DNA of 64,000 nt from an uncultured Gemmatimonadota bacterium (GTDB lineage: Bacteria; Gemmatimonadota; Gemmatimonadetes; Gemmatimonadales; Gemmatimonadaceae): positions 62,001 to 126,000 of the forward strand of contig CADEFN010000006.1 in assembly GCA_902826615.1 (NCBI GenBank), read 5' to 3'. The position numbers and the translations under genes were made by a program. A model generated the notes under the pieces. The model worked only from the letters and a program-made list of their open reading frames with translations. It had not been told where the DNA came from and did not search any database. This document shows positions 1-64,000 of the stretch, piece after piece (positions within the stretch are counted from its first letter, which is position 1; each line of letters opens with the position of its first letter).

Positions 1-2
1 GC

Positions 3-152
3 ATGCTCGACCGGCTCATTGAAGGATGGCTGCTCAAGCCCTTCTCGAAGGTGCTCACCGTGGAGCATGCATTTCACCATCCGATTCCTCCGGGGGGCAC
101 CATGCGCCGCTTCGAGGATACCGCCGTGACCGTGTATCGCGCGGGTCCCTGA
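3..152 (+). CDS. C-terminal end of an unidentified protein (cut by window start)
   Basis: An open frame runs in from the left edge and ends at TGA 150-152, giving at least 49 residues. The visible tail contains a hydrophobic start (LIEGWLLKPF) and a short stretch with two histidines followed by PIPPGG. I do not recognise the family, and the fragment is too short to assign. It points toward the convergent minus-strand gene that ends at 165, only 12 bases away. An internal ATG at 3 exists, but the frame is open to the edge, so the true start is probably upstream of the window. Confidence 0.5.
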   Translation: MLDRLIEGWLLKPFSKVLTVEHAFHHPIPPGGTMRRFEDTAVTVYRAGP

Positions 153-164
153 GGCGGGCCCCTC

Positions 165-884
165 TCAGCGAACCGACAGCGCGGGAATGCCGCGCACAAT
201 GATGGTCTTTCGCGCGGCAATCAGGCCGTCGGCGGTTGAGCGGCGCGTGCGCGTCCGGTACGAATGCCACTCGCCAAGCGAGCGAATGCCAAAGACGCGA
301 AGATAGTCCCACCCGTCGCTCACCAGCATGCGGCCGGTTTCACTCCACAGGTAGGGCCGGTTTGCGCGCTCCCCATCCCGCAGCGCCGACAGCTGCAGCT
401 CGAAGCGCTGGTGCATCCCCGGAGTCACGCGGTAGTACTCGAACACGGTCAGTTGCGCCGTGTCTCCAGCTACCGAATCACTCAGCGATGCAATCATCTC
501 CACGAACTGGTCATGATGGGACTGCGTCATGGCGGAGAGTGTGCCGTACAACTGGAACGCCGACGGCCCCGACGCCGGGGCGGTGCGCAGTGCTTCATTG
601 CCGGCATCCATCCCGGCCATGCCATCGTAGCTGCTGACGATCACCAGATCGAGTGGCTCAGGACTTTCGGCTTCGCGGTAGGCCCGAAAGCGCTTGAGGG
701 GAGCGTTCCCGATGTAGATCGGCTTGAGCTGCTCCTCGTAGATGCGCAGGGCATCGCCGCCGCGTCCGGGCTGGAAGAGGAAGGTGACGATCTGCCGCAC
801 CTGCTGCGCCCCAGCGGCGCAGGGACTCAGGACCAGGGAGGTGAGGAGCGGTACCACGGCAAGGCGAGACGGCAGCATGGTCAT
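165..884 (-). CDS. Secreted hypothetical protein, possible dimeric alpha/beta-barrel fold
   Basis: The 239-residue protein starts with a clear signal peptide (hydrophobic run at residues 9-22, then AAGAQQ as a likely cleavage zone near residue 26). The mature part has blocks such as QIVTFLFQPGRGGDAL and TVFEYYRVTPGMHQRFE. These two half-repeats begin with a beta strand and resemble the duplicated ferredoxin-like folds of the NIPSNAP/ABM type. That resemblance is my inference from pattern only. It is the last gene of a minus-strand series, 30 bases after the DUF4249 gene, so it may be co-expressed with the TonB receptor. No catalytic residues can be named. Confidence 0.7.
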   Translation of the reverse strand: MTMLPSRLAVVPLLTSLVLSPCAAGAQQVRQIVTFLFQPGRGGDALRIYEEQLKPIYIGNAPLKRFRAYREAESPEPLDLVIVSSYDGMAGMDAGNEALRTAPASGPSAFQLYGTLSAMTQSHHDQFVEMIASLSDSVAGDTAQLTVFEYYRVTPGMHQRFELQLSALRDGERANRPYLWSETGRMLVSDGWDYLRVFGIRSLGEWHSYRTRTRRSTADGLIAARKTIIVRGIPALSVR

Positions 885-914
885 TCATCGCCGGTTGAGA
901 GGTGTCCGGCAGGC

Positions 915-1760
915 CTAACGACGGACGGCAAACGCCTCCGACACCTCGGACACTGAAAAGTAGCCCAACGCCGGTTGTTGCGGGTTGGTCAGGTTCCCGA
1001 TGTTGCCACGAAGGCTGGCCGGCGGCACCGAGAAGATGGATCCGTCGCCGGAGACCTGGTCGGTCAGCGCGAAGTAGTAGCGATAGAGCGCTTCGGAAAT
1101 GCCGGTCTGCCTGACGAGCACCCGCGACCCCACCTTGATGTCCACACCCTCGAAGGGCTGGTAGCCCAGCACCGGCTTGCCGTCCACGGCGTCATCGGGT
1201 GCGATGATGCGAGCCTTGAAGACCGAGTCCGGACCCAGCAGACGCACACCATCCACAAACTGATCCCAGAGGTAGAAGTTCTTCTCGCCAGCAGGATCCC
1301 GCGTGTCAATCGTCGCGCGCACGCCGCCCTCACCGGAGAATCGCCCGGGCTTGGGTTTGTCGAAGTAGAGTGAGTCGATGGCGGTGACCGTCACCGTGGA
1401 CTCGCGACCCTCGAAACGCTGACCTTCCCAGTCGATGCGCAGCGTGTAGGTGCGACCACGCTCCACGGCAAGCGACGACGTCACGTACACACCGGCGGTC
1501 GCCGACTCGGTGAAGGGATAACTCCGGCCGGTGTTGTCGGTGACCAGCACCGTGGCCCCGCGTGCCGCAGGCGGCAACACGTTGCTGAAATACGAACCCG
1601 TCGTACTCAGCTTGATGGATTGTGTCCCGCCAGTGCTGCCGTGTATGCGCTCCAGTTTCGCTTCCACCACAAGGCGACGCGGCCCCTCGGTGATATCCAC
1701 GTCCACCACACGCTCGCAGGCCGCAAGCGGCATCAGCACGGCAAAAAACCATCGTCGCAT
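915..1760 (-). CDS. DUF4249-type lipoprotein paired with a TonB-dependent receptor
   Basis: The protein has 281 residues. It begins with a lipoprotein signal (MRRWFFAVLMPLAAC), with Cys15 the predicted lipidation site. The remainder is beta-rich with an early strand RRLVVEAKLE, a middle segment YFSNVLPPAARGATVLVTD and a conserved-looking LRIDWEGQRF, the order expected for the DUF4249 family. That family is known mainly from Bacteroidota, where it sits beside TonB receptors. Here it lies 8 bases downstream of the receptor gene on the same strand. It is probably outer-membrane anchored on the periplasmic or surface side, helping the receptor bind its ligand. Its stop codon TAG lies inside a copy of the recurrent word CGTTAGGC. 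Confidence 0.82.
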   Translation of the reverse strand: MRRWFFAVLMPLAACERVVDVDITEGPRRLVVEAKLERIHGSTGGTQSIKLSTTGSYFSNVLPPAARGATVLVTDNTGRSYPFTESATAGVYVTSSLAVERGRTYTLRIDWEGQRFEGRESTVTVTAIDSLYFDKPKPGRFSGEGGVRATIDTRDPAGEKNFYLWDQFVDGVRLLGPDSVFKARIIAPDDAVDGKPVLGYQPFEGVDIKVGSRVLVRQTGISEALYRYYFALTDQVSGDGSIFSVPPASLRGNIGNLTNPQQPALGYFSVSEVSEAFAVRR

Positions 1761-1768
1761 TGCGCGGC

Positions 1769-4132
1769 TCAGAACTTGAAGGTGTACGAGATACTCGGCA
1801 CGATGCCAAACACGGAAAGCTGCACGGCTTCGGTACGGAGGGGCTGACCCTCCGCCTGACGGAAACTCATGCTCTGGGCGTTGAACCGGTTGTAGGCGTT
1901 GAACACCCCGAACTGCAGCTCGTTGCGACGCCCGCTGCGTGTGAGGCTCAGGTCGAGCCGGTGGTACATGGGGAGTCGCTGACTGTTACGTGGCCCGTAC
2001 TCCGGCACCACGAAGTCATCGATCACATACCGGGACACCGGATATGTTGTCGGCAATCCGCTCGCCGCCGTAAAGGTGCTGCCGAGTGTCCATCGCTTCC
2101 ACAGGGGTCGCACCGCGACAATGGCGAGGTCGTGCGTCTTGTCGGTCGGTGAGTTGAACCACGCGCCATTGTTGATGCCGGCATTGGGACCGGCCACAAA
2201 ACGCTGCTCGGCGCGACTGAGCGTGTAGCTGATCCAGCCCGTCAGGTCTCCCATCTGCTTGCGGAGAAAGAGCTCCAGGCCGTATGACCTACCCACACCT
2301 TGCAGCAGCGCCGTTTCAACCTGCGGATTGAGGATCACGTCGGAGCCGTCCACAAAGTCCAGCACGTTGTACGACCGTTTGAAGTACGTCTCGGCGGAGA
2401 ACTCATAGGCGCCCCCGCGCAGTGTCGATTGGTATCCCACCGCGAATTGGTCAGCTCGCTGCGGCTTGACCCACGGCCCCACCGGTTCCCAGACGTCGAG
2501 TGGGGTCGGGGAGTTGGTCCGCGTGGCGAGGAGCAGGTACTGTCGTGTGCGCGCGTAGCTCGCTTTCAGCGACGCGGTGGGAGTCAGGCCGACCCGGAGC
2601 GACACCCGGGGCTCAATACCGCCGGCGTCGCTGATTGTGCCAGACGTCACGCGGGTGCTGTCGATCGGTAGTGAGGGTTCGTAGCGCCGCAGCACCTCGT
2701 TCCACGTCACCGGACGACCTTCGGCATACTGGTATGTGGTGCCGGGACCACGACGTGCGAAGTACGAGTAGCGCGCCCCGTAGTGCAGGGTGAAGCGGTC
2801 ACTCAGATCAACCACGTGACCCACGTAGGCAGCGCCCGAAAGACCACTTCTCGAATTGACCCGCACCGGGTTCACCGCCGCGGTGTCGGCCGGTACCAGA
2901 TCGCCGGGGCGAATGGACTGTCCCGCAATCTCGGCGCCGAACTCGAGCACATTGCGCTCGGAGAAGTGATACGACTCGTCGAGGCGAATCTCCTGACTCG
3001 TGATATGCGACGTCCAGTCGACATCGGAATCGAGGAAGGCAAAGCCCAGCAGGTAGTCGTAACTCCCCACGGTGTAGGAGAGTTTGGAGAAGAGGCGTGA
3101 CTTGAAGATCTGGTTCCAGCGCACCGTCCCCGACACATTGCCCCACCCGGCCTCGAAGTCGCGCGAGGGGCTGAAGAGATCGCGTCCGGCGTAGGCCGAG
3201 GCCATGATCGTCCCCGTCTTGCCTAACGGGACGTTGGCCTTGGCATTGAAATCGTAGAAGTAGGCCCGGGAGTCTCGCACCGAGGTGTCCGGCGCCAGCT
3301 TGAGAAAGAGATCGGCGTACGAACGTCGCCCCGCCAGGAGAAAGGAACCCTTGGTGCCGCCGAGGGGCCCCTCGAGCAACACACGACTCGACAAGAGACC
3401 GATGGACGCCGTGCCCCCGAAATCCTGCGCATTCCCCTCGCGCTGCCGGGCATCGAGCACCGATGAGAGGCGACCGCCAAACCGCGGCGGGATGGCACCC
3501 TTGTAGAGCGTCATGTCAGCCACTGCATCGGCGTTGAACACCGAGAGGAACCCCAGCACGTGCGCCGGATTGTAGATCGTGGCCTCGTCGAGGAGAATCA
3601 GATTCTGGTCGTTGGTGCCGCCCCGCACGCTGAAGGCGGTCGAGAAGTCGCTGGACCGTGACACACCCGGCAGCAGCGTGATGCTGCGCAGGGGGTCCAC
3701 CTCACCTAACGCGGCCGGAGCCTGCCGGATGATGTTGAGGTCGAGGCGGGCCACACTCATCTCGGCGGTGCTCGGGTCCACGTCCGATTTCTCCTGATCG
3801 GCCGACACCACCACGCGCTGCAGTTCGGGGGGGCGCGACGTCAGCAGGAGGTCGAAGGTCGTGGCGTCCGTCAATGTCACAGTTGTGTCAAGCGGAGCAA
3901 AGCCGATGGCACGCACCCGCAGACGGTGTGCACCCGGGCGGAGATTCAGGAAGTAGAACCCATCGGCGTTGCTCTGCGAGCGCGCCGAATCACCATCGGC
4001 CGAGAGCAGCGCGTAACGAATCACCTCACGTGAGGCCGCGTCCCGGATGTATCCACTGAGCTGCACTCGGGGCTGTGCTGCTGCGAGGGCGGGGACGCAG
4101 GCGAGCAGCAGCCCGGCAAAAAGACGAAGCAT
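1769..4132 (-). CDS. TonB-dependent outer membrane receptor with carboxypeptidase-like N-terminal domain
   Basis: The 787-residue protein starts with a signal peptide (about residues 1-20, ending ALAAAQ). Next come a carboxypeptidase-regulatory-like beta sandwich (about 22-105, with the DGFYFLNLRPG type turn), a plug domain (about 120-235, containing FSVRGGTNDQNLILLDE and APPRF-like IPPRFGGRLSS), and a long barrel. The chain ends in YTFKF, and a terminal aromatic residue is typical of barrel insertion signals. It would import a ligand across the outer membrane using TonB energy, and the ligand is unknown. Its ATG overlaps the TAA of the upstream dehydrogenase gene by one base, and the DUF4249 gene follows after 8 bases. 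All three are probably one transcript. Confidence 0.93.
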   Translation of the reverse strand: MLRLFAGLLLACVPALAAAQPRVQLSGYIRDAASREVIRYALLSADGDSARSQSNADGFYFLNLRPGAHRLRVRAIGFAPLDTTVTLTDATTFDLLLTSRPPELQRVVVSADQEKSDVDPSTAEMSVARLDLNIIRQAPAALGEVDPLRSITLLPGVSRSSDFSTAFSVRGGTNDQNLILLDEATIYNPAHVLGFLSVFNADAVADMTLYKGAIPPRFGGRLSSVLDARQREGNAQDFGGTASIGLLSSRVLLEGPLGGTKGSFLLAGRRSYADLFLKLAPDTSVRDSRAYFYDFNAKANVPLGKTGTIMASAYAGRDLFSPSRDFEAGWGNVSGTVRWNQIFKSRLFSKLSYTVGSYDYLLGFAFLDSDVDWTSHITSQEIRLDESYHFSERNVLEFGAEIAGQSIRPGDLVPADTAAVNPVRVNSRSGLSGAAYVGHVVDLSDRFTLHYGARYSYFARRGPGTTYQYAEGRPVTWNEVLRRYEPSLPIDSTRVTSGTISDAGGIEPRVSLRVGLTPTASLKASYARTRQYLLLATRTNSPTPLDVWEPVGPWVKPQRADQFAVGYQSTLRGGAYEFSAETYFKRSYNVLDFVDGSDVILNPQVETALLQGVGRSYGLELFLRKQMGDLTGWISYTLSRAEQRFVAGPNAGINNGAWFNSPTDKTHDLAIVAVRPLWKRWTLGSTFTAASGLPTTYPVSRYVIDDFVVPEYGPRNSQRLPMYHRLDLSLTRSGRRNELQFGVFNAYNRFNAQSMSFRQAEGQPLRTEAVQLSVFGIVPSISYTFKF

Positions 4133-4914
4133 TACACGCGGGTTTTCTGGTAACGTCGCGCGCTCCCTCGCAGGAGAGCGCGCGGCAAATGGCGAAGCAG
4201 AAAGACAATGAGCTTCCAGCGAAGCGAAGGAACCACGACCACGGGACCCCTACGGTCGATGGCCCGCAAAGAGTCACGCACCACCGCTTCGGCAGTCATC
4301 CAGAGACTGATCGGGATGGCGCCCATGTTCATCCGGGCGCGCTCGTGAAACTCGGTGCGGGTGAAGCCGGGGCAAAGCACCTGCACCTGCACCCCGGTGC
4401 CCTCCAATTCAAGGGACAATGATTCCATGTAGATGCGCTGGTACCCTTTGGTCGCCGTGTAGTTCACATTCGCGGCGCTGATGGAGAACGATGCAACGGA
4501 TGACACGGCGATGAGGGTTCCCGCATTTCGTTCAAGCATGGCAGGCAGGGCGGCCCGAACAAGGCGGTCGGTGGCCGTCACGTGCAGCATCACCATCTGC
4601 TCCTGCGCCGAAGCCTCTGTGCGGTGCAGCAGTCCCTTGGTGCCGAATCCCGCGTTATGCACCAGCAACTCGACCGGGTGTTCGGCAATCCACGACGACA
4701 CTTTGCCGATCCCCTCACTCGACGCGAGGTCGGCCTGTATGACACCCACGGTGACGCCGTACGCGGCCGCGAGCTCGGTCGCTGTCGCATTCAGTCGCTG
4801 CTCATCGCGGGCCACGAGGGCGAGATCATGCTGGCGAGCGGCGAGCTGTCGTGCGTACTCCAGTCCTATTCCCGCTGTTGCTCCCGTAATCAGGGCAAGT
4901 GGGCGCGATGACAT
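4132..4914 (-). CDS. Short-chain dehydrogenase/reductase (SDR)
   Basis: The 260-residue cytoplasmic oxidoreductase has the classical SDR pattern. The dinucleotide-binding motif TGATAGIG lies at residues 10-17, NAG follows near residue 90 (LLVHNAGFGTKG), a serine lies in AVSSVASF, and the active-site pair is Y-x-x-x-K in NYTATKGYQ near residue 155. An arginine-rich VARDEQR after the second strand suggests NADP(H) preference. The C-terminal 45 residues (RRGPVVVVPSLRWKLIVFLLRHLPRALL) contain a hydrophobic stretch that may dock to the membrane, as in fatty-acid or sterol-type SDRs. The substrate is unknown. It follows the glycosyltransferase gene by 47 bases and is translationally coupled (TAATG) to the TonB receptor. 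Confidence 0.9.
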   Translation of the reverse strand: MSSRPLALITGATAGIGLEYARQLAARQHDLALVARDEQRLNATATELAAAYGVTVGVIQADLASSEGIGKVSSWIAEHPVELLVHNAGFGTKGLLHRTEASAQEQMVMLHVTATDRLVRAALPAMLERNAGTLIAVSSVASFSISAANVNYTATKGYQRIYMESLSLELEGTGVQVQVLCPGFTRTEFHERARMNMGAIPISLWMTAEAVVRDSLRAIDRRGPVVVVPSLRWKLIVFLLRHLPRALLRGSARRYQKTRV

Positions 4915-4961
4915 GAGGTGTGTGATCTCCTGAAGCCGACGTGCCGCGCACCCTCGCCGAC

Positions 4962-6434
4962 TCAGCGGCTCGGCGCACTCCCGGGGTTGGCCAGGCGAAT
5001 CAGCTGGAAACGATCGTTTTCGAACGTCACGCTGAAGTCCCCAGGTGAGAGGGTCGCCAGCGGCAGGAGTGCCCGCGCATCGTCAGCGCGCTCCTTGTCA
5101 GCCACAACATAGCCGGATCCGATCTTCAGCAGCCACTCCCGAACCCGAGCGGGATCAGCCTCGGAGGGCCAGCCACTCGCGGAGCGGCCCGTCGACAAAC
5201 TCAGCACACGGGGATTCCAGAAGACCAGGTACGCGTCGGTGGGTGTCTCTTGTCGAATGCGGTCAGCCAGGGCCTCGAAGGCCTGGGACGTGACCAGCGT
5301 ATCTCTGGCATTGGGACGTACCATGAGGGCGTTCGACGCCGGGGCGGCAAGAAGCGCCACAACGGCAGCCGCGGTCATGATCCGGAGCTGACCGCCGGAC
5401 AGCCGGGTGCCTAACGCGGAAAGCCCTTCGAGGATGTAGATGATGAAAAAGGGCATGACGGGCAGCAGGTACCGGGCGTTCGGGACCCAATAGACGCAGA
5501 GCACGCCCATCAGCGTGGCCAGATAGGCTTCGGGGGCGGGAATGCCGTTGCGGAGTCGGCGAAAGAGGGCGAAGGCCGCGAGAGGTAGGGCCAGCGCCCA
5601 CAGGCCATACCGCGCGAGGTGACTGATCGGGTTGGCAAACAGGTAGGAGAAGAATCCGAGATACGAAATGGCGTGACTGGCGATGGCGCGTGGCGACCAG
5701 GTGAACTGCGACGCGTAGCTCGAGTCGGTGTGGAGCAGCAGGTTGTTGAAGACGGCCAGTGGCACGAAGGTCAGACCGACCGCGATCAGAAACGGCGTGA
5801 TCTTTCGGCGGCGCAAGACCTCGGCCCCACCGACCCCGAGAAGGAGCGCCAGACCAAAGGGACGGATCAGGTAGGCGATCGCGATGCCGAGTCCAACCAG
5901 CGCGCCCCATCGCCATGGCCTGGTGTCGTCCAGGTCGTTGCTGCGGACGTGCAGCAGCAGGAGAATCACCAGCAGCGAGACCAGCTGATACGGGGCATCT
6001 GATCCGATGCTGTTGTAGCTGAGCAGGTACAACGAGGAAAAGCCCAGGACGGCGATGCTCAGGAGCGCCATCCGCGGATGCAGCGTGCGCTTGGCAATCA
6101 AATACGCCGGCCAGAGCGAAAGGGCCAGGAAGACGGCGTTGAAGAGCTTGAACGCGGCGATGTTCAAGCCAACCGCCGCGTACAGCGGCAAGAGCAGCAG
6201 CGGAAGGCCCGACGGATAGGAGTTTGCCCCTACCTCGGTGGTGGATTCCGGCTGGTAGATGTAGCCGGTGCTCGCATACGGCTGCCCCTCGATGATGTTC
6301 CTCGTATGCATCAGGTACATCGCCCAGTCCGTATCGTCGGCGCGCACCCCGGCGGTCTGATGGTACGCAAAGAAGGCAAACAAGCCGATGATCAGCAGTA
6401 CTGCCGCGACGGTGGCGGTGTTTGCGCGCCTCAC
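4962..6434 (-). CDS. GT39/ArnT-like membrane glycosyltransferase
   Basis: The 490-residue polytopic membrane protein has about ten to twelve hydrophobic segments. The first long periplasmic loop carries an acidic patch (D33, D34, D36 in ADDTDWAMY). Acidic residues in this loop are catalytic in the GT-C glycosyltransferases of the PMT/ArnT type, which move a sugar from a lipid-linked donor. The loop motif YPSGLPLLLLPLYAAVG also fits that superfamily. The gene begins with GTG at 6434, which overlaps the stop of the GT9 gene by four bases (GTGA), so the two are translationally coupled and probably act on the same surface glycan. A copy of CGTTAGGC lies inside it at 5409. Confidence 0.8.
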   Translation of the reverse strand: MRRANTATVAAVLLIIGLFAFFAYHQTAGVRADDTDWAMYLMHTRNIIEGQPYASTGYIYQPESTTEVGANSYPSGLPLLLLPLYAAVGLNIAAFKLFNAVFLALSLWPAYLIAKRTLHPRMALLSIAVLGFSSLYLLSYNSIGSDAPYQLVSLLVILLLLHVRSNDLDDTRPWRWGALVGLGIAIAYLIRPFGLALLLGVGGAEVLRRRKITPFLIAVGLTFVPLAVFNNLLLHTDSSYASQFTWSPRAIASHAISYLGFFSYLFANPISHLARYGLWALALPLAAFALFRRLRNGIPAPEAYLATLMGVLCVYWVPNARYLLPVMPFFIIYILEGLSALGTRLSGGQLRIMTAAAVVALLAAPASNALMVRPNARDTLVTSQAFEALADRIRQETPTDAYLVFWNPRVLSLSTGRSASGWPSEADPARVREWLLKIGSGYVVADKERADDARALLPLATLSPGDFSVTFENDRFQLIRLANPGSAPSR

Positions 6435-7609
6435 GTCTTGAGCACCCAGGGCTGGTTACGCGGCAGCGGAGCATTGGGGTCCAGCGCAAGACGCATGCAG
6501 ATGTTCTGTCCCTTGCAGGGCGGTTGCGCCGAGAGATGCACGCAGGGCGAGCACGGAATCTTGGTGTAGTGGATCTCGTCGATCCCCCGATCCGTGCCGC
6601 GCAGCAAGGTGCGTGGATCGGTCGGCCCCCAGAATGACACCGTGCGCTGCCCCAGCAGACGGTTGAAGTGGAGGAGGGCGGAGTCCACGCACACCGCTTC
6701 GTTCATGGCGGCCAGAACGCGAACTGAATCCTTCAGTTTGGTTTCGCCCGCGTGATTGTGAATGCTCACACGCTCACCGAATCGCTCGGTCAATAACGCC
6801 TTCATCGTCTCCAGCTCAGGCCGGTCGGCTGGGGCGCCGAGCATGTGAAGCGCCACTGGCTGTGTGGCCTCGAGACCCTCGATCCGCTTTGCGATGAGGC
6901 CCGGCCAGTCCTCGGGGCGCAACATGCGCTCCCGGCTCAGCCCGGAGCATGTCGGTGCCAGCGCAATACGGTACGCCGGTGTGTCGAACGCCTGTGCAGG
7001 GCCCAGCGAACGCCGGAACTCCTCCGCACACTCGCGCAGGTCAACCGGCGTGGCACCGAAGATCATGGCAATCTGATCGTAGAACGAATAGATGCCGTTG
7101 GTGATGTTGCAAAACAGCAAGTGTGTGTTGAGATACCGTCGCCAGAACGAGAAGGTCGTGAAGAAGCCGACGCGGTTGCGTGCCGCCGTGAGCAGCGAAA
7201 AGACGGTGCTCAGCCGGCTGTGAATCTCGAGGTCGACGATGGCATCGTGGCGAAACAAACGGCGAAATGCCGCGATAGAATCCAGCCCGAGCGTGACCAG
7301 CCCCTTCTCCACGCGTACCACCACAATCTCGTCAAAGATGCCAAGCGATTCGCCAAAGGGGGCGATGGCTTCGGAGGTGATGAGGGTGAGCCGCTGGATG
7401 TGCGGCAGTCGCCGGAGTGCGAGCAGGGCGGGATAGGCGATGACCAGGCTGCCTCCACCCAGGAGCTTGAGTACGGCAATCTCCTTGACCGGCCCGAGTT
7501 CGTGGTCCCGCTTGAGCAGCTTGCCGAGCGCAATCGTCGGCACGCGCAGCACCGCGTGCAGGAAGCCCCCGAAGTAATAGTCGATCAGCAGCCGTGTTCT
7601 GAGCTTCAT
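6431..7609 (-). CDS. Glycosyltransferase family 9 (heptosyltransferase-like)
   Basis: The 392-residue protein has the GT9 layout. An N-terminal Rossmann half opens with AVLKLLGGGSLVIAYPALLALRR. The C-terminal half holds the nucleotide-sugar pattern CVDSALLHFNRLLGQ followed by TVSFWGPTDPRTL. Near the C-terminus four cysteines (about C353, C356, C365, C371) form a cluster that recurs in some GT9 proteins. The family transfers heptoses or related sugars to lipopolysaccharide-type cores in the cytoplasm. It is the first gene of a seven-gene minus-strand run, and the 349 bases upstream probably hold its promoter. Donor and acceptor cannot be told from sequence alone. Confidence 0.88.
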   Translation of the reverse strand: MKLRTRLLIDYYFGGFLHAVLRVPTIALGKLLKRDHELGPVKEIAVLKLLGGGSLVIAYPALLALRRLPHIQRLTLITSEAIAPFGESLGIFDEIVVVRVEKGLVTLGLDSIAAFRRLFRHDAIVDLEIHSRLSTVFSLLTAARNRVGFFTTFSFWRRYLNTHLLFCNITNGIYSFYDQIAMIFGATPVDLRECAEEFRRSLGPAQAFDTPAYRIALAPTCSGLSRERMLRPEDWPGLIAKRIEGLEATQPVALHMLGAPADRPELETMKALLTERFGERVSIHNHAGETKLKDSVRVLAAMNEAVCVDSALLHFNRLLGQRTVSFWGPTDPRTLLRGTDRGIDEIHYTKIPCSPCVHLSAQPPCKGQNICMRLALDPNAPLPRNQPWVLKT

Positions 7610-7958
7610 GCCGGAATGGCAGAGAGGATTGGGAGAGAAACGGCTGCACGCATACTCGTAAGGCGACGCTAACGATCAGGCGTGCATTAATCAATCGGGG
7701 CAGTACGGGACAACGGCGCCCTCGCACACGTCCCGGCGCGACACCTGCTGAAGTGTATCGGATATCACACACGCGTGGCCACCAGGTGCAGCGGGACGGG
7801 GGTACCCGGTGGCGCTCACTCGTTATGCAGCGGGCGTTCTGTCTCATCGCCCGGACCCGGACTTCTGCGCCGTCACGGAGCTGTGGTCACCGAGAAATCC
7901 CCCACCGCGACTCCGCTGGCCTTGACAGGTGCGTGTAGAGATAAGAAAATATCTCATC
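7610..7958. other. Intergenic region between divergent genes
   Basis: About 350 bases separate the start of the GT9 gene (minus) from the start of the permease gene (plus). There is no convincing coding frame. It contains locally AT-richer DNA (around 7680-7700, CATTAATCAATC), a GATATC near 7760, one copy of CGTTATGC at 7821-7828, and an inverted repeat just before the permease start. Promoters for both directions are expected here, but I cannot place them with confidence. Confidence 0.5.
7938..7955. promoter_or_regulatory. Inverted repeat in the leader of the permease gene
   Basis: A perfect six-base inverted repeat, GAGATA-agaaaa-TATCTC, ends three bases before the ATG at 7959. The left arm GAGATAAG also looks like a weak ribosome binding site. 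Either an operator or a small RNA hairpin that hides the ribosome site is possible. Confidence 0.4.
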
Positions 7959-10409
7959 ATGCCTGCCCATTGGTTCACGGAGCTGCGGTACATCGGTCGG
8001 GGATTGCTACGGGCCCCCGCCTTTTCGGTGGGGGTGATCTGCACGCTGGCGATCGCCCTTGCGGCGGCCACGGCGGCGTTCACGGTGGTTGATCGCGTGA
8101 TGCTGCGCCCCCTTCCGGTGCACGAGCCGGATCGCATTGTCACCATTCTCGAGGACGACGGCAGGGGCAACCAGCGGCTCGCCTCGTTCCCCACCTTTGC
8201 CGACTGGAGACAAAGCAACCGCAGCTTTTCCCATCTGGTCTTCCTGCGCGGCGAAACGGCGAGTCTTGGCCGGCCGGGGGAACGGCAGCCCATCGTGGTA
8301 GCGCTGGCCTCTGCCGGAGTGGTGCCGGCCCTCGGGATCACCCCTCTCCTCGGGCGCGCCTTCCAGGCAGACGAGGAAGAGGGCGGCGGAGCCCACGTGG
8401 CCATGCTCATGGAGTCCGCCTGGGTTTCCCGGTTTGGTCGCGACTCCTCGATCATCGGTCGTGTCATCGAGCTCGACGACCGGCCGACCACTGTCGTTGG
8501 TGTGATCGCCGGAGCGCAGCGATACCCTGAGTGGGCCGAGGTCATCGTCCCCCTGGAGCCGTTGCGCGCGCAGTTTCCCGTGCTTCAGAACCGGCTCTTG
8601 CATGTCGACAGCCGACTGGTCGGTCGGCTTGCGTCCGGTGTCTCAGCTGATCAGGCGGCGCAGGAGCTGTCCGGGGTACAGAGCAAACTCGCGGCGCAAT
8701 TCGCCGACCCTGGGGGCGCCTATCCCGCGGTGCAGCTCACCGGCCTACGCGAGACTATCCTCGGGACCATCGGCGGTTCACTCCGTGCGCTGGCGCTGGC
8801 CATGCTCCTGATGCTGCTTCTCGTTGGCGCCAACCTGGCGGGCCTGGCCCTGCTCCGGGCCGCACGGCGTCGGCGTGAGCATGCGGTGCGCACCGCCCTG
8901 GGGGCCTCGGCAGCGAGCCTCGTCAGGCAGGTGGTGATGGAGTGGGCGCTGCTGTCAGCCGTGGCCGGTGCCATCGGGCTCGCGCTGTCGATGGTCCTGC
9001 TTGGGGTGATCAGGGCCGCGTCACTCGGGATTCCCCGCACCGAGGAACTGCATCTGGACGGACGTGTTGGCGCTGTAGGCATGGGCCTGGCCCTGCTGAT
9101 GGGTCTTGGCATTGCGCTCATTCCGGCAGTGCGCATCCGTCGCGCGCCGCCCGGAGGCCTGCTCGTGGGGCGCGGCAGTGCCTCGGCGGGCACCGAAACG
9201 CGATGGCTGCGTTCTGCCGTCACCAGCGTGCAAATGGCGCTGGCGGTCATGCTGCTGGCTGGCGCCGCCCTGATGCTGCGTGCCTTTGGCCGCATGCAGG
9301 CAGTGGACATCGGCTACACACCAGACGGCGTGTTCGCCATTGATGTCAGCCCGCCGAAAGGGCGTTACGGCGATGAGGCAGGTGCGCGAGTCTTCTTTCG
9401 CCGGCTCATCGAGGTCACTGCAGCCATTCCAGGGGTCGAGCATGCGGCGTTCGTCAACCATGTCCCGTTAGGCGGCGCGATACAGACCGGCGTTCGCGTG
9501 CCGGGCGTTGACCCCGATCCTGACGGTGCCGACGCGGCCATGTACCGAACCGCATCCGAGGAGTACGCGACGGTCATGGGACTTCGCCTGGTGCGCGGAC
9601 GGTGGTTCACCCGCGAAGAAGTGGAGGGCGCGGGCACCGGCGTGGTGATCTCGGAGTCGGTGGCCCGGCGTTACTGGCCCGATGCCGATCCCATCGGACG
9701 ATCGTTGACCATCTTCCGCTCCGCGCAGACCCGGCCCGGATTTGGCGATCCGGAGCCTTCCACCGTCCTCGGGGTCATTCGAGATCTGCGCGCGTTCGGC
9801 CCGTCGAATCCGGCGGTGGCGGAGGTCTACCTGCCGTTCACACGCGAGGTGTGGGGTTGGGGTTCGGTCGTGGTACGAAGCGGGCTCGCGCCTGCGGATC
9901 TCCGGCGCAGCGTGGAGCGGGCCCTGCGCGAGGTGGAGCCTGAACTTTCGCTCAGCGTCTCGGGCCGCACAGCCTTTCGTCCCCTCAACGACGCGCTGGC
10001 ATCGTTCTACACGCCGCGTCGCATTGCCGTCCTGCTCGCCACGGGGCTCGCTGCCCTCGCCATGCTGGTCGCATCGTTAGGTCTCTACGCCCTGCTTGCC
10101 TACGCGGTCACGCAGCGCACCGGCGAGTTCGGCGTAAGGATGGCGCTCGGCGCCACCCCTGGTGCGGTGCGGATGGGGGTACTTCGCGAAGGCTGGCGGC
10201 TGGTGTGTGTTTCATTGGTGCTTGGCACTGGCGGGGCGCTTGGCATCGGCCGGCTCCTCGCGTCGCAACTGTTCGAGACGCCGGGGCACGATCCGGTTGC
10301 GCTGGGTGTCACCCTCGGGATGCTTGCGCTGGTCTTCACCGGGGCGCTGTACCTCCCGGCGCACCGGGCGTCCACACTGAGCCCCACCGAGGCACTGCGC
10401 TCCGACTAG
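7959..10409 (+). CDS. MacB/ADOP-type ABC transporter permease
   Basis: The protein has 816 residues from the ATG at 7959. An in-frame GTG at 7929 would add ten residues, but the shorter form matches the usual N-terminus (TELRYIGRGLLRAP before the first membrane helix). Two MacB-like periplasmic domains (about residues 45-240 and 450-620) alternate with two FtsX-type membrane units. These end in repeated patterns LLRAARRRREHAVRTALGAS and VTQRTGEFGVRMALGAT. This duplicated layout is the ADOP form common in Acidobacteriota and Gemmatimonadota, usually without its own ATPase gene beside it. It probably takes part in export or in mechanical signalling across the envelope. No ATPase is adjacent here. 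Two recurrent words (9466, 10075) lie in Leu-Gly codons. Confidence 0.9.
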   Translation: MPAHWFTELRYIGRGLLRAPAFSVGVICTLAIALAAATAAFTVVDRVMLRPLPVHEPDRIVTILEDDGRGNQRLASFPTFADWRQSNRSFSHLVFLRGETASLGRPGERQPIVVALASAGVVPALGITPLLGRAFQADEEEGGGAHVAMLMESAWVSRFGRDSSIIGRVIELDDRPTTVVGVIAGAQRYPEWAEVIVPLEPLRAQFPVLQNRLLHVDSRLVGRLASGVSADQAAQELSGVQSKLAAQFADPGGAYPAVQLTGLRETILGTIGGSLRALALAMLLMLLLVGANLAGLALLRAARRRREHAVRTALGASAASLVRQVVMEWALLSAVAGAIGLALSMVLLGVIRAASLGIPRTEELHLDGRVGAVGMGLALLMGLGIALIPAVRIRRAPPGGLLVGRGSASAGTETRWLRSAVTSVQMALAVMLLAGAALMLRAFGRMQAVDIGYTPDGVFAIDVSPPKGRYGDEAGARVFFRRLIEVTAAIPGVEHAAFVNHVPLGGAIQTGVRVPGVDPDPDGADAAMYRTASEEYATVMGLRLVRGRWFTREEVEGAGTGVVISESVARRYWPDADPIGRSLTIFRSAQTRPGFGDPEPSTVLGVIRDLRAFGPSNPAVAEVYLPFTREVWGWGSVVVRSGLAPADLRRSVERALREVEPELSLSVSGRTAFRPLNDALASFYTPRRIAVLLATGLAALAMLVASLGLYALLAYAVTQRTGEFGVRMALGATPGAVRMGVLREGWRLVCVSLVLGTGGALGIGRLLASQLFETPGHDPVALGVTLGMLALVFTGALYLPAHRASTLSPTEALRSD

Positions 10410-10460
10410 TCACGGGGTGACAGGGCGCGGCGCACGAGGCACATTCCCTCCGTCCTCTCG

Positions 10461-11876
10461 ATGGGAATATCGATGTCATCACGCCGATCGTTTGTTCGCC
10501 AGATGGGGCTCGGGCTGGCGTCGTCCTCCCTCGCGGCCGAGTCGCTCGCCGCACAACCGCGCCGCCGGCGTGGCTCCGAGCGGCTCCTCGTGGAGAACCC
10601 GCAGCATCCGGTGCCAGCGCCGTTAGGCAGCGATCGTCTTCCCCTCGCCTGGTATCAGGCCCAATCCCGCCGCCTGCGCGAGCAGGCCCGGGCCCGCGGC
10701 GTCGATGCCATCCTGCTGCAGAGTGATGTGAACCTCGTCTACTTCACGGGGTGCTTCCGCGGCAGCGGCGAACGCACGACGTGGGTGCTGATGCCCACCA
10801 GCGAGAGTGATACGGCGTACTGGTTTTCACCGGCCATCGATCGCGATCTCATCACGTCATGGTGGTGCACCGAGAACACGTACTACTTCTGCTACCCGCA
10901 CGCCGAGGGAGCTTTTCCCAACCGTGGAGAACTTCCGGGGCGCACGAATCGCGTCGACCTCTGGGAGTGGGTGCTCAAACATCTCGCCGATCGTGGTCTG
11001 GCGGGCAAAACCATCGGGCTCGATCGCGAGCTCGTCCCATCGGCACAACGCACGTTCGACCGTGTGCTTCCGGGGGCGAAGGCGTCAGACATCGGTGATC
11101 TCTGCCTGAAGATGCAGGTGATCAAGACGCCGGAAGAGATTGCCCTGACGCAGCGTGCGTACCGCTACTTCGATCTCGTGCACGCCTTCGCGCGCGACTA
11201 CATCCTGGAGCACGGAACCAGTACGACGGATTACCAGGTGGGCCAGGCACTGTCGTCGTATGGCATCAACCTCATGATGCGGGATGTCAAACGAGACGGA
11301 AAGCCGCACAGTGCGGTGGGGATGGAAGTGACCGGCAACTACGTGCGGACCGGCGTGGCCACGGCGTATCCTCATCCCAACCAGTTTTTCCATGCCCGCA
11401 TCAGGCGTGGGCAGCCCGTGTATGTCAACTGTGACATCCTGCTGGGCGGCTACGGTGGGGAAGGGTATCGCAACTACATCCTGCTCCCGTCAACTCCTGC
11501 CCACGACAAGATGTGGCAGGTGGTGGCCGATACCGTGCAGATGATGGTGGAGGAGGTGAAACCCGGTGCCATCTGTTCCGACGTGGCGCGCAAGATCCAC
11601 GCGTATCAGATCAAGCAGGGGATGCAAGAGTTCATCTATCATCGCCCGGGGCATGGGCAGGGGCAGAACTTCGTGGGGCATCAGCCGCCCTTCATCGCGT
11701 TAGGCGATCACAGTGTGATCGAGGAAGGGATGACCTTTTCGGTGGAGCCGGGGCTCTACGACGAGAAAAGCGGGATCGGCATCAACCCCAGCGACCGCCT
11801 GGTTGTGCTGAAGGACCGTGCGGTGCTGATGAGCCGGATCCCGTTCTCGAAGGAGTGGAGTTACCTTAGGGTCTGA
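10461..11876 (+). CDS. Exported M24-fold (Xaa-Pro aminopeptidase/creatinase-like) protein with incomplete metal site
   Basis: The 471-residue protein starts with a twin-arginine signal (SRRSFVRQ, R8-R9, then a mild hydrophobic run), so a folded protein is exported by Tat. An N-terminal creatinase-like domain spans about 55-200 and the pita-bread domain about 210-465. Of the five M24 metal ligands, D325 (VNCDILL), H398 (RPGHGQGQ) and E429 (SVEPGLY) are present. The second Asp position is Tyr336 and the last Glu position is Asn442 (GIGINPSD). This is closer to creatinase-type non-metal members than to active aminopeptidases. A second possible start is ATG 10473. The gene stands alone between the permease and a convergent SMP-30-like gene. 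Confidence 0.85.
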   Translation: MGISMSSRRSFVRQMGLGLASSSLAAESLAAQPRRRRGSERLLVENPQHPVPAPLGSDRLPLAWYQAQSRRLREQARARGVDAILLQSDVNLVYFTGCFRGSGERTTWVLMPTSESDTAYWFSPAIDRDLITSWWCTENTYYFCYPHAEGAFPNRGELPGRTNRVDLWEWVLKHLADRGLAGKTIGLDRELVPSAQRTFDRVLPGAKASDIGDLCLKMQVIKTPEEIALTQRAYRYFDLVHAFARDYILEHGTSTTDYQVGQALSSYGINLMMRDVKRDGKPHSAVGMEVTGNYVRTGVATAYPHPNQFFHARIRRGQPVYVNCDILLGGYGGEGYRNYILLPSTPAHDKMWQVVADTVQMMVEEVKPGAICSDVARKIHAYQIKQGMQEFIYHRPGHGQGQNFVGHQPPFIALGDHSVIEEGMTFSVEPGLYDEKSGIGINPSDRLVVLKDRAVLMSRIPFSKEWSYLRV

Positions 11877-11877
11877 G

Positions 11878-11909
11878 GCACGGGAAGCACGGGAGGCACG
11901 GGAAGCACG
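11878..11909. repeat. Short tandem repeat, about 3.5 copies of a 9-base unit
   Basis: Directly after the M24 gene the unit GCACGGGAA occurs in series as GCACGGGAA, GCACGGGAG, GCACGGGAA and a degenerate GCACGGCGC. It fills most of the 42-base gap between two convergent genes. No hairpin terminator is visible there, so the repeat occupies the place where one would be expected. Confidence 0.75.
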
Positions 11910-11918
11910 GCGCGCACA

Positions 11919-12899
11919 CTACTTGGGGCGACCCGCAAAGCCGCGGGCGATCATATCGACCCGATACGCCGAGCCGCGTCCCACGATGTACAAGGTCTTC
12001 TTGTCCGGACCCGCGAAGGCGAGGTTCTGTGGTTGCCGTGGCGTCGGGATAGTGCCGAGCAGCTCGCCCTTCGGAGAGAAGACCTGCACGCCGGTGTTGG
12101 CCGCCACATACAGGCGCCCCTCGCTATCGATAGCCAACCCGTCGGCGCCACTGTTCACGCCGGTGTCTGTGGTTCGCACGCCGTCGAGCTTCGCGAAGTT
12201 GCGCCGGTTGGTGAGGCTGCCATCGGCCTGCACATCGAAGGCCAGCACATGCTCGCCATTGGTGTTGGCCACATAGAGCACCTTCTCGTCGCCACTGAGC
12301 AACACGCCGTTGGGTCGTGCGATTCCTTCGGCGACACGATGGACCTGGCCGTTCCACGCCAGGTGATACACGGCCGCCGGCAGGGGGTTGGGCACCGCAG
12401 GTTGTCCCGCCGCCACGTTCGGACCGGGATCGGAGAAGTACACGCCAACGCGTCCCGCCGTCAGATCGTTAGGCCTGCCGTACGCCGCGCCCTGGAAGTC
12501 CGCCGTGAGCGTGGCTTCGCGCCCTGCTGGATACAACACACCAATGCGCGTCTGTCCGGGCGTCGTCTGCACGGAGAGCAGTCGTCCATCGCGATCGAAC
12601 GCCAGGCCATTGGACCCATTGGTGTTCTCGAGGAACGTGGTCACGCTGTCGTTGCGATCAATCCGGATCAGCCGATTGGCCTGCGTCTCGGTAAACACCA
12701 GCGAGCCATCCGGCATCCCGATGGGACCTTCAGTGCCGCGGAATCCTCCCTTGATGAAACGCACTCGCGTGCCTTCGGCCACGACTCCGCGGATGGCCGG
12801 TGTCACCGTTTCCGGCGGCTCTGGTCCAGGCGGGTTCTGTGCCCACAACACTCCCGGGAAAAGGATCAGGGCAAGCTGAACGAAGGCGCGATGCGACAT
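11919..12899 (-). CDS. Secreted SMP-30/gluconolactonase-like beta-propeller protein
   Basis: The 326-residue protein is read from the ATG at 12899, which gives a proper signal peptide (HRAFVQLALILFPGVLWAQ). Upstream in-frame starts would add a non-secretory N-terminus and are not used. Propeller strands recur with patterns TEGPIGMPDGSLVFTE, SNGLAFDRDGRLL, RPNDLTAG and SGADGLAIDSEGRLYVA. These carry the Glu, Asn and Asp metal ligands expected of the SMP-30/LRE family, which hydrolyse lactones or esters with a divalent metal. The substrate is unknown. The gene is convergent with the M24 gene and divergent from the toxin-antitoxin pair. Confidence 0.88.
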   Translation of the reverse strand: MSHRAFVQLALILFPGVLWAQNPPGPEPPETVTPAIRGVVAEGTRVRFIKGGFRGTEGPIGMPDGSLVFTETQANRLIRIDRNDSVTTFLENTNGSNGLAFDRDGRLLSVQTTPGQTRIGVLYPAGREATLTADFQGAAYGRPNDLTAGRVGVYFSDPGPNVAAGQPAVPNPLPAAVYHLAWNGQVHRVAEGIARPNGVLLSGDEKVLYVANTNGEHVLAFDVQADGSLTNRRNFAKLDGVRTTDTGVNSGADGLAIDSEGRLYVAANTGVQVFSPKGELLGTIPTPRQPQNLAFAGPDKKTLYIVGRGSAYRVDMIARGFAGRPK

Positions 12900-13058
12900 G
12901 GGTGGTGTGTGGGGAAGTGACGTGGGTTTCCGGGCGCGCGGGGTCGAGCAGAGTGCGTTCGCAGTGGAAGTGATCCAACCCGCAAGAAACTTGATGATAC
13001 ACAGGGCGCGGAGTCTGGCTACTCTGGTTCCCACGGACCAGTCCCAGGAGAGGAGGGC

Positions 13059-13091
13059 TTGATATGACAGCAATCTGCATGCATAATGCAG
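13059..13091 (+). promoter_or_regulatory. Sigma70-like promoter with overlapping palindromic operator for the toxin-antitoxin pair
   Basis: A -35 like TTGATA at 13059-13064 is followed after exactly 17 bases by a -10 like CATAAT at 13082-13087. A perfect inverted repeat CTGCAT-gcata-ATGCAG (13075-13091) covers the -10 box. RHH antitoxins bind such palindromes to repress their own operon. The spacing and the overlap make autoregulation likely. Confidence 0.65.
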
Positions 13092-13117
13092 TCATAAGTG
13101 TTGCAGCGAGGACCACG

Positions 13118-13366
13118 ATGGCTGTCTTGACCATTCGAAATGTGCCCGACGACGTCTACGACCGGCTGCGCGAACGCGCGACGGCCCAGCGGCGGAGCAT
13201 CAACAGTGAAGCGATCGAGTGTCTGCGCTTCGCCCTCACTCGGCGCGAGCGCGACGTGGAAGGCTACCTCGACCGTGCACGCGCTATGCGCGAGCAGCTG
13301 GCGGCAAGGCGGGTGCGCATGAACAACAAGGAGCTCACCGCTGCCAAGCGCGAGGGGCGTCGGTGA
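13118..13366 (+). CDS. FitA/VapB-like ribbon-helix-helix antitoxin
   Basis: The 82-residue protein opens with MAVLTIRNVPDDVYDRLRERA, the typical ribbon strand and first helix of FitA-like antitoxins. It continues with RRSINSEAIECLRFAL, the second helix. The charged C-terminal half (RAMREQLAARRVRMNNKEL) would wrap around and block the toxin. An upstream in-frame ATG at 13064 is rejected because it would lie within the promoter and operator. The gene overlaps the toxin gene by four bases (GTGA), a usual arrangement that keeps antitoxin made first. Confidence 0.88.
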   Translation: MAVLTIRNVPDDVYDRLRERATAQRRSINSEAIECLRFALTRRERDVEGYLDRARAMREQLAARRVRMNNKELTAAKREGRR

Positions 13367-13770
13367 TCGTCGCCGACGCCAACCTTGTGGCGTCGCTCGT
13401 CGTCCCCGGAGAAGCGTCGGAGCTCGCCGACGCGTTGCAGCAGCTGCACGCTGAGTGGGTAGCCCCGCCGCTCGTGCACAGCGAATTGCGGAGCGTATTC
13501 GGCAAGCTCGTGCGCAACCGCGCCTGTACGCCGAGTCAGGCGAGCGAGCTCCTAACGGTGGCGCTTGATGCGCTCAGTGACTCCACTGTCGCGCCCTCCA
13601 GCGGTCGCGTCCTTGAACTGATCGCCTCGTCGGGGTGCTCATCGTACGATTGCGAGTACGTGGCGGTAGCGGAAGAACTGGGGTGTGCGCTCGTCACCTT
13701 TGATGCGGCGGTCCTCAAGGCATTCCCAAGCGTGGCGATTCATCCCGAACGCATGCTTGCTGGCGCCTGA
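13363..13770 (+). CDS. VapC-like PIN-domain toxin (ribonuclease)
   Basis: The 135-residue protein, read from the GTG at 13363, begins MIVADANLVASLVVPGE. The four acidic residues of a PIN nuclease are visible as D5, E41 (VHSELR), D96 (SSYDCEYVAVA) and D114 (VTFDAAV). It probably cleaves RNA in a Mg-dependent way when not bound by the antitoxin encoded just before it. The pair sits between a divergent SMP-30-like gene and a convergent hydrolase gene, with no sign of a mobile element. The imperfect word TCCTAACG at 13554 is the only near copy of the recurrent motif within the pair. Confidence 0.9.
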   Translation: MIVADANLVASLVVPGEASELADALQQLHAEWVAPPLVHSELRSVFGKLVRNRACTPSQASELLTVALDALSDSTVAPSSGRVLELIASSGCSSYDCEYVAVAEELGCALVTFDAAVLKAFPSVAIHPERMLAGA

Positions 13771-13800
13771 GCTACGCGACTGCAAACGCCAGTGGCGAAC

Positions 13801-14883
13801 TCAGGGCGAGAGGAAACGGTCCGCGATCCGTCGCGCAAGCATCTCCGGCCGCGAACCCTGCAGATTGGTCAGTACAACAACAGCGAAGTCGTCCCGCGGG
13901 TAAACAAAGAAGGCCACTCGACCGCCCCCCATGCCGGCAACACTGGGATGTTTCGCGTCATTGAACGTGGGCCACCCAATACCGTAGCCGCTGCTCTCAC
14001 CCTCGCCGAGGATCTTTCCGCTTTTCATGCGAGGCGACGCCCAGAGTGTGTCTCGACTCTCGGGGCGTCCGAGCAGCTTGTTGCCCTGCAAAGCAACAAT
14101 CCACTGGGCCACATCATGGGCCGAGGCATTGATGCCGGCCGCCATACGCAGTTGGCGAGGGAACTCGACGACAACGCGCGCGAGTGTGGTATCGCGCCAT
14201 GAGGAGTCCCCGCGGAAGCGAATGAAGCTGTAGGTGTCGGCGGCCCTCCTATGGACATCATGAATGTCCCCGATTGACGCCGAGGTCATCCCGGCGGCCG
14301 TGAACTGCCGGGCCATGACCTGCGCAAAGGGGAGCCCGGTCACACGCTCCACAACACGCCCAAGCAGCCAGTAGTTTGTCTGGTTGTAACTCCAGCGGGT
14401 ACCTGGCACGCTCTGCATGGGGAGCCGCTGCACTTTCGCCCATGCAGCGTCGGCGGTGGCCGCGATGAGCACGCCGGACTCCGGGTTCACGAGGTCCGGG
14501 AGTCCGGAGGTGTGCGTGGCGAGTTGCCGAATGGTGATGGCGCGCCAGCGTACGGGAAGATCAGGAACAAAGCGAGCGACCGTCGCATCGAGGGAGAGTG
14601 TTCCGCTCTCCACGAGCTGCATGAGGGTGACGCCGGCGAACGATTTGGTCGCCGAGGCGATCGAGAAGGCGGTTTCGTTGGTGACGGGGACGTCAAAGGC
14701 GAGATCGGCGACGCCGTACGCGCCCAAATGCGAAATGCGCCCGCGCTGCACGACCGCGACCTGGGCTCCCGGGACGCTGAACTCCCTGAGGTGAGCGCGG
14801 ACGAGTGAGTCAACGACGGCGTCCTGAGCGGCAAGCGCTCGGGAACACATGATCGCAGCTGTCGCGAGGAGGAGTCTGGTCAT
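13801..14883 (-). CDS. Secreted serine hydrolase of the beta-lactamase (class C/EstB) family
   Basis: The 360-residue protein is read from ATG 14883, which gives a signal peptide (TRLLLATAAIMCSRALAAQ). The active-site motif S-x-x-K is S77-A-T-K80 in FSIASATKSFAG. The second motif, normally Y-x-N, reads Y166-N-Q, so its third position is changed. A late GMGGGRVAFFVYP block takes the position of the third motif. Proteins of this fold act as penicillin-binding-like peptidases, esterases or beta-lactamases. The altered second motif and lack of an ampR-like neighbour make a true beta-lactamase unlikely. It is convergent with the toxin gene, 30 bases away. Confidence 0.85.
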   Translation of the reverse strand: MTRLLLATAAIMCSRALAAQDAVVDSLVRAHLREFSVPGAQVAVVQRGRISHLGAYGVADLAFDVPVTNETAFSIASATKSFAGVTLMQLVESGTLSLDATVARFVPDLPVRWRAITIRQLATHTSGLPDLVNPESGVLIAATADAAWAKVQRLPMQSVPGTRWSYNQTNYWLLGRVVERVTGLPFAQVMARQFTAAGMTSASIGDIHDVHRRAADTYSFIRFRGDSSWRDTTLARVVVEFPRQLRMAAGINASAHDVAQWIVALQGNKLLGRPESRDTLWASPRMKSGKILGEGESSGYGIGWPTFNDAKHPSVAGMGGGRVAFFVYPRDDFAVVVLTNLQGSRPEMLARRIADRFLSP

Positions 14884-14955
14884 GGCGTGCCGGGTAACGG
14901 GTGGCGAGGAGCCGTGCAGCAAGTACGGCCGCCTCGCCCCGGTGTTTCGTGGTCC

Positions 14956-16965
14956 TTACGGCGTGATCTTCGGTTTCGGGTCGAGCTTGGCCGCCCACAG
15001 TCCCGAGTTGAAGTCGGTGAACAGGATCTTCCCCTTCCACGGCATGGCGTTCATCACGAACGACGCATTGGCGGTGAAGCCCTTGGGATCGAAGGGCTTG
15101 AACACCGCGATCTCGCGGCGTTGCTCGGCGATGTTGCCTAACAACTCACCTGAGACGTCGACCACGCGTACGCCGCCGTCGTAGTAGGCCTGGTACAGCA
15201 CGTCATCTTCCACGATGATGTCGTGCGAGCCGTAGTCTTCGAGGTGGTACCGGCCGACCTTCTGCATTTTCATCGGGTCGGTGGCGTCGACAATGTGGAC
15301 ATAGCCGCCCGAGGTCTGCGCGATGCCTCCCTTGTCGGTCATCTCGTTGAAGTAGTTGGTGCCTTCCCAGACTTTGCCCTGCCGGCTCATCTCTTCGTCG
15401 CCGATAAAGAGATAGGTCTTGCCGGTGCTCTTTTGCACGTACGGGAAAATCTCGTGGCCCGAGTTGATGGGAAAGACATTGATCAGTTTGGGTTTCTGCG
15501 GGGTGCCGCCCCACTTGCCGTTGCCCACGTCCACAATCACGGTGCCGGCGCCACCCTGTGCAGAATAGGCGATACCGTCGCGCACCCAGAGATCGTGGAT
15601 GTAGGCGCCCGGGTGCTGATACTCTCCGGTGTAGCTCGGCTTGTAGATGTCCTTGACGTCGATGATGAGGTACTTCTGGCCGCCTGAAATCGCGTAGAGG
15701 TAGTCGTTGGTGGCGAAGGCGTTATGCACGCCACCCGTCAGCCCCTGATCGAAGGTCGACGCCACCTTGGGGTGCGCGGGATTGGCGAGATCGAGAATGA
15801 CGACACCATTCACGCGATTGGACGCTCCTTCGCGGGTCAGCACGCCGTAACGCCCGTCGGGTGAGACGGTCACGTCGTTGATGGTGCGGGCGTCGATCTT
15901 GATGGAGTCGGTCTTCACGATGTTGTTCATGTCCGTGATGTCGAACACGAGCGCCCATCCGTCGCCGCCCCAGGTGCCGACCAGGCAGTAGTCGCGGCCG
16001 TCCTTGCCGGTCCACGGCCAGAGGTCGGAGGTATGCGTGGAGTTGATGCTGCCGCGGCCGGTGATGGAAATCTTCTGGCGGGCGTCTCGGGGCTTCACGT
16101 CGATGACCCGCTGCGCAAACACGTTCCCGGACTGCGCTACCAGGGTGAACTGCCCCGGGTGATTGGCAGTGAAGACCGGCTTGCCAATGACATAATCGAT
16201 GATGCCGGGACCACCCGGGGCCACGGTGGTGTCGTCAGGCGTGTAGCGGTAACTCCACGCGATCTTGGCGTCAGCCACCGGCTGGCCATTCGCCCGCTTG
16301 GCCGTGGCGTCGAGATGCACAACATCGCCCGTATTGACCGTTGCCTCGCCGATGCCGAGTTCCACCACCGACACCGGGTTTGGTGCCACGGTGTAGGTCT
16401 GGCGCGCCGATACGCCCTCGGCCTCGGCGCTGATCGTCACGGTGCCCGGTTTGAGCGCCAGCACGTTGCCGAAGCGGTCCACGGTCGCGACGGACGGGTC
16501 CGCCGACCGCCAGGTGGCGGTGACACCGGGGCGCAGAGATCCGTCGGCATGGGTGCCCTTGGCGGCATGCGCCAGGGTTGTCCCGACATAGAGGCGCGAG
16601 GCCTCGCCTTCAATCGTGAGTTTGTTGAGATCGGGCCAGCTCACCAGGACTGGAATCTCGATCTGCACCGGGTTGGTGCCCCCGCTGATGGCAGCGGCAA
16701 AGGCAGTGTAGGACCCGGCCTTCTTGGCGGTCAGCTGCCCATTGGTCCACGCAATGGCGAGACGAGGGCCACCGACAAACACCTGCACATTCGGGAGAAC
16801 ATTCCCCTGGGCGTCGAAGGCCGTGATCTTGAGCGGTACGGTCTGGCCCGCCTTCATGGTGACGCGGGCCGGCTCCGCCACTACGCGCGCGACAGCCGCG
16901 GTCGATGCTTGTTGTGCGACGGCAACGGCCGGAGAGGCCGCGAGGAGAAGCGTGAGGGTTCGCAT
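14956..16965 (-). CDS. Secreted LVIVD-repeat protein with bacterial Ig-like domain
   Basis: The 669-residue protein is read from ATG 16965, which yields a signal peptide (RTLTLLLAASPAVAVAQQ). The first 300 residues contain Ig-like folds, including a clear BIG_2 block (WRSADPSVATVDRFGNVLAL near residue 160). The second half is a beta propeller with repeated V-x-D-V or VILDLANPAHPKV units of the LVIVD type. These are found in large surface-exposed proteins of unknown function. It may bind a surface partner or glycan. The gene lies 72 bases upstream of the serine hydrolase start and may share its transcript. No catalytic residues can be named. Confidence 0.82.
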   Translation of the reverse strand: MRTLTLLLAASPAVAVAQQASTAAVARVVAEPARVTMKAGQTVPLKITAFDAQGNVLPNVQVFVGGPRLAIAWTNGQLTAKKAGSYTAFAAAISGGTNPVQIEIPVLVSWPDLNKLTIEGEASRLYVGTTLAHAAKGTHADGSLRPGVTATWRSADPSVATVDRFGNVLALKPGTVTISAEAEGVSARQTYTVAPNPVSVVELGIGEATVNTGDVVHLDATAKRANGQPVADAKIAWSYRYTPDDTTVAPGGPGIIDYVIGKPVFTANHPGQFTLVAQSGNVFAQRVIDVKPRDARQKISITGRGSINSTHTSDLWPWTGKDGRDYCLVGTWGGDGWALVFDITDMNNIVKTDSIKIDARTINDVTVSPDGRYGVLTREGASNRVNGVVILDLANPAHPKVASTFDQGLTGGVHNAFATNDYLYAISGGQKYLIIDVKDIYKPSYTGEYQHPGAYIHDLWVRDGIAYSAQGGAGTVIVDVGNGKWGGTPQKPKLINVFPINSGHEIFPYVQKSTGKTYLFIGDEEMSRQGKVWEGTNYFNEMTDKGGIAQTSGGYVHIVDATDPMKMQKVGRYHLEDYGSHDIIVEDDVLYQAYYDGGVRVVDVSGELLGNIAEQRREIAVFKPFDPKGFTANASFVMNAMPWKGKILFTDFNSGLWAAKLDPKPKITP

Positions 16966-17075
16966 GTGGTCCCGCCGGGATCCGGCGCGCTGGGGAGAGA
17001 GAGCGAGCCGAAATGATGGCGGGACAGGCGAGCCGGGGCAAGCGAAGCCGGCTCGACGCGGTGCAACGTGTGAGA

Positions 17076-19748
<2,673 letters not shown>

Positions 19749-20009
19749 GGCTCAGCCTCAGGGCTGACGGGCAAAGGACTCATGATTCCTGAAGTGTCGG
19801 CAGGGTTTGCGGGGGGCAGCGCAGCGAAGGACTGAGGCAGCTTTACCGAGGCGACCGCGGGCGCCGCACGCTGGCGGTCGAGGCACTTCAGGGTGAGGCA
19901 AAATGGCAACGCGTCGCCGGTTTGTCAGGCGGGGAGAGCGCGGATATCGGGCATTTCTTTCCGTCATTGGCCAGCGATGGTGAGGGACTGGTGGGAGGCA
20001 CTATCTTCC

Positions 20010-20027
20010 TTGTGAACTTTTTCACAA
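20010..20027. promoter_or_regulatory. CRP/FNR-like palindromic operator in front of etfBA
   Basis: The sequence TTGTGAACTTTTTCACAA is a perfect seven-base inverted repeat with a four-base centre, equal to TGTGA-N6-TCACA. This is the known half-site arrangement of CRP-family regulators. It lies just downstream of a possible -10 box (TATCTT, 20002-20007) and 15 bases before the proposed GTG start of etfB. A bound regulator there would more likely block than activate transcription, which is inference. Confidence 0.7.
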
Positions 20028-20041
20028 TGGGAGCGGCACCG

Positions 20042-20794
20042 GTGAAAATCGCCGTGTGTATCAAACGGGTCCCCGAAATGGACGGCGCCTTCAAGATCGC
20101 CGCGTCGGGGACCGCCGTAGACGAGACAGGTTTGAAGTGGGACATCTCCGACTTCGATGGCTACGCCGTTGAGGCCGCGTTGCAGATGACCGAGAAGCTC
20201 GGGGCAGGTGAGGTGCACGTGATCTCCCTGGGGCCCGATGTCGTGCAGGAAACCTTGCGCAAGGCATTGTCGATGGGATGTGCACGCGCCACGCACCTCA
20301 AGTGTGATGTGGTCCCGTTCGATCCCTTCGCCATCGCCTCAGCGCTGGCGGCCGAGTTGCAGGGTGGTGGCTATGACCTCGTCATGTTCGGCAAGATGTC
20401 GATCGATTCGGCCAATGGCGCCGTCGGGTTGATGGTGGCCGACTTGTTAGGCATGCCGATGGTGCATGGCTGCTCCAAACTCGACATTGCTGCCGGGGCG
20501 GGCACGGCCCGTCGTGAGATCGAGGGTGGTGGCGAGCTGGTGCGGTTTTCTCTGCCGGCCGTGGTGTCGATTGACGAGGGCATCGCGCGGCCCCGGTACC
20601 CGTCGCTCAAGGGGATCATGGCGGCGAAGAAGAAGCCGATGGACGTGAAGCCGGCGCAGCTTGGACCGGTGCGGCTCACCGTGCAGAAAATGGACTTACC
20701 GGCAGCCCGTGCGGCCGGTCGTATCCTCGGCGAGGGTGCTGCGGTGGTACCCGAACTCGTGCGCCTGCTCCAGCAGGAAGCCAAGGTGATCTGA
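20042..20794 (+). CDS. etfB: Electron transfer flavoprotein beta subunit
   Basis: The 250-residue protein begins VKIAVCIKRVPEMDG, the normal EtfB start. The GTG at 20042 is preferred because GGGAG lies eight bases before it (20029-20033). ATG 20027 and longer in-frame starts would begin inside or upstream of the operator. The segment DGYAVEAALQMTEKLG and the nucleotide-binding SLGPDVVQETLRKALSMG with SIDSANGAVG fit the family. EtfB with EtfA forms a cytoplasmic FAD protein that collects electrons from acyl-CoA and similar dehydrogenases. Its stop overlaps the etfA start by one base (TGATG), so the two are translationally coupled. Confidence 0.94.
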   Translation: MKIAVCIKRVPEMDGAFKIAASGTAVDETGLKWDISDFDGYAVEAALQMTEKLGAGEVHVISLGPDVVQETLRKALSMGCARATHLKCDVVPFDPFAIASALAAELQGGGYDLVMFGKMSIDSANGAVGLMVADLLGMPMVHGCSKLDIAAGAGTARREIEGGGELVRFSLPAVVSIDEGIARPRYPSLKGIMAAKKKPMDVKPAQLGPVRLTVQKMDLPAARAAGRILGEGAAVVPELVRLLQQEAKVI

Positions 20795-21777
20795 TGACAC
20801 ATATCCTGGTATTTGCCGAAACCCGCGGTGGTGCCCCGCGCAAAGTGGCGTTCGAGGCGGTGTCGGCGGCGCGTCAGCTGGCCGACCAGACCGGTGGTGA
20901 GGTGCACGCTGTCCTGGCCGGGAGCGCGGGTGTGGGCGCACATGCCGCAGCGTTAGGCGAACATGGCGCCGACGTGGTGCGGGTCTGCGAACATGACGGG
21001 CTCGCTCACTACAATGGTGATGCCGTGGCGGCGCTGATGGCGCAGCTCACGCAGGGCGGCTCGTACCGCGCCGTGTTCTTCAGTGCCAGTGCGCAGGGGA
21101 AAGACCTGGCGCCGCGCACTGCCGCAAAGCTGCGCACCACTCTGGCGGGTGACATCACATCGTTTGTACTCGAAGGCGACGCGCTGGTGGTCACACACCC
21201 CGGGTACACGGGCAAGGTGATCCAGACGCTGCGGCTGACGGGTTCGCCGGCGATTGTTTCGCTGCGTCCCGGGGCCGCCATGGTGGCGAAGTCGCCCAAG
21301 GCCGGGCGTGTGGAGGCCGTAGCGCCGCCAGCCGATCCGGCGTCGTCGCGTGTGGTCACCACCGAAACGGTGCTGGGCGACACCAAGAAGCTCGACCTGG
21401 GCGAAGCGCCGGTGATTGTGAGCGGTGGGCGCGGTCTCAAGGCCGCCGAACACTTTGCGCTGGTCGAGGCATTGGCGGCCGCGTTCGGCAATGCGGCGGT
21501 AGGGGCGACTCGTGCCGTCACTGACGAAGGGTGGCGTCCACACTCCGATCAGATCGGGCAAACGGGACGGTTGGTGAGCCCCGACCTGTACGTGGCGGTG
21601 GGAATCAGCGGGGCCATTCAGCACCTGGCCGGCATGCGCACATCCCGCTGTATCGTCGCGATCAACAAGGACAAGGAAGCGCCGATCTTCAAGGTCGCGG
21701 ACTACGGAATTGTCGGCGACGTGTTCGAAGTGGTGCCGGCGCTGACGGCCGCGATTGCGGCGGCGAAGAAGAGTTAG
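20794..21777 (+). CDS. etfA: Electron transfer flavoprotein alpha subunit
   Basis: The protein has 327 residues. The N-terminal half starts THILVFAETRGGAPRKVAFE. The C-terminal FAD domain contains VSGGRGLKAAEHFALVEALA, then VTDEGWRPHSDQIGQTGR, LYVAVGISGAIQHLAGM and INKDKEAPIFKVADYGIVGD, all standard EtfA blocks. It binds the FAD that passes electrons to a membrane quinone oxidoreductase. The Fe-S membrane protein at 39255-41309 in this window is a good candidate partner. The stop codon TAG is embedded in AGTTAGGT, one of the recurrent words. A strong intrinsic terminator follows after 24 bases. Confidence 0.95.
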   Translation: MTHILVFAETRGGAPRKVAFEAVSAARQLADQTGGEVHAVLAGSAGVGAHAAALGEHGADVVRVCEHDGLAHYNGDAVAALMAQLTQGGSYRAVFFSASAQGKDLAPRTAAKLRTTLAGDITSFVLEGDALVVTHPGYTGKVIQTLRLTGSPAIVSLRPGAAMVAKSPKAGRVEAVAPPADPASSRVVTTETVLGDTKKLDLGEAPVIVSGGRGLKAAEHFALVEALAAAFGNAAVGATRAVTDEGWRPHSDQIGQTGRLVSPDLYVAVGISGAIQHLAGMRTSRCIVAINKDKEAPIFKVADYGIVGDVFEVVPALTAAIAAAKKS

Positions 21778-21801
21778 GTCGCTCTGCTCGGCAGGTGTGA
21801 A

Positions 21802-21830
21802 GGGCCCCGCGATCGCGGGGCCCTTTGTTT
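21802..21830. terminator. Intrinsic terminator after etfA
   Basis: A perfect 22-base palindrome (two 11-base arms meeting at CGATCG, positions 21802-21823) is followed by TTTGTTT. It lies between the convergent etfA and M28 peptidase genes. The T-rich side follows etfA, and the hairpin may act in both directions. The M28 stop codon begins inside the T tract. Confidence 0.85.
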
Positions 21831-22902
21831 ACCGAATGCGCGCCTCCACCAGCCTGGCCACGGCGCCTAACGTTGTCTGCATGGCGTTGAAGCCGAGGCG
21901 GAAATCGGCGTCGGAGAAGGAGACGTAGAGGTCGGTGGCGCGATGCCAGTGCGGGTTCGCTCCGCGTCCGGTTTCGAACAGGCGTCGATTCTCGCGCAAG
22001 CTCACGGCAGCGACCAGGTCCTGAAAGGGGCCCGAGTCGGTGTTGCTCATGGCGTTGCTCATGGCCGCCGGATAGTCGGTCGCGAAAAAGCGGTTGGCGT
22101 TCAGCAGCTTGAGTGCCAGCTGCGCCGATTCGTCGGCCTTGGCCGAGTTGAGCTGGAACTCGATATCGACATCTGCGTCGAGGGTCTGGTTCCACTGCAC
22201 GGGCACCCCATGATCCCAGAGCATCATGTCGTGCTGAATCATGCCTAACCATTTGGGTTCCGGGTATTTGCCGGAGCCTTTTGGCTGCTCAATGCCCTGG
22301 AGCTTGGCGCGCTGGTCGACGTACGCGCGGGCCCCATTGAGTCCCGTTTCCTCGTTGTTCCAGAGCGCAAAGCGCACCGAACGATTCGTCGTCACATCGG
22401 GCGCGGCGAGGATGCGTGCGATCTCCATGACCAGCGCGGTGCCCGAGGCGTCGTCATTGGCCGCTTCGCCGCCACCTCGGCCATCCATGTGCCCGCCGAT
22501 GATGTACATCTCTCCCGGGGTAGTGCTGCCAATCTTTGTGGCGAACACCTGCTCACGCGGGGAGCCCTGGTAGTCGTACTTCACACGTTCGGTGGTGTAT
22601 CCCCAGCTCTTGAGTTGTGCTTCGATCCAGTCGTTGGCCTGGGCGTTTCGTGGTGTGCCCTGCTCGCGGTCGCCGAACTCTGTGAGTCCCTTGATGAGGG
22701 CCTTGTAGCTGGTGAAGTCGAGGCGGTCGACGACGCGCTTCACCGCGCTGTCGGCTGCTGTCATGTTCACACTGCCGAGTACTCCTCTCCCCGGCTGGCC
22801 GGGTTGTGGCGCCTGACGCTGCTGGCCTTGTTGCTGCGCCGGGGGTGTGGCTTGCGCTGGTAAGGCGAGGGGGAGGGCGAGGAGAATGACGAGTCGGCGC
22901 AT
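21829..22902 (-). CDS. Secreted M28-family zinc aminopeptidase
   Basis: The 357-residue protein is read from ATG 22902 (signal peptide RRLVILLALPLALPAQA, then a Gln/Pro-rich linker to about residue 40). Zinc ligands of the M28 fold are visible: H138 and D140 in GGHMDGRG, the bridging Asp in AANDDASG (about D150), the catalytic and ligand Glu pair E184/E185 in WNNEETGLNG, Asp in IQHDMMLWD, and His near the C-terminus (NPHWHRATD). It would trim amino acids from peptides in the periplasm or outside the cell. It is the last gene of a minus-strand series, 67 bases after the caspase-like gene. Confidence 0.92.
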   Translation of the reverse strand: MRRLVILLALPLALPAQATPPAQQQGQQRQAPQPGQPGRGVLGSVNMTAADSAVKRVVDRLDFTSYKALIKGLTEFGDREQGTPRNAQANDWIEAQLKSWGYTTERVKYDYQGSPREQVFATKIGSTTPGEMYIIGGHMDGRGGGEAANDDASGTALVMEIARILAAPDVTTNRSVRFALWNNEETGLNGARAYVDQRAKLQGIEQPKGSGKYPEPKWLGMIQHDMMLWDHGVPVQWNQTLDADVDIEFQLNSAKADESAQLALKLLNANRFFATDYPAAMSNAMSNTDSGPFQDLVAAVSLRENRRLFETGRGANPHWHRATDLYVSFSDADFRLGFNAMQTTLGAVARLVEARIR

Positions 22903-22969
22903 GGCGTGTGGGGGGAGTCGGGTGGTGGATCTACGCGTGGTAGCCCTGTGATGTTGTGGCGTCCCGACG

Positions 22970-24982
22970 TCACGGGCGGGGTTTTCGCCGCACCACAAAT
23001 GATCGCGTGACAACTGTCCAGTCGCAGTCCACGGGCTCGTTGCGGCCAAGATCGCGCGTGGGGTTGCCGTTGAACACTGACGTCAGAAGGTCACCGAGCC
23101 GTGTGCCCCCGGTACGCAACGCGACCTGCTGCAAAACCGAGAAGTCGGTGGGCTTTTCAGTGACAAAAAGCCGGATGGTTTCTACCCCAACTGTTTCACG
23201 CGCGTTCTCCACCGACTCTGCGTAAGGGAAGTTCTCCGGCCAACGCACATCGAACACCATCCCCGGGCGCACATCATAGTCGAACGTGCCTTCGGCGCGC
23301 AGCGGCACCTGGGCACGCGCTTCCTTGTAGGGATGAATCGACGTCACGGCGCCGCTGATTCCGAAGTCGATGAGTGTGACAAACACCGGGGCGTTGTGTG
23401 TGCTGGTAACCCGGAACGCGATCTTGTCGCCCTCCTCGTACACCACCTGCCCACCCGCCTCTGCCGGAACCGCCACTTCGGGGACGCCTGACGCCGGCAC
23501 CCTGAGCAGCTCGAGTGTGAACTTGCCCTGCAGGAGCGAGTTGGGGTCAGGGTTGTTGATGGCCAGCCCCTGCCGGTATCTCGCAATCTTCTCGAGGTTG
23601 CTCCGAATCGCGGTTTCCTCGCCGACCCGCTTGAGTGGTGCCACCAGATTGCCCAGGCTCGACGTCACCGCCCACGTGGGTGACCGCAACGCACCGGCCC
23701 CGGGTACGGGGTCACCGTCGCGCACCTCGTTGCGTGCGGGAAGCAGCGTGAGTCGCACTCCATCGCCCGCTTCGGTCACCAGCTCCACCAGCGTGGAGTC
23801 GAGCAGCTGGGCACGCAGCGCCTGAACGGCAGCCTCGCCACTGTCGGGCAGCGCAACCCGCAAGCGGAAGTCGCCGAAGGCGTGTGACACTTCGAACGCA
23901 CGGGCGTTGGCGACAATGGCTCCCGGTGTGCCTTCGCTCGTTATGCGTCCCTCGGCGTTCAGTGCCGAGACGGCGGTGATTTCGATTTCTCCGAGAGTGG
24001 TGCCGGGCTCTGCCCGTTTGGCGCCAATGGGCTGGATGGAATACCTGGAACCCGTGGTCACCCCATGTGCCGCGCCCGCTGAAAAGGTGACCCGCTCGCC
24101 ATTGCGTGTGGTAACCGGGAGGTAGCGCATCGGCTCAAACTCCGACGTGCCGAACAGGACACGGTCTCCCTTGCCCTCCATCTGCGGGTGCTGGCTCGAT
24201 GAATAGGCCGTTACCTGCGCAGCCGCGGTCTCGAAGACGTCGCGGTACGTGGTGGTGGGCCCGGCCTTGAGCATTTCGCGCGTGAGATGCCAGGTGAGCG
24301 CGCCATGAGGGACGATCTTGCCGTCGATGGTCGCCCGGTACTCGGCGCTCTCCTCGGTGTCGCGGCAGCCGGCAATGAGCACGTGGGATTCACTCACCGC
24401 AAACCAGCCGCTGGGGCCTGACGCCTGCTGCTCGCGCGGGGCGAGCGGGGTGCGCTCCTTCAGCAGCTCTTCACGCGTGCGAGTGTCGGGCGGCACCGAA
24501 CGCACAGGTACATCGCTGCCGCTGTCGCGGGTGATTGTGCCCGAGTGACAGCAATCAAAGATGAGGGTGATGAAGCGGGTGCGCGCGGCCAGGGCTTCGA
24601 GCTGCAGCGCGATTTCATCGTCCGTGATGTCGCGATTGTTGCCACGCCAGCCGCCACTGTCGTGCGGCATGATGGTGCTGTCGTACCCCGAGGGTTCGTC
24701 GTACTCGAGGTCAGTCATCTGACTGCCGTGACCGGCGAAGTACACCACCACGATGTCGTCTTTTGCCGTGGACTCCACCAGCGTCTTCAGCGCGCCGAGG
24801 ATGTTGTCGCGCGTGGCCTCCGCATCGGTGAGCAGGGAGAGGTGCTCGGCGGCGAAACCAAATGGCTGCTGCAAGAGCGAGTGCATGAGATGTGCGTCAT
24901 TCACGCACCCGGTCAGCTGCCGTTCCGGTGGAAGAAGCGGATACTGATTGATCCCGATGACGAGCCCACGTTGTGCTGGCAT
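22970..24982 (-). CDS. Caspase-like (metacaspase/orthocaspase, C14) protease with DUF4384-like C-terminus
   Basis: The protein has 670 residues. The N-terminal p20-like domain (about 1-270) shows the catalytic His85 in VVYFAGHGSQ and Cys145 in IFDCCHSGTI, with DGD-like acidic loops between them. This is the full dyad of an active cysteine protease that cleaves after basic residues in the metacaspase group. The C-terminal region (about 520-640, GDKIAFRVTSTHNAPVFVTL, later GMVFDVRWPENFPYAESVE) resembles the DUF4384 beta domain that often follows prokaryotic caspases. No signal peptide is seen, so it is probably cytoplasmic. It is downstream of a Ser/Thr kinase and a short repeat protein on the same strand. 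Confidence 0.9.
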   Translation of the reverse strand: MPAQRGLVIGINQYPLLPPERQLTGCVNDAHLMHSLLQQPFGFAAEHLSLLTDAEATRDNILGALKTLVESTAKDDIVVVYFAGHGSQMTDLEYDEPSGYDSTIMPHDSGGWRGNNRDITDDEIALQLEALAARTRFITLIFDCCHSGTITRDSGSDVPVRSVPPDTRTREELLKERTPLAPREQQASGPSGWFAVSESHVLIAGCRDTEESAEYRATIDGKIVPHGALTWHLTREMLKAGPTTTYRDVFETAAAQVTAYSSSQHPQMEGKGDRVLFGTSEFEPMRYLPVTTRNGERVTFSAGAAHGVTTGSRYSIQPIGAKRAEPGTTLGEIEITAVSALNAEGRITSEGTPGAIVANARAFEVSHAFGDFRLRVALPDSGEAAVQALRAQLLDSTLVELVTEAGDGVRLTLLPARNEVRDGDPVPGAGALRSPTWAVTSSLGNLVAPLKRVGEETAIRSNLEKIARYRQGLAINNPDPNSLLQGKFTLELLRVPASGVPEVAVPAEAGGQVVYEEGDKIAFRVTSTHNAPVFVTLIDFGISGAVTSIHPYKEARAQVPLRAEGTFDYDVRPGMVFDVRWPENFPYAESVENARETVGVETIRLFVTEKPTDFSVLQQVALRTGGTRLGDLLTSVFNGNPTRDLGRNEPVDCDWTVVTRSFVVRRKPRP

Positions 24983-25035
24983 GTGCCTTGTTCCAATGTG
25001 ATGAAGTGGGGCCGCGGCTAACCACGTGTTGCAAG

Positions 25036-25063
25036 GGCCCCCGGCGCACGCACGCCGGGGGCC
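25036..25063 (-). terminator. Strong hairpin between the repeat protein and caspase genes, possible attenuator
   Basis: Two perfect 11-base GC-only arms flank a six-base loop (CACGCA on the plus strand). No long T tract follows in the minus direction, only TTGC. It probably slows or partly stops RNA polymerase before the caspase gene, or protects the upstream mRNA end, rather than ending transcription fully. Confidence 0.5.
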
Positions 25064-25068
25064 TGGAG

Positions 25069-25350
25069 TTAGTGGGGGTATTTCTTTGGTGGTGGTTGCG
25101 GATCACCGTCGCCCCGCTTCGGGGGCGGTGCCGGCGGTGGGGTGTCCCCGTCCCCTCGTTTGGGCGGTGGAGCCGGAGGAGGGGTGTCTCCATCGCCTCG
25201 TTTGGGTGGTGGAGCCGGAGGGGGAGTGTCTCCATCTCCTCGTTTGGGAGGCGGAGCGAGTGGCGGCGCGTCGCCATCCCCGCGTTTGGGTGGTGGCGGG
25301 GAAGGAGGAGAGCCCCCCTCTTCGATTTCCGGCGATTCACCAGCGGTCAT
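25069..25350 (-). CDS. Small proline-rich protein with tandem KRGDGD repeats
   Basis: The 93-residue protein has no homologue that I can name. After an acidic lead (TAGESPEIEEGG) it consists of five copies of a unit KRGDGDTPPPAPPP (14 residues, 42 bases). The first copy is slightly changed and the last is cut short before a basic tail PKKYPH. The chain should be extended and disordered, with polyproline stretches. The Thr before PPP in three units is a possible phosphorylation site for the kinase whose gene ends 24 bases upstream. The frame is supported by its position between two co-directional genes and by a TGGAG 8-12 bases before the ATG. It may be a linker or scaffold between kinase and caspase. 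Confidence 0.68.
   Translation of the reverse strand: MTAGESPEIEEGGSPPSPPPPKRGDGDAPPLAPPPKRGDGDTPPPAPPPKRGDGDTPPPAPPPKRGDGDTPPPAPPPKRGDGDPQPPPKKYPH
25102..25287. repeat. Tandem 42-base repeats coding the RGD units
   Basis: Four full units of 42 bases (25120-25287) and one partial unit (25102-25119) lie head to tail. The middle units are almost identical in DNA, differing at only a few third positions such as GGTGGAGCC versus GGCGGTGCC. Such near identity suggests recent expansion or contraction by slippage or recombination, so copy number may vary among strains. Confidence 0.85.
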
Positions 25351-25374
25351 CTGCGAGACTCCAGGTGGGGGTGT

Positions 25375-28224
<2,850 letters not shown>

Positions 28225-28291
28225 GTGGGCATCAAGGGGTGGGAGGCATTCGAGGCATGTTCAGGTTACCGGGCTCGACAGGCGGCGTAAA

Positions 28292-28314
28292 GACCGCGGA
28301 GCGAGCCTGCGGTC
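28292..28314 (-). terminator. Weak hairpin between apaG and the kinase gene
   Basis: GACCGC and GCGGTC are separated by 11 bases and, read on the minus strand, are followed by TTTACG. The short stem and three T residues make a weak or partial terminator at best. Confidence 0.35.
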
Positions 28315-28335
28315 GGAAGCACCCCATTCCAGACG

Positions 28336-28737
28336 TCAGTTGACCTCTTCTTCTCCGGTCTGCAGCAGGAACCGAGGAATAACCGCACTGAAGGGGGTCG
28401 AGTCGGCACGAATGAAGTGGTAGCTCCCTTCCATCCACCCGCTCACCCCTTCGAGCACGCAAAACGAGCGGTATTCGTGCACCGCGCCGGGCGGGATGAC
28501 TGGCTGTTCACCCACAACTCCCGCCCCCTCCACGATCTCCTCGCCGGCCACATCGTCGTGGATGAGCCAGCGGCGTGTGAGCAGTTGGACCTGATGCTCG
28601 GCGAGGTTCTCGATACGCACGTGGTAGCCGAATACGTAGCGCTTCGACGCCAGGTCCGACTGCGACGGAAGAAATGCGGGCCGCACGGTGATCCGGATGC
28701 CTTCGGTAACGCGGTGGAACAGAGGGGTGCGACGCAT
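28336..28737 (-). CDS. apaG: ApaG-family protein
   Basis: The 133-residue protein from ATG 28737 matches the usual ApaG length (about 125-130). A longer in-frame start at 28902 would add an Arg/Ala-rich tail not seen in the family. The family blocks are RYVFGYHVRIENLAE, QLLTRRWLIHDD, VGEQPVIPPGAVHEYRSF and GWMEGSYHF, which form a single Ig-like beta sandwich. The role of ApaG is not settled. In enterobacteria it is linked to cobalt resistance, Mg efflux and Ap4A metabolism. The gene is transcribed away from the S9 peptidase gene with a 128-base divergent spacer. Confidence 0.93.
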   Translation of the reverse strand: MRRTPLFHRVTEGIRITVRPAFLPSQSDLASKRYVFGYHVRIENLAEHQVQLLTRRWLIHDDVAGEEIVEGAGVVGEQPVIPPGAVHEYRSFCVLEGVSGWMEGSYHFIRADSTPFSAVIPRFLLQTGEEEVN

Positions 28738-28865
28738 GGAAGCCGGGTGAAGGCGATAACCACAGTCTACTTCACCGGCGCTTCGAGATGCCACCGCACG
28801 TTCGACAGCTGCCGGACCCGCCCCTACCTTTGTCGCCGTGCTTCCAACATGAACGGAGATTGCCC

Positions 28866-30917
28866 ATGCGTTTCCCCTGGCTCGCGCCCGTCGCCGCGGC
28901 ACTTCTACTCTCTTCCCCGCTGCAAGGGCAGGAGAAGGCCTCCGACACCCTGCTCACCGTCAATCACTATCTCGACTTCGAGACGGTGGCCGATGCGAAG
29001 ATCTCGCCCGACGGGGCGCGCATCATCTACACGCGGCGGTTTGTCGACAAACAAAAGGATTCCTTCGAGGCCGCTCTCTGGATCATGAATGCCGACGGCT
29101 CGGAGAACCGCTTTCTGGTGCGCGGCGCTTCCCCGGTCTGGTCGCCAGACGGGACGCGCATTGCCTACCTGGCCGAAGGAGCGCCCACCGGCGCCCAGGT
29201 TTTTGTGCGATGGATGAACGCGGAGGGGGCGACGTCGCAGGTGACACGTGTGGAGTACCCGCTCAGTGACATCGCCTGGTCGCCGGATGGCAGGTGGATC
29301 GGCTTCTCGATGTATACGCCCAAGCCTAACGTGTGGGCCATCGACATGCCCGCGCCGCCCCCGGGTGCGCAATGGACCCCGGCGCCGCGATACGTGAAGG
29401 ACATTCACTACCGGGCAGACCGGCGCGGATTCCTCGAGCCGGGCTTTGTGCATCTCTACGTGGCCCCTGCTGATGGTGGTACACCACGCCAGCTGACAAA
29501 AGGTGACTGGAACGCCGGGGCGCGCTTCGACGGGCAGCCAGGCGGTGTGTCATACAGCTGGACCCCCGATGGCAAGTCGATGGTCTTCGACGGGTTGATG
29601 GAGACCACCAGCGACAAGAACTATCGCGACTCCGACATCAATGTCGTGGACGTCGCCAGCGGCACCATGCGCAAGCTCACCACGCAGCGTGGGTCGTGGT
29701 CGGATCCCGAGGTGTCGCCGGACGGGCAGTGGATTGCCTATAGCGGGTATGCATCCACCCCACAGTCGTACAAGACCTCCGAGCTCTTTGTCATGCGGCT
29801 GGACGGGTCAGGCGCAAAGAAGATCTCGGCGAACCTGGATCGCGATGTCGGTCAGCTTACCTGGGCACGTGACAACAGCGGTGTGTACTTCACCGCTGGC
29901 GATCGCGGCGCCAACAACATGCACTTCGCATCGGTGAGTGGTGTGGTACGTCCCATCACCACCGGGCCGCAGATGTTCAGCCTCGGCTCCATTTCGTCGA
30001 ACGGGGTGGTGGCCGGGGTGCGCAGCACTGCGCTGGAGCCGCCGGACGTGGTGCGTTTCGCGCTGACGTCGCCGGCCTCGGTTTCGCGCCTGACGAGTGT
30101 GAACGCCGAGATCCTCGGCAACAAGAAGCTGGCGACGCTGGAAGAGTTGTGGGTCACCTCCACCAACGGTGCTAAGGTGCACGGCTGGCTCGTGAAACCG
30201 CCCAACTTCGATCCGGCAAAGAAGTGGCCGATGATCATGGAGATACATGGTGGCCCGCACGCGATGTATAACGTTGGCTTCAGCTACATGTATCAGAACT
30301 TCGCGGCCAATGGCTACGTGGTGCTGTACACCAATCCGCGTGGGTCAACGGGCTACGGCACCGATTTCGGGAACGCCATCAACAAGCGATACCCCGGCGT
30401 GGACTACGAAGACCTGATGGCATCGGTCGACACCGTGATCGGGCGCGGGTACATCGATCAGACCCGCATGTATGTCGGCGGTTGTTCAGGTGGCGGTGTG
30501 TTGTCGAGCTGGGTGATCGGCCACACCAACCGCTTTGCCGGTGCGGCCGTGCGCTGCCCAGTGATGAACTGGATTTCTTTTGCCGGCAACGCCGATGTTC
30601 CGTACTTCGGTCATGCCTGGTTCGAGAAGCCGTATTGGGAAGATCCCAAGCCCTGGCTCGACCAGTCGCCCCTCATGTACGTGGGCAAGGTGACCACTCC
30701 CACCGTCATCATGACAGGAGAGCTCGACCTCCGCACACCGATGGCGCAGTCGGAGGAGTTTTTCCAGGCCCTGCAGATGCGCGGTGTGCCGTCAGCGCTG
30801 TTGCGCTTCCAGGGTGAGTATCACGGCACCGGGTCCAAGCCAAGCAACTTCATGCGCACCCAGCTCTACATGATGAGCTGGTACCAGCAACACAAACGTG
30901 ACCGTGCAGCCATGTAA
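28866..30917 (+). CDS. Secreted S9-family prolyl oligopeptidase-like peptidase
   Basis: The 683-residue protein from ATG 28866 (CGGAGA ahead as ribosome site) has a signal peptide (RFPWLAPVAAALLLSSPLQGQ). A propeller domain follows (about 40-400, with repeated SPDG units such as VSPDGQWIAYSG), then an alpha/beta hydrolase domain. The catalytic triad is S541 in GGCSGGG, D621 in GELDLRTP and H653 in EYHGTG. It is probably a dipeptidyl or acylaminoacyl peptidase that removes short pieces from peptides. The amidohydrolase gene starts inside its last codons, so the two are co-translated. Confidence 0.93.
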   Translation: MRFPWLAPVAAALLLSSPLQGQEKASDTLLTVNHYLDFETVADAKISPDGARIIYTRRFVDKQKDSFEAALWIMNADGSENRFLVRGASPVWSPDGTRIAYLAEGAPTGAQVFVRWMNAEGATSQVTRVEYPLSDIAWSPDGRWIGFSMYTPKPNVWAIDMPAPPPGAQWTPAPRYVKDIHYRADRRGFLEPGFVHLYVAPADGGTPRQLTKGDWNAGARFDGQPGGVSYSWTPDGKSMVFDGLMETTSDKNYRDSDINVVDVASGTMRKLTTQRGSWSDPEVSPDGQWIAYSGYASTPQSYKTSELFVMRLDGSGAKKISANLDRDVGQLTWARDNSGVYFTAGDRGANNMHFASVSGVVRPITTGPQMFSLGSISSNGVVAGVRSTALEPPDVVRFALTSPASVSRLTSVNAEILGNKKLATLEELWVTSTNGAKVHGWLVKPPNFDPAKKWPMIMEIHGGPHAMYNVGFSYMYQNFAANGYVVLYTNPRGSTGYGTDFGNAINKRYPGVDYEDLMASVDTVIGRGYIDQTRMYVGGCSGGGVLSSWVIGHTNRFAGAAVRCPVMNWISFAGNADVPYFGHAWFEKPYWEDPKPWLDQSPLMYVGKVTTPTVIMTGELDLRTPMAQSEEFFQALQMRGVPSALLRFQGEYHGTGSKPSNFMRTQLYMMSWYQQHKRDRAAM

Positions 30918-32223
30918 ATGGCGAGCAGCCGGCCACACGGCCCGGCTGCTCCTTGCGATGGCCCTTGTGACGTTGTCAGCGTCCGCACAGGGGCCCGTGA
31001 CCATCGTACGCGCGGCACAAGTGATTGATGGCCGTGGCGGTCCACCGCTGCGGCCTGGTGCCATCCGCGTGGAAGGTGACCGCATCACAGCGGTTGGGGC
31101 GACGCTACCGGTCCCCGCCGGTGCGCGTGTCATCGACCTCGGGAGTGCCACGCTCCTTCCTGGTCTGATCGATCTGCACACCCATCTGACCAACCGGATG
31201 GGTGTGCACTGGGAAGATGGTTTGGTGAAGACCACGCCTGGGCACGACGCGCTCTGGGGTGCGCACAATGCCCGAATCACCCTCGACGCCGGCTTCACCA
31301 CGGCGCGGGACATGGGGCCCACCTGGCCCTTCGTCGATGTCGACCTGCGCAACGCCATCAATGAAGGCGCCATTCCCGGTCCGCGGATGCTTGTGGCGGG
31401 GAACTACGTCTCCTCCACCGGTGGGGCCGGCGACGCGCGACAGTTTTCCGTCTATGTGGATGTGCCGGTGGTGAAGAACCTGGCCGACGGTCCCGACGAG
31501 GTCACGAAGGCCGTGCGCACCAACCTCAAGAATGGTGCGGACTTCATCAAGATCCTTGCGACTGGCGCCATCCTCTCCAAGGGGATCGCGCCGGGGGCGC
31601 AACAATACTCCGACGCCGAAATCCAGGCAGCGGTGACCGAGACGACAAGGTGGGGAAAGCAGGTGGCTTCGCACGCTCATGGTGCAGGGGGCATCAAGGC
31701 GTCCATCCGCGCCGGGGTGCGCACCGTGGATCATGGCTCGGACCTCGACGACGAGGCGGTCGCACTCCTCAAGGCGTCGAACCGCCGCACCTTCTACGTA
31801 CCAACACTCTACACCAGTGATGCCATTGCCGAGGAAGGGGAGAAGAACAACATCCCCGCGTCGGAACGGGAGCGCTCGCGACAGATGGCGGGAGTAAAGA
31901 GTGCCGGCTTCAAGCGAGCTCTAGCCGCTGGACTCCCCATCGGTTTTGCCACCGACGCCTCGGTGATCCCGCACGGTCTCAACGCTCGCGAGTTCGTCTC
32001 CCGGTCCAGACTCGGCGAGTCGCCGATGGCCAGCATTGTGTCAGCCACCGCCCTCAACGCCGAGATCATCGGGTGGCAGGATCGTGTGGGAACCATTGAA
32101 GCAGGCAAGTTTGCGGACATGATCGCGGTGGCTGCCGACCCACTCCAGGACATCTCGGTGTTGTCGCAGGTGAGGTTTGTGATGAAGGGCGGGGTAGTGC
32201 ACCGCAACGATCTCCCACGCTGA
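30898..32223 (+). CDS. Exported amidohydrolase (imidazolonepropionase/prolidase-like, M38 type)
   Basis: The protein has 441 residues from GTG 30898, which overlaps the peptidase gene by 20 bases and gives a signal peptide (TARLLLAMALVTLSASA). A shorter start at ATG 30958 is possible. The metal ligands of the amidohydrolase superfamily are present: H-x-H in DLHTHL, the Lys for carboxylation in DFIKILATG, His in VASHAHG and TVDHGSD, and Asp in FATDAS. It may act on dipeptides or cyclic amides released by the neighbouring peptidase, which is inference from context. A likely terminator follows. Confidence 0.9.
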   Translation: MTVQPCKWRAAGHTARLLLAMALVTLSASAQGPVTIVRAAQVIDGRGGPPLRPGAIRVEGDRITAVGATLPVPAGARVIDLGSATLLPGLIDLHTHLTNRMGVHWEDGLVKTTPGHDALWGAHNARITLDAGFTTARDMGPTWPFVDVDLRNAINEGAIPGPRMLVAGNYVSSTGGAGDARQFSVYVDVPVVKNLADGPDEVTKAVRTNLKNGADFIKILATGAILSKGIAPGAQQYSDAEIQAAVTETTRWGKQVASHAHGAGGIKASIRAGVRTVDHGSDLDDEAVALLKASNRRTFYVPTLYTSDAIAEEGEKNNIPASERERSRQMAGVKSAGFKRALAAGLPIGFATDASVIPHGLNAREFVSRSRLGESPMASIVSATALNAEIIGWQDRVGTIEAGKFADMIAVAADPLQDISVLSQVRFVMKGGVVHRNDLPR

Positions 32224-32246
32224 TCGCTTTACCCGGACGAAGTGGG

Positions 32247-32285
32247 GCCGGAGCTCGCGCAGCGGCGAACTCCGGCACCGTTTTT
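32247..32285 (+). terminator. Probable intrinsic terminator after the amidohydrolase gene
   Basis: GCCGGAG (32247-32253) pairs with CTCCGGC (32270-32276) around a 16-base loop that can pair further (CTCGC with GCG). It is followed after ACCG by TTTTT. It sits 24 bases after the stop codon. Confidence 0.6.
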
Positions 32286-32307
32286 CATCACTATGCCAGC
32301 GTCTCGC

Positions 32308-32853
32308 TCAGACAGGGCAGGATACGGCCGGATTGAAGGGAGTAAAAACGCCGTTCGGATTGTCCTTGTGCACCCAGACGTGCAGGCTCCAGTGCGGCGC
32401 GGGCACCGGGGTGCCGCCGATGTCGAAGAGTTGCCCGTCGAGTGAGGGACGTGGCTGGCCGACGTCGATCACGATGTACTCCACAGCCACGAGCTTGAGT
32501 TTCCCTTCCTTGTTTGGCGCGTAGAGCATGACTTCCGGCTTGAGCGGATCGAACACCGGATCCACGAGGCCGAAGTTCGCCCAGTGGAATCCCATGCCAC
32601 CCAGACCCGGTACCGCTACACACACCGGCGTTGACGCGTACCCTGCTTTCGTCGCCTGCTCGGTGGCACTGAAGCGAGCGGTCGCGGACTTGATGGCTTG
32701 CAGCGAGCTGCTGGAGAGCATTGCCGTCGAGGCGGCCGTACTCGTTCCGTGCATGCCGGCATGCGAAACGGCGCTGGGCGCCTCGCTACATGCGACGGCT
32801 ACAGTTGCAGCAGCAAACAACGAGGGGATGAGCAACTTCCTGGTGCGGGTCAT
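32308..32853 (-). CDS. Putative lipoprotein of unknown function
   Basis: The 181-residue protein begins with a lipoprotein signal (SLFAAATVAVAC, lipid site Cys22). The mature part has a spacer rich in Ser and Ala, then a domain with WANFGLVDPVFDPLKPEVMLYAP and PAPHWSLHVWVHKDNPNGVFTPFNP. I do not recognise the family by name. The closing segment with two His-Trp pairs could bind a metal, but there is no firm evidence. It is convergent with the amidohydrolase gene and divergent from the YjdF-like gene, with a palindrome in the shared upstream region. Confidence 0.78.
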   Translation of the reverse strand: MTRTRKLLIPSLFAAATVAVACSEAPSAVSHAGMHGTSTAASTAMLSSSSLQAIKSATARFSATEQATKAGYASTPVCVAVPGLGGMGFHWANFGLVDPVFDPLKPEVMLYAPNKEGKLKLVAVEYIVIDVGQPRPSLDGQLFDIGGTPVPAPHWSLHVWVHKDNPNGVFTPFNPAVSCPV

Positions 32854-32936
32854 ATGAGTTCTCCGAGGTCGAGTCGAGGGGTTCCTGGCGTGGCGCCGTT
32901 GTGTGTGTGAAGGTGTCAGCGTCGACTCGGTTCGTC

Positions 32937-32954
32937 TTGGGTGAATTGACCCAA
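32937..32954. promoter_or_regulatory. Perfect inverted repeat in a divergent intergenic region
   Basis: TTGGGT-gaattg-ACCCAA is a perfect six-base palindrome with a six-base centre. It lies between the lipoprotein gene (minus) and the YjdF-like gene (plus). A possible -35 (TTGACC, 32946-32951) overlaps its right arm. It is the expected form of a dimeric repressor operator. The regulator is not identified. Confidence 0.5.
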
Positions 32955-33043
32955 CTTTATTCGCGCGCAGATTGTCTGGTCTGGCGAAACGTCACCGATG
33001 TGCTCGACCGATCGTCTACTGCATACCCACTCATCTTCTGGTG

Positions 33044-33658
33044 ATGACGCTTCTATACGCCGCAGTTTGTCTCGCGCTGCTCTGGTCGGGTATCGGCCCC
33101 TTCGACCGGACCACCTGGTGGCTCGAGATTGCGCCGATCCTGATCGGATTCCCCGTGATGTGGCTGACCCGGCATCGCTTTCGTCTTACGACGCTTGTCT
33201 ACGTGCTCATCGCCATTCACGCCGTCATCCTGATGGTGGGCGGGCACTGGAGTTACGCGCGTGTGCCCGCAGGATTCTGGGTGCAGGACTGGTTTGCGCT
33301 CAGCCGCAACCCGTACGACAAGCTCGGCCATCTCGCGCAGGGTTTTGTCCCGGCGATGGTGGCGCGCGAGATCTTCCTGCGGCAGGGCGTGGTGAATGGG
33401 CGCCGGTGGGCGGCCTTTCTCATCACCTGTTTCGTGCTGGCACTGAGCGCCACCTACGAGCTGATCGAGTGGTGGGCAGCGCTCGCGTTAGGTCAGGGGG
33501 CCGACGAGTTCCTCGGCACACAGGGCGACATGTGGGACACGCAATCGGACATGTTCATGGCCTTCATTGGTGCGACCGTGGCACTGGCCCTGCTCTCGCG
33601 CTGGCATGACCGTCAGCTCAGTACGCTGCCGAGCCGGGAAGGGCGCACCCGGCCGTGA
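33044..33658 (+). CDS. YjdF-like (DUF2238) inner membrane protein
   Basis: The 204-residue protein is read from ATG 33044, and neighbouring in-frame GTG 33041 and TTG 32972 are possible. It has about six membrane helices. The loop motif NPYDKLGHLAQGFVPAMVAREIFLR and the later SATYELIEWWAALALG, DEFLGTQGDMWDTQSDM are hallmarks of the DUF2238/YjdF family. Conserved Asp, His and Glu at membrane borders suggest a metal site or proton path, but the function is unknown. The gene is convergent with the M1 peptidase gene, with a GC-rich hairpin over their shared end. Confidence 0.88.
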   Translation: MTLLYAAVCLALLWSGIGPFDRTTWWLEIAPILIGFPVMWLTRHRFRLTTLVYVLIAIHAVILMVGGHWSYARVPAGFWVQDWFALSRNPYDKLGHLAQGFVPAMVAREIFLRQGVVNGRRWAAFLITCFVLALSATYELIEWWAALALGQGADEFLGTQGDMWDTQSDMFMAFIGATVALALLSRWHDRQLSTLPSREGRTRP

Positions 33659-33670
33659 CGGCGCCGGGTG
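33646..33670. terminator. GC-rich hairpin at the convergent ends of the YjdF-like and M1 genes
   Basis: CACCCGGC (33646-33653) pairs perfectly with GCCGGGTG (33663-33670) around nine bases. The hairpin spans the YjdF-like stop codon. No T tract follows in either direction, so it may act by pausing only. Confidence 0.35.
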
Positions 33671-33680
33671 GCCACAGCGC

Positions 33681-35747
33681 CTAACGAACGCAGGCCGCCG
33701 GCACGGGGCGGTTCGGGGCCGAGGCGGCCGGCGTGCTGGCCCGCTCGGGACGCGGCCAGACGTTGTCATCCGGGTCGCGATCGGGAAAGCGGCACTCGGG
33801 GTCGAGGTTCACCTTCACGATCTTCCGCGAACCGAACATCAGGTTTGCGCTGAACGTCCGGCTCCCGCCAAACCAGACATCCACCGGGTAGGTGACGCGT
33901 GCGGTCGTCGGGCTGGTCATTACCGCGTTCTTCATGGGGCGAATGGGTGCCCCGTCGGGCGCAAAGGTCACGTCCAGCACCACCGGCGACGGCATCTGAC
34001 CATCCTGCTGCACCGAGACCGTGGTGCGGATCCCGGCCGGCTTCACCGAAACAATCGACCCGTCCACACTCTCGGTCGTGAAGAGCCAGTAGTACCAGAA
34101 CCAACCCAGGTCCTGACCTAACGAGCGCTGCATCGAGAACATCCAGTCCCAGGGCGAGGGGTGCTTCCACATCCATGCTTCACCCCACTCGCGGTGCGCA
34201 CGCTGCACCGCGGTGTCGCCCACGATGCCGCCAAGCATGGACAGCATGAGTGGGGTCTTGGAATATGTCGTGAACCCGTAGAACCCCGGCCCCGCGTAGT
34301 TGGCGTTCCACATCATCGGTGGCTCGGCTTCGTTGCCCGAGGTTCGCCCGTACGACTGACCGAGCCCGTTGAGGTCGGGCGCCTTTTTCGCGTTGTCGGC
34401 CGCCGAGAGGATATTCATGTACTGATTGAACCCTTCATCCATCCAGCCATACCAGGTCTCGTTGTTGCTGACCACCATCGGCCACCACTGGTGCGCGGTC
34501 TCGTGGTCGGCGGCGCCGATGTTGGAGTTGATCACCATCGGGTACTCCATGCCGGCACTCGGCCCATCCTGCAACGTGAGTTGCGGGAACTGGTATGGGA
34601 ACCAGAGCTTCGAGTAGTACTCGAGGGCATGACGGCTCACCTGACCGGCGGTGGCGTAGAGGCCCGCGCGGCCGGGGAGAAAGACCATGTGGATTGGCAC
34701 TACGCCCTTGCCAGGAATCGTGGCACGCGTTGCTGTCCACACAAACTGCTTCGCGGTTGCCCAGGCAAAGTCGTTCACGTTGTCCGCCACCTTGTGCCAC
34801 ACCAGCCGGTCGCCCGCGGCGGTGGCCACCCCCGGCCCCGACTCGTCAGGCGCGACGATGGTGGTGATGTCGTCAGTGGTGAGTGCCTTGGTCAGTCGTT
34901 CGCGAATGGTCGGGGTGAGCACCTGCTCGGGGTTCTGCAGCGTTCCGGTGCCACTCACGATCCAGCCCGCGGGCACGTCGATTTTCACATCATAGCGCCC
35001 GAACTCATTGTAGAACTCGGACGGGCCGAGGTAGAGCTCGGAGTCCCAGCCGCGCAGGTCGTCATACATGGCCACCCGCGGAAACCACTGCGTGGGCTGA
35101 TACAGCGAATCGGCCCATCGCATGGTCATGCGGTGTCCCGAGCCGGGTCCACCGGGAAGCTTGAAGTTCCAGTCGATTTCCAGTGTCACCTTGCTTTTCG
35201 GCGGAATCGGGGACGCCAGGGCCACCCGTCCGAAGGTCGAGGCCGCATTCTGCAGCGTTGGTTCGGTCACCGGTGCGTTAGGCGGGCCCGGGCGTGGTGT
35301 CAGTCGGCCGGTCTTGCCGTCAACGGTGAGGCGGGTGATCACCATGCCTTCGGTGTTTTCGGCCGGCACCCACGGTGCGGCGCGCGGGTGTTCACCACGG
35401 AAGTGGTTACCTGGGAGCCGCAGACCGATGGCACGCAGGGTGTCGGGGCTCTCGTTATGCACCGTGATCGTCTCGCTGCCGGCCAGTCGCGAGGCCGGGA
35501 CGTCGAGTTTGACGGAGATCGTGTAGTCGGTGCGAAGCTGCCAGTAGTGGCGGCCGGGGCGACCAGTGGAGTCACGCGTCCCCGCCGCAAAGGCTCGGCG
35601 GATCGCGTTGGTCATAGGGATGTCTCGCCGGATGGCACGATCGGGGCGTTGCGCCGACACGGCAAGAGGTGCGCAGAGAACGAGGATGGGGAGAAGCTGA
35701 CGCACGAGGACCCCGCCGCGAGTGATGTTTGGGCGTGCTGAAGACAT
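33681..35747 (-). CDS. Secreted M1-family zinc metallopeptidase
   Basis: The 688-residue protein from ATG 35747 has a signal peptide (VRQLLPILVLCAPLAVSAQ). An N-terminal beta domain (about 70-260) precedes the catalytic domain. The zinc motif H415-E-T-A-H419 with E438 (18 residues later, WMDEGFNQY) is complete. The exopeptidase motif appears as GPSAGMEYP in place of GAMEN, which may change the grip on the free N-terminus. It would remove residues from peptides in the periplasm or outside. The last codons are CGT TAG within CGTTAGGC. It is divergent from the ABC exporter gene. Confidence 0.93.
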   Translation of the reverse strand: MSSARPNITRGGVLVRQLLPILVLCAPLAVSAQRPDRAIRRDIPMTNAIRRAFAAGTRDSTGRPGRHYWQLRTDYTISVKLDVPASRLAGSETITVHNESPDTLRAIGLRLPGNHFRGEHPRAAPWVPAENTEGMVITRLTVDGKTGRLTPRPGPPNAPVTEPTLQNAASTFGRVALASPIPPKSKVTLEIDWNFKLPGGPGSGHRMTMRWADSLYQPTQWFPRVAMYDDLRGWDSELYLGPSEFYNEFGRYDVKIDVPAGWIVSGTGTLQNPEQVLTPTIRERLTKALTTDDITTIVAPDESGPGVATAAGDRLVWHKVADNVNDFAWATAKQFVWTATRATIPGKGVVPIHMVFLPGRAGLYATAGQVSRHALEYYSKLWFPYQFPQLTLQDGPSAGMEYPMVINSNIGAADHETAHQWWPMVVSNNETWYGWMDEGFNQYMNILSAADNAKKAPDLNGLGQSYGRTSGNEAEPPMMWNANYAGPGFYGFTTYSKTPLMLSMLGGIVGDTAVQRAHREWGEAWMWKHPSPWDWMFSMQRSLGQDLGWFWYYWLFTTESVDGSIVSVKPAGIRTTVSVQQDGQMPSPVVLDVTFAPDGAPIRPMKNAVMTSPTTARVTYPVDVWFGGSRTFSANLMFGSRKIVKVNLDPECRFPDRDPDDNVWPRPERASTPAASAPNRPVPAACVR

Positions 35748-35830
35748 GGTCACGAATGATGGCAGTCTGGACGCGTCGAGGGGAGTGTCCCGCCGGTCGC
35801 CTCCCCGTGTCCCGTCGGCCGTTTGTGGTC

Positions 35831-35846
35831 TAGATACCTTTCGCGC
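35831..35846 (+). promoter_or_regulatory. Possible -10 element directly ahead of the ABC exporter gene
   Basis: TAGATA at 35831-35836 lies ten bases before the ATG, and no ribosome site is visible. If it is the -10 box, transcription would start within a few bases of the ATG, giving a nearly leaderless mRNA. The -35 region is not clear, so this is tentative. Confidence 0.4.
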
Positions 35847-37748
35847 ATGACAGCTCCACGCCCGTCCCGACGGGGCCCCCCGCTTCCCAGCACTGCACCA
35901 CGCCCGACGTTCAAGGAGCGGATCGCCGCCCTCAAGTACGTGCCGCGTCTCATGCGGATGGTCTGGGAGACACATCGTGGGCTTACCGCGACCATGGCAG
36001 CCCTCCGGCTGGTGCGTGGTGTCCTTCCCATCGCCGGGTTGTGGATCGCCAAGCTCATCATCGATGGCGTGGTGGAGGCGCAACGCACGGGCCAGAGCTG
36101 GCGTGTGGTGCTTCCGCTGATTGGCATCGAACTCGCCATTGTCGTGGTGGGCGAGCTGCTGTCGCGTGCCTCCATGCTGATCGACGGACAACTCTCCGAT
36201 CTCTTCACGATCCGGACGAGTGTGCGTCTCATGGAACACGCCGCCACTCTCGATCTCGCGCAGTTCGAGGACCCCGCCTTTTACGACCACCTCGATCGCG
36301 CACGACGCCAGACCTCAGGACGGCTCGGACTGCTCTCACAAGTACTCGCCATCGGGGAGAGCCTGATTACGCTCTCCACGCTCGCGGCGGTGCTGCTGGC
36401 GTTCAATCCGTGGCTGATGCTCCTCCTCGTGGCGACCATTCTGCCACGCTTCTGGAGTGAATCACACTTTGCGGCACGACAGTACTCGCTCATGTACGGT
36501 TGGACCCCGCGGCGGCGTCAGCTCGACTACTTGCGATATGCCGGTGCGAGCGACGAAACCGCCAAAGAGGTGCAGCTCTTCGGGCTCGCCCCCTGGCTGA
36601 TCGCGCGCTTCCGGCGCCTCTCCGAGCAGTACTATCGTGAGAACCGCTCCCTGGCGGTCAAGCGCTCCCTCGCCGGGTCGGCGCTCAGTCTGCTCGGCAC
36701 CGCGGGATACTACGCCGCATATCTCGTCATCATCGCACAAACGGTGGCCGGTGCCATCACGTTAGGCTCGCTCACCTTCCTCGCCGCCTCCTTTGTGCGT
36801 GGTCGCGATCTGGTGCAGGGACTCCTGGGCATGGTGAGCTCGATTCACGAGGAGGCCCTGTACCTCAAGGATCTCTTCGTCTTCTTCGAGATGGAACCGA
36901 CGATCGCGAGGAAGGACAGCACACGTCCCGTGCCGGCGGCGCTGCGCGAGGGGTTCCGCTTTGAAGATGTGGGCTTCCGCTACCCGGGGAGCGAACGCTG
37001 GGCCGTGCGGCATCTGAGTTTTGTGCTGCGCCCCGGCGAACGCGTAGCCCTGGTCGGCGAAAATGGCGCCGGGAAAACCACCCTCACCAAACTTCTCGCT
37101 CGCCTCTACGATCCCACCGAGGGGCGCATCCTCCTCGATGGCATTGACCTCAAGGAGTACGATGTGGCGTCGCTGCGGCGCGCCATCGGCGTGATCTTCC
37201 AGGATTTTGTGCGATACGACATGCGGCTCGCCGAGAACGTCGGTGTGGGTGATATCGCGCTGGCCGAGGAATACCTCGACAGCGACGACGGGATGTCGAA
37301 GACCGATACCGACGCCCCACGTCCCGAGGCGATGGATGCGGCGGCTGAGAAGTCGCTGGCCTCGTCCCTCATCGAACGCTTCCCTGATGGCTGGAAGCAG
37401 ATGCTGGGCCGCCGGTTTCATGACGGGCTCGATCTCTCCGGTGGTGAGTGGCAGAAGGTGGCCCTCGCGCGCTCGTACATGCGCGACGCCCAGCTCATGA
37501 TTCTGGACGAACCCACCGCGGCGCTCGATGCGCGGGCCGAGGCGGAGGTGTTCAATCGGTTTGCGGGGCTGATGGAAGGGCGCGGCGCGGTTATCATCTC
37601 GCATCGCTTTTCCACCGTGCGAATGGCCGATCGCATTCTCGTGCTCAAGAACGGAGAGCTGGTCGAGGACGGACCGCACGAGGCCCTGGTGGATGGCGGT
37701 GGGTTGTACGGAGAGTTGTTTGCACTGCAGGCCGCTGGCTACAAATGA
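35847..37748 (+). CDS. ABC exporter, fused membrane and ATPase domains
   Basis: The protein has 633 residues from ATG 35847. An N-terminal basic segment is followed by six membrane helices (about 50-350) and an ATPase domain (about 370-625) with Walker A GENGAGKTT, signature DLSGGEWQKVALARS, Walker B LMILDEPTAALD and switch His in ISHRFSTV. It works as a half-size exporter that dimerises. Between Walker A and the signature there is an acidic insertion (LDSDDGMSKTDTDAPRPEAMD) in the helical subdomain not usual for the family. The substrate is unknown. The decarboxylase gene follows after 25 bases and may be co-transcribed. Confidence 0.93.
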   Translation: MTAPRPSRRGPPLPSTAPRPTFKERIAALKYVPRLMRMVWETHRGLTATMAALRLVRGVLPIAGLWIAKLIIDGVVEAQRTGQSWRVVLPLIGIELAIVVVGELLSRASMLIDGQLSDLFTIRTSVRLMEHAATLDLAQFEDPAFYDHLDRARRQTSGRLGLLSQVLAIGESLITLSTLAAVLLAFNPWLMLLLVATILPRFWSESHFAARQYSLMYGWTPRRRQLDYLRYAGASDETAKEVQLFGLAPWLIARFRRLSEQYYRENRSLAVKRSLAGSALSLLGTAGYYAAYLVIIAQTVAGAITLGSLTFLAASFVRGRDLVQGLLGMVSSIHEEALYLKDLFVFFEMEPTIARKDSTRPVPAALREGFRFEDVGFRYPGSERWAVRHLSFVLRPGERVALVGENGAGKTTLTKLLARLYDPTEGRILLDGIDLKEYDVASLRRAIGVIFQDFVRYDMRLAENVGVGDIALAEEYLDSDDGMSKTDTDAPRPEAMDAAAEKSLASSLIERFPDGWKQMLGRRFHDGLDLSGGEWQKVALARSYMRDAQLMILDEPTAALDARAEAEVFNRFAGLMEGRGAVIISHRFSTVRMADRILVLKNGELVEDGPHEALVDGGGLYGELFALQAAGYK

Positions 37749-37773
37749 TCCGAACCGAAACCGGTGCAGCGAC

Positions 37774-39186
37774 ATGACGCCTGACGAGTATCGGGAGTGG
37801 GCCGAGCGAGCCGCGGCGTGGGGCGCGGCCTACCGTGCGACCTTGCGGGAACGTCCGGTGCGCCCGGATCTCGTCCCCGGGAGCATAACGAGACAGCTCC
37901 CCGCGTCGGCCCCCGAGACGCCCGAGTCGATGGAGCAGGTCTTCGCCGACTTCGAGCGCATCATTGTGCCGGGGATGACACACTGGCAGCATCCGCGCTT
38001 TTTCGCCTATTTCCCGGCCAATGCGGCGCCAGCCTCGATTGTGGCCGAGCACCTGGTGAGTGCGATGGCCGCACAGTGCATGTTGTGGCAGACCTCGCCC
38101 GCGGCCACCGAACTCGAAACCGTGGTGCTCGACTGGTTCCGCCAATCGTTAGGTCTCCCCGCGACGTTCACCGGGGTGATTCAGGATACGGCGTCGTCGG
38201 CGACACTCGCGGCGGTGCTGGTCATGCGAGAGCGGGCGCTGGCATGGGCCGGGAACCGCCAGGGACTGGCCGGTCAGCCCACACTCCGGGTGTATGCGTC
38301 GGATCAGGTGCATACGTCCATCGATCGCGCGATCTGGGTGTCGGGGATCGGTGAAGCGAATCTGGTCCGCGTTCGCACGCAGGGCGCAGGACGTGGCATG
38401 GACGTGGCCGAACTCGAAGCCCGCATAACGAGTGACCGGGCGGCGGGGCTGGTCCCGGCCGGGATCATTCCCTGTGTTGGCGGTACGAGTGTCGGCGCCA
38501 CCGACGACATTGGGGCCGTCTGCGCGGTGGCCGCCAAACATGGCCTCTACACCCACGTGGACGCCGCCTGGGCCGGCTCGGCCATGATTTGCCCGGAGTA
38601 CCGCCATTACTGGGATGGCGTCGACCAGGCCGACAGCGTGGTACTCAATCCCCACAAATGGTTAGGCGCGCAGTTCGACTGCTGCACCCACTACGTGCGC
38701 GATCCCGCGAGTCTGGTGCGGACCCTGGCCATCCAGCCCGAGTACCTCAAGACCCACGGTACCACCGGCATCGTGAACTACAGTGAGTGGCATGTGCCCC
38801 TGGGCCGTCGCTTTCGTGCCCTCAAGCTGTGGTTCCTGCTGCGGGTGCATGGGCTCGAGGGCCTCAGAACCATGATCCGGCAGCATGTGGCATGGTCGGG
38901 CGCGCTCTGTGGGGCCCTGCGCCAAGTCCCCGGATTCGAGATCGTCAGCGAGCCCATGTTGTCGCTCTTTGCTTTCCGCCATGTGCCCGGCAGGGTGTCA
39001 GACGTCGATGCGCACAACGTGGCCCTCGTCAACGCCATCAACACCGATGGTCGCATCTACCTGACGCAAACAAAGGTTGACGGACGTACCGCCATTCGCT
39101 TTCAGGTCGGGGCCTTTGACGCCGAAGAATCCGATGTCATGTCGGCCCTGACAGTGATCCGCGAAGTGGCTGAGCGTATGCAATAA
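37774..39186 (+). CDS. PLP-dependent group II (aromatic amino acid type) decarboxylase
   Basis: The 470-residue protein from ATG 37774 matches the DDC family. The substrate-loop side is [26 protein letters not shown], the PLP ring is held by H-x-D in [18 protein letters not shown], and the Schiff-base Lys is K295 in [12 protein letters not shown]. The length and the early HPRFFAYFP block favour aromatic-L-amino-acid or tyrosine decarboxylases over glutamate decarboxylase. It would convert an amino acid to its amine plus CO2 in the cytoplasm. The exporter just upstream could expel the product, which is inference. Confidence 0.92.
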
Positions 39187-39254
39187 CGCTGGTCGCTTCG
39201 GCGGTGCCTTTGTACCTTCAGAGTCTGCCGTCTGCCGCCCTCTTCGCCCCAAGA

Positions 39255-41309
39255 ATGACCGCATCCAGCGCTGTCTTCCTCATCGTGCTCCTGCTCGCCC
39301 TGTCGATGTTCTCGTACAGCGCTCAGCGACTCGTGCGATATCTCCGCCTGGGCACCAACGAGAACCGGCTCAACGGCATCCCGACCCGGATCTGGAACTT
39401 CCTCACCATCGGCATCGCTCAGACCAAGATTCTCCGGGATCCCCTGGCGGGGCCGCTGCACGCGCTGGTCTTCTGGGGGTTCCTGGTGCTGCAGCTCGGC
39501 GCCCTCGAAATCATCATCCAGGGACTCAAGCCGGGATTCAACTTCGGCGCGATCCTGCCCCAGCCACTGCATTATCTCTTTGTGCTCTCACAGGAAGGGA
39601 CCGCCGCAGCTGTACTCGCCGCCGTGGCCTTCCTGCTCTACCGGCGTCTGGTGGTGAAACCCAGGCGGTTGCAGGGCGACAGCGTGCACAGTGGTGACGC
39701 GGTCTTCATCCTGAGCCTCATTGCCGGGCTCATGATTACCCTCATCCTCACGGCAGCGGGCGAGCGCATTCTGGCGCCGCACTACCCGATGGCCGTTCAG
39801 CCCGTCTCCACACCGGTGGCGTTGGCGTTAGGCTGGCTGCCCTCGGGAGCCGTCGAGTTCATGCGCGACAGTGCGTGGTGGGTTCACGTGCTGCTCCTCT
39901 TCTCCTTCCTCAACTACCTCCCGTACTCGAAACACCTGCACGTCATCGTATCGCTTCCCAACACCTTTCTCTCCAACACCAGCGGGCCTGGTACTGTTGG
40001 CGCCATGAAGCCGATGGACCTGGAGACGGAGAGCGAGGTGTTTGGTGCGTCGGATGTTACGCACCTCTCGTGGAAGAACCTCCTCGATGGCTACGCCTGC
40101 ACCGAGTGCGGACGCTGCACCTCCGTCTGCCCGGCCAATCTCACGGGCAAGGCGCTTTCGCCGCGAAAGATCGTCATCAATACGCGTCAGCGACTCTGGG
40201 AGTTGGCGCCGGCACTTGTAGGCAGCAGTGATGTCTTTGGTCAGCCCATGATCGGCACCGGGCCTGACAACGCCACTGCGGTGCTCGACCACAAACTCCT
40301 CGACAACTTCATCACCGAAGAGGAACTCTGGGCCTGCACGTCGTGCCGCGCCTGTGTGTACGAATGCCCGGTCTCCATCGATCAGCTGGAGATCATCAAC
40401 GAGATGCGACGCAATCTTGTGCTCACCGAGTCGCGCTTTCCCGAGGAAGTGCTCCCCGCCTTCGAAGCTCTTGAACGCAACGGATCGCCCTGGGCCTTCC
40501 AGCCCTCGGAACGTGCCAAGTGGAGCGAAGGCATGGATGTCCCCACCATGGCCGAGTTGTTCGAGCGTGGCGAACGCCCCGATATCCTGTTCTGGGTGGG
40601 ATGTATGGGATCGTTTGACGATCGCGCGAAGAAAACAACCGTCGCCTTTGCGCGTATCATGCAGGCGGCCGGTATTCGCTTCGGCATTCTGGGCCAGGAA
40701 GAGAGCTGCAACGGCGATCCCGCGCGCCGGATGGGGAATGAGTACCTCTATCAGATGCTCGCGAAGCAGGCCATCGAAACGCTCGATCGATACGAGGTGA
40801 CAACGATCGTGACCTCGTGCCCGCATTGCTTCCACCAGATCGGGAACGAGTTTCCGCAGCTGGGCGGCAACTACGAGGTCATCCACCACTCCACCTACAT
40901 CGAACGGCTGCTGGTCGATGGCATGGTGCCGCTGCAGTCGGATGAAGGGCAGAAACTGGTGGTCGCCTACCACGATTCGTGTTACCTGGGCCGCTACAAC
41001 GAGGTTTACGACGCGCCGCGTGAGGCGCTCAAGCGTGCGCTGCCCGTGGTACAGCTCGTCGAGGCGCCTCGCTCGCGCGACAAGGGTCTCTGCTGCGGCG
41101 CCGGCGGCGGACGGATGTGGATGGAAGAAAGCGTTGGCGAGCGCATCAACGTCGAGCGCAAGAAGGAGCTGCTGGCTACCGGCGCCGATGTCGTTGCGGT
41201 CGCCTGCCCATTCTGCATGACCATGCTTGGCGATGCCGGCAAGAAGCTCGAGTCAAACGTGCCGGTGTACGACATCGCCGAGGTCGTGGCGGACCGCCTG
41301 GCACACTAG
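39255..41309 (+). CDS. Membrane Fe-S oxidoreductase (HdrD/CCG-domain type), likely ETF:quinone oxidoreductase
   Basis: The 684-residue protein is read from ATG 39255. The N-terminal 240 residues form about five membrane helices of the NarI-like type with several His that could hold heme. Two 4Fe-4S motifs follow ([12 protein letters not shown] near 290 and [12 protein letters not shown] near 360). Two cysteine-rich CCG domains come next (CMGSFDD...CPHC, then YHDSCYLG...[11 protein letters not shown]...CPFC). This architecture is known for proteins that pass electrons from EtfAB to menaquinone in several bacteria. EtfBA is encoded 18 kb upstream here. The COG3650 lipoprotein gene follows after two bases. 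Confidence 0.9.
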
Positions 41310-41311
41310 CG

Positions 41312-41749
41312 ATGCGATGGTGGTGGGTGGTGCTGCTCCTGGCCTGTGCGCCGCAGTCGGAACGTGCTCAGGCAACAGACTCCATGCCGGTCACCGAACC
41401 GGAGTTCGTGACGGACGAGGATACACTCGGCCCCGAACCCGTTGAGCCCGCGTTTCAGCTCGCAGGAACCGAGCCTTTCTGGGGGCTACGCGTGGACAGC
41501 ACCGGTTTGTGGTACAGCACCCCTGACGACTCGGCGGGAAGACGCTTTGCCTTCACTCGTGCCGTGTTACATGGCGACTCACTGCGCTGGAACTCTCTCG
41601 CGCAGGACGGCACACCGATCGAGGCCGTAGTGGTCCGCCGGAAGTGCAACGACGGGATGTCGGACATCGCGTGGGAGTACAGTGGGCGCGTGACGTTAGG
41701 CGCCGTGCGTTATGACGGCTGCGCGCGCCCTCTCACGGCGTCGAGGTAG
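41312..41749 (+). CDS. Small COG3650-type lipoprotein
   Basis: The protein has 145 residues. The lipoprotein signal is very short with three Trp (MRWWWVVLLLAC, lipid site Cys12). The mature domain contains the family pattern AGTEPFWGLRVDSTGLWY and closes with IAWEYSGRVTLGAVRYDGCARP, which matches the uncharacterised COG3650 beta-rich proteins. C133-like cysteine near the end and an earlier KCNDGMSD Cys could form a disulfide. It follows the Fe-S oxidoreductase gene closely, but a functional link is not clear. Confidence 0.82.
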   Translation: MRWWWVVLLLACAPQSERAQATDSMPVTEPEFVTDEDTLGPEPVEPAFQLAGTEPFWGLRVDSTGLWYSTPDDSAGRRFAFTRAVLHGDSLRWNSLAQDGTPIEAVVVRRKCNDGMSDIAWEYSGRVTLGAVRYDGCARPLTASR

Positions 41750-41798
41750 CGCGCGTCAGACGTCTTCCCAGCAAAAGCGGGACTTGTAAGGCTCGAGG

Positions 41799-43217
41799 CT
41801 ACCGAATCCCCACCAGTCCCTTCACGCTCCGGATCAGCTTGGGGGAGTCATAGCCGACACCCTGCTTGAACACGGTCACCACGTTGCGGATGGAGGCCGG
41901 GTTGGCCGCGAGGTCACCGCGCAGCAGCACGAGGTCGGCGATCTTGCCTGACGAGACGGTCCCGAGATCCTTGTCGACGCCAAGGACCTTGGCGCCATTG
42001 GCCGACATGATCTGCACCACCTGGCCGGGAGAGAAGCCGGCTTCGATGAGCAGCTCGTAATTGCGCTGGTCGCCATAACCGGGGAGGGCACCACCGTTCC
42101 CCGTGGGGTCAACACCTGCGGCGAGGGTGCCACCGGCTTTCACGAAGGCCATTTCGTACGCCATCATCTTCTTGAGCATGCCCAGCTGCGAATTGTTTGT
42201 CGCTGCGGCGAGCCGCTCCCGGGTGGCCAGGTACTCTTTCTGCACGTCGGGGCTCATCGCCTCGGTCACGCGCGGGTCGAGTGGTGGCCGATTGGGCACG
42301 GAGATTTCGTATACTGCAAGGGTCGATGTCATGGGGACACCCTTGGCGATCATGGCCTTGAAGGTCGCCTGCACCGCTGCGCCGTTGACGTCGAGATTGA
42401 GATAGGTGTCACGATCCACACCGGGGCAGGTGTCGACCTTTTTGCCAGGGACGTACTCGAGGTTGGCCATCAGCCCATGTTCGAGGGCGTCGATGTTGGC
42501 CTCGACCGCTTCCTTGTAGCCAACCGAGCAGAGATGTCCGGTGACCTTCACACCGCGTTTGTGCGCGGCATCGGTAATTGCCCGGAGGTTGGCTCGGCTG
42601 ATTTCCGTATAGACCTTGAACCAGGTGGCTCCCTCGTCGGCCCAGTAGTTCACCACACGCCGCGCTTGTTCCGGCGTTGTGATGTGCATGCGTTCGACGA
42701 CATCGTCTGGCCCCGTGAGGTACGGACCACTGATATGCATGCGGGGGCCGGGGACTTTCCCCTTGTCCACCTGGTCCTTGAGCGTGATCTCGGAGTAGGG
42801 AGAAATGCTGCCTGTGGTACGAATGCTGGTGACGCCGCTCGCCAGGTAGAGTCGGGGCGCGCTGGTGTTGAGCTGCGAGCGTCGTCCCGCTGCCGTGGTG
42901 TAGAAGGTGTGGTCATGCATCCCGACGAGACCGGGGATCACTGTGTGTCCCGTCCCGTCGATGGTTTGTGCGCCTGCCGGGATGGTCACCGAAGCAAAGG
43001 CGCCTGTTGCGGAGATGCGCCCGTTGGTGATGACCACCGTTTGGTCAGCACGAGGCCCAGCTCCCGTGCCGTCAATGACGGTCACATGAGTGAGCGCCAC
43101 CACCGGCGCCTGCACGCTCACATACGCTCGCGTGGTATCGGAGAGCGCAGCACGGTCTTGTGCGAACGCAGCCGAAGCAGCTGCAAGAAACGCGAAATAC
43201 GCGACGCCAACCCGCAT
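41799..43217 (-). CDS. Exported amidohydrolase family protein
   Basis: The 472-residue protein from ATG 43217 has a signal peptide (RVGVAYFAFLAAASAAFAQ). Metal ligands of the superfamily are visible as H-x-H in GMHDHTFYT, Lys in WFKVYTEI, His in VTGHLCSVG and DALEHGLM, and Asp in AAGVDPTGNGG. It resembles the other amidohydrolase in this window in plan but is not a close copy. The substrate is unknown. It is the last gene of the run that begins with DUF1028 and includes the rhodanese and multicopper oxidase genes, 62 bases after the latter. Confidence 0.9.
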   Translation of the reverse strand: MRVGVAYFAFLAAASAAFAQDRAALSDTTRAYVSVQAPVVALTHVTVIDGTGAGPRADQTVVITNGRISATGAFASVTIPAGAQTIDGTGHTVIPGLVGMHDHTFYTTAAGRRSQLNTSAPRLYLASGVTSIRTTGSISPYSEITLKDQVDKGKVPGPRMHISGPYLTGPDDVVERMHITTPEQARRVVNYWADEGATWFKVYTEISRANLRAITDAAHKRGVKVTGHLCSVGYKEAVEANIDALEHGLMANLEYVPGKKVDTCPGVDRDTYLNLDVNGAAVQATFKAMIAKGVPMTSTLAVYEISVPNRPPLDPRVTEAMSPDVQKEYLATRERLAAATNNSQLGMLKKMMAYEMAFVKAGGTLAAGVDPTGNGGALPGYGDQRNYELLIEAGFSPGQVVQIMSANGAKVLGVDKDLGTVSSGKIADLVLLRGDLAANPASIRNVVTVFKQGVGYDSPKLIRSVKGLVGIR

Positions 43218-43279
43218 GACTCTGCTCCTTGACAAGTTATTCAGTGCGTGAAACGGCATGGTCTGCCATCTGCCATCCC

Positions 43280-45424
43280 TCAACCAACCTCGAACACTCC
43301 CATCATCCCGCTCTGCAAATGCTCGGCGATGTGGCAGTGCATCATCCACTTCCCCGGGTTCGTCATTTCCACCAGCAGCTCCACCGTGCCGCCCACGGGC
43401 AGCAGCACCGTGTCCTTCCACACAAGATTGGTGCTTGGGACGCCGTTATGCGAGAGCACCAGGAAACGCTGGCCATGCAGATGGATGGGGTGGCCCATGG
43501 GGTGGAGGGAGCTCCGGTCATTGCTCAGGCGAATCTTGACCACCTCGCCCAGCCGGAAACGCCAGTTGATGGCCATGTTCTCTCGCCCCGTGGCCAGGTC
43601 GCGCATCACCCATTCCGTCTCGCGTGACGTCGCCAACCAGTCCATCATCGGCATCGTGCCGCTCATCTCAACGGGGTGCGCGTACGCCGCGTCCTTGCGG
43701 AGCATCTGCATCACGCCATACGGGAGGTTACCCAGGCGTAAGGTGAGGAGGAGGTCCTTGTCTGGTGCGCGAGTGAACCAGGAGCGGTAGCGCTCGACGT
43801 CGGTCACCACATCACGGTTGGTGCGCAGGGTGCGAAACGACACCGCATGGTCGGGACTCGCAGGAGCCCCGCTCACCCGGATGACGCCGAGTGTGTCAAC
43901 CTCGGGAAAGAAGTTGCCGACGTTGTGGTCGATGGCCTGCACCCGGTTCACCAGTGCAAATCGCCCCGGCCCCGGCATGCGCACATCCACGATGTACCGT
44001 TGTGCCGGAGCGATGGTGACATGGTCGACCCACGCCTCTCGGGTGTATCGCCCGATATCGGCGCCCACGAGCTTCATACGTGTACCCGGAATCCCCACGT
44101 TGAAGGTGCGTGTGTTCGACACATTCGTGAGGTAGAGTCGCATGACCTCACCGGGGCGCGCCGTTGCACTCCACGACGTCTCCCCATTCACCAGCAGAAT
44201 GTTGCCGAAACGTCCCATCAGCGAGTGGGTTGTGGCCTCGCGACTGTATGGCACGAGCCCCGCTTCGCCGAGCAGGATGTCGTCGAGCATCAGCACTTCT
44301 TCGCGATTGGCTGGAGCGAAGGCATCGGGGCGCTCCGGTCGCACCAACATGTTGCCATAAAGCCCCAGATCCTGCTGAATGTCTTCGCGCACATGCGGGT
44401 GATACCAGTAGACGCCCTCATCGGGAAAGCGCACGCGATAGACGAAGTCATTCCCGGGCTTCACTTCCTCCTGTGTCACTCCCGGTGCCCCATCACTGGC
44501 ATTCTCCAGACGCAAACCGTGCCAATGCACCGCACTCGGCATGTCGATCGCGTTCCTGAAGCGCACAACGATGGACGTTCCCTGTTTCACGCTGAGAAGT
44601 GGTCCCGGGACCTGACCATTGTACGCGTACATCACCAGGCGACGTCCATTGAGTGTGCGCCTGACGAGAGATGCCGTCAGTGTGAGGGTGTCGCCGTCTC
44701 GCGGAGTGATGACCTCGCGCGCCCGGGCTTCGGGCAGGCGCGAGGGATCCACCCCGGCACCGGGGAGCCACGGCGCAACAGCGGGCACGAGTTCATCCAC
44801 CCCCGGCATCGCGACCATCCGATGCCGCGGCCGCGAGGGGGGCATGAACCAGCGCACACTGTCAGGCATCTTCATCGCCGTGTGATCGTGCGCCGCGTCG
44901 CTACGCCCGGTGGGCATGTCCATCGAATGCTGCTGCATGCGAATACTGGGCGAGAAGCCGCGCAGCACCACTCGACCCGTCTGCCTGGTTGCCGTTGCAG
45001 AGCGTTCGGCGCTCACAAAGACGACAAACTTGTCCCACGCAATCTCGCCAAGCTCGAACCGGCCATTCCCAACCTTGCCTAACGCTCGCATGGGTGTGAG
45101 GGAGGGCGGGGCCACCCACGCCACCCAGGCGCTGTAGGGGCCAAGCGACGACGGGGCAGGGAGCCCCGCCAGCACGAGGGTCGCCTGATATCGCGTCGAG
45201 CCTTCGGGAGTGAGCGCGACGTCATACGGCGACGACGCACGACCGAGTTCCACCACACCACTCCCTTCCATGCCGGGACGTGGCACGAGTTCCATGCAGT
45301 AGAGATCCCGGCTCGGCGACGTCACGGCAGGTGGGCCGGAGTCGCACGAGGGCGCCGCGCTCTGACGCGCCGGAGCCGCGACCACCAGCCAGCCACCGGC
45401 AGCGGCCACCAGCCAGCCTCTCAT
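43280..45424 (-). CDS. Secreted multicopper oxidase with extra N-terminal domain
   Basis: The 714-residue protein from ATG 45424 overlaps the rhodanese stop by four bases (ATGA). After the signal peptide there is a non-oxidase beta domain (about 30-155), then a Met/His-rich linker (near 160-185, MQQHSMDM and HDHTAMKM) that may bind copper. The three cupredoxin domains follow. Copper ligands appear as VHWHGLR, YWYHPH, HPIHLHG and MHCHIAEHLQSGMMG, so type 1, 2 and 3 sites are complete with an axial Met. It would oxidise metals, phenols or Cu(I) with O2 in the periplasm. Confidence 0.93.
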   Translation of the reverse strand: MRGWLVAAAGGWLVVAAPARQSAAPSCDSGPPAVTSPSRDLYCMELVPRPGMEGSGVVELGRASSPYDVALTPEGSTRYQATLVLAGLPAPSSLGPYSAWVAWVAPPSLTPMRALGKVGNGRFELGEIAWDKFVVFVSAERSATATRQTGRVVLRGFSPSIRMQQHSMDMPTGRSDAAHDHTAMKMPDSVRWFMPPSRPRHRMVAMPGVDELVPAVAPWLPGAGVDPSRLPEARAREVITPRDGDTLTLTASLVRRTLNGRRLVMYAYNGQVPGPLLSVKQGTSIVVRFRNAIDMPSAVHWHGLRLENASDGAPGVTQEEVKPGNDFVYRVRFPDEGVYWYHPHVREDIQQDLGLYGNMLVRPERPDAFAPANREEVLMLDDILLGEAGLVPYSREATTHSLMGRFGNILLVNGETSWSATARPGEVMRLYLTNVSNTRTFNVGIPGTRMKLVGADIGRYTREAWVDHVTIAPAQRYIVDVRMPGPGRFALVNRVQAIDHNVGNFFPEVDTLGVIRVSGAPASPDHAVSFRTLRTNRDVVTDVERYRSWFTRAPDKDLLLTLRLGNLPYGVMQMLRKDAAYAHPVEMSGTMPMMDWLATSRETEWVMRDLATGRENMAINWRFRLGEVVKIRLSNDRSSLHPMGHPIHLHGQRFLVLSHNGVPSTNLVWKDTVLLPVGGTVELLVEMTNPGKWMMHCHIAEHLQSGMMGVFEVG

Positions 45425-46257
45425 TTCACACTCACCGGGCGTGTCCGGTCGAACGCCCACTCGTACCACGATCCATCGTAGTTGCGCACATCGCGATAGC
45501 CTAACGATCGCAGCATCCAGAAGACTTCCGCCGATCGCACGCCCCCGGTGCAGTAGAGCAGAATCGGCCGGTCGAGACGCACACCGGACGTTACGAGGGA
45601 ATCACGGAAGGCAGCGTCGGTGCGCAGCCGCCCGTCAGAGTTGAGGAAGGTGGTCCATGTGATGTGCCGTGCGCCCGGCATGTGTCCGGTGCGCGGCTCC
45701 CAGTACTTCCGTTGCCCCTCCCACTCCTCCCGCGTGCGTACATCGAGGACCAGCCCCCGGCTGGAGTCGGCGAGCACACTCGCCACGTCGTCAATCGAGG
45801 CTCGCGCATCACGCCGTGGTCGTGCAGCAAAGTGGCCGCGGGGGGAGCGGCGTGTCTCGCGCTCCACCTGCCCGCCAGCGTTCGTCCACGCTTCAAATCC
45901 GCCGTCGAGCACTGACACGGTGGGGTGACCAAGGTAGTGGAGCATCCAGGCAATGCGCCCTTCTTCGCCCCAGCCACGATGGGCGCCTCCGTACACCACA
46001 ACCGGTCGCGTGCTGTCCACTCCAAGCTCGGCGAGACGGCGCGTGGTGGCAGCATTGTCGTCTGGCAGGCGCCCGGTCCTGAAACGGCCGTTGCGATACT
46101 CCTTCCAGTCTATTCTGATCGCGCCCGGCACGTGGCCTCGGCCAAACGCCGTCTTGTCGCGTGCGTCGAGCACCACCGGTGCAGCGGGAAGCGGTCGTGC
46201 CAGCGCTCGCTGCAGCGAGTCGGCTGGCACCAGCCACGTCCCCGCCAACACCTGCAT
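45421..46257 (-). CDS. Two-domain rhodanese-like sulfurtransferase
   Basis: The 278-residue protein from ATG 46257 has two rhodanese domains. The C-terminal one holds the active Cys236 in YCTGGVRS, and the N-terminal one has GGAHRGWG at the matching place with no Cys, the usual state of double rhodaneses. The interdomain contacts CEW-like DARDKTAFGRGHVPGA and RTGHMPGARHITW fit the family. It moves sulfur from thiosulfate or mercaptopyruvate to an acceptor. A start at 46347 would overlap the upstream gene and is less likely. It is translationally coupled to the multicopper oxidase gene. Confidence 0.88.
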   Translation of the reverse strand: MQVLAGTWLVPADSLQRALARPLPAAPVVLDARDKTAFGRGHVPGAIRIDWKEYRNGRFRTGRLPDDNAATTRRLAELGVDSTRPVVVYGGAHRGWGEEGRIAWMLHYLGHPTVSVLDGGFEAWTNAGGQVERETRRSPRGHFAARPRRDARASIDDVASVLADSSRGLVLDVRTREEWEGQRKYWEPRTGHMPGARHITWTTFLNSDGRLRTDAAFRDSLVTSGVRLDRPILLYCTGGVRSAEVFWMLRSLGYRDVRNYDGSWYEWAFDRTRPVSVK

Positions 46258-46279
46258 AACGACGAGCACGCCAGCCACG

Positions 46280-47107
46280 TTACCCGCGTCCGCGTTTCCA
46301 GGCGTTGTAGCGCATACGCAGCGTCTTGACCGGATTGGCGTCCTCATCCTGATGGGTGTTCTGGTCGGTCACGTTGAGGTAGAGCGGGTACGTGCCGTCA
46401 TTGAACGATGCGCCACTGACGCTCGTCGAGTCGGCAGCGAGGAGATAGGCCACGTGTGCTGTGCGCGTGGTGCAGGGTGCTGCCGTCGCAGGTTTGGGGG
46501 TCGAGGCGCAGGTGCAGCGTTTGTCGCCGCCAGCGGCATCGGCAGCGTCCATCGCCGCCATCACGCGATCCTCCAGTGATCCCGAGGTGTTCTCCAGTGC
46601 CTTCACCGCGTTCTGGATCACGGCGTGTGAGGCGAGAATGTTGCCCTGCACCGCATAAAACACCTCGGCGCCAGGCACCTGTCCCTGCACACTGTTGGAG
46701 GCGTACTGGTTGCGCGCGCCGGAGAATCCGGCAAAGCGCCCCTGCATGTCGACGATCCCGAACTGCCGCGTCTGGATCGATGTGTCGGCCATCAGCATCG
46801 CCAGAATCGCCGAGGGATGGGTCCCCTTCCGGAGTTCGTTGTACACGAGCATCTGATTCGAGCGCGTGCGATCGACACCCGCTTGTGCCGCCGCGATGCC
46901 GTACCCCGGCACAACGATCGCCTGAATGTCCATCAGTCCCTTGGCCGGGAAGCGATCGAAGGAGGCCTGCGCCACGCAGGTGGCAGCGCCAATCACCAGC
47001 CGACCCGTCGTGCGGTCGAGTGCCACAACCGACCAGGTGGCCGAGGCACGAGCAGGCAGGAGCATCAGGCAAACGATCGGGAGTATCCTGAGGAGAACCG
47101 GGCGCAT
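46280..47107 (-). CDS. Secreted DUF1028-family protein
   Basis: The 275-residue protein from ATG 47107 has a signal peptide (RILPIVCLMLLPARASA), cleaved just before TWSVVALD. The next block TWSVVALDRTTGRLVIGAAT and the later IVVPGYGIAAAQAGVD and GRFAGFSGARN are hallmarks of DUF1028, a family with an Ntn-hydrolase-like fold where the Thr exposed after processing could be the nucleophile. In this protein the exposed N-terminal residue would be Thr, which fits. Function is unproven. It opens the run that continues with rhodanese and multicopper oxidase. Confidence 0.85.
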   Translation of the reverse strand: MRPVLLRILPIVCLMLLPARASATWSVVALDRTTGRLVIGAATCVAQASFDRFPAKGLMDIQAIVVPGYGIAAAQAGVDRTRSNQMLVYNELRKGTHPSAILAMLMADTSIQTRQFGIVDMQGRFAGFSGARNQYASNSVQGQVPGAEVFYAVQGNILASHAVIQNAVKALENTSGSLEDRVMAAMDAADAAGGDKRCTCASTPKPATAAPCTTRTAHVAYLLAADSTSVSGASFNDGTYPLYLNVTDQNTHQDEDANPVKTLRMRYNAWKRGRG

Positions 47108-47200
47108 GGGAGTTCGGGATGGGAAGGGGCCGTGGCGGAGCGGAGGGCTCGAGCGCACAAGGTCAACGCTGGGCCTCAACTCGGCAACCCGCAAGGCAAC

Positions 47201-47854
47201 TCAGGTCCGGGTCCACCGCAGGACGCGCAGCCGGATGGTGTGACGTTGCCCCTCCAGCTGGTGCGGGACGTCCCAGCCTTCGTCGAGTTCGAGGCCGAGC
47301 CCCGACGCCGTCGCCATGAAGTCCTCGAGGGCAATCCGCCCCGGGTCGGCCAGCATCACAGCCCCACCGGGTGACAGGGTGCGGGCCATGGCGTTGGCGA
47401 CCAGGGCCCCATACGGTCGCTCATACAACACATCCGCAGCCGCCACGAGGTCAAACGTGCCGAGGTCGTCAGGGAGGGCGCGCCAGTCGACCAGCCGGGT
47501 AGTGATCTCGTGGCCGGTGTTGCGGCGCACATTCGCCGCGGTGGTGGTGAGCGCCGCCTCGTAATAGTCCGTGGCGGTCGCGTCATAGCCTGCCGCGGCC
47601 AGGGCGCAGGCCACGAGTCCGCTTCCGCACCCGAGCTCGAGTGCTCGGCGTCCATTCCCCTGGTGCCTGACGAGAATCTCGGCGAGCACTCGCGCTGAGG
47701 GCCAGATGTCCGCCCAGTAGGGCAGCCGCTCGTCCTGCGCAAACTCCTCCTCCGAGATGAGCGCATCGGCATGACGCGGATGCGTCAGCGTCCAGCGGTG
47801 TTCTCCCACCGCCAGCTGTGTGTCGACGAGGTCCTGCGAGGGATCAGAGGGCAA
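47201..47854 (-). CDS. SAM-dependent methyltransferase (Nnt1/METTL-like)
   Basis: The 217-residue protein shows motif I in ALELGCGSGLVACALA, post-I in ATDYYEAALTTTAANVRRN and motif III-like LVAAADVLYERPY. The approach LPYWADIWPSARVLAE before motif I is typical of the nicotinamide N-methyltransferase-like or lysine methyltransferase-like branch. The start is uncertain. TTG 47854 is chosen because the family begins near QLAVGEHRWTL and no ATG or GTG lies closer. It overlaps the moeA end by 11 bases, so coupling is likely. The substrate is unknown. Confidence 0.75.
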   Translation of the reverse strand: MPSDPSQDLVDTQLAVGEHRWTLTHPRHADALISEEEFAQDERLPYWADIWPSARVLAEILVRHQGNGRRALELGCGSGLVACALAAAGYDATATDYYEAALTTTAANVRRNTGHEITTRLVDWRALPDDLGTFDLVAAADVLYERPYGALVANAMARTLSPGGAVMLADPGRIALEDFMATASGLGLELDEGWDVPHQLEGQRHTIRLRVLRWTRT

Positions 47855-49094
47855 AGGTGTCGGCGAGCTGGCCCTCTTCGCCAAGCAGCAGGGCGTGCAA
47901 CCGCTCACCCGCGGCCGACTGTGGCCGGTCTTCGGGGACCACCAGCAGGGCGTTGGCACGGGACATCGACGTCAGGATGCCGGAGCCCTGTGGACCGGTG
48001 AGACGGGCGCCTAACGTGCCGTCATCGCGCACGTGAACCACTGCTCGCAGAAAGTGCGTGAGACGCGCGCCAATACTCACGGGCTCCTCGAGAACCACCG
48101 GCGTGGGCCGCCGGAAGAGGCGGGTATGCCCGAGCAACCGCCGGATCACCGGCCGCACAAAAAGCTCGAACGTCACCATGGCCGACACCGGGTTGCCCGG
48201 GAGGGCCACCCACGGCGTGCCACGCAGGGTGCCGAACCCGATCGGAGCCCCGGGACGCATGCGCACCTTCCAGAAGTCGAGTGTTGCACCTAACGATGCA
48301 AGCACTGCCTTGGTGTAGTCGAACTCCCCGACCGAGGCGCCCGCCGAGGTGACGATCAGATCGCACCCGGCCGTTCGTTCCAGCAGCTCTCGCAGGGCCT
48401 CGGGCGTGTCCGCGGCGTTCCCCAGCAGCCGCGGCACGCCGCCGGCCGCCGTGACAAGTGCCGATAACGTGTACGAATTGGACGACACGATCTTGCGGCC
48501 CGCCAGCACCTCGTGGAAGGCATCGAGATCCACCAGCTCGTCGCCCGAGCCGAGGATGGCCACCACCGGGCGCCGGTGGACGTCCACATTCCCCATACCT
48601 AACGAGGCGAGCACCCCCACCTGCGCCGCATGCACGGGGGTGCCGGCGGGAATCACATCCTGGCCGGCCACAAAGTCTTCACCACGTGGACGGATATTCT
48701 TGCGCGTATCCCGGTCATCGCGAATCACCACTTCATCGACGCCGCCATCAGTGTCTTCCACCCGCACGACCGTGTCGGCCCCATCGGGAAGTGGAGCACC
48801 GGTCATGATCCGCGTGGCCTGCCCGGCCTGCACGGAAACGGTAGGGAATGCCCCGGCCGCGACGGTCTCCAGCACCCGGAGTCGCACCGTCGACGCCGCA
48901 CTCGCCCCCTGGATGTCCGCGGCACGCACCGCGTATCCGTCCATGGCCGAGTTGTCCCAGTGCGGCAATGTGTACGACGCCACCGCCGCCGTGGCCAGCA
49001 CACGTCCCGGCGCGTCGAGCAGCGCGACGCGCTCCACCGGGAGTGGCTGTATGCCACCGGTCACCCGCGCCACGGCTTCAGCAACAGAAAGCAT
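47844..49094 (-). CDS. moeA: Molybdopterin molybdenumtransferase MoeA
   Basis: The 416-residue protein from ATG 49094 has MoeA blocks HWDNSAMDGYAVRAAD (residues about 47-62), IMTGAPLPDGADTVV, ILGSGDELV, VTSAGASVGEFDYTK and VALPGNPVSAMVTF. It inserts molybdate into adenylated molybdopterin, the last core step of Moco synthesis. The C-terminal domain IV is present. The gene overlaps dacB upstream by one base (TGATG) and the methyltransferase downstream. The mogA and moaA-E partners are not in the window. Confidence 0.95.
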   Translation of the reverse strand: MLSVAEAVARVTGGIQPLPVERVALLDAPGRVLATAAVASYTLPHWDNSAMDGYAVRAADIQGASAASTVRLRVLETVAAGAFPTVSVQAGQATRIMTGAPLPDGADTVVRVEDTDGGVDEVVIRDDRDTRKNIRPRGEDFVAGQDVIPAGTPVHAAQVGVLASLGMGNVDVHRRPVVAILGSGDELVDLDAFHEVLAGRKIVSSNSYTLSALVTAAGGVPRLLGNAADTPEALRELLERTAGCDLIVTSAGASVGEFDYTKAVLASLGATLDFWKVRMRPGAPIGFGTLRGTPWVALPGNPVSAMVTFELFVRPVIRRLLGHTRLFRRPTPVVLEEPVSIGARLTHFLRAVVHVRDDGTLGARLTGPQGSGILTSMSRANALLVVPEDRPQSAAGERLHALLLGEEGQLADTFAL

Positions 49095-50602
49095 CAGCGG
49101 GTGCTCCGTGAGGCGGCCAGATGCACGACAATCGCTTCGTGCAACGCGTCGATGTCGCGGGTGGGCAGCGTGAAGTGATTGGCCATCAGCGAGAAGAGGA
49201 GCGGCCGCCCGTCGGCGGTTTGCACATACCCGGAGAGCGAGCGCACCATGTTCAGCGTGCCGGTCTTGGCGTGAACGTTGGACGCCGCGGCGGTGCCACG
49301 CATCCGGTTGCGAATGGTCCCGTCTACTCCAGCAGTCGGCAGCGACTCGTAGAACACGGTGGCGTGTGGTCCCTTGCGCATGACGTCGAGCACGCGAATG
49401 ATGGTTTCGGGAGACACCACGTTGTAGCGCGACAGCCCACTGCCGTCGCGGACGCTGAATCCTGCCGGCGAGGCGCCCCATGCCAGCAGCTGGTCCCGAA
49501 TCACCCTCGCTCCGCTGTCGGCCGATCCTTCGCCGCCACGCGCTCGGCCTAACGACTTGAGCAGAATCTCCCCGATCTGGTTCTGTGAGGGTTTCTCGAA
49601 GGCGCGCAGCACCTCGCGCAGTGGTGGCGACACGAGAGAAAAGAGCGGCGTACCACCAGGCTCCCTGTGCGCGGCGGGAGGGGTCATGCGCTGCCCGATT
49701 CCGCCCCCCACCGTGATGCCGCGCTCGCGGAGCGCTTGTCGCAGTGCCTCGAGGAAGGCACGCGATTGGTCCTTGTAAGACAGAGAGAGCGAGGCCGAGT
49801 CTCCGGCCCCGATCTCGCCGTCAATGATGATGACACCGGCATCGGTGGAGTCGTATCGCGCCCTGAGGCGCCGCGTGCGCGCTCCCGGGGTGGCGGGGTT
49901 CGGCGCCACCGTACGGGCCAGCACCCGCGTGCGCGGGAAGGCGACGTTAGGCGACGTGGCAACACTCGGAGCGCTGCCCGGTGCGGGTCCGCCGCGAATC
50001 ACCAGATCGGTGAAGCCTTCGTTGAAGAAGAGTTCGTCGACGCCCGCCGAATAGGGAAAGTCCACATCATCCCAGGACCAACCAAAGCCGTACGATGCGT
50101 CGGGGAAGGTATCACCACCGGGGACAAGCTGGCCGCTGATGTGCCGTATCCCACGCGCTGCGAGTGAATCCGCCATGGCCAGCATCGGTTTCATGGCCTG
50201 GCCGGCCATCGCATCACTCAGGCTCGGGTCACCCATGCCCACGACGCGCAGATTGCCCTGCAGCGTACCGTTGGCCACCGAGCCGTCCGCATACACCGTG
50301 GTCGAAAAGCGGAAATCGGGGCCCAGCTGTGTGAGCGCCACCGCCCCGGTGAGCAACTTCTGGTTGGACGCGGGCATGAAGAGTTTGCCCGCGTTATGCG
50401 AGTAGAGCGTATCGCCGCGTTCGGGGTCGACGATGAGTACGCCCAGAAAGGCATGCTGATAGCGCGCGTCCCGCAGCAGCGAGTCTACGTGCTGGCGAAG
50501 GGAGGCACGGGCTGGCGAGTTCGCGGTCGTGGCGCGCGCACCGGCACAGGCCATGAGGAATGTCGCGGGCGCGTAGCGAAGGAGCGCACGAAGAAGTGTC
50601 AT
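49094..50602 (-). CDS. dacB: D-alanyl-D-alanine carboxypeptidase/endopeptidase (PBP4, S13)
   Basis: The 502-residue protein is read from ATG 50602. A lipoprotein signal (APATFLMAC, Cys19) anchors it. The three penicillin-binding motifs are present: SxxK in ASNQKLLTG, SxN in GSGLSRYN and KTG in HAKTGTLN. The large insertion between the first two motifs (about 180 residues) is the PBP4 hallmark. It would trim or open peptidoglycan cross-links in the periplasm. It is placed between mobB and moeA, coupled to moeA by a one-base overlap, an unusual setting for a cell-wall gene. Confidence 0.93.
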   Translation of the reverse strand: MTLLRALLRYAPATFLMACAGARATTANSPARASLRQHVDSLLRDARYQHAFLGVLIVDPERGDTLYSHNAGKLFMPASNQKLLTGAVALTQLGPDFRFSTTVYADGSVANGTLQGNLRVVGMGDPSLSDAMAGQAMKPMLAMADSLAARGIRHISGQLVPGGDTFPDASYGFGWSWDDVDFPYSAGVDELFFNEGFTDLVIRGGPAPGSAPSVATSPNVAFPRTRVLARTVAPNPATPGARTRRLRARYDSTDAGVIIIDGEIGAGDSASLSLSYKDQSRAFLEALRQALRERGITVGGGIGQRMTPPAAHREPGGTPLFSLVSPPLREVLRAFEKPSQNQIGEILLKSLGRARGGEGSADSGARVIRDQLLAWGASPAGFSVRDGSGLSRYNVVSPETIIRVLDVMRKGPHATVFYESLPTAGVDGTIRNRMRGTAAASNVHAKTGTLNMVRSLSGYVQTADGRPLLFSLMANHFTLPTRDIDALHEAIVVHLAASRSTR

Positions 50603-50634
50603 GGGCTGAAAGATTACGCGCGGTGCCGGGCGCG

Positions 50635-51180
50635 TCAGGTGGTGGGGCCAATCAAGTCGCGAATGGCGAGATCGGCCAGCTGGGATATCCAGTCGGCGTC
50701 GTCCATGCGAATGACCGGACAGGGGGCGCCAAAGAGCGGGTCGTCGGTGCAAATGGCCCGATACAGTCCGGCGTTGGGTGCCGCCGCATCAAAGAGTGGC
50801 GTCTCGTGCGCGGCGCGCCGGAACACCTCGACCCGCGGAAGCTGCGATTGCTTGAATCCTTCGCACAACACCAGGTCAGCGTCACTCATGTACGTGCGCA
50901 CGATGGTGACCGGATCCATCTCGCGTTCCTGACGCATGACCAGCGCGAACTTGTCCGGCGAGACCATGGCCACACGTTCGGCGCCCCCTTCGTGGTAGTG
51001 GCGGTAGGTGTCGGTGGCTTCGGGATCGATGCTGAACGTGTGGGTGCCATGTTTGATGGTCATCACCCGAAGGCCACGTGCGCCGAGTTCCGCGGCCAGC
51101 CGCACCAGTGTGGTCGTCTTGCCGCTATGCTTGCGGCCGACGATCGAGAGCAGGGGAGGGGTGTCTGTGGAGGGCGGCAT
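50635..51180 (-). CDS. mobB: Molybdopterin-guanine dinucleotide biosynthesis adapter protein MobB
   Basis: The protein has 181 residues. The P-loop is GRKHSGKTT (about residues 15-23), followed by the family blocks VMTIKHGTHTFSID, TDTYRHYHEGGAERVAMVS and DADLVLCEGFKQSQLPRVEVFR. It binds GTP and supports MobA in adding GMP to the cofactor. The mobB start lies 56 bases inside the mobA gene, so the two are tightly coupled. Confidence 0.93.
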   Translation of the reverse strand: MPPSTDTPPLLSIVGRKHSGKTTTLVRLAAELGARGLRVMTIKHGTHTFSIDPEATDTYRHYHEGGAERVAMVSPDKFALVMRQEREMDPVTIVRTYMSDADLVLCEGFKQSQLPRVEVFRRAAHETPLFDAAAPNAGLYRAICTDDPLFGAPCPVIRMDDADWISQLADLAIRDLIGPTT

Positions 51181-51775
51181 ACGACTCCGCCAGCGCGAGT
51201 TCCGCCGGCGTGTTCACATTCATGAAGAGGTGTGCGGGATCGCCGAAAGGTGCCACGTCGGCGGCCGGCAAGCGAGCCACCGTGATGTCGTCAAAGAATG
51301 AAATCACGCGCCGGTCGCCCTGGGCCAGTCGGCGTTCGATCGGTCCAAGGCAGGTGGCGCGATAAAAGGCGCACATCGGTTCGAGGCCGCGCCGGGAGTC
51401 GCTCTCCGGTACCGCGGCGTCTGCCGTGGCGCCTAACGTGATGAGTCGCTGGAGCAGACCGGCCGACACAAAAGGCATGTCCCAGGCCACCACCAGCACA
51501 TCGCTTTGTGCGTGGTGCAGCGCAGCATGCAGTCCACCGAGGCTCCCCTGCTGTTCGAGCACGTCCCGCTCTATCCGCACATCGGGCATCCACGCCGACG
51601 CGTCTGGCGCATTGGCAATGAGCAGCAGGGTGGGGCACACCGCACGCAGGGCATCGGCCACGCGGTCGATGATGCGTCGTCCTCCCACCACCTCGAGGCC
51701 CTTGGGACGTCCGTCATACCGCGACGCATTTCCACCGGCAAGGATCACCCCGGTGCAGCTGGTGGTCATCCCCAT
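51125..51775 (-). CDS. mobA: Molybdenum cofactor guanylyltransferase MobA
   Basis: The protein has 216 residues. The nucleotide-binding signature LAGGNASRYDGRPKGLE near the N-terminus is standard for MobA, and WDMPFVS carries the Mg-binding Asp. The later ALAESY segment completes the Rossmann fold. It transfers GMP from GTP to Mo-molybdopterin to give the bis-MGD form used by DMSO-reductase family enzymes. It overlaps fdhD by ten bases upstream and mobB by 56 bases downstream. Confidence 0.93.
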   Translation of the reverse strand: MGMTTSCTGVILAGGNASRYDGRPKGLEVVGGRRIIDRVADALRAVCPTLLLIANAPDASAWMPDVRIERDVLEQQGSLGGLHAALHHAQSDVLVVAWDMPFVSAGLLQRLITLGATADAAVPESDSRRGLEPMCAFYRATCLGPIERRLAQGDRRVISFFDDITVARLPAADVAPFGDPAHLFMNVNTPAELALAESYAALHRHPSPALDRRPQA

Positions 51776-52503
51776 CGTTGTGGTGACCCGCTGACGGCGC
51801 GCCCGATAAGCGTCATGCCCGCAGCCTGGGCAATCTGGACGGCAATGGTCGAAGGCACCGAGGGAGTAGCCACGCAGGCGATTCCTGCTCTCGCCGCTTT
51901 GTATCCCAGCTCACCCGAGATACGCCCCGTCACCAGAAGCACCAGCCCGTCCGGGGAACGTGCATCCTGGATGGCAGCACCCACCACCTTGTCCACCGCA
52001 TTGTGCCGGCCGATATCCTCGGCGTGATACAAGAGCGAGTGGCCATCGGTGAGTGCGGCGGCATGAATGCCTCCGGTCTCCTTGTAGCGCTCACCGCGTG
52101 CAAAGAGCTCCTTGAAGAGGGCACGCATGGTGGCGAGATCGATCTCCGGGCTCGGTGCCCCCGGCGCCCGGCGGGGTACGTCAGCCAGCGAGCCGAGGAA
52201 GGCCGTGACCGAACCGCACCCGGAGGCCAGGATGCGACGGCGCGGCTGAGCGTTCACCGCGTCCACGCGCGCCGGGGCCACATCGACCCAGAAGCCCAAC
52301 TCTTTTGTGCAGGGGCGCATCCGCTGCAGGTCCGGCAACCCGTCGATGTAGCCCTCGCCAAAGAGCCAACCGATCACGAGGTCGTCGAGTTTGTCGGGCG
52401 TACACATCCACGTCACCGCTGGCACGCCATTCACTTCCAGCCAGACCGGGCTCTCTTCGACGGCATCCAGCGATGCCGGGGGCGTAGGATCAGCGGGAGT
52501 CAC
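51766..52503 (-). CDS. fdhD: Formate dehydrogenase accessory sulfurtransferase FdhD
   Basis: The 245-residue protein shows FdhD blocks TPDKLDDLVIGWLFGEGYI, KETGGIHAAALTD, HAEDIGRHNAVDKVVG and LVTGRISGELGYKAARAGI. In the E. coli protein the mobile loop has C-x-x-C. Here it reads SGCGSV with a single Cys96, so the loop is of the one-Cys type. FdhD moves sulfur from a cysteine desulfurase to the Mo ligand of formate dehydrogenase or a related enzyme. No such enzyme is in this window. It precedes mobA with a ten-base overlap. Confidence 0.92.
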   Translation of the reverse strand: MTPADPTPPASLDAVEESPVWLEVNGVPAVTWMCTPDKLDDLVIGWLFGEGYIDGLPDLQRMRPCTKELGFWVDVAPARVDAVNAQPRRRILASGCGSVTAFLGSLADVPRRAPGAPSPEIDLATMRALFKELFARGERYKETGGIHAAALTDGHSLLYHAEDIGRHNAVDKVVGAAIQDARSPDGLVLLVTGRISGELGYKAARAGIACVATPSVPSTIAVQIAQAAGMTLIGRAVSGSPQRWG

Positions 52504-52526
52504 GCCCGAATGTTAGCGCCTCGCCC

Positions 52527-52949
52527 TCATCCACCGCGATAGATCGACGCCAGTGTGCGGTCTTCGGCCAGGCGCACTTCCACCACCTGTGCCGCCGTGC
52601 CCAGCGCCGCCTGCACCCGCCCGAAAATGAAGCGCGCCAGATTCTCTCCCGTCGGAATCAGCTTTCCGTCGGCAAATTCGGGGACATCGAGGTTGATGTT
52701 GCGATGATCGAAGCGCTGGTGCACCTCGCTCGCCAGGACCCGGTCGAGGAGGCCCAGGTCCACGATCATCCCGGTCGTGTCGTCGATCTCGCCCTCGACG
52801 GTTACGTCGCACACATACGTGTGACCGTGAAAATGCGGATGCGCGCAGGCCCCGAATACCTCGATGTTGCGCGCGTCACTCCACTCGGGGCGGCGGTAAC
52901 GATGCGCCGCCGCAAAGTTCACCTGCCGAACGAGCTGCGCTCGCGCCAC
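52527..52949 (-). CDS. queD: 6-carboxytetrahydropterin synthase (QueD/PTPS family)
   Basis: The 140-residue protein starts at GTG 52949. Zinc ligands are H16 (FAAAHRY), H41 and H43 (HFHGHTY). The catalytic Cys35 sits in FGACAHPH. The blocks MIVDLGLLDRVL, FDHRNIN and PTGENLARFI complete the family. In QueD this enzyme makes carboxytetrahydropterin for queuosine from dihydroneopterin triphosphate. The mammalian-type PTPS reaction is a possible alternative. The stop of the upstream gene touches the GTG directly (TAGGTG), so the two are coupled. Confidence 0.9.
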   Translation of the reverse strand: MARAQLVRQVNFAAAHRYRRPEWSDARNIEVFGACAHPHFHGHTYVCDVTVEGEIDDTTGMIVDLGLLDRVLASEVHQRFDHRNINLDVPEFADGKLIPTGENLARFIFGRVQAALGTAAQVVEVRLAEDRTLASIYRGG

Positions 52950-53639
52950 CTAACGACCCCAGGTCTTCGTCATGCCGATGGAAATCGCGAGATTGCGTTT
53001 CCAGTAGGCGCGCTCCGAGCCGGGCGGCAGCACGGGGTCGTCGGCGCCGGTTTTCACGAAGTAGAGCTCGGGGTACCGAATTCGGTAGAAGTAGTTGGTC
53101 GCCTCGATGCGGGTGTGCCAGCGACCACCTGTGCCGAGCTTGATGCCCGGCCGCACCGTGAAGAGGAAGGGAAAACCGAACCGGTATCCCCCCGTATCGG
53201 GTTTGGCGAAGCCGCTTCCGATGCCGCCACCGGCGCCAATGAAGGGCACGAGACCGCGATAACTCTTGAAGCCCGTGAGGTTGAGCGAAAAGCCGACGTC
53301 GGTGAGCAGAAAGGGCGCGAGTTTGTCCGCGTCGACGACGCGATCGACCACCTGGGCGCGGGGATCAAGAATGGTGCGGTTGGAGACGACACCGGCCATG
53401 CGCGCCGTGAAGTACGCGGGTCCACCGAGCCGCAGCTCATAGTGAGCGCCGAACATCGGTCCGTCGCGCGGGGCCACCTTTGCCGGATCGACGGCTGCGT
53501 TGAACTGGCCGCCAAAGAACGTGAGTTCCTGCCGGTGCTCGAGATCGCGATACGGCGAGCGCTGCGGATCGTGGCCCACCTGCGCCACGGCCACCGACGG
53601 GAAGAGCAGGAGAAACCAGACAGACAAGGGACGGGGCAT
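52950..53639 (-). CDS. Putative outer membrane beta-barrel protein
   Basis: The 229-residue protein is read from ATG 53639 (signal peptide SVWFLLLFPSVAVAQ). A longer start at GTG 53651 is possible. Alternating short strands such as AHYELRLGGPAYFTARMAG, FSLNLTGFKSYRGLVPFIGAGGGIG and RFGFPFLFTVRPGIKLGTGGRWH with aromatic girdles suggest an eight-stranded barrel. No family name can be given. It is coupled to queD and may simply share its transcript. The stop TAG lies in CGTTAGGT. Confidence 0.75.
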   Translation of the reverse strand: MPRPLSVWFLLLFPSVAVAQVGHDPQRSPYRDLEHRQELTFFGGQFNAAVDPAKVAPRDGPMFGAHYELRLGGPAYFTARMAGVVSNRTILDPRAQVVDRVVDADKLAPFLLTDVGFSLNLTGFKSYRGLVPFIGAGGGIGSGFAKPDTGGYRFGFPFLFTVRPGIKLGTGGRWHTRIEATNYFYRIRYPELYFVKTGADDPVLPPGSERAYWKRNLAISIGMTKTWGR

Positions 53640-53652
53640 GGACACGTTCACG

Positions 53653-55191
53653 TTAGGCGCGGAGGCGCAGGTCGGCGCCGGTCATCTCGGCAGGTTGTTC
53701 GATGCCGAGCATGGAGAGGACCGTTGGGCCCACGTCACACAAGGCCCCGCCGGAGCGCATCGGGCGATCACCGTCGGGATCAAGCAGCACAAAGGGCACG
53801 GGGTTGGTGGTGTGGGCCGTGTGAGGCCCGCCGGTCTCGGGGTCGATCATCACTTCGCAGTTGCCATGGTCGGCCGTGATCATCAACCGCGCACCGGCCG
53901 CCTCGGCCGCCTTCACCACGCGGGTCAGGCACTCGTCGACACACTCCAGCGCCTGCAGCACCGCCGGTATCGAACCCGTGTGGCCCACCATGTCGGCGTT
54001 GGCATAGTTACACAGCGTAAAGTCATATGATCCGGAGCGGATGCCCTCAACCAACACGTCGGTGACTCCCGCCGCCGACATCGTCGGTTGCAGGTCATAC
54101 GTGGCCACCTTCGGGCTCGCCACCAGCTTTCGCTCTTCGCCGGCGAAGGGTGTCTCGATTCCGCCGTTGAAGAAGTAGGTCACATGCGGATACTTCTCGG
54201 TTTCCGCGGTGCGCAACATCGTCATCCCGTGCTCCGACACCACCTCCGCCACGATGCGCGCCATCGAGAAGGGCGCAAAGGCGACAGGGTACGAGAAGCG
54301 CTCGTCGTACGACGTCATCGTCGCCAGGGTCACCGCGGGCCGGTCGGCAATGCTGAACCCGTCAAACGACGGGTCCATCAGCGCCCGCACGATCTGCCGC
54401 ATCCGATCGGAGCGATAGTTGAAGGTGATGACGGCGTCACCACTCCGCATGGGCGCCACCGGCACGCCAGCCTTGGTCACGACCATCGGCGGAATGAACT
54501 CGTCGGTCACTCCGGCGTCGTACGACGCCTTGATGGCGGCCAGTGGATCCTCGGTCGACGGGCCCTGGCCCATGATAGACGCGTCGTACCACTTCTTGAC
54601 GCGCTCCCAGCGGTTGTCGCGGTCCATGCCGAAGTACCGGCCACCTAACGAGCCGATCACCACGCGCCCCGCCGCATGGCGCCGCACGGCCTGCATGTAC
54701 CCCAGGCCCGAGGTCGGGAGGGTATCACGTCCGTCGATGAGAGCGTGGATGGCGATACGCGGCACCCCGCGGGCATGCGCCAGGTCGATCAGGGCAAAGA
54801 GGTGCCGGTCGAGGGCATGCACCCCACCGTCTCCCATGAGCCCCATGATGTGCAGCGTGCCGCCGTTCCCTTTGACCTGGTCACAGGCGTCGACGAACGC
54901 CGGCTTGCTGAAAAACGACCGGTCTTCGATCGACTCATCGATGCGGACCAGATCCTGCTTGACCACGCGGCCAGCACCAAGATTCAGGTGCCCCACCTCG
55001 CTGTTTCCCATCTGACCCGCCGGGAGCCCCACGGCGCGTCCCGACGCCTCGAGGAGGGTGCGGGGGGCCCGCGCCCAGAGCGACTTCCACGTCGGCATGG
55101 ATGCCATCGACACCGCATTGCCTTCGGTCGCCTCGCGATGACCAAAACCGTCGACGACAACCAGTACAACGGGGCGGCGCTTCTCCGGCAT
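53653..55191 (-). CDS. gpmI: 2,3-bisphosphoglycerate-independent phosphoglycerate mutase
   Basis: The 512-residue protein is a full-length GpmI. Mn ligand D14 (VVVDGFG) and catalytic Ser64 (GQMGNSEVGHLN) are in the right place. Other blocks are SDGGVH-like GDGGVHALDRHL, ALIDGRDTLPTSG, FNYRSDRMRQI and the C-terminal ITADHGNCEVMID with further metal ligands. It interconverts 3- and 2-phosphoglycerate in glycolysis and gluconeogenesis. It heads the long minus-strand run with Moco genes. The stop TAA lies in GCCTAACG, the recurrent word in reverse. Confidence 0.97.
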   Translation of the reverse strand: MPEKRRPVVLVVVDGFGHREATEGNAVSMASMPTWKSLWARAPRTLLEASGRAVGLPAGQMGNSEVGHLNLGAGRVVKQDLVRIDESIEDRSFFSKPAFVDACDQVKGNGGTLHIMGLMGDGGVHALDRHLFALIDLAHARGVPRIAIHALIDGRDTLPTSGLGYMQAVRRHAAGRVVIGSLGGRYFGMDRDNRWERVKKWYDASIMGQGPSTEDPLAAIKASYDAGVTDEFIPPMVVTKAGVPVAPMRSGDAVITFNYRSDRMRQIVRALMDPSFDGFSIADRPAVTLATMTSYDERFSYPVAFAPFSMARIVAEVVSEHGMTMLRTAETEKYPHVTYFFNGGIETPFAGEERKLVASPKVATYDLQPTMSAAGVTDVLVEGIRSGSYDFTLCNYANADMVGHTGSIPAVLQALECVDECLTRVVKAAEAAGARLMITADHGNCEVMIDPETGGPHTAHTTNPVPFVLLDPDGDRPMRSGGALCDVGPTVLSMLGIEQPAEMTGADLRLRA

Positions 55192-55517
55192 CTATCAGGG
55201 GGGTGAGCGGAAGGGTGGCAATGTAACCACGCAGCGGCTCAGGTCGACGGAGCAGGGGTGACGTTCCTCCGCCGTGCCTGGAGGCGACCAGGAGCGCCAG
55301 GTGCCGGTCTTGCGGGAAACGGTGTGGCGCCAGGAGGATTCCCCAGCGTTCGCCGGGTCTCTGGGAGGAACGACTCGCAGCAGTTACATTGCCTCCCCTT
55401 GCGCCAAGCCGCCCCAATCCGTGTTTTCCCGGAAGGGCTCGCCAGTGACCAGCCCCACAGCCCGGGCGTCGTCGTTCGGTCATCTTTCCCGACACTGTTT
55501 TCGCCGCCACCCTGCGG
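55192..55517. other. Intergenic region between divergent gpmI and M15 peptidase genes
   Basis: About 325 bases without a convincing gene. Promoters for both gpmI and the plus-strand run are expected here, but I see no clear -35/-10 pair, terminator or long palindrome. Confidence 0.5.
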
Positions 55518-56417
55518 ATGCTCCCGAATCGCCTTCTCCTCCCCCGACTCCTCCTCCTCACGTCCGCGGCTCTGGCCTCGGACGTGTCGGCGCAGGCACG
55601 AGTCGAGATGGGTGGCGGAGCCTCGGCCGATTCGACGTCAGCAGTCGACTCCCTGCGCGGCAAAAGCGGGAAGCTTTTCGCCAGGCTGGTTGGTGCGCGC
55701 CGCGACGGACCACTGCGCATTCTCCAGGAGCTCTTTGGCGACACCGCCACCCGCCGGCCGGGGATCTATCGTGCCGACAGGGGGAGCCGGTCGTTCGCTC
55801 TCATCACGATGCTTCCCTTTCAGGCCAAGGTGGCAGGACGCATCGGGAGCTATCGGGTGGGCAATTGGCCTCGCGAACGATCGGGCAACAGCGATCTTCC
55901 CGAAGGCTTCATCGAGATTACGCCGAACAATCTGGACACACAGGTGTCCCAGCATTTCCGGTTGCGCGACTTCCTCACGCACGACCAGGCCGATGTCTGG
56001 CCCAAGTATCTCGTACTCAAGGAATCCCTTGTCGACAAACTGGAACTCGTGATCGCCGATCTGCAGGGGCGCGGCATTCGCGTGAAGCGAATGGCCGTTC
56101 TCTCGGGCTTCCGCACCCCGCAATACAATGCGCCGGGAGTTCGGGCTGGCGGTCGGGCGAGCGATAGCCGGCACCAGTACGGCGATGCGGCTGACATCTT
56201 TGTCGACAACGATGGCAACGGGATGATGGACGACCTCAATCACGACGGTCGTGTGAATCAGGGCGACGCCAGAGTCATCCTCGAGTCAGTCGAGCGGGTC
56301 GAAAAACAGTATCCGGCTCTGGTTGGTGGTGCCGGGTTGTATCGGGCGACGGGAAACCACGCCGGATTTGTACACGTGGACGTGCGTGGCTCACGAGCCC
56401 GCTGGGGTACGAGTTGA
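55518..56417 (+). CDS. Secreted M15-type (DUF882/YcbK-like) peptidase with inserted calcium loops, copy 1
   Basis: The protein has 299 residues. The signal peptide is RLLLPRLLLLTSAALASDVSA. The catalytic core has the metal motif SRHQYGDAADI (His and Asp ligands) and the third ligand in HVDVRG. An SGFRTPQYN block precedes them as in D-Ala-D-Ala peptidases of the M15A/DUF882 kind. Between the first and last ligands lie dockerin-like loops (DNDGNGMMDD and NHDGRVNQGD) that should bind calcium. It probably cuts peptidoglycan peptides. The next gene is a paralogue, and its start codon overlaps this stop. Confidence 0.87.
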   Translation: MLPNRLLLPRLLLLTSAALASDVSAQARVEMGGGASADSTSAVDSLRGKSGKLFARLVGARRDGPLRILQELFGDTATRRPGIYRADRGSRSFALITMLPFQAKVAGRIGSYRVGNWPRERSGNSDLPEGFIEITPNNLDTQVSQHFRLRDFLTHDQADVWPKYLVLKESLVDKLELVIADLQGRGIRVKRMAVLSGFRTPQYNAPGVRAGGRASDSRHQYGDAADIFVDNDGNGMMDDLNHDGRVNQGDARVILESVERVEKQYPALVGGAGLYRATGNHAGFVHVDVRGSRARWGTS

Positions 56418-57394
56418 GCCGCTCCCGGCTTGGTCCGGCCATGGTGTTTGGGGCGCTGGCCATTGCCTCCGTCACCGTGCTGTCTCGAGCAGACGCGGCA
56501 CTTGGCCCCGCCCGCAGCACCGCGCTGCTCCGTCGTCCCGTGCCCGTGGCGAAGCCAGCTTCATCGGCCCATGGCAGCAGCCGCGCGGTTCGCATGTTGA
56601 CTGCGCTTCCGTCTCAAGAAGTGGAGCTTCCCCTCGAACTGGGCGGCTCACCGGAAGGAATGGCCTACGAGTGGGTCCCGGTCGGTTCCATGGCGCCCGC
56701 CTCGGCACCACGGCCGCTCGCGGGAGCGCTCTTTGCCCCTTCGCTGCCGGGTTTCTACCGCCTTGCCCTGAGTCGTGACGGCGACCGGCGGGTGCTCGAC
56801 AGCCTCACACTCGGCGTGATGAAGCCGCTGACAGAAAAGCGGGGTTCGTCGATCAACGGGTATCGCATCGGGTTTTTCCGTGGTGAGCGCCGCGGTACTT
56901 CTGGCAACGCTCCTGAGGGACTGCTCGAGGTCCGCGAGGCCGAGGCAGAACTCCCCGTATCTGAACATCTGGTACTCGCCGACTTCCTGACGCACGACAA
57001 CCAGACCACCTGGCCGCGGTATGTGGCGGTCGATCCGAGGTTGCTGGACAAACTCGAACTGGTCTTCGAAGAGATTGTGCGATGGCGGGGCAGCAAGGAG
57101 GGAAGCGAGGTCGACGTCGATGTGCACTCCGGATTCCGCACTCCGCTGCACAACCAGCGCGTGCCTCGTGCGGCCGGCGATAGCCGTCACCAGTATGGGG
57201 ACGCTGCCGATATCGCGGTCGACGCCAATGGCGACGGCAAGGTGACCTGGGTTGACGTCGCGCTGATTGGCCGCGCGGTCGAGGCCGTCGAAAAGCGATA
57301 TCCCGAACTCTCCGGTGGCCTGGGGCTGTACAACCGTGGCGCGCCATACGCGCACGTCGACGTGCGCGGCAAACGTGTTCGCTGGCGCGGCTGA
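56414..57394 (+). CDS. Secreted M15-type peptidase, copy 2 (tandem paralogue)
   Basis: The 326-residue protein is read from TTG 56414, which overlaps the upstream stop (TTGA). ATG 56441 is a shorter option. A hydrophobic N-terminus (MVFGALAIASVTVLS) would export it. An added domain (about 50-130) precedes the same catalytic layout as copy 1: VHSGFRTPLHN, SRHQYGDAADI and HVDVRGKRV. One dockerin-like loop (DANGDGKVTWVD) is inserted at the same point as in copy 1. The two genes are an old tandem duplication, alike in the catalytic half but different in front. Confidence 0.85.
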   Translation: MSRSRLGPAMVFGALAIASVTVLSRADAALGPARSTALLRRPVPVAKPASSAHGSSRAVRMLTALPSQEVELPLELGGSPEGMAYEWVPVGSMAPASAPRPLAGALFAPSLPGFYRLALSRDGDRRVLDSLTLGVMKPLTEKRGSSINGYRIGFFRGERRGTSGNAPEGLLEVREAEAELPVSEHLVLADFLTHDNQTTWPRYVAVDPRLLDKLELVFEEIVRWRGSKEGSEVDVDVHSGFRTPLHNQRVPRAAGDSRHQYGDAADIAVDANGDGKVTWVDVALIGRAVEAVEKRYPELSGGLGLYNRGAPYAHVDVRGKRVRWRG

Positions 57395-57461
57395 AACACC
57401 TCCGGGTGAAAACCTGTAGTTGGTTTGTCGCCCGTCGTTCGCCCTCTGTCCCGACACTCCC

Positions 57462-57845
57462 GTGCCCCTCTCTCCGCATCTCCGCGATCGTATTCTCCGT
57501 CAGCTTGATTCGCTCGGAGACGAGAAGGGGTACCAGGTACTCGACTACATCGAGTTCATCTCCAGCAAGTACGCCCCGGCTCCGTCGGCGGAAACCAGCA
57601 TCTTCACGCGGTTCACCGAAGGGGTCGAAGACACACTTCGCGCGGGCAAGGTTTCGGCGACCGCGATTTCCGAGACGATGGGGCTACTAAACCGCGCCGT
57701 TGGTGTATTGAATGGCGTCGCCGCTGCGGGAAAGTCTGTAGCGAGCGACATCGTGTCGGTGGCAACATCGCCCGCAAAGGCCCCCGCCGAGGGCGAGGCT
57801 CCCGCAGCGACGAACCCGCCGTCACAAAACCCGCCGAGCGCGTAA
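57462..57845 (+). CDS. Small conserved-looking hypothetical protein
   Basis: The 127-residue protein is read from GTG 57462. The first third is helical with alternating charges (RDRILRQLDSLGDEKGYQVLDYIEFISSKY). The middle is an amphipathic Gly/Ala stretch (TMGLLNRAVGVLNGVAAAGK) and the tail is Ala/Pro-rich. No family is recognised. It sits between the M15 pair and the DUF1232 gene, all on the plus strand. An upstream in-frame start would add a Cys/Pro-rich N-terminus and is less likely. Confidence 0.6.
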   Translation: MPLSPHLRDRILRQLDSLGDEKGYQVLDYIEFISSKYAPAPSAETSIFTRFTEGVEDTLRAGKVSATAISETMGLLNRAVGVLNGVAAAGKSVASDIVSVATSPAKAPAEGEAPAATNPPSQNPPSA

Positions 57846-57906
57846 CAGGCGTCGCGAGGCTCCGGACCGATCACGCAGCACGATCACGTTCTCAGCCCCT
57901 GGTGCC

Positions 57907-58322
57907 ATGACCATCTCCACAGCAGCACTTCCCGTTTCGCGCGAAGAGGCCAGCGTCTTCCAGCTCATCGCGCGCATTCCCGCCTACCTCAAGCTTCTCT
58001 TTGGGATGCTGCGGGACCGACGCGTCTCGGGTGTTGACCGCGCCCTGGTCATCGCCTCGTTGATCTACGTCGTCTCGCCCCTGGATTTCCTCCCCGACGT
58101 GATTCCGGTACTCGGTCAGATCGACGACCTCTTCCTCATCACGTTTACCCTCGGGCGCCTCTTCGAACGGGCGAGCCGTGACGTGGTCCTCTCTCACTGG
58201 GGCGGCGCACCCGAAGAGCTCGACCCCTCGGTGCTACGCAAGCTCCTCTACTTCGCCTCGCTGTTTGCGCCGCCCGGCCGACGTGGGCGCCTCCGACGGC
58301 TCGCACGTGGTGCCGTCGGAAC

Positions 58323-58326
<4 letters not shown>
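57907..58326 (+). CDS. DUF1232 (YkvA-like) membrane-associated protein
   Basis: The 139-residue protein contains the DUF1232 core ALVIASLIYVVSPLDFLPDVIP followed by GQIDDLFLITFTLGRLF, the signature of this small family with two hydrophobic helices. Members are often found beside stress or transport genes, and their role is not known. It lies 61 bases after the hypothetical gene and 30 bases before guaB. Confidence 0.9.
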
Positions 58327-59901
<1,575 letters not shown>

Positions 59902-59924
59902 CAGAACTGTAAGGCTGGCATGAC

Positions 59925-59956
59925 GGGCCGCCCGTATCACGGGGCGGCCCTTCTTT
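59925..59956 (+). terminator. Intrinsic terminator after guaB
   Basis: GGGCCGCCC (59925-59933) pairs with GGGCGGCCC (59942-59950), followed by TTCTTT. It lies 24 bases after the guaB stop codon. Confidence 0.8.
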
Positions 59957-60067
59957 CGGATTGTGCTTGACACCCCCGTCACCGACGGCCCTCTTTCCCG
60001 CGCCGCTGACGCATCGAGTTCGCGCGGTGTTCATCGCAGATCATTCTGACACTCATCGGAGACCCGC

Positions 60068-61543
60068 ATGGGACTGTGGTCAAAAAAGAACATCGACGTG
60101 CTGATGAAGGAGGCCGACGGGAGTGGGGAAGGGGGTGTGACGCTGGTACGCTCGCTCGGCGCATTGAACCTCACCTTGCTGGGGATCGGTGCCATCATCG
60201 GGGCCGGCATCTTTGTGCTCACCGGCACGGCAGCGGCGCAGTATGCCGGACCGGGCATCGTGCTCTCCTTCGTCCTCGCGGGCCTCGGCTGTCTCTTCGC
60301 CGGTTTGTGCTACGCCGAGTTTGCCTCGATGATTCCGATCGCGGGGAGCGCCTATACGTATGGCTATGCCACGTTAGGCGAACTGGTGGCGTGGATCATC
60401 GGCTGGGATCTCATCCTCGAGTATCTCTTTGCGGCCTCCACGGTGTCGGTCGGCTGGGCGGCCAACGTGGTGGCCTTCTTCAAGGACACACTCGGCGTCG
60501 AGTTTCCGGCTGCACTCACCAACGCCCCGCTGCAGGCGGACAAGGTCACTGGTGCCATCAGCACCACCGGGGCAATCATCAATCTGCCCGCCATGCTCCT
60601 GGTGGGTGCGCTGACCACGATGCTCGTGCTCGGTATCCAGGAGTCGGCACGACTCAACAACGTGATCGTCTTCGTGAAGGTCGCGATCGTCTTCCTGGTG
60701 ATCGGCTTCGGATTCATGTACGTCACGCCCTCCAACTGGGAACCCTTCATCCCGCCCAACACGGGCACCTTCGGCGAGTTTGGCTACTCGGGTATCGTGC
60801 GTGCGGCCGGCGTGATCTTCTTCGCCTACATCGGCTTTGACGCCGTCTCCACCGCGGCCCAGGAAGCGAAGAACCCGCAGCGCGACCTGCCCATCGGGAT
60901 CCTCGCGTCGCTGGCGGTCTGCACGGTGCTCTACATCCTCATGGCACTCGTCATGACCGGGATGGTGAACTACAAGGACCTCAACGTGGCCAACCCGGTC
61001 TACGTCGCGCTGGCGGCGGCAGGGCCTGGTTTGGCATGGCTGAAGGTTCTGGTGGCGATCGGCACGATTGCCGGCCTCGCGTCCGTGGTGCTGGTAATGC
61101 TGCTCGCGCAGCCTCGCATCTTCCTGGCCATGTCGCGCGATGGACTCCTCCCTCCGCTCTTCGGCAAGGTCCATCCCCGCTTCAAGACGCCCTGGGTCGG
61201 CACGATCATCACGGGCACTGTCGCAGCGGTTGTCGCCGGGCTCTTCCCGATCGACATCCTTGGCGAACTCGTCTCCATCGGGACGTTGCTTGCCTTCGTG
61301 ATCGTCAGCACCGGAGTGCTTGTGCTTCGGTACCGTTCGCCCAATCTGCACCGGCCCTTCCGTACGCCCCTGGTGCCCCTTGTCCCCATTCTGGCCGTGC
61401 TCATCTGCGGCTACATGATGTCGGGGCTGCCTCTCGGCACCTGGATCCGGCTGCTCATCTGGCTGGCCCTTGGTCTCGCGGTCTATTTCCTCTACGGGAA
61501 GGAACACTCCAAGATCGGTCGCGCCGAGGCCGCTCGACGCTGA
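60068..61543 (+). CDS. APC-superfamily amino acid permease (cationic amino acid transporter type)
   Basis: The 491-residue protein from ATG 60068 (GGAG seven bases ahead) has about twelve to fourteen membrane helices. The substrate-binding turn GIGAIIGAGIFVLTG in helix 1 and AYIGFDAVSTAAQEAKNPQRDLPIGI in helix 6 are the family signatures. The CAT-like MIPIAGSAYTYGYATLGE block is also present. It probably imports an amino acid using an ion gradient. This fits the many peptidases in the window, though the substrate is not certain. A terminator-like hairpin follows. Confidence 0.93.
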   Translation: MGLWSKKNIDVLMKEADGSGEGGVTLVRSLGALNLTLLGIGAIIGAGIFVLTGTAAAQYAGPGIVLSFVLAGLGCLFAGLCYAEFASMIPIAGSAYTYGYATLGELVAWIIGWDLILEYLFAASTVSVGWAANVVAFFKDTLGVEFPAALTNAPLQADKVTGAISTTGAIINLPAMLLVGALTTMLVLGIQESARLNNVIVFVKVAIVFLVIGFGFMYVTPSNWEPFIPPNTGTFGEFGYSGIVRAAGVIFFAYIGFDAVSTAAQEAKNPQRDLPIGILASLAVCTVLYILMALVMTGMVNYKDLNVANPVYVALAAAGPGLAWLKVLVAIGTIAGLASVVLVMLLAQPRIFLAMSRDGLLPPLFGKVHPRFKTPWVGTIITGTVAAVVAGLFPIDILGELVSIGTLLAFVIVSTGVLVLRYRSPNLHRPFRTPLVPLVPILAVLICGYMMSGLPLGTWIRLLIWLALGLAVYFLYGKEHSKIGRAEAARR

Positions 61544-61569
61544 CGGCTCTGGATGGGTTATGTTTCCCG

Positions 61570-61602
61570 GCGGCGCCTCATGTGGGGGCGCCGCTTCGCT
61601 TT
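61570..61602 (+). terminator. Probable terminator after the permease gene
   Basis: GCGGCGCC (61570-61577) pairs with GGCGCCGC (61587-61594), followed by TTCGCTTT. The hairpin overlaps a possible GTG start of the next gene at 61582, which makes that start less sure. Confidence 0.6.
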
Positions 61603-62649
61603 CCCCACTTGCCGACTCCCGACTTACTCGCCGTACCCGAAGACCGCCGTCGCGCGGCCCTGGCCATCGCCGATGTGCTGCGTGGCCGCCGGGTTATTGG
61701 CATCACCACGCACATCAACGCCGACGGCGATGCCTGCGGGTCGGTGGCGGCCATGAGTCAGCTCCTGAGCCAGATGGGGCACGCGCCGCGCGTGGTCAAT
61801 CCCACTCCGTGGCCATCGATCTTCGATTTCCTTCTCGAAGCCAGCATTCAAGACCACACTCGGCACGGTGCTCGCGCGCTCAAGGAACTCGACGCCCTCG
61901 TCGTGCTCGATGTGTCGGACATCTCCAGGTTGGGGCAGCTCACCGAGGCGACCCGCAAACTCGCGGTGCCGCGTATTGTCATCGATCACCATGTGCCCAC
62001 CGATGAACCGGCGGGCGAGCTGCTCATGGACGATCCCCGAGCCTGCGCAACCGGTGAGCTGGTGTGGGACTTTGCCATGACGCTGGGGCTGGAGATCACG
62101 ACGCCGATTGCCGAGGCGTTGTATACCGCGATCCTTACGGACACCGGCGGCTTCCGGTACGCCAACACCACGCCGCGCTGTCATGCGATTGCCGCTCACC
62201 TGCTCTCGGCTGGTGTAGATCCCGAGACGATGTTTCGGCGTATTTATGCCTCGGTATCGCCCAATCGGCTTTTCCTGCTTCGCGACGCGCTGCACTCCAT
62301 TGGGCATGATGCCGAACACGGGATTTCCTGGATATCCGTGACCGCCGATGCCCTCGACCGGTATGACGTGTCTCCCGAAGATCTCGATGGCATCGTCGAG
62401 CACCCGCGATCGATTATCGGCACCCGCCTCGCCCTCTTCTTTCGCGATTTGGGCTATGGCAAGGTGAAGGTCTCGTTTCGCAGCACCGGCACCGTCGATG
62501 TGAACCGCTTCGCGCGGGAGTTCGGTGGTGGCGGCCACGCCAAGGCGTCGGGGGCACTCATCACCGGGGGACTCGACGACGTGCGCGATCGGGTGATTGC
62601 CGCGGCGCGTGAGTACGTCGGTGTCCTCGCGCCCGCCGGTCAGGGCTGA
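61582..62649 (+). CDS. DHH-family phosphoesterase (NrnA-like oligoribonuclease/pAp phosphatase)
   Basis: The 355-residue protein, if started at GTG 61582, has the DHH motifs HINADGDACGS (first Asp pair), VVLDVSD, VIDHHVPTD (the DHH triad) and DTGGFRYANT. The DHHA1 domain ends in FGGGGHAKASGA. NrnA-type enzymes hydrolyse very short RNA and 3'-phosphoadenosine 5'-phosphate. Bacteria lacking Orn use them to finish RNA decay. TTG 61609 is an alternative start that would avoid the terminator hairpin. Which is used cannot be settled from sequence, and neither has a good ribosome site. Confidence 0.92.
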   Translation: MGAPLRFPHLPTPDLLAVPEDRRRAALAIADVLRGRRVIGITTHINADGDACGSVAAMSQLLSQMGHAPRVVNPTPWPSIFDFLLEASIQDHTRHGARALKELDALVVLDVSDISRLGQLTEATRKLAVPRIVIDHHVPTDEPAGELLMDDPRACATGELVWDFAMTLGLEITTPIAEALYTAILTDTGGFRYANTTPRCHAIAAHLLSAGVDPETMFRRIYASVSPNRLFLLRDALHSIGHDAEHGISWISVTADALDRYDVSPEDLDGIVEHPRSIIGTRLALFFRDLGYGKVKVSFRSTGTVDVNRFAREFGGGGHAKASGALITGGLDDVRDRVIAAAREYVGVLAPAGQG

Positions 62650-62716
62650 TTTCACCAACCGCGGTACGGCCGATCACTCCAGCGGTCCCGCTTGTTCCTC
62701 AAGCATTTTTCTCTCC

Positions 62717-63826
62717 GTGAGCTCTACACTCCAGCAACGAATTGAAGAGGCACTGACCATGGTGCGCAGTCCGCGCTCCGAAGGCAGTGTGCTCGATGAC
62801 GACATGGTCCGCGACATTGGTGTCACGGTCGAAGGACGTGTGCGACTGACCGTGTTGCTGAAAGCTGGTGACAACGCCGAGGTGGTGCGGGATGTTCGTC
62901 AGGCGCTGGAACGCATCAGTGGGGTCACGGACGTCAAAGTAGACGTGAAGGACCCCGCGCAATTCGAGAAGCCGGCCGCGGTCAAGATGCCGGCGCGTTC
63001 GCTCCCCGTGATGGACGATCGTCCGGCGGCCACCCCCAAGGGCGCCGTGCCACCCCCGGTGGCGTATCCGCATCTCGGGCATGTCATCGCGGTCTCCTCC
63101 GGCAAGGGTGGTGTAGGCAAGTCCACCATGTCGGTGAACCTCGCGGTGGCCCTGGCGCAGCGCGGGTTGCGGGTGGGTCTGATGGACGCCGACATCTACG
63201 GGCCCAACATTCCCCTGATGATGGGGGTCAACGCCCCGCCTCCGGTGCGCAACGAGAAGATCATCCCGCTCGAGGCGCATGGCGTGAAGATCATATCGTT
63301 AGGCTTCCTGATCGAACGCGACCAGCCGGCCATCTGGCGTGGCCCCATCGTCATGAAAATCGTCACGCAGTTTCTGCGCGACGTGAATTGGGGCGAGCTC
63401 GATGTCTTCCTCGTCGACATGCCCCCGGGGACCGGCGATGCGCAGCTCTCCCTGGTGCAGGCCACGCACGTGCGCGGCGCCATCATTGTCACCACGCCGC
63501 AGCAGGTGTCTACCGGCGATGCGTTGCGCGGCGCCATGATGTTCCAGCGCACGAACGTCCCGGTGCTGGGCATCGTCGAAAACATGAGCTGGTTCGAGTG
63601 CCCGCATTGCGGCAAACCCACGGCACTCTTTGGCAGCGGTGGCGGCAAACGGCTCGCCGATGAGCTGCAGCTCGATCTCCTCGGTCAGGTGCCGCTGTAT
63701 CCGCGCGTCATGGAAGGGGGAGACACCGGGCGCCCGATTGTGGTCTCCGATCCCACATCGCCGGCCGCGAAGGCCATTACCGCCATCGCTGATCGCATTC
63801 ACGCTGTCCTCGGTCCGGCCCGTTAG
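62717..63826 (+). CDS. apbC: Mrp/ApbC-type iron-sulfur cluster carrier ATPase
   Basis: The 369-residue protein from GTG 62717 joins an N-terminal MIP18/DUF59 domain (about 5-80, RIEEALTMVRSPRSEG) to a ParA-like ATPase with SSGKGGVGKST (deviant Walker A), MDADIYGPN and VDMPPGTGDAQ. The cluster-binding C-x-x-C is CPHCG in ENMSWFECPHCGK. It carries and hands over 4Fe-4S clusters, useful for the Fe-S oxidoreductase in this window. It ends with CGT TAG AC, one base off the recurrent word. The last gene follows after nine bases. Confidence 0.95.
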   Translation: MSSTLQQRIEEALTMVRSPRSEGSVLDDDMVRDIGVTVEGRVRLTVLLKAGDNAEVVRDVRQALERISGVTDVKVDVKDPAQFEKPAAVKMPARSLPVMDDRPAATPKGAVPPPVAYPHLGHVIAVSSGKGGVGKSTMSVNLAVALAQRGLRVGLMDADIYGPNIPLMMGVNAPPPVRNEKIIPLEAHGVKIISLGFLIERDQPAIWRGPIVMKIVTQFLRDVNWGELDVFLVDMPPGTGDAQLSLVQATHVRGAIIVTTPQQVSTGDALRGAMMFQRTNVPVLGIVENMSWFECPHCGKPTALFGSGGGKRLADELQLDLLGQVPLYPRVMEGGDTGRPIVVSDPTSPAAKAITAIADRIHAVLGPAR

Positions 63827-63835
63827 ACGTCGCGC

Positions 63836-64000
63836 ATGCGGCCGCTCATCACCCTCCTGACCGATTTCGGTACCGCCGACGGATACGTCGCCGAGATGAA
63901 GGGGGTGCTTTACTCGCTGGTGCCCGACGCGACCGTCGTGGATCTCTCGCACGACATCCCCGCGCATGACGTTGAGCTCGCACGCCTGACCGTGGCGCGC
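63836..64000 (+). CDS. SAM hydroxide adenosyltransferase family (DUF62), cut by window end
   Basis: The 55 visible residues begin MRPLITLLTDFGTADGYV and continue AEMKGVLYSLVPDATVVDLSH, the N-terminal signature of the S-adenosyl-L-methionine hydroxide adenosyltransferase family (related to fluorinase and chlorinase). Asp of TDFG and the following DGYV contact SAM in the family. The bacterial enzyme splits SAM to adenosine and methionine. The rest is beyond the window. Confidence 0.88.
   Translation, partial: MRPLITLLTDFGTADGYVAEMKGVLYSLVPDATVVDLSHDIPAHDVELARLTVAR

What the first reader, a model, noticed from the sequence alone, without database searches (positions are those of the whole stretch)
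22970..28224. Kinase, RGD-repeat linker and caspase encoded in a row: a possible phosphorylation-gated protease module
A membrane Ser/Thr kinase with a large sensor half is followed on the same strand by a 93-residue repeat protein and then an intact caspase-like protease with a DUF4384-like C-terminus. The gaps are 24 and 86 bases. Threonines followed by prolines in the repeats are plausible kinase targets, and lysine-arginine in each unit is the kind of basic site that metacaspase-type proteases cut. The small protein could thus be both substrate of the kinase and of the caspase. That would link an outside signal to proteolysis, perhaps cell death or defence. The link is inference from order and motifs.
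Basis: partly seen in the sequence, partly recalled or inferred. Interest (0 to 1): 0.7.

Follow-up and report, generated by a model that had tools for sequence, protein, structure and literature searches.

The report
Kinase, arginine-repeat protein and metacaspase module
Three neighbouring genes in a Gemmatimonadaceae bacterium (a membrane sensor kinase, a small protein made of repeated arginine-containing units, and a caspase-like protease) turn out to be a conserved unit in distant relatives, where the repeat differs in each species but keeps an arginine at which this class of protease is expected to cut.

Summary
On the minus strand of a Gemmatimonadaceae contig lie a TPR-sensor Ser/Thr kinase, a 93-aa tandem-repeat protein and a C14B metacaspase, with gaps of 24 and 86 bp. 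The row is not chance: kinase orthologue, small repeat ORF and caspase sit in the same order in six further genomes, and probably in two more where the assembly breaks at the repeat. The caspase-linked kinases fall in one 100/100 clade. Each genome has its own 12-14-aa unit (KRGDGDTPPPAPPP, REGATAPPPAGG, RDPVAKPVIAED and others), under strong purifying selection within the genome (G091: 39 synonymous, 0 non-synonymous pair differences). Between genomes the shared feature is an Arg followed by G/D/E. The caspase keeps the acidic S1 pocket of Arg/Lys-specific metacaspases; in relatives it is mostly fused to a DUF7379 hydrolase and sometimes followed by CHAT and nSTAND1 genes, which suggests a conflict or cell-death module. 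Repeat units of five genomes contain no Ser/Thr, so the kinase-phosphorylates-repeat step is not supported. Best reading: the repeat protein is the built-in multi-site Arg substrate (or ligand) of the metacaspase, under a sensor gene that can be swapped. Cleavage is untested.

The parts
25375..28224 (-). Ser/Thr kinase (cytoplasmic kinase domain, one TM segment, TPR-type sensor half)
   Evidence: Pfam Pkinase 1.3e-45, TPR_11 weak; catalytic motifs and TM; full-length orthologues 43-56 %
25359..25364 (-). ribosome-binding-site-like ctggag of the repeat gene
   Evidence: sequence; similar motifs stand before most of the repeat ORFs of relatives
25069..25350 (-). 93-aa tandem-repeat protein, Pro 38 %, presumably disordered
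   Evidence: no Pfam, PADLOC or NCBIfam match
25102..25287 (-). repeat array KRGDGD(T/A)PPPAPPP: five KRGDGD copies, period 14 aa
   Evidence: (five exact matches of the PPKRGDGD pattern, only here in 119 genomes)
22970..24982 (-). metacaspase/orthocaspase (C14B) with DUF4384-like C-terminus, no fused hydrolase in this genome
   Evidence: Pfam Peptidase_C14 2.8e-28; A1 alignment; PDB matches Metacaspase-4, Metacaspase-1, TbMCA2
24548..24550 (-). catalytic Cys145 codon (DCCHSG)
   Evidence: invariant in A1; aligned with AtMC4 Cys139
24728..24730 (-). catalytic His85 codon (AGHG)
   Evidence: invariant in A1
24554..24556 (-). S1-pocket Asp143 (AtMC4 Asp137, TbMCA2 Asp211)
24341..24343 (-). S1-pocket Glu214 (AtMC4 Asp352), invariant
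24896..24898 (-). Asp29 of GCVND (TbMCA2 Asp95), invariant

Best explanation
The three genes are one inherited module. A membrane kinase with a TPR sensor half receives a signal. An Arg/Lys-specific metacaspase, in most relatives carrying a C-terminal alpha/beta hydrolase, is the effector. The small repeat protein is the metacaspase's own dedicated multi-site ligand: a disordered chain of near-identical 12-14-aa units, each offering an Arg followed by Gly, Asp or Glu to the acidic S1 pocket, which the active protease is expected to cut after. Shown here: module conservation, coding status and selection on the repeat, the shared Arg, the pocket residues. Inferred: cleavage itself, what it achieves (loss of a brake, or release of peptides), that the kinase or its substitutes control the caspase, and the conflict/cell-death role.
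For: Kinase-repeat-caspase order in G000, G003, G091, G055, G007, G272 and G377, and by matching contig ends in G039 and G366. The nine caspase-linked kinases lie in one 100/100 clade with only G181+G410 without caspase; 2 label changes against 7.7 in shuffles, 0 of 500 as low. The caspase tree repeats the sub-clades G055/G272/G377, G007/G039 and G000/G003. Arg followed by G/D/E in all 11 unit types, 0 of 20000 within-unit shuffles; never followed by Pro (p 0.02) although units are up to half Pro; Lys is most often followed by Pro. pN/pS within arrays 0-0.33 in nine of ten arrays. S1-pocket D143 and E214 and the pair C26/D29 invariant. The repeat goes with the caspase even without the kinase in G381 and loses its tandem form where the caspase is gone, G410 and G181. 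Precedent: orthocaspase MaOC1 degrades the antitoxin encoded next to it (PMC7935541). Partners CHAT, nSTAND1-WD40, TPR-S, DUF7379.
Against: No cleavage was tested. If the protein were only a string of cut sites, the spacer residues would not need to be conserved, yet the whole unit is (G091). A few units lack the Arg (G039 GGGD units, one His in G366). Two loci (G359, G474) have a helix plus Pro-rich tail instead of repeats, and G034 has no such gene. Related kinases without a caspase also have a small Pro-tailed gene downstream, so the gene may have begun as a kinase partner. One pocket position (TbMCA2 Ser156, AtMC4 Ser84) is Ala. The units were chosen by eye or regular expression and are not phylogenetically independent.
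Confidence: 0.45

Rival explanations
1. The repeat protein is a partner or scaffold of the kinase (Pro-rich tail binding), not a protease substrate; the caspase merely joined the operon.
For: Many related TPR kinases without a caspase are followed by a 50-140-aa ORF with a Trp-containing helix and a Pro-rich tail; the small proteins of caspase loci G474 and G359 match an HMM of those companions at 38.5 and 19.6 bits, best of 300 shuffles 8.2.
Against: The Arg tandem repeat occurs in G381 without a kinase nearby and is not kept in G181/G410 where the caspase is absent; the repeat proteins proper lack the helix.
Confidence: 0.2
2. Pseudosubstrate inhibitor (antitoxin-like): the Arg units occupy the S1 pocket and hold the caspase off until a signal removes the protein.
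For: Same pocket-fit evidence as the best explanation; gene order inhibitor-then-effector; in AtMC4 the enzyme's own Lys225 blocks the active site in this way (PMC7206013).
Against: Gly, Asp or Glu after Arg in a flexible chain looks cuttable; nothing marks the units as uncleavable.
Confidence: 0.15
3. Peptide precursor: cutting at each Arg frees many copies of one species-specific 12-14-aa peptide that acts as an internal or released signal.
For: Whole units, not just the Arg, are kept within a genome (39 synonymous, 0 non-synonymous in G091) while they differ between species; AtMC4 cleaves Propep1 after Arg69 (PMC7206013).
Against: No signal peptide seen in the repeat protein; no receptor identified; unit length and make-up vary widely.
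Confidence: 0.12
4. Phosphorylation-gated cleavage: the kinase modifies Thr in the units and so opens or closes the Arg site.
For: Thr in units of G000, G003, G091, G055 and G007; kinase intact.
Against: No Ser/Thr in units of G039, G366, G272, G377, G381. G381 has no kinase nearby.
Confidence: 0.08

Closest known systems
Prokaryotic orthocaspases / metacaspases (MEROPS C14B), e.g. MaOC1, AtMC4, TbMCA2
   Same: His-Cys dyad, GCxND and DxCHSG motifs, acidic S1-pocket residues; MaOC1 also acts on the product of a neighbouring gene (PMC7935541)
   Different: DUF4384-like C-terminus, mostly fused DUF7379 hydrolase in relatives, coupled to a kinase and a tandem-repeat gene
Type I metacaspases with Pro-rich N-terminal prodomain (PMC6426788)
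   Same: a Pro-rich repetitive stretch lies just before the protease
   Different: here it is a separate gene, with an Arg in each unit and no Cys for a zinc finger; homology not shown
Caspase + alpha/beta-hydrolase pairs of VMAP conflict systems (PMC7159879)
   Same: caspase and alpha/beta hydrolase go together; CHAT and nSTAND1 partners occur in some relatives here
   Different: no vWA, MoxR or VMAP gene among the neighbours scanned; the EACC1-type caspase model is matched far below its cut-off (47.7 against 140 bits)
TPR-CHAT (Craspase)-Csx30 and CHAT/caspase cascades of type III CRISPR (from memory, a lead only)
   Same: idea of a clan CD protease with a dedicated neighbouring protein substrate
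   Different: no CRISPR components among the genes examined; candidate substrate here is a disordered repeat

Membership tests
C14B metacaspase/orthocaspase | p20 domain with catalytic His-Cys dyad | tested here: met
   H85 and C145 invariant in 8 sequences; Pfam C14 2.8e-28; PDB profile hits are metacaspases and one Geobacter caspase-like protein, GSU0716
C14B metacaspase/orthocaspase | acidic S1 pocket for basic P1 | tested here: met
   D143 and E214 aligned with AtMC4 Asp137 and Asp352, D29 on the GCxND motif of TbMCA2 Asp95; the Ser at TbMCA2 156/AtMC4 84 is Ala83
C14B metacaspase/orthocaspase | cleavage after Arg/Lys | not testable with these tools
   needs purified enzyme
EACC1-associated caspase | NCBIfam NF047832 above cut-off | tested here: not met
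   47.7 bits against 140
VMAP ternary system | vWA, MoxR and VMAP genes nearby | tested here: not met
   window neighbours scanned are ETF, M28, ApaG, S9, amidohydrolase, hybrid histidine kinase
PASTA (PknB/Stk1) kinase | NF033483 above cut-off, PASTA repeats | tested here: not met
   307.8 bits against 450, match limited to the kinase domain; no PASTA in Pfam
PD-T4-6 defence kinase (PADLOC) | single-gene anti-phage kinase | tested here: inconclusive
   many PADLOC kinase models match the kinase domain only (residues about 18-315), as they may for any PknB-type kinase

The most novel reading that the evidence does not exclude
A bacterial caspase comes with a gene for a polyprotein of near-identical short peptides; on activation the protease cuts after each Arg and frees many copies of a species-specific 12-14-mer that signals (for example to the partner nSTAND1/TPR sensors or to kin), a bacterial counterpart of plant metacaspase-released immune peptides.
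Probability: 0.15. Interest if true: 0.9.

Novelty: new variant of a known kind. Interest (0 to 1): 0.62.

Why it matters
Natural substrates of bacterial caspase homologues are almost unknown. Here is a conserved operon-like row that appears to carry its own candidate substrate, with the expected cut residue repeated up to ten times and kept while most of the unit changes between species. That makes the substrate question directly testable with two purified proteins, and it links a transmembrane kinase, a metacaspase and a hydrolase into one module in a poorly studied phylum.

Tried and rejected
Exact DNA pattern for PPKRGDGD in 119 relatives: only this locus, because the unit itself is not conserved. 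AlphaFold2 of the caspase with 4 sequences: mean pLDDT 54, not used for pocket geometry or fold search. The search for related loci in genome contigs: only 3 relatives. Other caspases of this genome in the loci checked (L006, L007, L046-L049): no repeat ORF or kinase beside them within the stretch held. Literature searches for a described kinase-repeat-caspase operon, DUF7379 or a tandem-repeat metacaspase substrate gave nothing to the point; the library holds open-licence papers only. RGG/RNA-binding reading of the repeats considered: Arg-Gly is absent in the RDP-type and REG-type units, so not favoured. Thr-Pro phosphosites rejected as a conserved feature.

Full report
WHAT IS THERE. The window is part of a 5.9 Mb assembly (G000:C6:62001-126000); the nearest public records are titled Gemmatimonadaceae and Gemmatimonadetes. 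On the minus strand lie a Ser/Thr kinase (25375-28224), a 93-aa repeat protein (25069-25350) and a caspase (22970-24982), gaps 24 and 86 bp. Pfam gives Pkinase (1.3e-45), weak TPR, Peptidase_C14 (2.8e-28) and a sub-threshold DUF4384. The kinase has intact VAIK, HRDIKPDN and SDFG motifs and one hydrophobic segment starting at residue 308, so its TPR half should lie outside the cytoplasm (topology is inference). The repeat protein has no match in Pfam, PADLOC or NCBIfam. It is the only tandem-repeat ORF in the window besides its antisense shadow, out of 578 ORFs. There is no terminator-like site in the gaps. The next gene on the strand, an M28 peptidase (about 21829-22902), and the other neighbours (ApaG, S9 peptidase, amidohydrolase, ETF) are ordinary.

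THE ROW IS CONSERVED. A search of 119 relatives with the caspase and inspection of the loci showed a kinase orthologue matching over its full length (43-56 % identity) directly upstream of the caspase in G003 (L031), G091 (L032), G055 (L033), G007 (L035) and G272 (L052/L085). Wider searches added G377 (L087). In G039 and G366 the kinase contig ends inside a repeat ORF and another contig begins at or just before the caspase; in G039 both ends show the same KGRGGDAAP unit. This joining across contigs is inference. In each of the seven readable cases (window included) the gap holds a small repeat ORF, and a ribosome-binding-site-like motif is visible before most of them. Counting all loci of this caspase subfamily with a readable upstream side (15), 12 have a tandem-repeat ORF (two of them, G272 and G386, with only two clear copies), 2 (G359, G474) have a short helix plus Gly/Arg/Pro tail, and 1 (G034) has a CHAT gene instead. 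Kinase coverage is narrower: 9 of the 15. G386 has a partial homologue of the sensor half, G359 a TPR protein without kinase domain, and G381 no kinase within 4 kb.

CO-INHERITANCE. A maximum-likelihood tree of the kinases' sensor halves (29 sequences) puts the nine caspase-linked kinases in one clade with 100/100 support that contains only two unlinked ones, the sister pair G181 and G410; the label needs 2 changes against a shuffled mean of 7.7 (0 of 500 as low). The caspase tree repeats the sub-clades G055/G272/G377, G007/G039 and G000/G003. Simplest reading: one origin and one loss of the caspase. The caspase itself has a wider life: it also occurs behind a CHAT gene (G034) and behind a TPR-S-caspase (G381).

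THE REPEAT. Each genome has its own unit: KRGDGDTPPPAPPP (G000), RGGDTPPPPAPPG (G003), REGATAPPPAGG (G091), RGGDIAAPPGPG (G366), RGGDAAPQAVKG (G039), RDTTAAPAPNKGRG (G007), REGDAPPPPGGG (G381), RDPGAKPTSGGD (G055), RDPLPKPVEAID (G272), RDPVAKPVIAED (G377), a longer Gly-Pro unit with REG and RQG (G386) and GRGQGDASG (G471). The RDP-type units are those of one sub-clade of the kinase tree, so the arrays look like diverged descendants of one another. Within arrays the protein is conserved: pN/pS 0 to 0.33 for nine of ten arrays, and 39 synonymous against 0 non-synonymous pair differences in G091. Caution: units were picked by a regular expression, which trims variants; one search used shorter anchors and gives the same picture with more edge variants, and the degenerate 5' part of the G039 array gives 0.54. 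Across genomes the constant feature is an Arg followed by Gly, Asp or Glu: all 11 unit types tested, 0 of 20000 within-unit shuffles; no Arg is followed by Pro, while Lys most often is. Ser and Thr are missing from the units of five genomes.

THE PROTEASE. The eight-sequence alignment keeps H85 and C145 and also C26, D29, D143 and E214 invariant. A profile finds Arabidopsis metacaspase-4, metacaspase-1 entries, metacaspase-9 and T. brucei MCA2 in the PDB. By that alignment D143 is AtMC4 Asp137 and E214 is AtMC4 Asp352, two of the residues that form the pocket holding Lys225 in AtMC4 (PMC7206013). C26 and D29 fall on the GCxND motif, which I take to hold TbMCA2 Cys92 and Asp95 (PMC4357240; the TbMCA2 alignment itself was not printed, the mapping goes through the printed AtMC4 and metacaspase-1 alignments). 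C14B enzymes cut after Arg or Lys (PMC4357240, PMC6426788). AlphaFold2 gave a poor model (pLDDT 54) and was set aside. In G003, G091, G007, G034 and G381, among others, the caspase continues into a DUF7379 alpha/beta hydrolase with a CHSRGG motif; the window protein, G272 and G377 lack it, and the window genome has a separate DUF7379 gene at C4:327216. CHAT genes follow in G091, G272 and G377, and nSTAND1 genes with WD40-type C-termini in the last two. Caspase paired with alpha/beta hydrolase is a described theme of bacterial conflict systems (PMC7159879).

WHERE THE SMALL GENE CAME FROM. Related TPR kinases that have no caspase are often followed by a 50-140-aa ORF with a Trp-containing helix and a Pro-rich tail. 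A profile of nine of these recognises the small proteins of caspase loci G474 and G359 (38.5 and 19.6 bits; best of 300 shuffled sequences 8.2). So the gene probably began as a kinase companion, and in the caspase-linked lineages the tail grew into an Arg repeat. Where the caspase is absent inside the linked clade (G181, G410), an ORF is still there but not tandem (score 4, against 29-101 in most arrays and 12 and 5 in G272 and G386). That is one evolutionary event and should not be over-read.

MECHANISM. Most likely (0.45) the repeat protein is a multi-site Arg substrate or ligand of the metacaspase. MaOC1, an orthocaspase, degrades the antitoxin encoded next to it (PMC7935541), so a neighbour as substrate has a precedent. 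What the cut achieves is open: removal of a brake, or release of many copies of one peptide. The second would explain why whole units, not only the Arg, are conserved. The kinase is probably an input that can be swapped (kinase, CHAT, TPR-S-caspase); the claim that it acts through Thr in the repeats is not supported.

VERDICT. New variant of a known kind (bacterial metacaspase conflict modules) with an unusual, apparently undescribed component. Limits: all evidence is sequence-based; most relatives are draft or metagenome assemblies, which break at such repeats; only Gemmatimonadota were searched in depth.

Noticed in passing
L111, L113, L116, L118, L119, L121, L126 (just downstream of the kinase): TPR kinases without a caspase have a small downstream ORF with a Trp-containing helix and mostly a Pro-rich tail: an apparently undescribed companion family.
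   Followed up: partly
G000:C4:327216-328661 (L091 7145-8668), L052 16284-17849: Stand-alone DUF7379 alpha/beta hydrolase genes in genomes whose caspase lacks the fused hydrolase (G000, G272); possible split effector.
   Followed up: partly
L081 3970-10118: Repeat gene followed by a TPR-S-caspase and a caspase-DUF7379: looks like a two-caspase cascade with a different sensor.
   Followed up: partly
window 25069-25350; L032 7452-7700: GC3 of the repeat gene (0.52 and 0.43) is far below that of its neighbours (0.74-0.85): codons of the copies look diversified, perhaps against slippage.
   Followed up: partly
L133/L036 (G039), L132/L086 (G366): Assemblies break inside or next to the repeat, so the gene is probably missed in many metagenome-assembled genomes.
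   Followed up: partly
L052 12159-16253; L087 11022-14942: nSTAND1 genes with WD40-type C-termini directly after CHAT genes downstream of the caspase.
   Followed up: no
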